From assembly GCA_017617715.1 (NCBI GenBank), contig JAFZVQ010000033.1:1-34825 (forward strand): 34,825 nucleotides of DNA, in the 5' to 3' direction. Shown one piece after another: positions 1-34,825 of this stretch; the first letter of the stretch is position 1; each line of letters starts with the position of its first letter. The notes beneath the pieces were generated by a model. It was not told where the DNA came from. It made no database searches and saw nothing but the letters and a program-made list of their open reading frames with translations. Position numbers and translations under genes: made by a program. This DNA comes from Bacteroidales bacterium. Lineage in GTDB: Bacteria > Bacteroidota > Bacteroidia > Bacteroidales > UBA932.

Positions 1-260
1 CTGCCCAGGAAGGCGTTCGCGGCGCGGACGAGGCGGCGGCGTTTCGCCGCGTCCACTTTCGACTCCGGCGGCGCCATCGCTCCCCCGCTCCGGGTCTTTA
101 CCTCAACGATATGCAACACCCTGTCCTTTAGGGTTATAACATCCACTTCCAGATGTCCCCAACGCCAGTTTCTCCTGACGATCCGATGCCCTTGGCCCAC
201 CAGAAACGAGCAGGCCTCATCTTCGCCCCGCTTTCCAATAATCTGATTTTTTGTTTTCAT
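1..260 (-). CDS. yraN: YraN family (UPF0102) nuclease-like protein, C-terminus cut by window edge
   Basis: Eighty-six residues are visible from ATG at 260; the rest lies off the left edge. The family pattern is clear: GKRGEDEAC (residues 9-17), the basic stretch RRNWRWGHLEVD (29-40) and VEVKTR (52-57). D40, E53 and K55 match the acidic and lysine positions of the restriction-endonuclease-like fold that this family shares with archaeal Holliday junction resolvases. The true role of YraN/UPF0102 proteins is poorly known; DNA processing is inferred from the fold. The gene follows the small membrane protein gene by 20 nt on the same strand and probably shares its transcript. It was called by reading the minus strand directly. 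Confidence 0.88.
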   Translation of the reverse strand, partial: MKTKNQIIGKRGEDEACSFLVGQGHRIVRRNWRWGHLEVDVITLKDRVLHIVEVKTRSGGAMAPPESKVDAAKRRRLVRAANAFLG

Positions 261-280
261 AGTTTTAGTTTTTAAAAATT

Positions 281-547
281 TTATTTTCTATCGAGAAACT
301 TCCATAGTCGCCACATAAGGAAGCCCCACGCAAGGAAGAGCAGGAGGTACACCACGAAGGGGAGCTGCGCCGTGTAGCAGTCCCAGTCCAGGGTTTTCTG
401 GTAGTCCGGGATATCGGCGTAATAATACGCTCCGGCGCCGAAATCCAGATCCGGATTAAGCCCGGCGCCCCGCACCATGACCACCACCACGGCCGCCAGG
501 GCAAGCACCCCGACCACCCCGGCGGCAATACCTCCGAGCTTCTTCAT
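281..547 (-). CDS. Small two-helix membrane protein, function unknown
   Basis: This is an 88-residue protein. It has an N-terminal hydrophobic helix (about residues 4-25, rich in V, A and G), a polar loop with YYYADIPDYQ (about 41-50) and WDCYTAQLP (about 54-62), and a second helix (about 64-80), and it ends in DRK. I do not recognise a named family. Its ATG shares a base with the stop codon of the upstream YeiH-type transporter gene (TAATG), so the two are almost certainly translationally coupled. A small partner or accessory subunit of that transporter is a reasonable inference, with no direct evidence. An N-terminal signal anchor with a large exported loop, or a helical hairpin, are both possible topologies. 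Confidence 0.75.
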   Translation of the reverse strand: MKKLGGIAAGVVGVLALAAVVVVMVRGAGLNPDLDFGAGAYYYADIPDYQKTLDWDCYTAQLPFVVYLLLFLAWGFLMWRLWKFLDRK

Positions 548-1896
548 TAGTCAAGCGCAGGAATGGGGAACACGGCCCCTGACAGCAGGAACCACACCAT
601 CGCGAACGTGAGCACGATGTTGAAAGTCTGCCCCACGATATAGAGCCAGAGGGGTTTGCCACCCTTCATCTGGCGGGCGATGTCGCGGAAATTGGTGTCC
701 AGGCCTATGCTCACTAACGCAAGCACGAAGCACCAGTTCTTATATTGGTCCAGCACCCCGTTGACCGCCTTCACCTGGTCGGCACCGGCGAGCGGAAGCA
801 CCACGAAAGAAGCCACCAGCGACGCCACAAAGAAGCCTATGATGAATTTCGGGAAACGTGTCCAGATCTCCCCAGCGCCCACTTTCTGCCCGGCTTTCTT
901 GTCCACTCGCGTGGCGAAGAACAGCGCCACGAAGAAAGCGATGAACCCGATCAGGATATTCTGTATCATCTTCACCAGCACGGCCGCCTTCTCCGCTTCG
1001 CCGCCCAGCACCGAGCCAGCCACCGCCACGGCCCCCGTGCTGTCCACGGTGCCGCCGATAAGCGCGCCGCCCATGACGGGAGACATTCCGAACGCCCTGA
1101 TAATCAGCGGTTCGAACACCATCATCAGCACGGTGAAGATTATCGAAATCGATATGGTCATCGTGAGGTCGTCCTTCTTGCAGTTCGACGCCGCGCCGGA
1201 AGCAATCGCCGCCGAGGTGCCGCAAACGCTTGTGGCGGACGCCATCGTGATCACCAGCGGCTTGTTGTCCATCTTCAGCACGCGCGTGCCGAACCACCAC
1301 ATGAACAGGATCACCACGGGCGTCACCACCCACGCGATCCCGAGCCCGTAGAGGCCGAACTTTGCGATATTGGAGAACAGCACCGAAAATCCCATTACCA
1401 CGAGACCCGTCTTGATATAGAACTCCGTGCGCACGGCGGGCTTGAGCCACTTCGGCGTGCCGACCGTATTGGAAATCAGCATGCCCACGATGAGCGCCCA
1501 GAAAGCCCACTCGAGATAGCGGTTCAACGTGAATTCAGCACTGACAAGGCGCACGACGACCGACAGCACGAACACTCCCACGAACGCCGGAATGAACTTC
1601 TTCACCTTTTCCCCCGTGAGCTTCGCGCCCACGGTGAACAACACGCCCAGCACCGCCACCGTCAGTAGCATCTTCAGCCAGAAAGCTCCGGACGCAAGCT
1701 GCTCCCCGAGGGGCACGACCTTGGCGGCGGCAGCCCCGGAAAGCTGCTCCCCGACGGTCCAGGTCTTGAATTTAAGGGCGGAAAAATCGAACGCCCCGGT
1801 CAGCACGGCCACGAGGCCCGCTGCAATGATTATGAAACCGATCCAGACTGCGAGCCAGTCTTCGGTATGCAAAAGTTTGGATGTTTTAGCAGACAT
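547..1896 (-). CDS. yeiH: YeiH/UPF0324 family putative anion (sulfate) exporter, inner membrane
   Basis: This 449-residue polytopic membrane protein has about ten or more hydrophobic segments. The family signature SVCGTSAAIASGA lies at about residues 220-232, followed by the conserved GALIGGTVDSTGAV segment. Members are annotated as putative sulfate exporters, but transport has hardly been tested. At 449 residues it is about 100 longer than E. coli YeiH, mainly through an N-terminal extension and a loop near residues 45-75. A TAnnTTTG -7 box at 1917-1924 sits about 20 nt upstream of the ATG. The stop overlaps the start of a small membrane protein gene. The family is certain; the substrate is not. 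Confidence 0.9.
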   Translation of the reverse strand: MSAKTSKLLHTEDWLAVWIGFIIIAAGLVAVLTGAFDFSALKFKTWTVGEQLSGAAAAKVVPLGEQLASGAFWLKMLLTVAVLGVLFTVGAKLTGEKVKKFIPAFVGVFVLSVVVRLVSAEFTLNRYLEWAFWALIVGMLISNTVGTPKWLKPAVRTEFYIKTGLVVMGFSVLFSNIAKFGLYGLGIAWVVTPVVILFMWWFGTRVLKMDNKPLVITMASATSVCGTSAAIASGAASNCKKDDLTMTISISIIFTVLMMVFEPLIIRAFGMSPVMGGALIGGTVDSTGAVAVAGSVLGGEAEKAAVLVKMIQNILIGFIAFFVALFFATRVDKKAGQKVGAGEIWTRFPKFIIGFFVASLVASFVVLPLAGADQVKAVNGVLDQYKNWCFVLALVSIGLDTNFRDIARQMKGGKPLWLYIVGQTFNIVLTFAMVWFLLSGAVFPIPALD

Positions 1897-1916
1897 AAGC
1901 CTGAGTTTTAGTCAGG

Positions 1917-1924
1917 CAAATATA
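1917..1924 (-). promoter_or_regulatory. Putative -7 box of the yeiH promoter
   Basis: Read on the minus strand the site is TATATTTG, an exact match to the Bacteroidetes -7 consensus TAnnTTTG. It is 20 nt upstream of the yeiH ATG, leaving a leader of roughly 14 nt. No good TTTG -33 box is visible. It lies just before the end of the neighbouring transporter gene, whose stop codon begins the next few bases. Confidence 0.6.
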
Positions 1925-1929
1925 CTAAA

Positions 1930-3300
1930 TTATTTCAGAAAGAGATTGGAGATGAATATCACGATAATCACCGGCGGCACCACCCAGCGCACCAGGAAAT
2001 AGAACACCTTGAAAGCCTTTTCGCTGAATCCCGGCGACCCGCCGCTGATAAACTCTTCGCGCACGTCCGCCTTCTTCATCTTCCAGCCCACGAACAGCGC
2101 GAACGCCAGCGCGCCCAGCGTCATCAGGTAATTCGAAGTCAGGTTGTCGCAGAAATCGAACACCGTTAGACCGAGAATCTTGAAGTTCCCCAGCAGCCCG
2201 AACGACAGCGCGCACGGCACACTGAGCAGCGCCGTCGGCACCAGGAACTCCATCGTCGCCACCAGCCGCTTGCTGCCGAACTGCTCCACGGCATGCTCCA
2301 CGCACACCTCGCAAATCGAAATCGACGACGTCAGCGCCGCCATCAGTATGGCCAGGAAAAAGGCCACCGTGACCAAATAACCCAGCACCGGCGCCCCTTC
2401 GCTCATACGGGCGAAAATGTACGGAAGCGTCTCATACACCAGCGACGGGCCCGCCTCGGGCGCGATCCCGGCAGAGAACACGGCGGGCATGATCGCGAAC
2501 CCCGCAATCAGCGCGAAAGCCGTATCCGACACCGTGGTCCACACTCCCACCTTCATCAAGCTGTGCTCCTTCTTCATGAAGGACGAGTACACCAGTATCG
2601 TGCCCACTCCCAGCGACATGGAGAAGAACGACTGCCCCAGGGCAAATGCCCACCCCCTGGGCCCCAGCCTGCTCATGTCCGGCTTCACCAGGTAGCGCAC
2701 GCCCTCACCGGCTCCGGGCAGCGAGACTGAAAACACCACCAGTGCCAGCATAAGCACGAACAGCAACGGAATCATGATCTTCGTGAAACGCTCGATACCC
2801 TTCTTGATGCCGCCCAGCACGATAAACGCCGTCATCGCAAGGAAAGCGACCCCCATCAGCACCGACTCCCACGGCGACGAAGCCATACGCGGGAACACGG
2901 ACAGCGCGCCTTCTGTGCCCCCGCTGGTCAGCCCGCCGCAAACCGCCCTGAACAGGAAATCCAGCGACCAGCCGCCCACCACGGCATAGAACGACACCAG
3001 TATGAAACTGGAAAACACGGTCAGCGCCCCCATGTACTTCCACTTCGACCCCGGAGCAAGCTGCTTGAACGCCCCGTACACCCCGTGGCGCGCCCGGCGG
3101 CCGATCAGCGACTCGCAAAGGAAACACGGCAAGGCCAGAAACAGGCTGCAGATCACATATGCAACGATGAACGCGCCCCCGCCGTACTCTCCCGCCATAA
3201 ACGGGAAACGCCATATGTTACCGAGCCCGATGGCAGACCCGGCGGTGGCCATTATGAAGGTGAAGGTGCTTCCGAAATTCTCTCGGTTTGGGGCTGGCAT
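1930..3300 (-). CDS. Sodium:neurotransmitter symporter (SNF/NSS) family transporter
   Basis: A 456-residue secondary transporter. The first helix carries the family hallmark GSAIGLGNIWRFPF (residues 21-34), which in LeuT-fold NSS proteins helps form the sodium and substrate sites. At least ten further hydrophobic segments follow, consistent with a LeuT-like 11-12 helix membrane protein. Bacterial relatives take up amino acids such as Trp, Leu or Tyr with sodium; the substrate here cannot be read from the sequence. The start is ATG at 3300. The decayed tail of a folA gene (3306-3440) ends six bases before this start, so the gene probably once followed a folA directly and may have depended on readthrough. 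No TAnnTTTG box is seen just upstream. Confidence 0.92.
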   Translation of the reverse strand: MPAPNRENFGSTFTFIMATAGSAIGLGNIWRFPFMAGEYGGGAFIVAYVICSLFLALPCFLCESLIGRRARHGVYGAFKQLAPGSKWKYMGALTVFSSFILVSFYAVVGGWSLDFLFRAVCGGLTSGGTEGALSVFPRMASSPWESVLMGVAFLAMTAFIVLGGIKKGIERFTKIMIPLLFVLMLALVVFSVSLPGAGEGVRYLVKPDMSRLGPRGWAFALGQSFFSMSLGVGTILVYSSFMKKEHSLMKVGVWTTVSDTAFALIAGFAIMPAVFSAGIAPEAGPSLVYETLPYIFARMSEGAPVLGYLVTVAFFLAILMAALTSSISICEVCVEHAVEQFGSKRLVATMEFLVPTALLSVPCALSFGLLGNFKILGLTVFDFCDNLTSNYLMTLGALAFALFVGWKMKKADVREEFISGGSPGFSEKAFKVFYFLVRWVVPPVIIVIFISNLFLK

Positions 3301-3305
3301 AAACT

Positions 3306-3440
3306 ACTAACTTTTACCTACACCCGGAACTCATATGCCAGACCCGTTTCCGGATCGGTGGCGAGGCCGGATGCTGATTCCAACACCCAAATATCGGAAT
3401 TTATTTCCTAAAATGTCCACCTCGCCCCAAAAACTTTCGC
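3306..3440 (-). pseudogene. folA: Remnant of the 3' end of a second folA (dihydrofolate reductase)
   Basis: The minus-strand reading frame aligns without gaps to residues 116-160 of the intact FolA at 4136-4648; by hand count 27 of 45 positions are identical. Matching blocks include SDIW against SEIW, TDP, GL-YEFRV and V-VS. Two in-frame TAG stops interrupt it: one replaces the proline of YFPEI, and one follows YEFRV. The upstream part of the gene is gone; at 3441 the sequence passes into a dispersed repeat. The copies also differ at many synonymous sites, so this looks like the tail of an older or foreign folA allele and not a recent duplication. It ends six bases before the NSS transporter start. 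Confidence 0.8.
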
Positions 3441-3446
3441 CCCCCC

Positions 3447-3494
3447 CTGTCATTCTGAGCGAAGCGAAGAATCTAAATCCGAAGCGAAGAATCT
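3447..3494 (+). repeat. Dispersed repeat unit A (forward orientation)
   Basis: The unit begins CTGTCATTCTGAGCGAAGCG and runs on with the string GAAGCGAAGAATCT present twice (about 3461-3474 and 3481-3494). Two copies in the opposite orientation are at 3946-3990 and 4093-4150. Short repeats of this type are known to be scattered in many bacterial genomes between genes; their function is unknown. This copy directly abuts the truncated folA remnant. Confidence 0.75.
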
Positions 3495-3569
3495 CTTCCC
3501 CCCTCTCGCTTGTGGGTTCTCCCGTCCCTGTCATTGACACGGCGACCGGTTTGGTCTCATTTTTCATGG

Positions 3570-3603
3570 GTGACGTGAATGTCGCACGGCGCCCATTCAC
3601 GTC
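3570..3603 (+). repeat. Palindromic repeat B, copy 1
   Basis: A 34-nt unit with the perfect 9-bp inverted arms GACGTGAAT and ATTCACGTC around a 14-nt loop. It can form a hairpin. A second, imperfect copy starts 73 nt downstream. Confidence 0.6.
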
Positions 3604-3642
3604 GGTGGCGGTTTTGGCTGGAAAATACCGTGAAATTGGCTT

Positions 3643-3676
3643 GTGACGTGAACATATGGGGTGCCTCATTCACTTC
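3643..3676 (+). repeat. Palindromic repeat B, copy 2 (imperfect)
   Basis: Same length and layout as the copy at 3570-3603. It starts GTGACGTGAA and ends ATTCACTTC, so one arm has a mismatch. The middle (with CATATGGGGTGCC) differs from copy 1, so the arms are better conserved than the loop. Confidence 0.55.
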
Positions 3677-3857
3677 GCGGAATACTGGCTGGAGATGCTC
3701 GATCTGAAGCGTCGGCAATAATCCCAGTTCTTCAAGAAATAGGACTCGAAATGGTGCCTGGACCTTCCCCAAAGGCATCTCCGACCTTCCCCGATGGGTT
3801 CCCGGCCTTGCCTAAAACCCTCCCAGCACTTAGCCGGAGGAACGGAAAACCCGAGGT

Positions 3858-3941
3858 GGGCGGGGAAGGTCCCGAGCGACTTTGAAATTGCGAGCGAAGG
3901 CGAAGCAATTTTGTAGCAGGAGCGAGGGGCCTTTCCCGCCC
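3858..3941 (+). repeat. Long imperfect palindrome C (hairpin element)
   Basis: The outer arms GGGCGGGGAAGGTCCC (3858-3873) and GGGGCCTTTCCCGCCC (3926-3941) are near-perfect inverted repeats. Inside them is a second pair, GAAATTGC and GCAATTTT, giving a nested stem of about 84 nt in total. It carries no ORF. The form is that of a REP- or MITE-like non-coding element. Confidence 0.6.
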
Positions 3942-3945
3942 GGAC

Positions 3946-3990
3946 GATTCTTCGATTTAGATTCTTCGCTGCGCTTCAGAATGACAGGGA
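3946..3990 (-). repeat. Dispersed repeat unit A (reverse orientation)
   Basis: The unit runs GATTCTTCGATTTAGATTCT, then TCGCTGCGCTTCAGAATGACAGGGA. It is the inverse of the unit at 3447-3494 and matches the unit at 4093-4150, so about 500 nt of DNA is bracketed by inverted copies. Confidence 0.75.
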
Positions 3991-4012
3991 TCGGAGCAAC
4001 CTCTCCTCCGGC

Positions 4013-4037
4013 GGAACAAGAGAGGCCGATTTGTTCC
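4013..4037 (+). repeat. Short palindrome D, copy 1
   Basis: The arms GGAACAA and TTGTTCC enclose an 11-nt spacer (hairpin-forming). It lies 25 nt before a second copy of the same design. Confidence 0.5.
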
Positions 4038-4061
4038 CAAAAACGAAAGAATAGCGGAATC

Positions 4062-4088
4062 GGGAACAAGGATAGCCCTTTTGTTCCC
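4062..4088 (+). repeat. Short palindrome D, copy 2
   Basis: The arms GGGAACAA and TTGTTCCC enclose a spacer of 11 nt. The arm sequence matches the copy at 4013-4037 while the spacer differs. The spacer is followed by a run of T (CTTTTG), so on the plus strand it somewhat resembles a hairpin terminator. Confidence 0.5.
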
Positions 4089-4092
4089 GGGA

Positions 4093-4150
4093 GATTCTTC
4101 GATTTGGATTCTTCGCTTTAGATTCTTCGCTACGCTCAGGATGACAGGGA
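4093..4150 (-). repeat. Dispersed repeat unit A that supplies the folA stop codon
   Basis: GATTCTTCG occurs at the start and GATTCTTCGCTACGCTCAGG follows (4111-4130 region), ending ATGACAGGGA. It is the same family as 3946-3990. The folA stop (4136-4138) and the codons just before it lie inside this unit, so the present C-terminal residues of FolA are repeat-encoded. Confidence 0.75.
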
Positions 4151-4648
4151 GACCTGAGGCAATGTCGGCGAGACTCTAACGTAGACCCGAAACTCGTACG
4201 ACAGGCCGGAGGCGGGGTCGGTGAAGAGTTCAGAGCTTGAATCCAAATGCCAGATTTCGGAGTCGATTTCCGGAAAATACGCATCCGCCCCGGAAACTTT
4301 AGTGTGGACGTGGGTCACGTACATCTTGTCCACCAGGTCAATGGCCGCCTTGTAGACCGCGGCGCCGCCGATGATGAAGGCCTTAGGCGCGGGCTCGGCC
4401 GCCTCGAAGGCGGCGTCGAGCGAGCGGACGCAGCAGACGCCGGGGATGTCGCGGCTGGTCAGCACGATGTTTTTGCGGCCGGGGAGGGGCCGGCCGATGG
4501 ACTCCCAGGTGCCGCGGCCCATGATCACGGGGCAGCCCAGGGTCGTGCGCTTGAAGTACTTGAGATCTTCGGAAATATGCCAGGGGAGCTCCCCCCGGAT
4601 GCCGATGGCGCCGTCGTCGGCCACGGCCACGATCAGACACTTTTCCAT
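4136..4648 (-). CDS. folA: Dihydrofolate reductase
   Basis: This 170-residue enzyme reduces dihydrofolate to tetrahydrofolate with NADPH, recycling the folate oxidised by ThyA. Visible hallmarks are GIRGELPWHISEDLKYFKR (residues 16-34), with D28 aligned to the catalytic Asp27 of E. coli; GRGTWESIGRPLPGRKN (44-60); and the cofactor motif FIIGGAAVYK (91-100). ATG at 4648 was chosen because it starts the first beta strand (MEKCLIVAVA) and lies one base after the thyA stop; an in-frame ATG at 4699 would be inside thyA. The last dozen residues (about 159-170, ending QVSLSS) run past the usual end of the family. They come from a dispersed repeat that also provides the stop codon. It is the last gene of the ychF-thyA run. 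Confidence 0.95.
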   Translation of the reverse strand: MEKCLIVAVADDGAIGIRGELPWHISEDLKYFKRTTLGCPVIMGRGTWESIGRPLPGRKNIVLTSRDIPGVCCVRSLDAAFEAAEPAPKAFIIGGAAVYKAAIDLVDKMYVTHVHTKVSGADAYFPEIDSEIWHLDSSSELFTDPASGLSYEFRVYVRVSPTLPQVSLSS

Positions 4649-4649
4649 G

Positions 4650-5444
4650 CTACACAGCCACCGGAGCCTTGATTGCGGGCCAGGGGTCGTAGCCCTCAAG
4701 GGTGAAATCTTCGTAACGGAAATCGAAGAGGCTCTTGACCTCCGGATTCAGGATCATCCGCGGCAGGGGGCGCGGCTCGCGGGAGAGCTGCTCGGCCACC
4801 TGCTCGAAGTGGTTGAGGTAGATGTGGGTGTCGCCGGTGGTGTGGATAAACTCACCCGGCTGCAGGCCGCAGACCTGCGCCAGCATCATGGTCAGAAGCG
4901 CGTAGGACGCAATATTGAACGGCACCCCGAGGAAAGTGTCGGCGCTGCGCTGGTAGAGCTGGCAGCTGAGCTTCCCGTCGGCCACGTAGAACTGGAACAG
5001 GCAGTGGCACGGAGGGAGCGCCATCTTGTCGATGTCGCCGGGATTCCAGGCGCACACCAGCATGCGGCGGGAGTCGGGGTGGTTCCGAATCAGGTCGATG
5101 ACCTGCGACAGCTGGTCGATACTCCGGCCGTCCGCCGCCTCCCAGCTGCGCCACTGGTGCCCGTAGACGGGCCCCAGGTCGCCGTTCTCGTCGGCCCACT
5201 CGTCCCAGATCGTGACCTTGTTGTCGTGGAGGTAGCCGATGTTGGTGTCGCCGGCGATGAACCAGAGCAGCTCGTGGATGATGGAACGCAGATGCACCTT
5301 CTTGGTGGTCAGCAGAGGGAAACCCTCGCTGAGGTCGAAGCGCATCTGGTAGCCGAATACGCTCTGGGTGCCGACTCCGGTGCGGTCGGACTTGATGACT
5401 CCGTGTTCGCGGATATGCCGCAGCAAATCAAGATATTGCTTCAT
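4650..5444 (-). CDS. thyA: Thymidylate synthase
   Basis: At 264 residues it is the same length as E. coli ThyA. It methylates dUMP to dTMP using methylenetetrahydrofolate and releases dihydrofolate, the substrate of the adjacent folA product. Motifs seen are the phosphate-binding [10 protein letters not shown] (19-28), [12 protein letters not shown] (58-69), the catalytic C146 in LPPCHCLFQ, then [18 protein letters not shown] and the late [12 protein letters not shown] segment. All active-site blocks are intact. The start is ATG at 5444, seven bases after the stop of the preceding lipoprotein gene, and folA starts one base after the stop. Cytoplasmic; essential for thymidine prototrophy. Confidence 0.98.
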
Positions 5445-5451
5445 AAAAACG

Positions 5452-6507
5452 CTAAATGTTGTCCAGGAACGAAAGGACCTTTTCGGTGGGGGCGTCCTTC
5501 ATCAGCACCCGCTTGCCGGAATCCAGCAGGTAGAGCGACGGGATGGCCCGGATGTCGTATTTCCAGCTGTCGCGCAGGCTGAAAGTGTAGTCGTAGCCGT
5601 TGATCCAGGAGGAAGGATAATTGTGGTGGTAGTCGCGCCAGGCGTTGATTTCCTCGTCCACGTAGATGTTCACTATGGCCAGGCGCCCGGAAGCGATGTA
5701 GGACTCCACGTAATCCCTGGACATGACGTCCCGGATTATTTCCTTGCAGGACTCGCAGCCGGGGTTGCTGAAGAAGAGCATGGTGTACTCGGCCTTCACG
5801 CCGTAGAGCCGGCCCTTGCTGCCGTCGATGCGGCTGAAGCTGAAGTCGGGGGCCTTGCTGCCGAAGGGGTTGGTGCGGCACATCTGGAGCTCGTGGCGGC
5901 AGGCCGTGCGCAGGTCGTCGCGGGTGCAAGGGCTGTCGGCCATGGCCTCGACGAAGGGCAGGTAAAGGTCTTCGTCGCGCATGGGGGAATTGGGGTCGTA
6001 GAGGTAGCGGGCCACGATTTCCGTGAGCCGCAGGTAGGTCAGGGCGGTGGTGTCGGCCTTCTGGCGCGCCTCCAGCTTACGGAAGAAGCGCTTCACGCTG
6101 TTCTGCGCTTTCTTCAGGGGCTCCATATCGTCCGGCGTGGCCATGGACTTGACGGTGGCAAGGATCTGGATGTAGTTCGCCAGGGCCTGCTCCACATTGC
6201 CGTCGGCAATGCCGAGCACCGTGTCGGGACCGGTCTTGCCGTCGCCCTTGAAAAACGCATCCCAGTAATGCTCAAGCACGTAATCTTTCGCCTCATCGGA
6301 GCCCTCGCCGTAGATGCTGGGCACGGTAAGGGTGGGGAAGGAGCGCGTCTGTGCGGGAGCCTCGTCCCCGGAGGGAGAGGCTTTCAGAAGCGCCTGCGGC
6401 TCCTCGCCGCCGGAGCCGCTGCCGGACCCCGGCTTTCCGGGCTGCCCGTTACAGGCCGCCAGAACGAGCAGCGAAAACAAAGCCAAAGCACACTCAAGTT
6501 TCCTCAT
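5452..6507 (-). CDS. DUF5106-type lipoprotein with C-terminal thioredoxin-like domain
   Basis: A 351-residue protein. The signal peptide ends in LVLAAC, so C19 is the likely lipidated residue, followed by a flexible Gly/Ser-rich linker with GSGSGSGG. The middle region (about 45-200) is helical and fits the DUF5106 domain common in Bacteroidales. The C-terminal part (about 210-351) is thioredoxin-like: [13 protein letters not shown] holds a CxxC pair near residues 248-251, and the cis-proline loop IPSLYLL follows. A membrane-anchored thiol:disulfide or protein-folding role in the periplasm is inferred; the electron donor is unknown. It starts one base after the stop of the large outer-membrane gene and is followed by thyA after 7 nt. 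Confidence 0.82.
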
Positions 6508-6508
6508 A

Positions 6509-9442
6509 TCAAAAACTTACATTAAATACCATATTCACCGCATGCGGATTCAGATCCGCGGGCGCACCGATGTTGTAGTAGTAGCTCACGCCTATCCTGA
6601 CGTCGTACGGCACCCACAACAAATTCCCCAGCACTGCTACAATATCCGCGCCGGCACTGCCGAGCGTCATGGGGTTGCCCTTGCCGCTGAAGCGGGACAG
6701 GTCGCCGTGGAGCGTGGCTTCCAGGTTACGCACATAAGCCACCGGCCCCAACGACCATTCCAGCGGGGCGAAGGGGAAGGCATAATCCATCGTGAAGCGG
6801 CTCTGGAAAGGATACGTAGCCGCCTTGCTGGCAAGGGCCGAGTATGAACCCATGCCCCTGGGCATCACGGTAGCATAGCGTTCGTTGAACATCCCGTCCC
6901 CCACGGGTTTCTGGACTATGGCGGTGAGGCGTATGCCGTGGGTGTCCATCAGGCCGGGCGTGTAGCCGTAAGTGTAGAAATAAGCGTTGGGCACAAAGAT
7001 GCCGGTAGCGCCGGGGCGGCCGCTCCAGCCCGCTTCGAAGCCCGCTCCCCACTTGGGGTAGATGCACCTCTGGGGCGTGGACTGCATGGCATAACCGCGG
7101 ACGCTTGCGGCAAGCCTGTTCATAACCGCCAGGTTGCCCTGGGTCACGAGACTGTTGGTCACCGACCAGCGCACCAGCGGAATCACGCCCCGTAGCCAGC
7201 CGCCGGAATTGAATTTGAGCGGCAGGTAGGTCTGCACGGAGGCCGCGAGCGCAGGGTAGCCGGGCATCTCGTCGGCCGACAGGGACACGCGGCCCGCGAA
7301 ATCGCTGAAATAGTGCCGGAGGTAATACAGGTCCGGCTTCGTGTTGTCTATGGTGAACCTGGCTTCGAACACCGGATAGAAACCTGTGTAGAACAGGTTC
7401 ACCTCGCCCTTGTGCTTCCAGGACTCCTTTCCGGGGAAGGCGCCGTAGGCCACGGTGCCGGTCATAGTGCCGAGGTTGTTCTGGAAAAAGGCCGTGGCGC
7501 CGAGGGTGGCGCTGGTGGTCAGCGACTCGAAACTAAGGTTCGAGACGGCGTCGTAGTCCACATAGACCGGCGCCCATGAATGGACGCGGAAGAGGCCGGC
7601 CAGGCGGTTGTAGCGCTCGGGCTCGGAGAGGGTCACGGGGCTGTCGCGCCGTATCTGCCGGGGATTGGAGGCCGTCAGCTCTTCAGCGAACTCATAGCGG
7701 TGCTTACGGGAAAAGTCGGCCTTTGCCGGCTCCGGAAGCGAGGTCGCCGGCAGCTCGCAGAGCACGCGTCCTTCGGGGCGCGGCACGGAGCAGCGAAGCG
7801 TCCTGCCGTCCGGGCTGAAGGCGTAGGACGTGGCACCCTGGGCGCTGCTGGTGAGGCGGCTGGCCGTACCGTCAGGCTCAAGGCGGTAGAGTTCCAGCAC
7901 ACCGGTGAGGTCGGAGGTGAAATACAGCCGCCCGTCGTGGGCGAACAGGTCCCGGGCCGTCACAAAACCGCAGTCCAGCACCTTCTTGAAGCCCTCCGGG
8001 CCCACACGGTAGAGAGCGTCGCCGGTGCCGGTGAGCGCCAGGGCCATCAGGGTCTCCCCCAACCACGCAGATTCGAGCACCTGCATGCCTGCGGGCGCAT
8101 TGTAGCGGGCCATTTCGCGCCCGTTGAAGGCGTCTATGACCAGCAGCGCCGAAGAGCCCTCGACGGCATATTCGGTCACCGAAAGCCTCCCGCCGTCGGG
8201 CGACGGGACGGGGTTGTACCACCTTGTCTTGCGGGTAAGACGGTGCCTGCCGGAGGCGTCGGCGTACCATATTTCCGACCAGGACTTCATGTCCCAGCGG
8301 ACGTCGCGGATGTTCTCGCTCCAATAGATGCGGCCGAAGTTGGGATCGGCCTTAAGCGTGCTCGCCGTGGAGGCGAACGGGCCCATGGTGTCCATCTTGC
8401 CGTCGGGGCCGAACCGGACCAGCTGCATCGCCTGGGCCATGCCCTTGCGCATGCAGAAGAAGGTGGAGTCGAGCCAGCAGCCTCCGTTGTACTCCATGTA
8501 ATGGGCGGACTCCGGCGAGATGCGGGTGGTGGTCATGAACGGCGCGCGGGCGGCTTCGTCCCTGCTCCAGCGCTGCTTGAGGGTGTCGCAGATTTCCGAA
8601 AAAGCGGCGCCGAAGCGCTTGCCGGATACCTCCCGGATGGTGCCGGAATAGTTGAAGAAGGGGAAGGGCCACGCCTTGTTGCGGAAGAGCCGCTCATAGT
8701 AACGGGCCGTAAAATCATGGGCGTCATACACGCTGCGCACGCCGGCGGTGGTGATGTAGCCCAGGGTGTAGTGGTCGGGGGTGTAGTTCTTCAGCGAACC
8801 ATAGCGCCAGCGCCACCAGTTGCGGTAGTCTCCCTGGGAGAAACAGACCCTGTAGTACTCCAGGAATGATGCGTTGCGGCCGCGCCCGGTCAGGGAAAGC
8901 TCCGTCTCCGCGGCCACCGCGTCACCTTCATAAAACACCGGCCCGCAATAGATTGCGGCAAGGGCGCCGGAGCCGATCTCGCCGAGAAGCACATCCCAGA
9001 TGTGGTACGGCCTGGCGTTGACATACTGGGTCTGGCACACGTGACGGGATTCATGGATGGCCAGGTGCTCGGGCCAGTTCTGGGGAAGCGGGGCCTGCGC
9101 AATGGGGGTGGTCAGCAGCTCCATACGCTTGGGGGCCCAGCCCACCATGCCGTTGGAATTGACCTCCCAGGGATGCAGTATCACGGGCATCCGCCATTTG
9201 AAGTTCTGGTTGGGAAGGAAGCCGGAAGTGACGCTGAGCGGCTCCTTGACCTGCTCGAGCAGCGTCGCGTACACGCGGGCAAGCGAATCCAGGCCCTCGG
9301 GGTAGATCACCTTGTAGTCCTGCGTCTTGATCTGGTACCAGCGCGACCCGGCCGGCTCGCTGCCCCAGCTGTAGAACTGGGCAGCGGCCGGGACCGCGGG
9401 CAGCGCAAGGCACAAAGCCAGGACAAGGACGCGCAGTTTCAT
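6509..9442 (-). CDS. Large exported protein: gluzincin-like peptidase domain, beta-propeller and C-terminal beta-barrel
   Basis: A 977-residue protein with a signal peptide (residues 1-21, cleavage after PAAAQ likely). Residues about 35-290 look like a peptidase-MA/gluzincin domain: an HExxH zinc motif (HESRH, 130-134) and a downstream FYEGDAVAAE (170-179) whose glutamates could be the third ligand. About 300-620 has repeated SPDGG/SPDGR and YADASG-type blades like a TolB/WD40 propeller. The last about 330 residues alternate in barrel style and end in phenylalanine (VNMVFNVSF), as outer-membrane barrels do. I know of no characterised member with this exact architecture; surface proteolysis or protein scavenging is inference. 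It lies between galK (3 nt away) and the DUF5106 lipoprotein gene (1 nt), so it is cotranscribed. Confidence 0.75.
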   Translation of the reverse strand: MKLRVLVLALCLALPAVPAAAQFYSWGSEPAGSRWYQIKTQDYKVIYPEGLDSLARVYATLLEQVKEPLSVTSGFLPNQNFKWRMPVILHPWEVNSNGMVGWAPKRMELLTTPIAQAPLPQNWPEHLAIHESRHVCQTQYVNARPYHIWDVLLGEIGSGALAAIYCGPVFYEGDAVAAETELSLTGRGRNASFLEYYRVCFSQGDYRNWWRWRYGSLKNYTPDHYTLGYITTAGVRSVYDAHDFTARYYERLFRNKAWPFPFFNYSGTIREVSGKRFGAAFSEICDTLKQRWSRDEAARAPFMTTTRISPESAHYMEYNGGCWLDSTFFCMRKGMAQAMQLVRFGPDGKMDTMGPFASTASTLKADPNFGRIYWSENIRDVRWDMKSWSEIWYADASGRHRLTRKTRWYNPVPSPDGGRLSVTEYAVEGSSALLVIDAFNGREMARYNAPAGMQVLESAWLGETLMALALTGTGDALYRVGPEGFKKVLDCGFVTARDLFAHDGRLYFTSDLTGVLELYRLEPDGTASRLTSSAQGATSYAFSPDGRTLRCSVPRPEGRVLCELPATSLPEPAKADFSRKHRYEFAEELTASNPRQIRRDSPVTLSEPERYNRLAGLFRVHSWAPVYVDYDAVSNLSFESLTTSATLGATAFFQNNLGTMTGTVAYGAFPGKESWKHKGEVNLFYTGFYPVFEARFTIDNTKPDLYYLRHYFSDFAGRVSLSADEMPGYPALAASVQTYLPLKFNSGGWLRGVIPLVRWSVTNSLVTQGNLAVMNRLAASVRGYAMQSTPQRCIYPKWGAGFEAGWSGRPGATGIFVPNAYFYTYGYTPGLMDTHGIRLTAIVQKPVGDGMFNERYATVMPRGMGSYSALASKAATYPFQSRFTMDYAFPFAPLEWSLGPVAYVRNLEATLHGDLSRFSGKGNPMTLGSAGADIVAVLGNLLWVPYDVRIGVSYYYNIGAPADLNPHAVNMVFNVSF

Positions 9443-9445
9443 CGG

Positions 9446-10588
<1,143 letters not shown>

Positions 10589-10600
10589 TGGTTATCTGTA

Positions 10601-11701
10601 TTATACGTTGAATAAAAAATGCATTATATCGCCGTCCTGGACCACGTAGTCCTTGCCTTCGACGCCCATTTTGCCGGCGGCGCGCACGGCAGCCTCCGTC
10701 TTGTAGTTGACGAAATCCTCGTACTTGATCACTTCTGCACGGATGAAGCCCTTCTCGAAGTCGGTGTGGATCACGCCGGCGGCTTTCGGGGCCTTGTCGC
10801 CGGCATGGATGGTCCATGCGCGGCATTCGTCGGCGCCGGCGGTGAAGAAGGTGCGGAGGCCGAGGAGCTTGTAGGCGCCCTGCACGAGGCGCACCACGCC
10901 GGACTCCTCCAGGCCCATTTCCTCGAGGAACATCTTACGGTCTTCGTAATCCTCCATCTCGGCTATTTCGGACTCTGTGCGGGCGGAGATGATGAGTATG
11001 CCGGCATTCTCGTCCTTCACGGCTTCGCGCACGGCGTCCACGTAGGCGTTGCCGGACACGGCGGAAGCGTCATCCACGTTGCAGACATAGAGCACGGGCT
11101 TGTTGGTGAGGAGGAAGAGGTCGTGGGCAAGCTGGACCTCCTCGTCGTTTACGAGGGCCACGCTGCGGCACGATTTGCCCTGCTCGAGGGCCGCCTTGTA
11201 GCGCTGCAGCAGGTCGGCGAGCTTGCGGGACTCCTTGTCCCCGGCCTGCGCGGCCTTGACGCACTTGGCAAGGCGCGACTCCACCGTCTCCAGGTCTTTT
11301 ATCTGGAGCTCGGTGTCCACCACTTCCTTGTCGCGGACAGGGTCCACGGAGCCGTCCACATGCACCACGTTGCCGTCGTCGAAGCAGCGCAGCACGTGGA
11401 GTATGGCGTCGCACTCGCGTATGTTGGCGAGGAACTGGTTGCCGAGGCCTTCCCCGCGGCTGGCGCCCTTCACGAGGCCGGCTATGTCTACGATGTCCAC
11501 CGTGGCTGGGATGGTGCGCTGGGGGTGGCAGATTTCCGTCAGCACCTCAAGCCGGCGGTCGGGGACGTTGGTCGAGCCGAGGTTCGGCTCTATCGTACAG
11601 AAGGGGAAATTTGCGCTCTGGGCTTTGCCGCTGCTCACACAGTTGAACAACGTCGACTTCCCCACGTTCGGCAAACCCACTATTCCACATTTCAAACTCA
11701 T
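10601..11701 (-). CDS. ychF: Ribosome-binding ATPase YchF (Obg family)
   Basis: A 366-residue P-loop NTPase of the YchF/OLA1 subfamily, which prefers ATP and binds ribosomes; it is linked to translation and stress control. The G1 motif GLPNVGKS is at residues 9-16, and FPFCTIEPN and DIAGLVKGASRGEGLGNQFL follow as in all YchF proteins. The G4 position reads NVDD, the altered form typical of this subfamily. The C-terminal about 85 residues form the TGS domain. The start is ATG at 11701. A TAnnTTTG box at 11727-11734 would drive this gene and probably the five that follow (galK to folA). Confidence 0.97.
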   Translation of the reverse strand: MSLKCGIVGLPNVGKSTLFNCVSSGKAQSANFPFCTIEPNLGSTNVPDRRLEVLTEICHPQRTIPATVDIVDIAGLVKGASRGEGLGNQFLANIRECDAILHVLRCFDDGNVVHVDGSVDPVRDKEVVDTELQIKDLETVESRLAKCVKAAQAGDKESRKLADLLQRYKAALEQGKSCRSVALVNDEEVQLAHDLFLLTNKPVLYVCNVDDASAVSGNAYVDAVREAVKDENAGILIISARTESEIAEMEDYEDRKMFLEEMGLEESGVVRLVQGAYKLLGLRTFFTAGADECRAWTIHAGDKAPKAAGVIHTDFEKGFIRAEVIKYEDFVNYKTEAAVRAAGKMGVEGKDYVVQDGDIMHFLFNV

Positions 11702-11726
11702 ATATTCTTTTATTTATCCTATCCTA

Positions 11727-11734
11727 CAAATTTA
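11727..11734 (-). promoter_or_regulatory. Putative -7 box of the ychF operon promoter
   Basis: On the minus strand the site reads TAAATTTG, matching TAnnTTTG. It is 26 nt upstream of the ychF ATG, which leaves a leader near 20 nt. The region is very AT-rich and holds an opposite-facing box at 11745-11752, so the two genes share a compact divergent promoter region. No convincing -33 TTTG was found. Confidence 0.6.
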
Positions 11735-11744
11735 CAATTTTTTA

Positions 11745-11752
11745 TATTTTTG
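11745..11752 (+). promoter_or_regulatory. Putative -7 box for the plus-strand phosphatase/nuclease gene
   Basis: The site reads TATTTTTG, matching TAnnTTTG. It ends 15 nt before the ATG at 11768, giving a very short leader of about 9 nt. It is back to back with the ychF -7 box. Confidence 0.55.
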
Positions 11753-11767
11753 TAAAAACTTAAGACT

Positions 11768-12586
11768 ATGAAATTCTTGATTCTTTTAGTGTCGTTGCTG
11801 GACAGTCTGACGGTGGTGAGCTGGAATGTGGAGAACTTTCTGGACCCGAAGGAAGACTCTACCGGGCGGCACACGGCAAAGCGGCTGCAGGCCAAATGCA
11901 GCGGCATCGCAAAGACAATTTTCCTTATTGCAGAGCAGGAGGGGCGGCTACCGGACGCGGTGGCGCTGATGGAGGTTGGCAACAGGCGCGTGCTCCGGAA
12001 GCTGCTCTCCGACACGCCGCTTCGCAAGCTCGACTACGACATCATCCACTATGACTCCCCCGACCGCCGCGGCATCGACTGCGCGCTGCTCTACCGCAGG
12101 AGCCGGCTGACGCTCCTCCGCTCCGGCCCCAGGCACCTCCTGGACAGCGCCGGTGCCGTGCTCCCCACCAGAGACATACTGCTGGCGGAGTTCGAAGGGA
12201 TAGACATCCTCGTGAACCACCACCCGTCCAAAGTCGGCGCCGGCTCAGAGGCGCGGCGGGCCGTCGCCATGCGGCGCATGTGGGGCCTCATCGACTCGCT
12301 CTCCCTCGCCGGCCACCCCCGCATCCTGTCCGTGGGCGATTTCAACGACAACGTGTGGCCCGGCTCCGACGGTCCCGGCACCATCAAGTACAACGGCGCC
12401 TGGGAGAAAATCGACGGCCACTTCGCCCGCGGCGCCCTCACCGTCGAGGAATCGGTCTTCGACCACCCCCTCCTCACCGAGCCGGACCGCACCTTCGGCG
12501 GCACCAAGCCCCGCCGCACCTTCTCCGGCCCCCGCTACCTCTCCGGCCTCTCCGACCACTACCCCATCATCCTGAGGGTATACTAA
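11768..12586 (+). CDS. Endonuclease/exonuclease/phosphatase (EEP) family protein, probably exported
   Basis: A 272-residue EEP-fold protein, a metal-dependent phosphoesterase. Catalytic blocks in order are SWNVENF (18-24), LMEVGN with E69, DRRGIDCALLYR (99-110), VNHHPS (149-154), GDFND with D191 and N193 (190-194), and LSDHYPI with D263 and H264. All the usual acid, Asn and His residues are present. The N-terminus KFLILLVSLLD is hydrophobic and may be a short signal peptide, as in many Bacteroidales relatives, but I see no clear cleavage site. The substrate (DNA, sphingomyelin, phosphoinositide or other) is unknown. It is the only plus-strand gene left of 22 kb and ends in a terminator. Confidence 0.88.
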   Translation: MKFLILLVSLLDSLTVVSWNVENFLDPKEDSTGRHTAKRLQAKCSGIAKTIFLIAEQEGRLPDAVALMEVGNRRVLRKLLSDTPLRKLDYDIIHYDSPDRRGIDCALLYRRSRLTLLRSGPRHLLDSAGAVLPTRDILLAEFEGIDILVNHHPSKVGAGSEARRAVAMRRMWGLIDSLSLAGHPRILSVGDFNDNVWPGSDGPGTIKYNGAWEKIDGHFARGALTVEESVFDHPLLTEPDRTFGGTKPRRTFSGPRYLSGLSDHYPIILRVY

Positions 12587-12617
12587 AAAGCGCCTGCCGG
12601 GATGCGGCAGGCGCTTT
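12587..12617. terminator. Bidirectional intrinsic terminator
   Basis: A perfect 13-bp stem, AAAGCGCCTGCCG paired with CGGCAGGCGCTTT around a 5-nt loop, starts right after the TAA of the EEP gene. A-runs and T-runs on the two flanks let it work in both directions. It sits between the convergent EEP and ppiD genes. Confidence 0.9.
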
Positions 12618-12631
12618 CAGCTAAACAACTT

Positions 12632-14719
12632 CTAGAAGAAGCGCTCGCGGTTGTCTTTCACCTTGTCGTACTCCATCATGGTGGGGACGATCATCTGGGT
12701 GGTGTAGCGGGCCTTGTTCTGCTCCATGGTGGCGGCGTCTTCCAGGGTGTAGAAGGAGCCGGTCTCACGCTTGGTCACCTTGAACATATAGGTGCAGGCA
12801 CGGCCTGCGACGGGGCCGCAGAGCTCTCCCTCGGGAGCGACTGCCATCGCGCCGAGGAGCGCGGGCTCCACTGCGGGTGCGCTGGTGCTGCCGAAAGCCA
12901 CATCCTCGCGGGTCTGGACGCTTGCGTTGCAGGCCTCTGCGATCTGCTGGAGATCGGTCAGGCCTTCAACCTTGGCGGCTGCTTCCTTCACGGCCTTGGC
13001 CTGGAGCTTCTCGAGCTTGAGGGTCTCGCTGATGTTGGAAGCAACGTCCGTCACCGGGGTGAAGCCTTCCTCGCGGACAGCCTTGAGGGCCACGACGAAG
13101 AAGTAGTTGTTGTTGACGGTGATGATGTTGGAAGCCTTGCCGGGCTTGTTGTCATAGACCCAGCGGGTGATTTCCTTGGCCTGGCTGATGGCGCCGTAGT
13201 TGGCGGTGGCCTCGGTCACGTTCCTCATCGGATGGGAATAGACACCGGTGGAATCAACGGCCTTCCTGTAGCCTTCGAGGGTGCCGCCGGCAATGGTGGC
13301 GAAACGGTTGGCCTTGGAATAGAAGTCGTTGAAGGTCTCCTTGCTGGCGAGGGCGGTCTTCTCAAGGATGGCCACCTGCTTCTTGGCGACGGGCTTGGTG
13401 CGCTTGGTCACCATGACGACATGGCTGCCGTACTGGGTGTTGAGCACGAAGGGCTTGTTGAGCTCGGCAGTCACGACGCTCTCGAATCCGGGGATGGTGT
13501 AGGTCTGGGTGAACCAGCCGAGGTTGCCCATCTCACCGCCGTCGGCGGAGTTCTGGTCCACGGAATAGAGGGTGGCGAGGCTGGCGAAGTTGCCGCCCTT
13601 GGCCACGACGTTGCAGAGGCTGTCGGCCACGTGCTTGGCGTCGGTGCCCTGGAGCAGGATGTGCTTCACATACACTGAATCAGGCACGTTGGCGCTGGCG
13701 AGGGCCTTGACGGAACGGAACATGGTGCCGCTCTTGTAGACGGGGGAGACTCCCTGGTTGCCGCTGAACACGAAGTCGGCGATGTCGGAAGAGAGGTTGT
13801 TGGCCAGCTCGTCCTTCTTGTACCAGTATTCGGAATAGGCGCGCTCGGAGTTCTTGAGCAGGAAGGCCTTCATGTTGGTGGCCGCTGCGAACTCGGGGAT
13901 GAGGGCGTCGATCTCGTCGCTGGTGCGGGTGATGTCGGCCTCGGAGGGCACTACCTCGTAGACCACGTACTCGATGTCGCGGCCTGCGCTCTGCTTGTAA
14001 TCCTTCTTGTGGGCGTCGTAGTAACGCTTGATTTCGGCGCTGGACACGACGACGGTGCTGTCGGCGTAGTCGAAGGGTATCATCACGTATTCGACGCTGG
14101 CAGTGGTGTTGGCCTCGGCGACAGCCTGCTCGGCGAAGGCCTTGGGCTGGATGTAGGAACCTGCGATGAGGGCGTCATACTTGTCGTAGTACTTCTGCAT
14201 CATCACGGAGTTCTGGAGATAGTTCCAGAAAGTCTTGAGGCTTGCTTCCTGCGATGCGTTCTGCACGAACTCACGAAGCACGTCGGGGGAATAGGCGCCG
14301 GTTTCGTCGAAGAAAGCACGGTTCTGGGCGAGGACGGGGGAAATGTTGTTCCCGGTGGTCAGGTCGACCATTTCTTCCTCACCGACACGGATACCGGCAT
14401 TCTTTGCATTCTTGAGGAACATATACCTGTCCACGAAATCCTGCCATGCGGCGTTGCGGATCTGCTTCTGGTTCTCTTCGTTCTGCACGGAAGAACCGGA
14501 TGCGATCTGATGGATGGTAGTGAACTTGTCCACATTTTCCTGGAAGTCGGTGTAGGACACACGCTTGCCTGCAATCTGGCCGACGTCGAACTTGGAAGAC
14601 ATCGAGTTCAGGGCTGACTCCAGGGTGCTGGGATCGATAATAAACGAGAGGAGGGCCAGAGCGATGATAATGGATATCGCAAGGCCGAATTTTACGCGAA
14701 TTTTTTGAAGAACCGCCAT
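12632..14719 (-). CDS. ppiD: PpiD/SurA-type membrane-anchored peptidyl-prolyl isomerase
   Basis: A 695-residue periplasmic foldase. It starts with a short cytoplasmic stretch and one transmembrane helix (about residues 11-28), then DPSTLES and a SurA_N-like helical region (about 30-240). A parvulin domain follows at about 345-450, with KHILLQG, the ADGGEMGNLGWF block and the closing GSHVVMV. A second, degenerate parvulin-like region may cover about 460-600. By family knowledge such proteins help fold or stabilise newly exported envelope proteins. It follows lptC by 48 nt on the same strand and is the last gene before the terminator. In some Bacteroidales a CorC/CNNM-type gene lies between these two; none is here. 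Confidence 0.88.
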   Translation of the reverse strand: MAVLQKIRVKFGLAISIIIALALLSFIIDPSTLESALNSMSSKFDVGQIAGKRVSYTDFQENVDKFTTIHQIASGSSVQNEENQKQIRNAAWQDFVDRYMFLKNAKNAGIRVGEEEMVDLTTGNNISPVLAQNRAFFDETGAYSPDVLREFVQNASQEASLKTFWNYLQNSVMMQKYYDKYDALIAGSYIQPKAFAEQAVAEANTTASVEYVMIPFDYADSTVVVSSAEIKRYYDAHKKDYKQSAGRDIEYVVYEVVPSEADITRTSDEIDALIPEFAAATNMKAFLLKNSERAYSEYWYKKDELANNLSSDIADFVFSGNQGVSPVYKSGTMFRSVKALASANVPDSVYVKHILLQGTDAKHVADSLCNVVAKGGNFASLATLYSVDQNSADGGEMGNLGWFTQTYTIPGFESVVTAELNKPFVLNTQYGSHVVMVTKRTKPVAKKQVAILEKTALASKETFNDFYSKANRFATIAGGTLEGYRKAVDSTGVYSHPMRNVTEATANYGAISQAKEITRWVYDNKPGKASNIITVNNNYFFVVALKAVREEGFTPVTDVASNISETLKLEKLQAKAVKEAAAKVEGLTDLQQIAEACNASVQTREDVAFGSTSAPAVEPALLGAMAVAPEGELCGPVAGRACTYMFKVTKRETGSFYTLEDAATMEQNKARYTTQMIVPTMMEYDKVKDNRERFF

Positions 14720-14767
14720 TTTGTTATTTTTTAATCTTACTTATTCAATTCTAAATGAGCCGCGAAA

Positions 14768-15403
14768 TTACAAATTTTTTGGGAAAGCACCAATAAAATT
14801 CACAGAATCAATCACAACTAGCGTGGAATCGCGGGCCGTGACGCCGTATCCGTTGAAGGTTTTATGGAGTATTGCGTTGCGGGCGTGGTCGTCGGAACGC
14901 ATCCCGTAACCCTGCAGGAAACCGTCCGGAGAATACATTTTCACGTAGCAGTCGGTCCAGATTTCCTTCTTCACCTGATCCCAGTAGATGGTATCGGTCT
15001 CCATGGTCTCCCGCTTGATCACATTGTGGATCATCACGTTCCCGAATGCGGACCATATGTCCTTGGTGCGCTTTGTCTTGTCGGTCCTGTGGCTGGCGTT
15101 GTCGGAGAACACGAGGCTTTCCAGCATGCCGTCTTCATTGTAGGCATACACGGAAAGGCCCTTGGGGAAGAAGTCCACCTTGGCCGTGTCGCTTTCGTAG
15201 GTCTCCATCAGGGGTGCCTCGATACGCATCTCCACCTTGCCGTTCCTGGTCTGCACCGTGAACATGTCGGTCAGTGTCTGGACCGGGGTGGCGGACAGGT
15301 CGAGCGAGTCCGCTTCCGCCAGCTGGTTCCTGCAGGAAACGACAACGCTGGCAAGCGCCAAAACGCTTGCCAGCATCAACGTGTATTTCGTGTTCAGTGT
15401 CAA
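14768..15403 (-). CDS. lptC: LPS export protein LptC-like lipoprotein
   Basis: A 211-residue protein. An N-terminal hydrophobic segment ends in SVVVSC (residue 24), a lipobox, so this LptC is probably lipid-anchored, as is usual in Bacteroidetes, and not helix-anchored as in E. coli. The beta-jellyroll body carries the LptC/OstA pattern: MRIEAPLMETYE, DFFPKGLSVYAYNEDG, and the pair IWSAFGNVMIHN and YSPDGFLQGYGMRSD. It should receive LPS from LptBFG and pass it to the LptA bridge. The start is a TTG at 15403; the next ATG would remove the charged part of the signal peptide. It is 3 nt from the stop of the TPR-like gene, so the two are coupled. Confidence 0.88.
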   Translation of the reverse strand: MTLNTKYTLMLASVLALASVVVSCRNQLAEADSLDLSATPVQTLTDMFTVQTRNGKVEMRIEAPLMETYESDTAKVDFFPKGLSVYAYNEDGMLESLVFSDNASHRTDKTKRTKDIWSAFGNVMIHNVIKRETMETDTIYWDQVKKEIWTDCYVKMYSPDGFLQGYGMRSDDHARNAILHKTFNGYGVTARDSTLVVIDSVNFIGAFPKNL

Positions 15404-15406
15404 ATT

Positions 15407-16738
15407 CTACTTGATGGTGCGGACTGTCGTGGACACCCTTGCGCCGCCACAGACGAAGGTATAAGTGCTGCCGGCGGTCAGGTCGTACATGAACGCGTCT
15501 GCCACTTTCGGGAAGTACTTGCTGTACTGGCTGATGTAGCGGTTGGCATCTTCGGCGATGCTCGGATCGGCCGCCTTAGCCTTGTTCATGTAGTCGCATG
15601 CCACCCAGTAAGGCGCCCAGCGGTCGGATTCCCTGGTGCCGCAGTTGGTGCCTGCCCAAATAGTACCCATGAGCAGGTATGCCTTTCCGGCGAGGCTCTC
15701 GTCCATGGAAGGCACCTTGGCGGCGGCTTCGGCAGCAGTGGATGAACGGCCGTTCTTCACGCAGTAGACGGCAAGCTCATAGAGATAGGCCGCATCTGCC
15801 TTCACGTCGGAATCATCACGCTCGATGGCTTCCTGCATGTACTTGATGGCCTGGCTCACGTTGCCCCTTGCGGACTGCAGCTTGTACAGATAGTATGCGG
15901 CAGCTGCAGAAGGCTCGAGGGTGTACATGGTGGTGACGGCGTTCAGGAAGAGGTCGTTGTCGTTGCAATCCTCGGCCAGGCTCAGCATCTTGACGATGTT
16001 GGTGGCAAGCTTGAGGTCGTTGGGGTTGGCCTCGTAGCGGGGACCGAAGAGCTTGAGCAGGTCGTCGCAGGACGCCACCTTGCTGGAGATGAAGAGGTTC
16101 TCGATGTTGGTGCGGAAATCTGCAACCTGCTGCTTTTCAATGTCGGAAGCAGGATTCACGGCCTCCAGCATGGCGAGGTTGCGCTGATAGAGGTTCAGCA
16201 CTTCCTCGGTGCCGAGCTGGCCGGCGGTGTAGAGGTCCACGGCCGACTTGAAGTCGTTGAACACCACTGAAGGCTTGGTCTTGTCGCCGAGGGCGGCAAT
16301 CACGCTTTCGTAGATGTCGAAGACGCGCTTCGGGTCGGACTTTATATACTTGGCCGCGTAGGTGGCCTTGTTGTTGAGCGCGGTGGCCGCATACTTGGGA
16401 TAGTACTGCGCCCTCTGGTCCTGGAGGGTCAGGAGCGTGTCCACGAGACCTTCCACCATGATGGTGTTGCGGGCGTTTTTGGCGATAAGCCTCGACACCA
16501 GCTCGGAACCCTGGATAAGCAGGTTCTGGCTGCAGGAAGGAGGACATATCTTATATGCCTGGCGCCAGTTGGGTGTGGCGTCGTCATAATTCTTCTGTTT
16601 GTAATACTCGGTGTAATAAGAAAGGTACTTGACGCACTCTTCGGCATTCTCACCGTACTTGCTCATATCCTGCGCGAAGAGATTCGCACCGGAGAGCGTT
16701 GCAACCAGGCTCAAAGCCGCTAAAAATACTTTTTTCAT
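15407..16738 (-). CDS. Periplasmic tetratricopeptide-repeat-like protein
   Basis: A 443-residue protein with a signal peptide ending in ANLFAQ (about residue 23). The rest is alpha-helical and rich in A, Y, N and K, with degenerate TPR-like pairs such as YYTEYYKQKNYDDATPNWRQ (about 47-65) and AAAYYLYKLQSARGNVSQA (about 285-303). I see no catalytic motif. Its fixed place between a FadL-like OMP gene and lptC suggests a protein-protein scaffold in outer-membrane biogenesis, but this is inference from position only. The ATG at 16738 lies 20 nt after the OMP stop. Compositionally it is like its neighbours. Confidence 0.8.
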   Translation of the reverse strand: MKKVFLAALSLVATLSGANLFAQDMSKYGENAEECVKYLSYYTEYYKQKNYDDATPNWRQAYKICPPSCSQNLLIQGSELVSRLIAKNARNTIMVEGLVDTLLTLQDQRAQYYPKYAATALNNKATYAAKYIKSDPKRVFDIYESVIAALGDKTKPSVVFNDFKSAVDLYTAGQLGTEEVLNLYQRNLAMLEAVNPASDIEKQQVADFRTNIENLFISSKVASCDDLLKLFGPRYEANPNDLKLATNIVKMLSLAEDCNDNDLFLNAVTTMYTLEPSAAAAYYLYKLQSARGNVSQAIKYMQEAIERDDSDVKADAAYLYELAVYCVKNGRSSTAAEAAAKVPSMDESLAGKAYLLMGTIWAGTNCGTRESDRWAPYWVACDYMNKAKAADPSIAEDANRYISQYSKYFPKVADAFMYDLTAGSTYTFVCGGARVSTTVRTIK

Positions 16739-16758
16739 ATCTTTCGATTTTATGTTGT

Positions 16759-18084
16759 TTACTGATACTGGTGTTTTTGGAACCAGATATCGAACATGTT
16801 GAATCCAATCGAAAAGTTAACGTACGTTTCGCGGATCATATTGTCCTTTACCGTTCCCCTCCGTCCAAAATCCATACCAAGCGTAATTCCGTTGTAGCCG
16901 GGGAGTATTGGAAGAGTGGCACCAAGCGTTATGCCATAAGCATTTACGTGGTTGCCGTCCACCGTGAAATAATCCTGTTTATAATATAGTCCGCCACGGT
17001 AGGTGATCCTGTTGTAGTAGTAGCGGATATCGTTGCGGTTGGGGGTGTATTCAAAGCCTGCGCGGTAGGATTCGGCGACGGTGGTGCCGAACATGGAGAG
17101 GCCCGCGCCGGGCACGAGGTTGCCGGCGAAGCCTTCCCTTGTCTCAAGCCCGCTGCCCGTCCAGTTGGAGCGGGTGTAGTCGAACTCGATGCTTAACTTG
17201 TTGGAGAAGTTGTAGGATATACCGGCTCCCATTTCGCTCGCAAGGCGCACGTCGCCGGGCACCCCGTGCTTGTAGTAGAGGGTGTCGGTCATCACGCTGC
17301 CGGTCGAATAGCGGTAGCTCTCCACGTCGCCCGCCAGCTGGGCCGCCGTTTTATAGGTGCCGCCCACGATGATGGAGCTGTGTTTGCCTATGGGCTGTTC
17401 GTACTGGAGTCCGAATTTGCCGGCAGGAGCGGTCAGCTGGAGTATATGGCCGTTGGAGGCGCCGTTGTAGGAGCTGCCGGAGAAGGTCTCGAGGAAGGTC
17501 TTCTCTATACTGCCGAAGTGGAATATGAATTCAGCGCCGAGGGAGAGGCGTTTCCAGAAGGTCACGCCGCCGCCTATGAAAGCCTGGTAGATGCTTCCCT
17601 TGCCGGATGCCGTGTAGGAGATGTTGCCGGTCCGGCCTATCACGTCCGGGTCGTCGAAATAGTAGCCGTAGCCGTAGCCCGTGTCGCTGTAGGGAAGCAG
17701 CCCTACCATCAGCGCGGAAGAGCGCCAGATAGGGAAGCTTATTATCAGGTTGTTGATATTGAACGTGTTGGACGCGGACCTTGCGTCGCCCTGGCGGAAT
17801 AACTTGTTGTCCTGCAGCAGGGAGTAGTCCGCCATGAACGCAAGGGAGTCGCGGGCAGTCACGGCCGCCGGATTCATAGGGTTGATGTAGCGGTTGTTGC
17901 GGCAGGCTATGCCCACTCCGCCCATGGACTTGTTGAAGGCGCTGCCAGGGGTGGCGAGATCGCCGACGCCGAAGATGGAATAGGGGGTATAACTGCCGTA
18001 GGTCTGGGCCGACAGACCCACACCGGACAGCACAAATATGGCCGACAGCAGTAACTTACTGAATGTTTTTCTTGACATATTCAT
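16759..18084 (-). CDS. FadL/OMPP1-like outer membrane beta-barrel protein
   Basis: A 441-residue protein with a signal peptide ending in GVGLSAQ (about residue 27). The mature N-terminus has the FadL-family flavour: YSIFGVGDLATPG, then MGGVGIAC and NPMNPAAV. Beta-strand-like alternation continues to the C-terminus (NFSIGFNMFDIWFQ). FadL-like channels take up hydrophobic compounds; the ligand here is unknown. Its start overlaps the coaX end by 29 nt, so expression should be tied to coaX. It was placed as an OMP from composition, signal peptide and strand pattern, with no single diagnostic motif, so the exact family is less certain than the location. Confidence 0.75.
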   Translation of the reverse strand: MNMSRKTFSKLLLSAIFVLSGVGLSAQTYGSYTPYSIFGVGDLATPGSAFNKSMGGVGIACRNNRYINPMNPAAVTARDSLAFMADYSLLQDNKLFRQGDARSASNTFNINNLIISFPIWRSSALMVGLLPYSDTGYGYGYYFDDPDVIGRTGNISYTASGKGSIYQAFIGGGVTFWKRLSLGAEFIFHFGSIEKTFLETFSGSSYNGASNGHILQLTAPAGKFGLQYEQPIGKHSSIIVGGTYKTAAQLAGDVESYRYSTGSVMTDTLYYKHGVPGDVRLASEMGAGISYNFSNKLSIEFDYTRSNWTGSGLETREGFAGNLVPGAGLSMFGTTVAESYRAGFEYTPNRNDIRYYYNRITYRGGLYYKQDYFTVDGNHVNAYGITLGATLPILPGYNGITLGMDFGRRGTVKDNMIRETYVNFSIGFNMFDIWFQKHQYQ

Positions 18085-18784
18085 CAGTTATTATCGCCAA
18101 CCCCATCAAACCGAGATTACAAACGACAAATATGGAGTTTTTCATCCGCTTGGCAAAATAAATTGCGTCGCCGCCGGTGAAAATCACGATATTTTCCGGG
18201 TTGGAACGAATGTACCCGTCTATTTCAAACATTATACCTGAAATGATTCCCGACTCTATCGAAGACTGCACGGAGTCTCCCGTGAACTTGCAATCCTGGG
18301 GCATATCCACCAGCGGAAGCGCCTTCGAATAGCGGTTGAGGGCCTTGAAACGGGTGCGGCAGCCAATGGAAATATTCCCGCCAAGATAGCGGCCCTGCGA
18401 GTCAAGATAATCGACGGTGAGCGTGGTGCCGAGGTCGAAGACTGTGCAGGACTTTCCCTTGAAAAGGGTTTTGGCAGCCACCAGCGAGGCGGCCCTGTCG
18501 TAGCTCAGGTAGTCGGGAATGCCGTAGGAAGACAGGGCGTCGGGATGCGACGGGTCAAGTATCATCAGATACTGACAGGAGTCGCGCAGCAGCGCCTCTT
18601 CCTCGGCTGTGAGGTCGCGCACCGACACGACGGCTATCACCAGGGGGGTCTGTTTATCTGTCACGGACTTGATGAAGTCCATGACCTTCTCGCCCTGGTA
18701 CCTGAAAGTCTTGCCCAGCACGGAGTCCTCCGACCAGGCTGCCTTCACGGCGGTGTTGCCTATTTCTATCAATAAATTAGCCAC
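18056..18784 (-). CDS. coaX: Type III pantothenate kinase (CoaX)
   Basis: A 242-residue ASKHA-fold kinase that phosphorylates pantothenate, the first step of CoA synthesis. The phosphate-1 motif reads EIGNT (7-11), YDRAAS (95-100) is the family DR motif, DLGTTLTVD (117-125) is the phosphate-2 block, and a GGNISIG loop (136-141 region) follows. The first acidic residue is Glu where most CoaX proteins have Asp, and the GGxIxPG loop has Ile for Pro, so it belongs to a divergent subgroup; activity is likely but not proven. GTG at 18784 is the start that gives the full first strand. Its end overlaps the OMP gene by 29 nt. A TAnnTTTG box lies 21 nt upstream. Confidence 0.9.
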   Translation of the reverse strand: MANLLIEIGNTAVKAAWSEDSVLGKTFRYQGEKVMDFIKSVTDKQTPLVIAVVSVRDLTAEEEALLRDSCQYLMILDPSHPDALSSYGIPDYLSYDRAASLVAAKTLFKGKSCTVFDLGTTLTVDYLDSQGRYLGGNISIGCRTRFKALNRYSKALPLVDMPQDCKFTGDSVQSSIESGIISGIMFEIDGYIRSNPENIVIFTGGDAIYFAKRMKNSIFVVCNLGLMGLAIITDEYVKKNIQ

Positions 18785-18804
18785 TTTATTTGAGCTACAA
18801 CCTA

Positions 18805-18812
18805 CAAAGGTA
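18805..18812 (-). promoter_or_regulatory. Putative -7 box of the coaX-OMP-TPR-lptC-ppiD operon
   Basis: The minus-strand site TACCTTTG matches TAnnTTTG and lies in the 34-nt gap between mfd and coaX, 21 nt before the GTG start. It could let the envelope operon run independently of mfd. A -33 box would fall inside the end of mfd and is not clear. Confidence 0.6.
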
Positions 18813-18818
18813 CGAATT

Positions 18819-21800
18819 TTATTCCAACTTCGTCAGAATAGCCCTCGCTTTTTCCAAACTGTCCACCTTTCTGGTCACAACTTTAAGCTTTCCTTCGCTC
18901 TGTTTGAGTTCCAGCTGGACCACTCCGGAGTTGATTCTTTCGAGTATGCGGGAGAAGGTGTCGGACTGGAAGTATGGCGACATCTGGTTGGAAATGAAGA
19001 AGGCTATGAACATGCCGTTCTTCACAATTATCTTCTCGAATCCCAGGCGGGTGCCGGCGTTGCGTATCTTCACCACTTCGAAGAGGTTCTCCACTTCCCT
19101 GCTCATGGTGCCGAAACGGTCCTGCAACTGGGTCTTGAAGAGTTCTATTTCCTTGTCGGAATAAAGGGAGTCGAGCTGCTTGTAGATGCGGATCTTCTCT
19201 GCCGTGATGTCGATGTAATCATCCGGAATCATGGCCGGCTGGTCGGTCTCTATGGTGCAGTCGGTGCTGAAACTGCCGCGCCCGCTTTTCTGCACCAATC
19301 CGGTCTCCACTCCGAGTTCATCCATGGCTTCGGACAGTATCTTCTGGTATGTCTCGAATCCCATATCCATGATGAATCCGCTCTGTTCGGCCCCGAGAAG
19401 GTTGCCGGCGCCGCGTATGTCGAGATCCTGCATGGCTATGTTGAAACCGCTTCCGAGGTCGCTGAACTCCTCTATCGCCTTGAGGCGGCGGCGCGCGTCG
19501 TCGGTGAGGGTGGTGAGGGGCGGCACTATCAGGTAGCAGAACGCCTTGCGGTTGGAGCGCCCCACGCGCCCGCGGAGCTGGTGGAGGTCGCTCAGGCCTA
19601 TATTCTGGGCCTGGTTGACAATTATGGTGTTGGCGTTGGGAATGTCCAGACCGCTTTCTATGATGGTGGTACAGAGCAGCATGTCGTAGTCGCCCCGGAT
19701 GAACTCCAGCATACGGTTTTCCAGTTCCCGGGACTCCATCTTGCCGTGCGCCACGCATATCCTCATGTCCGGAATGAGACGGTGGAGTATGTCGTGGATG
19801 GCAGGAAGTTCCTCCACTTTGTTGTGCAGGAAGAACACCTGTCCTCCCCTGTTGAGTTCGTATTCCACGATACCCTTTATCTCATCCTTGTCGAAGAGAA
19901 TTATTTCCGTCTGCACGGGGATGCGGTTGGGCGGGGGAGTGTTGATTATGCTGAGGTCGCGCGCGCCGAGCAGGGAGAACTGGAGCGTGCGGGGAATGGG
20001 GGTGGCGGTGAGTGTGAGGGTATCCACGGCGGCGCGCATCTTCCTGAGCTTTTCCTTGGCAGCCACGCCGAACTTCTGCTCCTCATCGATAACCAGCAGC
20101 CCCAGGTCCTTGAATTCGAAGGATTCGCCCAGTATCTTGTGGGTGCCGATGAGTATGTCGATTTTGCCTTCCTTGACGCGCTGCTTGACGGACGCTATGT
20201 CCTTGGCTGTGCGCAGGCGGCTGACGTAATCCACGGTGCAGGGAAGGTTCTTCAGGCGCTCGGTGAATGTGGTATAGTGCTGCAGCGCAAGTATGGTGGT
20301 GGGCACAAGCACCGCCGTCTGTTTGCCGTCCACGGCCGCCTTGAATGCCGCGCGTATGGCGATTTCCGTCTTTCCGAATCCCACGTCTCCGCAGATCAGA
20401 CGGTCCATGGGACAGGTGTCTTCCATATCCCTTTTGACCGCTTTGGAGGCAAGCTCCTGGTCAGGGGTGTCTTCATACATGAACGAAGATTCCAGTTCCT
20501 CCTGCAGATAGGTGTCGGGGGAGAATGCATAGGCCTTGGACGCCCTGCGCTTGGCATACAGCTGGATAAGGTCCTTGGCTATGTCTTTCACCCTGGACTT
20601 GGCGCTGTTCTTCAGGGTTACCCAGGTCTTGGAGCCGAGCTTGTTGATTTTCGGCATCTCACCGTCCCTGGAGCGGAAGCGGGATATCTTGTGCAGGGCG
20701 TGCACCGACACGAACACCACGTCGCCGTCGCGGTAGGTGATCTTGACCACTTCCTTCATGCGTCCGAAGTCGTCCCGCATGCGCACGAGGCCCCCGAACA
20801 CGCCCACGCCGTGGTCGATGTGTACCACGTAGTCGCCTATGTTGAAAGAATTCAGGTCGTTGATGGTCAGCTGCTCAGACTTTTCGACGGTGCGCCTGAG
20901 CCGCACCCTGTGGAAACGGTCGAATATCTCATGGTCGGTGTAGCAGCATATGTTATCCTGCTTGTCGATGAATCCGTTGTGGATGTTCTTGCCTGCAATG
21001 AACTCAGGTATCAGGCCTCCGTTCTGGGAGAGTATGGACTCTATCCTGTCGAGTTGGGACTGCTTTTCGCCGAATATATAAACTTTGTAGCCGCTTTCTA
21101 TCTTTTCCCGTATGTCTTCCGTGAGCAGTTCGAAATTCTTGTTGAATACGGGCTGGGGGGCTATATTAAAATCAATAGTTTCTTTATTCTGCGCGGACAG
21201 AGGGGTATCTATGAATACCCTGCGGTAGTTTTTGGTAAGGTCGAAGAAAGGGCGCCCCTTATACATATCGGAGGAGTCCATCCACACCACTGCTTCTTTC
21301 GGGAGCAGTTCCAGGATGCTCTGGCCGGATTCGTCACCTTCAGATATAATGTCGGATATTATTTCCGCCTTCCCGCAGGGCTCGACGGACAGCTGCGTGT
21401 TGCAGTCGAACAGGTGGATCTTTTCAACCTCGTCTCCCCAGAAGGATATGCGGAAGGGATGGTTGCGGGAATATGAGAATATATCCACTATGGAGCCCCT
21501 TATGGCGAACTGACCGGGAGCTGACACGAAATCCACCCTCTCGAAACCGCCTGCAGCGAGCTTTTCCGTTATGCTTTCATGGGATATGTTCTGGCCTGTG
21601 CTTATTTCGAAAAAAGCTTCCCTGATGCGCTGACCGGTAGGTATAAGTTCTTCTATAGCATCCGGATAGGTGACTACCAGAAGCCTGGTGCCGTCGTAGT
21701 TTATTAACTTTTCGACTGCCGATGTGCGCTGAACTCCGAGTGAGGATTTATAATTGCTTCTCTCTATGCTCTTTCCGGAAGAAGGGAGAAAAAACACGCA

Positions 21801-22004
21801 GTCGCCTTCAATCTGGGTGTAAAGGTCTGAAGAGCAATACTCCGCAGTCTCCTGATTCGGCAGAATAACGAAATGAAGGCCCTCCTGCGCCGCCTCAGCC
21901 AGCACGAACCAACGGGCGGACAAAAACAATCCCCGACAGAAAACATCCTTGCCGGATTGTAATCTGTCTTCCAGAAGTGAGGTCGATCTTTTGTTTATTA
22001 ACAT
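18819..22004 (-). CDS. mfd: Transcription-repair coupling factor Mfd
   Basis: About 1061 residues. It removes RNA polymerase stalled at DNA lesions and recruits UvrA. The N-terminal part is the UvrB-like homology region. The RNAP-interacting domain follows, with GDYVVHIDHGVGVFGGL (CarD-like, about 390-410). The translocase motor has Walker A in GDVGFGKTE (about 536-544), the DEEQ box in VIDEEQKFG (about 640), a TATPIPRT motif and the LRGRVGRS arginine-finger block. The C-terminal TRCF domain follows. ATG at 22004 was chosen over an in-frame TTG nine bases earlier. It is close to E. coli Mfd (1148) in length. It faces away from ruvB across an AT-rich intergenic region. Confidence 0.97.
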   Translation of the reverse strand: MLINKRSTSLLEDRLQSGKDVFCRGLFLSARWFVLAEAAQEGLHFVILPNQETAEYCSSDLYTQIEGDCVFFLPSSGKSIERSNYKSSLGVQRTSAVEKLINYDGTRLLVVTYPDAIEELIPTGQRIREAFFEISTGQNISHESITEKLAAGGFERVDFVSAPGQFAIRGSIVDIFSYSRNHPFRISFWGDEVEKIHLFDCNTQLSVEPCGKAEIISDIISEGDESGQSILELLPKEAVVWMDSSDMYKGRPFFDLTKNYRRVFIDTPLSAQNKETIDFNIAPQPVFNKNFELLTEDIREKIESGYKVYIFGEKQSQLDRIESILSQNGGLIPEFIAGKNIHNGFIDKQDNICCYTDHEIFDRFHRVRLRRTVEKSEQLTINDLNSFNIGDYVVHIDHGVGVFGGLVRMRDDFGRMKEVVKITYRDGDVVFVSVHALHKISRFRSRDGEMPKINKLGSKTWVTLKNSAKSRVKDIAKDLIQLYAKRRASKAYAFSPDTYLQEELESSFMYEDTPDQELASKAVKRDMEDTCPMDRLICGDVGFGKTEIAIRAAFKAAVDGKQTAVLVPTTILALQHYTTFTERLKNLPCTVDYVSRLRTAKDIASVKQRVKEGKIDILIGTHKILGESFEFKDLGLLVIDEEQKFGVAAKEKLRKMRAAVDTLTLTATPIPRTLQFSLLGARDLSIINTPPPNRIPVQTEIILFDKDEIKGIVEYELNRGGQVFFLHNKVEELPAIHDILHRLIPDMRICVAHGKMESRELENRMLEFIRGDYDMLLCTTIIESGLDIPNANTIIVNQAQNIGLSDLHQLRGRVGRSNRKAFCYLIVPPLTTLTDDARRRLKAIEEFSDLGSGFNIAMQDLDIRGAGNLLGAEQSGFIMDMGFETYQKILSEAMDELGVETGLVQKSGRGSFSTDCTIETDQPAMIPDDYIDITAEKIRIYKQLDSLYSDKEIELFKTQLQDRFGTMSREVENLFEVVKIRNAGTRLGFEKIIVKNGMFIAFFISNQMSPYFQSDTFSRILERINSGVVQLELKQSEGKLKVVTRKVDSLEKARAILTKLE

Positions 22005-22013
22005 CAATCTCAA

Positions 22014-22236
22014 AAAATATGTTTATATCCGGTTGAAAACCCTGTTAATACCGGGACGGAGTTTTTTATCCACAATCCATTATTTTCCGACTAACACTGT
22101 TTTCAACATCTTTTAATTATTCAACTTTCTGATAATCAATATACTTAGTGAATTATTAACATATTAACCAAAGTATAAAAACATCATCAGTTTTAAATTA
22201 AAAGAACTATATTTGTAATTGAAAAGGATTAACGAA
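22014..22236. other. AT-rich divergent intergenic region with DnaA boxes; candidate replication origin
   Basis: About 220 nt without a gene between mfd (minus) and ruvB (plus). It contains a perfect DnaA box, TTATCCACA (22066-22074), a one-mismatch box TTATTAACA (22153-22161), and a weaker TTTTCAACA (22100-22108). The 9-mer GTTGAAAAC near 22032-22040 and its inverse GTTTTCAAC near 22099-22107 flank the perfect box. The stretch from about 22110 to 22215 is strongly AT-rich, suitable as an unwinding element. Gene strand also switches here for the whole window. This is circumstantial; a plain divergent promoter region could share some of it. dnaA itself is not in the window. Confidence 0.4.
22208..22215 (+). 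promoter_or_regulatory. Putative -7 box of ruvB
   Basis: TATATTTG matches TAnnTTTG. Transcription would start near 22222, which leaves a leader of about 15 nt to ATG at 22237 and excludes the in-frame TTG at 22219 as start. No exact -33 TTTG is seen. Confidence 0.6.
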
Positions 22237-23256
22237 ATGTCGGATTTCAACCCCCACAATTCAAACGAGGGCAAAGATAAGGATTTAGATGGAATAATCC
22301 GGCCCCGGGAACTGGAAGATTTCACCGGTCAGGCGGAAATCGTGTCCAATCTCAAGATTTTCATCCAGGCAGCCAAGTTAAGGGGTGAGCCTCTGGACCA
22401 CACGCTGTTCCACGGGCCTCCCGGCCTGGGCAAGACCACCCTCGCGCACATCATAGCCAACGAGATGGGCGTGAACATGAAAATCACTTCAGGTCCAGTG
22501 CTCGACCGCCCCGGCGACCTGGCAGGCCTGCTGACCTCCCTGGAGACAGGCGATGTGCTGTTCATCGATGAAATCCACCGCCTCTCCCCCGAGGTTGAGG
22601 AGTATCTCTACTCGGCGATGGAGGATTATGTGATTGACATCATGATAGACAAGGGCCCTGGAGCCCGCTCGGTGCGTATATCTCTCAATCCTTTCACGCT
22701 GGTTGGCGCCACGACCAGGTCCGGCCTGCTGACGGCTCCCCTGCGCGCCCGTTTCGGCATAAAGAGCGGTCTGGAGTACTACGACACCGACCAGCTCATC
22801 CATATAGTCAAGCGCAGCGCAGACATATTAAAGATAGGTATAGACGACCAGGCTGCACGCGAGATAGCACTTCGCAGCCGCGGTACTCCCCGAATAGCCA
22901 ACGGTCTTCTGAGGCGCGTACGCGACTTCGCCCAGGTGGTGGGAGACGGTCATATAGATCCCGAGATTGCGCGCTACGCCCTGGATAAACTGAATATTGA
23001 CACCCGCGGCCTCGACGCCATAGACAACAAGATACTCCGCACCATTATCCAGACCTTCAAGGGCGGTCCGGTCGGAGCCAACACCATAGCGACGGCCATA
23101 GGCGAAGACCAGGGCACCTTCGAGGAGGTGTATGAGCCTTTCCTTATCAAGGAAGGCTTCATAGTCCGCACCCCTCGCGGCCGTATAGCCACAGAGCTTT
23201 CCTATAAGCACCTGGGCCTTATAAAAGAGCCAGAAGAAGGCAGTCTGTGGGGTTAG
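22237..23256 (+). CDS. ruvB: Holliday junction branch migration ATPase RuvB
   Basis: A 339-residue AAA+ motor that drives Holliday junction migration with RuvA during recombination repair. Walker A GPPGLGKT is at residues 60-67 and Walker B DEIHR at 111-115. The family blocks [18 protein letters not shown] (83-100), [18 protein letters not shown] and the C-terminal winged-helix [17 protein letters not shown] are complete. ATG at 22237 was chosen: the TTG six codons earlier lies before the expected transcription start. The gene is alone on its strand next to the divergent mfd, and ruvA/ruvC are not in the window. After its stop there are only 30 bases before the next small ORF. Confidence 0.98.
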
Positions 23257-23286
23257 TTTTTTTGATTTGAATAAATATTTATTGTT

Positions 23287-23427
23287 ATGGATAGGATAGT
23301 TTTTTATGAGACTCCTTCTGCGAGGGTAGTTTATACACTATCGCAGTGCATTATTTGCGAATCTGAAGTTATTCCGGGGAATAACGGTGCCATGCGCAAT
23401 GGCTATGGCGATGCTGATGAAATTTAA
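23287..23427 (+). CDS. 46-codon small ORF at the head of the surface-protein locus
   Basis: Reading from ATG at 23287 to TAA at 23427 gives a 46-residue peptide. It starts MDRIVFYETPSARVV, has a central CIICES and ends NGYGDADEI. The layout (an aromatic-E-x-P motif near the start, a Cys-x-Ser after about 20 residues and a Gly/Asp/Glu-rich tail) resembles short uncharacterised peptides I associate with Bacteroidales surface-protein loci; that is memory, not a search result. It contains no signal peptide. It ends just before the strong ribosome binding site of the next gene. An 18-bp palindrome (GTTATTCC-GG-GGAATAAC, 23368-23385) lies inside it, so an alternative is a leader or regulatory region. 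Function unknown. Confidence 0.5.
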   Translation: MDRIVFYETPSARVVYTLSQCIICESEVIPGNNGAMRNGYGDADEI

Positions 23428-23433
23428 TAATTC

Positions 23434-23440
23434 GGGAGGT
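23434..23440 (+). promoter_or_regulatory. Strong Shine-Dalgarno site deciding the fimbrillin-like gene start
   Basis: GGGAGGT lies 6 nt before ATG at 23447. Other starts in the window lack such a site, as usual in Bacteroidota, so it stands out. It rules out an in-frame ATG 60 nt upstream, which would be inside the small ORF. Confidence 0.65.
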
Positions 23441-23446
23441 ACTACA

Positions 23447-24340
23447 ATGAAAGCAAGATTTTTAGCACTTTTTATTATTCCCGTCACTATCATCGCATCC
23501 TGTACCAGGGAAAAACCTGAAGTTCCGGAAGATAATCCCGAAGTGGTCACAGAACCTGCCGACTCCGTTTGGCACATTACCATCCAGGCCAGCAAGGGTG
23601 CGGATACCAAGGCGCTTTACTTGGATACTTCCGGCGGAAAGGATGTTCTCAACGCCTACTGGAAGGCTGGCGAGAAGGTTAAAGTGTACAACGGCAGCTC
23701 CCTGCTCGGCACTCTTGACGTAACCCCCGGCTCCGGCGACTATCCCACCACCGCCACCCTGAGCGGCATTGTATCCATCTCCGGCCTGGCCCAGGGCAAC
23801 CAGCTCACCCTTCTCATTCCCCGCGAAACCTGGAACTACACGGGCCAGGTGGGCACCCTGGAGAGCCTCCAAAGCAATTACGACTACGCCACGGCAACGG
23901 TGACGATCAACAATATAGAGACATCCACCAACACCGTCAGTACCACCGCCGCCACCTTCAACAACCAGCAGAGCGTATACCGCTTCGCGTTTAAGAAGGA
24001 CAACGCTGATTTCAGTATCAGGGATTTCAGCATCTTAAGTGCAGGAAACAGGATTGTGAGCGCGACGACGCTGGGCGGCACTCCCACCCTGGGCGGCTTC
24101 ACCGTCACTCCCGCTTCCGCCACGAACGCCCCCCTGTTCGTTGCCATCTGCAATACCGGAACCACTGACGACACCTACAACTTCATCATCACCGGCTCGG
24201 ACGACGCCCTCTACATGGCCACCAAGGACATCCCGGCACGCGTCCTGGACGTGCCCGGCAAATTCATAAGCGCCAAGAATATCAATGCCACCAAGTCCGA
24301 TTTCGCTCCCGTGGATGGCACAACCGACACAGCCCTGTAG
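23447..24340 (+). CDS. Fimbrillin-like surface lipoprotein
   Basis: A 297-residue protein. The signal peptide ends in TIIASC, so C19 is the predicted lipid anchor, followed by a P/E-rich linker (REKPEVPEDNPE). The body has the fimbrillin/Mfa-like pattern: an early ADTKALYLDTSG, a WKAGEKVKVYNG strand, the YPTTATLSG block and a late PGKFISAKNINATK. It has the common two-domain length. It could be a pilus subunit or a stand-alone adhesin; no major/minor pilin operon (fimB-E or mfa2-5) is visible. Next comes the giant GLUG protein gene, 4 nt after the stop, so they are cotranscribed. The start is set by the strong Shine-Dalgarno site at 23434-23440. Confidence 0.75.
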   Translation: MKARFLALFIIPVTIIASCTREKPEVPEDNPEVVTEPADSVWHITIQASKGADTKALYLDTSGGKDVLNAYWKAGEKVKVYNGSSLLGTLDVTPGSGDYPTTATLSGIVSISGLAQGNQLTLLIPRETWNYTGQVGTLESLQSNYDYATATVTINNIETSTNTVSTTAATFNNQQSVYRFAFKKDNADFSIRDFSILSAGNRIVSATTLGGTPTLGGFTVTPASATNAPLFVAICNTGTTDDTYNFIITGSDDALYMATKDIPARVLDVPGKFISAKNINATKSDFAPVDGTTDTAL

Positions 24341-24344
24341 TCCT

Positions 24345-27300
24345 ATGAAAGCAAGCAATATCCTCTATACCATAGCCCTGGCGATCGTACTCCTCGCCGG
24401 CGGCCCCGCCGCCTGGGCGGCAAATACCTGGAAGGTAGATTACGTTACCAGCAGCGGCAAATTCAAGATTTCCCGCAGTGGGGACACCTCCATCACGGAG
24501 ACCGTACAGTACCGCACCGTCTCACTATCCGCAATCGCCGGGCAGCACTTCACTGAAAGGACCGGAACGGTGACCTTCGGGGCTGGAGATACCGACAAGG
24601 AAATCGCCGTCGCCGAGAACACCCCCGGCACCGCTGCCTATCTGTACCAGAACGGCACTTCCCGAAAGTACCGCTTCGAGGTCCTGGACCAGGGCGGCTT
24701 CCGCCTGGCCTACAAGGACCGCACCATCACCACCGGCACCAGCGTACCCAGCAGCGGCCTGTTCAGCGAGAAGGAAATCACCATCTACACCGATGAGCTT
24801 GAATACAACGATGCAGGTTACGATAAGAACACCAACAACCCTCATTACATAAACAGTTCAAGCTACTATAATCTCAGCGGGATTGCCCCTGTGGCCTACT
24901 ACACCCTCATCGGTGCCGAGCTGCGCTCAACGCTGAGTTTCGATGCAAAGGAGAAAGCCAACGGCTACCAATACGTTCAGATTCTCATCAACAATACCAG
25001 CTCCTGCGACAATCGTAAGGACTGCAGCAACGGCGACCCTGGCAATATCAGCCTCTCGCGCTATATGGCAGGTTTCGACCATCAGCCAAGCAGCACCAAT
25101 ACCACTTACGCAGCATACACCTTCCCGGTCCTTTCGCAGCCTGACAACAATCAAAATCCAGTTGACAACGCCTGGAACAATGGCGTAACAAACAAACTCT
25201 ATAAACAGAAGTTCAACACCAACTGCCGTGCCACCGACGGCCGGCTCATCCTCCCCTTGGACTTCAACACCTTCGTAGTTCGCTTCAATGCCAGCGGCGG
25301 CGGTAGCAGCGATAAAGATGAATGGTTTGCCAAGAACGTCAAGGCTCACATCCAGGCCGTGGACGGCACGGCACCCTCTCGCCTTGGCGACCCTGTCGTC
25401 TCCGGTAGTATGCACGCCAAGGGCAATACTTTCTATGTTTCAGTTCCCTTCCGCGAGATTGTCACCGTGTCTGGCACACCCACCCTCAGCACCACCTGGG
25501 GCAGTGCGTCTTATGTCTCCAGCAACGGCGGCTCCGGCTCCAACGTCCTCACTTTCTCCGGCACCATCACTGCTGATGCCGGTACAACCCTCACTGTGAA
25601 CAGCATCAGCGGCACCATTAAGGATCTGGCTGGCAACGAACTCAACAGTGCTGGCAAGACCATCAATAAAGACTATGGCACCACGGTCGATGCCAGCGCC
25701 TCATACTCCATCACATACGACCTCGCGGGTGGTACCATAGCCACAGCCAATCCTACCACTTATACCTACGAGACGGCAGCTTTCACGCTGAACAACCCCA
25801 CCCGCCTGGGCTATTGGTTCAACGGCTGGACGGGCAGCAACGGCAGCACGCCGAGCACCACCGTAACCATATCCAACCACTCCCACGGCAACCGCACTTA
25901 TACCGCCAACTGGATACAGGTCTGGACGGGCAGCGGCACACAGGGAGACCCCTACGTCATCTCATCCACTCAGGGTCTGGACCTGCTGGCGCAATACGTC
26001 AATAGCGGCAACAACTGCAGCGGAGTCTATTTCCAACTTGGCGACGACATTGCCTACACCTACACCACTGACTGGAACAACTCCACCAGCCAGGAGGACA
26101 ACTACACCGCTATCGGCACCCGCAACAGCAAATTCCAAGGCACCTTCGATGGCCAGGGCCACACTGTAAGCGGCATCCGCCTCTACAGGGGTGGCCATAA
26201 TACTGATGATTGCCATCAAGGCCTCTTCGGCTACATCAGCGGCGGTACCGTCCGCGCTGTCAACCTGGCTGATGCCCGCATCACTGGATGTAATGAAGTG
26301 GGTGGCATAGCAGGCTACATCTTCAGCAGCACTGTGGAGGACTGCTCTGTGGCCGCCGATGTCTGCATCCACGCCGCACAAAGCTCTTCTTGGTACCACG
26401 GCGGCATCGTGGGCGACAATCAGGGCACCGTGCGGCGCTGCCTTAGCCGCGCCATCCTCACCGTTGCCGATACCTCTGTTTGCCAAGACTACGGCGCTAT
26501 CTTGGGCAAAAACAACACCAGCGGACACGCATTAAAGGACTGTATCGCCATCAGCGCCATTGTCCCAAGCGTTAATAATGCCGGTGCTATCACCGGTAAC
26601 AACGATGATAATAGCAGTTACTACGTCCAGCACAACTACTACCGCGCCTGCACCGTAGCCGGAACGGCTAACGCCACCGGCGTGGGCGTGGGGTCGGACA
26701 AGGGAGACTCCTCGCCCCACGACCTCACCGCCAACCAGGGCGCCCAGGCGCTCTACAGCATCACCCTGCCGGACGGTGTCACCTTGGTGCGCACCGCATC
26801 GGCCACCCTGCCGGGCACGGGCAACAAGACCTACGACACCGGCGCCGATATCGACGGCACGCCCTACGCCTATGACGGGGCTACGCTACGCCTTTCCTAC
26901 ACCGGCGATGCACTGGCGGAAGGCTATACCTACGCCGTTTCTATCAACGGAACTCGCGCCACCGACAACGGCAACGGCACATACACTGCCACTATGCCCG
27001 CCGCCGATGCCACCGTTACCGTCAGCACAGTTGCCAAGGACTTTACCGCCGACGGCCACAGCGGCGACAGCGAAGCCGATGCCTATATCATCTACAACAA
27101 TGATCAGCTGGACCTGCTGGCAAAAATGGTGAACGGCACCGACGGCTACGCCGCCAACACTTTTGAAGGCAAGTACATCAAGCTGGCTAATGACATCACC
27201 TATACTCATACCTCCGACTGGAACAACTCTACCAGCCAAGAGCACAACTACACCGCCATCGGAATATATTCCGGCAATACACGCTACTATTTCCAAGGCA

Positions 27301-29552
27301 CCTTCGACGGCGACAACCATACCGTCAGCGGTATCCGTATCTATAAGAACGGTACGTCTAATTCCGACAAATATCAGGGCCTCTTTGGATACGTCGGCGG
27401 GAGCGGTACGGTGAAGAACGTCACCGTCAGCGACGCCCGCATCACTGGCTCTCATTATGCCGGCAGCATCGTTGGTACAAACTTGGGCACAGTCACCAAC
27501 TGCCACGCCAGCAATACCGTTGCCATCACCTCTGTATCAAATACTCCGGCCAACTATCACGGCGGCATCGTCGGAAATAACGGCACCGATGATACATTCA
27601 ATGGAACAATCCTCAATTGCACCAGCGCCTCCACGCTGACTGCCAACAGCCAAGAAGCCATTTATTACGGCTCCATTGCCGGACAGAACAGGGGCCGCAT
27701 CGAAAACTGCCACGCCGTGTACGCCAGCATCCCCGCTCTGGAGCGCGTATTTGGTGTTATCACTGGCCATAACAGCGGCACCCTCACCGCCAACTATTAC
27801 CGTAGTTGCACCATTGGCGACACCGCCAATGGTGTAAACGTGGGCGTAGGCAGTAGCTCAGGCGCACCTGCCGACCAGGCCGGCGCCCGCAGCGTCCACT
27901 CGCTCACCCTGCCGGTGAGTGTCACCGCCACAGGCGAGAGCGTTGATATTGACGCCACCACCTACTATGCCGCAGGCGCTACCGTCACGCTGAGCCACGG
28001 CAGTGTCCCCGCGGGGTATGAGGCTTTCGAAGGCTACAGCCTGGACGGTACGCCCATCGATGGCAACACCTTCACGATGCCCGCCGCCGACGCCATCGTC
28101 ACCGCCCGCTGGACGGTCATCGACTTTGAATCCGGCCACGCCGGCACGGAAGCTGATCCGTATATCATCTACAACAAGGATCAGCTGGACCAGCTTGCAT
28201 CCAACGTGAATGGCGGCACCAGTTACTCCGGCAAGTTTATCAAACTGGGCGCCGATATCGAATACCCCCACACTACCGACTGGGACGACGCCACCAGTAC
28301 TGAGAACAACTACACCTCTATCGGCAGCACCGAATGGCCATATTTCCAAGGCACTTTTGACGGAGACGGCCACACCGTCAGCGGCATCCGCATTTGCAAT
28401 GGAAATGGAGATGACCAGGGCCTCTTTGGTGAGGTTATTGGTGGCACTGTCAGGAATCTCACCCTTACCGACGCCCGCATCACCGGCCGCCAAGAAGTCG
28501 GCGGCATCGCGGGATATATAACTGCGAATTATGGCTTAGGCGGCCTCATCGAGAACTGCCACGTCACTGCCAGCGTAGCCATCCACGCCGCGGCCGACTA
28601 TTCCCGTAATCACGGCGGCATTGCGGGAAAAGTCAACGGTGGCACCGTCAGAGGCTGCAGCAGCGCTGCAACGCTAACCATTGCAGACGGCATTTCCAAC
28701 TGCGATAGCTACGGCGGCATCGCAGGTTTCTTGGGCGTCAATCTGCAAAACTGCCTCATCCTCAGCGCCAACATCCCCAGTCTTGATTGTGTCGGTGCCA
28801 TCGTGGGTAATTCCAGATACATTGGACCCACCATCAGCCACAACTACTATTACGGCTGCACCGTGAACGGCACTTCCAACGCCAGCAATGTGGGCTTCGG
28901 CTCGTACTCTTACGAAGACGATTATAATGAGTACAATGGCGACATCACCGCCAACGACGGCGCGATCCGTGCCGAAAGCTCCACCACCAAGCCCGCGGAA
29001 ATCGGCGCGCAGATTGCTTCATACTCCAACGGCCTCACTGTGTATGAGCACGGCGCATATTATAACGGTACCTACTACCTCCGTCACGACCTCGCTGGCA
29101 CGGCTACGGCCCTTACCCTCACCCCGGGCACCAAGGACGGCGTGAGCGCATACTGGGGCACATTCTACGACAGCGCCACCAACTACACCTTGAGCGAAGG
29201 CGCCGCGGCCTACACTTTAGGCTCGGACCACAATCTCTACCGCCTGGGCGACGACGGCCGCACCATCCCCAAGGGAGTGGCCGTGGTCATCATCGCCACA
29301 TCGGCCGATGCTTCACTTTTCCCCGCCGGCACCGGTGACCTGAGCATCACCGACCACGCCCCCGGCGGCAATACCCTTGTGGGCAACGACATCGACACTT
29401 CCTACCCCACAATCTATGTCCTGTCCGTCAATGACTTGGGTGAAATAGGGTTCCGCAAGCTTTCCACCGGCACCCTTCCCACCCACAAGGCAGGCTACGA
29501 GCCCCAGGGAGGTATGCAAGACTACGACAAACAAGGCAATCAAGAATGGTAA
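24345..29552 (+). CDS. Giant modular surface protein with GLUG and InlB-type repeats
   Basis: A 1735-residue secreted protein. The signal peptide ends in PAAWAA (about residue 27). A Calx-beta-like stretch (about 50-90) precedes a long beta region and an Ig-like segment (about 350-445). One InlB B-repeat (Listeria-Bacteroides repeat) covers about 453-523, starting ITYDLAGG and ending in TYTANW. Three large GLUG modules follow (from about 527, 907 and 1266), each with FQGTFDG-HTVSGIR and QGLFG motifs, joined by beta-rich spacers with MPAADA. The last about 200 residues form a separate C-terminal module. No T9SS-type tail, LPxTG or barrel is seen, so anchoring is unclear. An adhesin role is inferred from GLUG and InlB repeats. 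ATG at 24345 gives the only proper signal peptide. Confidence 0.82.
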   Translation: MKASNILYTIALAIVLLAGGPAAWAANTWKVDYVTSSGKFKISRSGDTSITETVQYRTVSLSAIAGQHFTERTGTVTFGAGDTDKEIAVAENTPGTAAYLYQNGTSRKYRFEVLDQGGFRLAYKDRTITTGTSVPSSGLFSEKEITIYTDELEYNDAGYDKNTNNPHYINSSSYYNLSGIAPVAYYTLIGAELRSTLSFDAKEKANGYQYVQILINNTSSCDNRKDCSNGDPGNISLSRYMAGFDHQPSSTNTTYAAYTFPVLSQPDNNQNPVDNAWNNGVTNKLYKQKFNTNCRATDGRLILPLDFNTFVVRFNASGGGSSDKDEWFAKNVKAHIQAVDGTAPSRLGDPVVSGSMHAKGNTFYVSVPFREIVTVSGTPTLSTTWGSASYVSSNGGSGSNVLTFSGTITADAGTTLTVNSISGTIKDLAGNELNSAGKTINKDYGTTVDASASYSITYDLAGGTIATANPTTYTYETAAFTLNNPTRLGYWFNGWTGSNGSTPSTTVTISNHSHGNRTYTANWIQVWTGSGTQGDPYVISSTQGLDLLAQYVNSGNNCSGVYFQLGDDIAYTYTTDWNNSTSQEDNYTAIGTRNSKFQGTFDGQGHTVSGIRLYRGGHNTDDCHQGLFGYISGGTVRAVNLADARITGCNEVGGIAGYIFSSTVEDCSVAADVCIHAAQSSSWYHGGIVGDNQGTVRRCLSRAILTVADTSVCQDYGAILGKNNTSGHALKDCIAISAIVPSVNNAGAITGNNDDNSSYYVQHNYYRACTVAGTANATGVGVGSDKGDSSPHDLTANQGAQALYSITLPDGVTLVRTASATLPGTGNKTYDTGADIDGTPYAYDGATLRLSYTGDALAEGYTYAVSINGTRATDNGNGTYTATMPAADATVTVSTVAKDFTADGHSGDSEADAYIIYNNDQLDLLAKMVNGTDGYAANTFEGKYIKLANDITYTHTSDWNNSTSQEHNYTAIGIYSGNTRYYFQGTFDGDNHTVSGIRIYKNGTSNSDKYQGLFGYVGGSGTVKNVTVSDARITGSHYAGSIVGTNLGTVTNCHASNTVAITSVSNTPANYHGGIVGNNGTDDTFNGTILNCTSASTLTANSQEAIYYGSIAGQNRGRIENCHAVYASIPALERVFGVITGHNSGTLTANYYRSCTIGDTANGVNVGVGSSSGAPADQAGARSVHSLTLPVSVTATGESVDIDATTYYAAGATVTLSHGSVPAGYEAFEGYSLDGTPIDGNTFTMPAADAIVTARWTVIDFESGHAGTEADPYIIYNKDQLDQLASNVNGGTSYSGKFIKLGADIEYPHTTDWDDATSTENNYTSIGSTEWPYFQGTFDGDGHTVSGIRICNGNGDDQGLFGEVIGGTVRNLTLTDARITGRQEVGGIAGYITANYGLGGLIENCHVTASVAIHAAADYSRNHGGIAGKVNGGTVRGCSSAATLTIADGISNCDSYGGIAGFLGVNLQNCLILSANIPSLDCVGAIVGNSRYIGPTISHNYYYGCTVNGTSNASNVGFGSYSYEDDYNEYNGDITANDGAIRAESSTTKPAEIGAQIASYSNGLTVYEHGAYYNGTYYLRHDLAGTATALTLTPGTKDGVSAYWGTFYDSATNYTLSEGAAAYTLGSDHNLYRLGDDGRTIPKGVAVVIIATSADASLFPAGTGDLSITDHAPGGNTLVGNDIDTSYPTIYVLSVNDLGEIGFRKLSTGTLPTHKAGYEPQGGMQDYDKQGNQEW
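25924..28937 (+). repeat. Three tandem about 1.1-kb GLUG modules in the giant surface protein gene
   Basis: Module starts lie near 25924, 27064 and 28140, spaced about 1140 and 1076 nt. Each encodes an entry motif (GDPYVISS, ADAYIIYN, ADPYIIYN), a D-I-Y-T-DW segment, the FQGTFDG block and several GG-AG/NC-A turns. They are clearly homologous at the protein level and still similar in DNA. Copy-number change by recombination is possible. Confidence 0.75.
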
Positions 29553-29554
29553 GT

Positions 29555-31951
29555 ATGAATAAGCATAGTTTCTTAGCCCTCGTACTTCTGGGCGTTATAT
29601 CTTTGGGATGTGCAAAGGAGATTCCCGAACAGGTCGGGAATGACGACCTCGTCATCCCCGGCTCGACCGGGGACCCCGTCACCGTCACCACCACCATTAC
29701 CCTGGCCGATGCTTCCGGCACCAAGGCCCTTACTGCCGCCGGCGTGAAGACCTTCGCCCCTGGCGATGAAGTGGCCGTCATTTATATGTCGCAGGTCTCT
29801 GAGAGTCAGTGGTGGACCGCATATTATCCGGACGTAGCAAAAGCTACTCTTAGCGCAGAAGACATCAGCAATGATGGTAAGTCAGCCAGAATTTCCGTTT
29901 CGATGAATCAGATTATTCCTGACGCACAAGTGCGAATCATTTACCCGGCAAAAATGTTGAACCCGAGCGGTTATAGATATAACGAGATCGACGACGACAG
30001 CAATATCAACTACGCCGCCCTCGCCACACAGGATGGCACCCTGGCCTCGCTGGCCGCGAACCTGGACCTCGCGGTTTATGACGGTCGCTGCAATGGCGTG
30101 GAACTGCCGAGGCGCATTCAGATGGAGAACCGGCTTGCCATATGTGAGTTTACCGTCAGGGACGATGACAGCAATGACATCACTTCCTCCGTTACCCGCT
30201 TTAGTGTCTCCGACGGCACCGACACCTACACCGTCTCCCGCGCCGCCGGTCCCGGCCCCATCTATGTGGCGATGAAGCCCGTTTCTAACGGGAATCTGAC
30301 CTTCTCCGCAACCGATGCCTCGAGCGTTTATGAAAAATCGGTAACGGCCAAGACCCTCGAAGCCAATAAGATGTACCCCATCGGCGTGACGATGGCCAAA
30401 TCGTTCGACGCAAGAGCCACGCCGCTAACCTTTGAGGCGATCAATGCGTGTACTGTTACTTATTCTCCCGCTGATCCATCACTTACAGTTCAGTACCGCC
30501 TGAACGGCGCCAACTGGACCGACTATAGCGCGGCCATTGATCTTGCCGCAGGCGACATATTAGCGTTCCGCGGGAAGAATGATACATACAAAGCACCGAA
30601 CCATCGCAGTATTATTACTTGTTCCGATGATTGCTACCTCTATGGCAACATTATGAGTCTGGTTACTGACTATACTCAGGATCCGTATGCTTTTGTAGAC
30701 AATGTGGAATTGGTTGGCGAAAGTACTTTTTACAGATTGTTTAATGATTCTAATTACGGCAGCCATATCAAAAGTCACGCATCCAAGCCTGTCGTGCTTC
30801 CTGCTACTACTCTAACAACGTACTGCTATGGCTCTTTGTTTGAAGGAACCGGCCTGACAACTGCACCAGCTCTACCTGCCACGACATTGGCTTCCTATTG
30901 CTATGGTTATATGTTCTCTGGCTGCACCGGCCTGACAACTGCCCCGGTTTTGCCTGCCACGACATTGGCTTCCTATTGCTATAGTTATATGTTCTCTGAC
31001 TGTACCGGCCTGACCGTTGCTCCAACTTTGCCGGCTTCGACCTTGGCGATCAATTGCTATCGCAATATGTTCAGTGGTTGCACCGGCCTGACAACTGCAC
31101 CAGATCTACCGGCTACGGCATTGGCTTCCTATTGCTATAGTAATATGTTCAGTGATTGCACCGGCCTGACAACTGCACCAGATCTACCGGCTACGACTTT
31201 GGCTTCCTGTTGCTATCAAGGCATGTTCTATGGTTGCACTAACTTAAACAGTTTAACATGTTATGCCCTGTCGCTCCCCCAAACCAACTGTATCAGTAAC
31301 TGGCTCGGTAATACTTCAGAAAGTGGAACACTTCGGGTTCACCCTGCTATAGATCCTGACTCTGATGTTTTTTGGATATATAATAATACCAACATACCCA
31401 ACGGTTGGACGGTAGAGAAATATGTTGTTGCAACCAAAGCCCTTGCTATGGCGTCCTGGGAAGATGTCGGACGGGTCATCGGTGCCGATGGTAATGTTTA
31501 TTCAACTATTGCCCTGGCAGAATCGGCCGGAACTACCGCTGAGGCGATGATTGCTTATATGGGAGCCGTTGACGATGTGTGTGAACATGGCCTGGCTGTC
31601 TCGCTGACAGATGTGAGCGACAGTGAGAACTGGAATGGAGCTGCCGGCGCAATCTCCACCTGGGCCTCATCCCATACCGTTCCTGGCTGTTCGTGGCGCC
31701 TGCCTTCCTTCAAAGACTGGCAGTACCTACTTTTTGGAATGTTTATTAATAATTTACGATATGATTCAAGTGTTAATGTATTGCTGTCATGTGTTGGGGA
31801 AACTGTTATGGATGCTGGATATTGGAGTAGTACATCTTTGGATGAAAATACAGCTCGTATAATTATTGTCCTAATCGATGGCGATTGTTATCTGGACAAT
31901 ACGGGATCTAAGGACGATGGATGTGCTGTCCGCGCCTGCCTGTCCTTCTGA
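29555..31951 (+). CDS. Mosaic surface lipoprotein: fimbrillin-like N-part, 26-residue repeats, lectin/FISUMP-like C-domain
   Basis: A 798-residue protein. The lipobox VISLGC puts lipidation at C19. Residues about 35-285 are fimbrillin-like (TKALTAAG, FAPGDEVAVIY, ANKMYPIGV). About 290-340 is a beta domain with QYRLNGANW. Six repeats of about 26 residues follow at about 415-568 (LPATTLASYCY-YMFSGCTGLT), of the BspA-like leucine-rich style. The last about 165 residues, from SWEDVGRVIG through WRLPSFKDW and YWSSTSLDE to the terminal VRACLSF, fit the FISUMP/DUF1566 C-type-lectin-like group. Base composition falls sharply towards AT in the C-terminal part. ATG at 29555 was chosen over one nine bases earlier, which lies inside the upstream gene. 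It is the last gene of the locus, 2 nt after the giant protein gene. Confidence 0.78.
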   Translation: MNKHSFLALVLLGVISLGCAKEIPEQVGNDDLVIPGSTGDPVTVTTTITLADASGTKALTAAGVKTFAPGDEVAVIYMSQVSESQWWTAYYPDVAKATLSAEDISNDGKSARISVSMNQIIPDAQVRIIYPAKMLNPSGYRYNEIDDDSNINYAALATQDGTLASLAANLDLAVYDGRCNGVELPRRIQMENRLAICEFTVRDDDSNDITSSVTRFSVSDGTDTYTVSRAAGPGPIYVAMKPVSNGNLTFSATDASSVYEKSVTAKTLEANKMYPIGVTMAKSFDARATPLTFEAINACTVTYSPADPSLTVQYRLNGANWTDYSAAIDLAAGDILAFRGKNDTYKAPNHRSIITCSDDCYLYGNIMSLVTDYTQDPYAFVDNVELVGESTFYRLFNDSNYGSHIKSHASKPVVLPATTLTTYCYGSLFEGTGLTTAPALPATTLASYCYGYMFSGCTGLTTAPVLPATTLASYCYSYMFSDCTGLTVAPTLPASTLAINCYRNMFSGCTGLTTAPDLPATALASYCYSNMFSDCTGLTTAPDLPATTLASCCYQGMFYGCTNLNSLTCYALSLPQTNCISNWLGNTSESGTLRVHPAIDPDSDVFWIYNNTNIPNGWTVEKYVVATKALAMASWEDVGRVIGADGNVYSTIALAESAGTTAEAMIAYMGAVDDVCEHGLAVSLTDVSDSENWNGAAGAISTWASSHTVPGCSWRLPSFKDWQYLLFGMFINNLRYDSSVNVLLSCVGETVMDAGYWSSTSLDENTARIIIVLIDGDCYLDNTGSKDDGCAVRACLSF
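30797..31255 (+). repeat. Six tandem 78-bp repeats in the mosaic lipoprotein gene
   Basis: Units start at 30797 (75 nt), 30872, 30950, 31028, 31106 and 31184. Each encodes an L-P-A-T-T-L-A-S-Y-C-Y core followed by MFSGCTGLTTAP. The DNA string CACCGGCCTGACAACTGC recurs nearly unchanged, while positions just after the CY core vary between units (GY, SY, RN, SN, QG). Confidence 0.85.
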
Positions 31952-31990
31952 CCCCCCAGCCGGCAAGGCGTACTACGTGGTGACACCGCA

Positions 31991-32018
31991 GGTTCCTTCG
32001 TTCCGCTCGGAATGACAG
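31991..32018 (-). repeat. Degenerate copy of dispersed repeat A
   Basis: GGTTCCTTCGTTCCGCTCGG and then AATGACAG resemble the repeat A units near folA: the GGAATGACAG/AGAATGACAG end is shared and the inner part differs. It again sits just after a stop codon. Confidence 0.5.
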
Positions 32019-32036
32019 TAATGAGCGTGGCATGAT

Positions 32037-32066
32037 AAAGGCATCGCTTTCCCGGCGGTGCCTTTT
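32037..32066 (+). terminator. Intrinsic terminator of the surface-protein locus
   Basis: An 11-bp stem, AAAGGCATCGC paired with GCGGTGCCTTT (one T-G wobble), with a 7-nt loop and a short T run (TTTTG). It lies 85 nt after the lipoprotein stop and before the frdA promoter, so it insulates the two units. Confidence 0.75.
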
Positions 32067-32101
32067 GTTCTAAAGGAACTCAATAATAACTGAACCAAGT
32101 G

Positions 32102-32133
32102 ATTGGAGTAGTGCGGAAAAATTCATAAATTTG
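32102..32133 (+). promoter_or_regulatory. frdAB promoter (Bacteroidetes type)
   Basis: The -7 box TAAATTTG (32126-32133) is an exact TAnnTTTG match, and an ATTG at 32102-32105 serves as the -33 element with a 20-nt spacer. This is the best complete promoter in the window. Transcription would begin near 32140, giving a leader of about 25 nt to ATG at 32166. Confidence 0.7.
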
Positions 32134-32165
32134 TGAGATTTTTGAATTAATATAATTCTTAACAT

Positions 32166-34112
32166 ATGGCCGATAAACTTATTTCAAAGATTCCTGAAGG
32201 ACCTTTAGCCCAGAAGTGGACTAAACGTAAGTCAGAAATTCATCTCGTGAGCCCCAACAACAAGCGTAAACTTGAGATCATTGTGGTCGGCACCGGCCTG
32301 GGCGGCGCTTCTGCAGCTGCCTCCCTCGGTGAGCTTGGCTACAACGTCAAGATTTTCTGCATCAGCGACTCCCCCCGCCGTGCGCACTCCATCGCTGCCC
32401 AGGGCGGTATCAACGCAGCTAAGAACTACCAGAACGACAACGACTCCGTCTACCGTCTCTTCTACGACACCATCAAGGGCGGCGACTACCGTGCCCGTGA
32501 GGCCAACGTGTACCGTCTGGCTGAAGTGAGCGCTGCAATTATCGACCAGTGCGTTGCCCAGGGCATCCCCTTCGCCCGCGAGTACGGCGGCTATCTTGCC
32601 AACCGTTCCTTCGGCGGCGTGCAGGTGAGCCGTACATTCTACGCCCGCGGCCAAACCGGCCAGCAGCTGCTTCTCGGCGCCTATGCTTCCCTGAACAAGG
32701 AAATCGCTGCCGGCACGGTGAAATCATACCCCCGCCACGAAATGCTCGACCTCGTGGTCATCAATGGTGAAGCGAAGGGTATAATCACCCGCAACCTCGT
32801 GACCGGCGAGCTCGAAAGGTTCGGCGCCCACGCAGTCATTATCGCCACCGGCGGCTACGGCAACACCTATTTCCTCTCCACCAACGCCATGAACTCCAAC
32901 GGTTCTGCCGCCATGCAGTGCTACAGGAAGGGCGCTTTCTTCGGCAATCCCTGCTTCGCGCAGATCCACCCCACCTGTATCCCCGTCCACGGCGACCAGC
33001 AGTGCAAGCTCACCCTCATGAGCGAATCCCTCCGCAACGACGGCCGCATCTGGGTGCCCAAGAAACTGGAGGACGTGGAGAAGCTCCGCAAGCATGAAAT
33101 CAAGCCCTCGCAGATACCTGAAGAAGACCGTGACTACTATCTCGAGCGCCGCTATCCCGCTTTCGGCAACCTCGTGCCGCGTGACGTCGCTTCCCGCGCC
33201 GCCAAGGAAAGGTGCGACGCCGGCTATGGCGTGAACGAGACGGGCAAGGCCGTGTTCCTCGACTTCTCCGAGGCCATCTCCCGCCTTGGCCACAAGAAGG
33301 TCGCCGAGCGCTACGGCAACCTCTTCGAAATGTATGAAAAAATCACCGCTTCATCCCCTTGGGAGGAGCCAATGATGATATATCCGGCCATCCACTACAC
33401 CATGGGCGGCATCTGGGTAGACTACGATCTCCAGACCACCATCCCAGGTCTCTACGCCATAGGTGAAGCCAACTTCTCCGACCACGGCGGCAACCGCCTC
33501 GGCGCCTCAGCCCTCATGCAGGGCCTTGCCGACGGCTACTTCATCGTGCCCGTGACCATAGGCGACTATCTTTCCAAGAAGTTTGCAGAGCCCAAGACCG
33601 ACATCAACAGTCCTGAGTTCGCCGAGGCCGAAAGGGCTGTCCAGGCCCGTATCGACAGGCTCTTCGCCATCAACGGCAAGGAGACCGTGGATTCCATCCA
33701 CAAGGAACTCGGCCACATCATGTGGAACTACGTCGGCATGGCCCGCGACAAGGAAGGCCTCGAGAAGGCTATCGGCCTTATCAAAGACCTCCGCAAGCAC
33801 TTCTACGAGAACGTGAAGGTGCCCGGAAGCCAGTACGAATTCAACCAGGAACTTGAGAAGGCCCTCCGCCTTGAAGATTTCTTCGACATAGGCGAACTGA
33901 TGGCCCGCGACGCCCTCAACCGCAACGAGTCCTGCGGCGGCCACTTCCGTGTGGAGAGCCAGACCGAGGAAGGCGAGGCCAAGCGCGACGACGAGAACTA
34001 CATGTACGTGGCGGCTTGGGAATACAAGGGCGAAGGCGTGGATCCCGAACTCCACAAGGAGCCTCTCGTATATGAAAACATCAAGGTTATAACCAGAAAT
34101 TACAAGGACTAA
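32166..34112 (+). CDS. frdA: Fumarate reductase/succinate dehydrogenase flavoprotein subunit
   Basis: A 648-residue FAD subunit of the quinol:fumarate reductase that ends anaerobic respiration in Bacteroidales. The dinucleotide-binding motif [12 protein letters not shown] lies at residues 40-51. H74 in [11 protein letters not shown] is the covalent FAD ligand. The active-site blocks [28 protein letters not shown] and [18 protein letters not shown] are all present. Its sequence is very like B. fragilis FrdA through most of its length, with a shortened loop after about residue 375. The iron-sulfur subunit starts one base after the stop. The cytochrome b subunit gene that normally precedes frdA in Bacteroides is absent; a promoter and a terminator are there instead. 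Confidence 0.96.
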
Positions 34113-34113
34113 T

Positions 34114-34825
34114 ATGGAATTCAATTTAAAGATATGGCGTCAGAAGAACGCCAAGGCCAAGGGCCATTTCGAAACCTATCATATTTCTGGTATAGAGGAG
34201 GATGCATCCTTCCTTGAGATGCTCGACATCCTGAACGAGCAGCTTATCCGCGAGGGCTGCGATCCAGTGGCCGTGGAAAGGGGATGCCAGAGCAGCGGCC
34301 CCGTGTCTTTCGACCACGACTGCCGTGAAGGCATCTGCGGCGCCTGTTCGCTTTATATCGACGGCCGCGCCCACGGTCCGGACGACCATGTGACCACCTG
34401 CCAGCTCTTCATGCGCCACTTCAAGGACGGCGCCACCATCACCGTCGAGCCCTGGAGAAGCGCCGCTTTCCCTGTGATCAAGGACCTTGTGGTGGACCGT
34501 TCGGCATTCGACAAGATACTGCAGGCCGGCGGATTCATTTCCGTCCGCACCGGCTCCGCCCAGGATGCCAACAATATCCTTATCCCGCACGACAAGGCCG
34601 AGGAGAGCATGGATGCAGCGGCCTGCGTGGGCTGCGGCGCCTGCGTCGCGACCTGCAAGAACGGCTCCGCGATGCTGTTCGTGGCTGCCCGCGTGAGTTC
34701 CCTCGCCCTGCTGCCGCAAGGCCGTCCCGAGGCCAAGCGCCGCGCCAAGGCCATGGTCGCGAAGATGGACGAGCTGGGCTTCGGCAACTGCACCAACACC
34801 CGCGCCTGTGAGCTCGAATGCCCCA
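34114..34825 (+). CDS. frdB: Fumarate reductase/succinate dehydrogenase iron-sulfur subunit, cut by window edge
   Basis: 237 residues are visible from ATG at 34114, one base after the frdA stop; the last few codons are off the right edge. The plant-type [2Fe-2S] cluster uses C70, C75, C78 and C96 (CREGICGAC, then TTC). The ferredoxin-like part has C171, C174, C177 and C181 ([11 protein letters not shown]), with C226, C232 and C236 near the end ([11 protein letters not shown]). These match the usual [2Fe-2S], [4Fe-4S] and [3Fe-4S] ligands. It carries electrons between FrdA and the membrane anchor. It is cotranscribed and probably translationally coupled with frdA. Confidence 0.95.

Follow-up and report, generated by a model that had tools for sequence, protein, structure and literature searches.

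Directly before the gene of an NSS transporter lies a displaced, non-coding 3' end of folA, which appears to have persisted as the carrier of a putative NSS promoter after a duplication of the folA tail (rough probability 0.6). The fragment is real, and it is probably older than the species in which it is found. Judged by its sequence it is an ordinary relic, and one that has probably been kept as regulatory DNA; the promoter role is what we infer as the reason for the retention of the tail. The window, that is, the whole stretch of DNA analysed, comprises 34,825 nt. It belongs to a genome of 2.32 Mb that is 77% complete, from a bacterium that is a probable rumen inhabitant and whose genus is represented by more than 400 genomes. 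On the minus strand, thyA (5444-4650) is followed by folA (4648-4136), an insert of approximately 0.7 kb and the NSS gene (3300-1930). The features are the following:

1930..3300, minus strand: NSS transporter gene, 456 aa, Pfam SNF (PF00209); proposed target of the promoter
3306..3440, minus strand: decayed second folA 3' end, codons 116-160, two in-frame TAG, directly before the NSS gene
3387..3413, minus strand: 27-nt block kept in the fragment, with identity to folA of 15 relatives
3387..3401, minus strand: word AATTCCGATATTTGG, proposed core of the NSS promoter, with the NSS start 86 nt downstream
3388..3399, minus strand: TTCCGATATTTG within the word, the 12-base core
3388..3395, minus strand: GATATTTG within the word, resembling the Bacteroidota -7 box TAnnTTTG
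3441..4135, no strand: insert between both folA tails, a mosaic of dispersed repeats with inverted repeats (3445-3477 and 4117-4149) at its ends
4136..4648, minus strand: intact folA, 170 aa, DHFR_1 (PF00186), with its final codons and stop inside a dispersed repeat (arm 4117-4149)
4650..5444, minus strand: thyA, conserved neighbour upstream of folA

The minus-strand translation of 3306-3440 reads AKVFGARWTF*EINSDIWVLESASGLATDPETGLAYEFRV*VKVS, and the earlier note had matched this gap-free frame with two stops to residues 116-160 of FolA. That match holds. A search of the whole genome with FolA (E up to 10) returned two places, namely the intact gene (4139-4648) and 3300-3440, the latter covering query residues 116-162 with 57% identity, two TAG codons and E=5.5e-10; the fragment is the only second folA match found in the genome. 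A BLAST-type check for DHFR, which the same note had proposed, agrees: tblastn of FolA against the locus matched residues 117-160 (E=1.2e-10). In local alignment, 27/44 residues are identical to the own FolA and 32/44 to the FolA of the sister species, which is the nearest. The DHFR homology is above chance and the frame is both broken and incomplete (two TAG, no codons before 116), as in a pseudogene. The note's argument that many synonymous differences imply divergence as a working gene did not bear out. Over 36 gap-free codons, 13 are the same, 7 synonymous and 16 nonsynonymous (stop included) against the own folA, and 14, 12 and 10, respectively, against the sister folA, so synonymous differences alone are no proof of divergence as a working gene.

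A chance match to folA is ruled out by the E value of the genome search and by a shuffle test of the sister remnant (below), and an artefact of MAG assembly is ruled out because the sister genome RUG12750 has a remnant at the same place. The fragment is not part of a dispersed repeat either. Searching 3290-4200 with blastn against the own genome listed 115 matches, self included (40 of 116 candidate stretches were scored), and the listed non-self matches all fall in query 144-864, which is window 3433-4153 and outside the body of the remnant. The insert carries a short repeat, CCCTGTCATTCTGAGCGNAGCGAAGAATCT (e.g. 3445-3474 and 4120-4149), with 78 copies in the genome (43 + 35) at ≤ 3 mismatches and none in the reversed control. 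Inverted copies of this repeat flank the insert (3445-3477 and 4117-4149), and one of them gives folA its last codons and stop.

The sister species RUG12750 (genome G263, locus L092, contig CACZMF010000012.1 of 65,529 bases) has 98.9% identity to the own species in ThyA, 85% in FolA and 83% in NSS. Its folA and NSS genes are separated by an insert of 3.9 kb that contains two Rhs-associated-core pieces (TIGR03696) and has three pieces in common with the own insert, each ≤ 25 nt. At L092 5173-8658 these two pieces, with small unassigned ORFs nearby, resemble a pair of orphan Rhs tip cassettes. Immediately before NSS lies a shorter folA remnant. Its alignment with the sister folA begins at the last base of codon 115, contains three one-base gaps and ends inside the W codon of NSDIW. 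The first codon of the own fragment is 116, and the sister remnant begins within one codon of this point; since both remnants begin at approximately the same codon, they point to one event before the species split, and the event is thus likely older than that split. With the conserved word masked, the alignment of the sister remnant with the sister folA outscored 1000/1000 shuffles (two-base blocks), and those with the own and L003 folA were likewise above all 1000. For other folA genes the score was reached by 1 (L085), 75 (L009) and 47 (L164) of 1000 shuffles, and against near-clade folA (L021, L074) the test shows zero signal. Between the sister insert and the remnant there is a hairpin resembling a terminator, with a U run and a folding energy of -15 kcal/mol (4/200 shuffles fold equally well), which is absent from the list of a simple terminator scan; behind such a hairpin, NSS would need a promoter in the following ~100 nt. 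Sampling of 398 further relatives added no sister species beyond those known.

The commonest arrangement among the relatives examined is folA immediately upstream of NSS. The NSS start lies ≤ 320 nt after folA in 24/29 loci of the genus (L003-L031) and in 52/80 loci of a GTDB scan (L093-L172); no NSS gene was found downstream of folA in 21 of these 80 loci, with at least 3 kb examined. A junction of the ancestral type that the earlier note had supposed is therefore common. In the comparison with sister genomes that the note suggested, RUG12750 has the remnant at the same place, with the 3.9-kb insert between folA and NSS. In a clade of near relatives (the near clade, L064-L079; ThyA 91.7-95.8% where read), the folA-NSS gap measures 10-275 nt in 12/16 loci, and the other four are without folA in reach of NSS. 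Among them, folA and NSS of G194 are separated by 1.6 kb of other genes; the ORFs there (L174 2366-3611) include a 149-aa lipoprotein-like one (by eye), and the gap before NSS retains the 13-mer TTCCGATATTTGG. In G004 and G011, folA and NSS lie apart from each other, and the 9 kb examined in G290 yielded no folA match. A second NSS gene start follows the first in L003, L004, L006, L012, L015, L020 and L031.

Displaced tails were searched in 126 downstream stretches of 0.14-8.8 kb (the own and those of 125 loci, some genomes twice). They were not found to be common in relatives: the only strong hit is in the own stretch, in a search that short or decayed remnants would escape. The sister piece is weak here (E 0.06-0.08), no better than scattered matches elsewhere (E 0.001-0.1), and a strong match in L123 proved to be its own folA gene, shortened by the ORF call. 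Sixteen genomes with two or three FolA matches were rechecked. Ten contain one gene in two pieces, three a single match, G172 a weak short second piece, and G084 and G193 two full genes. Two full-length folA in one bin may reflect duplication or bin contamination.

The word AATTCCGATATTTGG occurs in relatives inside intact folA, where it is read as AAT TCC GAT ATT TGG and encodes NSDIW. Fifteen of 107 distinct FolAs have NSDIW, for which 72 spellings are possible, and all 15 use AATTCCGATATTTGG; these do not amount to 15 independent events, as the rows are related. A sixteenth FolA has NCDIW and differs from AATTCCGATATTTGG by one base. Five-residue control words that are present in 15/16 rows and do not overlap with NSDIW (VIMGR, PVIMG, MGRTT, IMGRT, GGASV and GASVY) display 7-10 spellings, the commonest in 4-6 rows, with rows chosen by protein. 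The own intact folA reads GAC TCC GAA ATC TGG, with three mismatches in its best match to TTCCGATATTTGG, and has thus lost the word; the fragment retains AAT TCC GAT ATT TGG. In the sister the word is present in intact folA, and its core is also found in the remnant, 20 nt before NSS.

The word is associated with the NSS gene. Its 13-mer TTCCGATATTTGG is found in 15 of the 107 distinct folA genes exactly and in three with one mismatch, and in 17/18 of these NSS starts 31-159 nt after the folA match, the eighteenth being the sister. In 19/400 genomes of the genus the exact 15-mer was located at 20 sites, of which 17 are in intact folA, one is in the fragment and two are elsewhere (G186, without an evident NSS tie, and G224 contig 89, before another gene). 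At 16/17 intact-folA sites the NSS start follows 111-233 nt downstream, the seventeenth again being the sister. Nucleotide conservation beyond the protein, counted over related rows, and this tie to NSS are both what an intragenic promoter would display. Six near relatives (L183, L195, L202, L204, L205 and L206) have TTCCGATATTTG between folA and NSS, 21-28 nt upstream of the NSS ORF, several near relatives have a block of about TTTTTTCCGATATTTGG...GTTAGTTAGTAGATG before NSS in common, and L068 and L071 have TATCTTTG, a perfect TAnnTTTG, at the same pre-NSS place. In agreement with this tie, the word is absent from L089, which belongs to the FolA group of own and sister and has no NSS match downstream, and from L157, where NSS overlaps folA. 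It is also missing from the near-clade loci L064, L065 and L067, where NSS follows folA after 10-20 nt, which speaks against our reading. A general promoter word is ruled out by its rarity per genome, with two occurrences of TTNCGATATTTG in the own genome, none of its reversed control there, and 1-5 in each of 16 other genomes (37 in total vs 5 for the reversed control).

The 27-nt block around the word is 22-25/27 identical between the fragment and the folA of the 15 relatives, compared to 34-51/81 outside the block, and is better kept than its surroundings against 14/15 of them (p<0.01). The difference is not significant for the fragment against the sister (22/27 and 51/81, p=0.098) or the own folA (20/27 and 47/81, p=0.17). 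Between working genes, sister vs L003, the block reaches 24/27 and the outside 54/81 (p=0.027).

Primary (sigma-ABfr) promoters of Bacteroidota consist of a -7 box TAnnTTTG (PMC7366714, PMC9723704) and a TTTG at about -33 (PMC7366714). GATATTTG agrees with the -7 box at 5/6 defined positions and deviates at the first base, while the embedded form has no clear -33 TTTG at the usual spacing (by eye). Based on GATATTTG, with its single deviation, and on the perfect TATCTTTG of the two near relatives at the same place, we read the word as a putative NSS promoter that is normally embedded in folA, which we consider the best reading. T-rich codons are retained, the codon of F127 ending in A/T in 17/18 word-bearing folA vs 5/87 others, a circular comparison as the class was chosen by the word. 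Other possible roles of the word, in place of a promoter, are those of an operator or mRNA element. Against a promoter speak the deviating -7 base and the embedded form without a clear -33 element, the sister intact folA, which still has the word despite the second copy before NSS, and the block, which is kept only weakly better between the fragment and the sister and also varies less than the rest between working genes.

The promoter reading suggests the following course. In a set of relatives, the NSS promoter would reside within intact folA, in the last quarter of its coding part. In the common ancestor of the own species and RUG12750 the folA tail would have been duplicated, with unrelated DNA coming between the copies. 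From then on the coding copy could dispense with the word and the second copy with its frame. The upstream copy would have kept the enzyme, with the word lost in the own species; in the downstream one the word would have been kept while the reading frame was lost.

The alternative that the earlier note favoured is that an incoming folA inserted upstream and that the resident folA, which abutted NSS, was reduced to its last 135 bases. This replacement is compatible with the promoter reading and we regard it as possible, if somewhat doubtful. Part of it stands, as the fragment is a true folA tail and the remnant is common to the sister, and gene trees lend it some weight. In the NSS tree, own and sister belong to a 13-row group together with the near clade (100/100), in the ThyA tree they are unplaced within a 26-row group that includes the near clade (98/90), and in the FolA tree they are outside an 89-row group that holds the near clade (100/97). 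With smaller sets the FolA core places them with L089 and the L003 group (100/99). A tree that joins own and sister FolA to the near clade is rejected for the whole protein (p-AU 0.0127) and for the core alone (p-AU 0.0139); these values are optimistic as the test group was named after the identities had been seen. This conflict between the FolA and NSS placements makes an exchange of folA in the ancestor of own and sister likely. The fragment itself, however, clusters with the FolA of own and sister (97/91), and a tree that joins it to the near-clade FolA type is rejected (p-AU 0.030). A relic of near-clade-type folA is thereby ruled out, and the fragment does not derive from another FolA lineage than the present gene. 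Since it belongs to the own/sister FolA lineage, partial duplication fits at least as well as replacement, and a swap for a closely related folA of the same lineage is possible.

Replacement also draws on another clade, where two folA core types occur with one tail type, hinting that cores were swapped and tails stayed. Mean aa identity is 0.65 in the core and 0.71 in the tail for t1-t2, 0.87 and 0.73 for t2-t2, and 0.75 and 0.49 for t2-near, and the fragment start (codon 116) is close to the core/tail boundary. Topology tests of core against tail are weak: p=0.061 for t1+t2 on the core, and p=0.044 for t1+own+sister+L089 on the tail, which becomes 0.31 without the word codons. A core/tail mosaic of folA is thus no more than suggestive. 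We tentatively consider a wider scheme in which the promoter, for long embedded in the gene of an essential enzyme, was freed by duplication and, in addition, folA cores were exchanged in the genus while the promoter-bearing tail stayed beside NSS. If true, the promoter of a downstream gene would fix where the upstream gene can recombine.

A tandem or partial folA duplication in the common ancestor, followed by chance decay to a functionless tail, agrees with the single lineage of the fragment and present FolA tails and with the unrelated gap filler in both species (dispersed repeats in the own, Rhs-core pieces in the sister). We consider it unlikely, as the best-kept part of the fragment is the word with its upstream spacer, and the sister remnant has retained this same part in spite of its much smaller length.

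The 3' end of icd in E. coli serves as attachment site of an integrative element, and icdC is the displaced gene 3' end beside prophage e14, the insert having restored the gene. A comparable scar, with the folA 3' end as attachment site and an element that brought its own tail, is very improbable: the geometry of intact gene, insert and displaced tail matches, as does a start at about one codon in two species, but no integrase was found among the sister-insert ORFs scanned (seven against Pfam with zero families; six against NCBIfam, with the Rhs-associated core on two ORFs and a match far below cut-off on a third), the own insert consists of dispersed repeats, and the downstream stretches searched yielded no other displaced tail.

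The arrangement proposed here, a tail kept for its promoter, thus resembles icdC/e14 in having a displaced gene 3' end beside an insert and differs in the integrase, which was not found in the sister-insert ORFs scanned, and in a displaced piece on which a proposed regulatory word has been kept. Another parallel is provided by sigma54 promoters within E. coli genes (PMC4591121) and by internal start sites in Bacteroides thetaiotaomicron, where 21% of mapped starts are inside genes (PMC7366714). The likeness comprises a promoter-like site within the upstream coding sequence, in sense orientation and conserved between species, and a long 5' leader for the downstream gene. In contrast to these, the coding copy and the proposed promoter copy were here apparently split by duplication, the coding copy then losing the site, and the site is tied to one fixed five-codon spelling across species. 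To sigma-ABfr promoters (PMC7366714, PMC9723704) the likeness lies in GATATTTG, with TATCTTTG in its place in two relatives; the deviating first base of the -7 box and an embedded form without a clear -33 element set it apart.

Intragenic promoters are common in transcript maps, and it is seldom clear whether they constrain codons or shape gene decay. Here, one word has a fixed five-codon spelling in many species; some relatives have it within the gene, others outside, and it may explain why a piece of a pseudogene survives. Caution is thus warranted with pseudogene fragments beside genes, as they may be regulatory DNA. No report of such a case was found in a literature search on promoters, gene remnants and Cryptobacteroides promoters that covered few subscription journals.

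Some further observations were made on the genus and the insert. The FolAs of the genus comprise two DHFR core types (SIGRPLPGRxNIVLT and YFSLPxPLKGRKNIVLN), both within one ThyA group. A recurring leader like TGTGGCGAATAATTACGATATTTGTGGCGAAA, with GTGGCGAA units, is present in L179, L185, L187-L189, L192, L193, L201, L207-L209 and L230; in L179, L185 and L209 it stands before ORFs whose starts resemble KKxPIVALIYDFDG. A scan of the whole window against Rfam at gathering thresholds gave zero matches, and this includes a dispersed repeat of ~85 nt forming a long hairpin (GGGCGGGGAAGG...CCTTTCCCGCCC) at 3858-3945, which is without an Rfam match at these thresholds. The hairpin repeat is found at about ten more places of the own genome (L034-L036, L040-L045 and L048), and the folding of the stretch 3834-3990 beats 200/200 shuffles (z -3.4).
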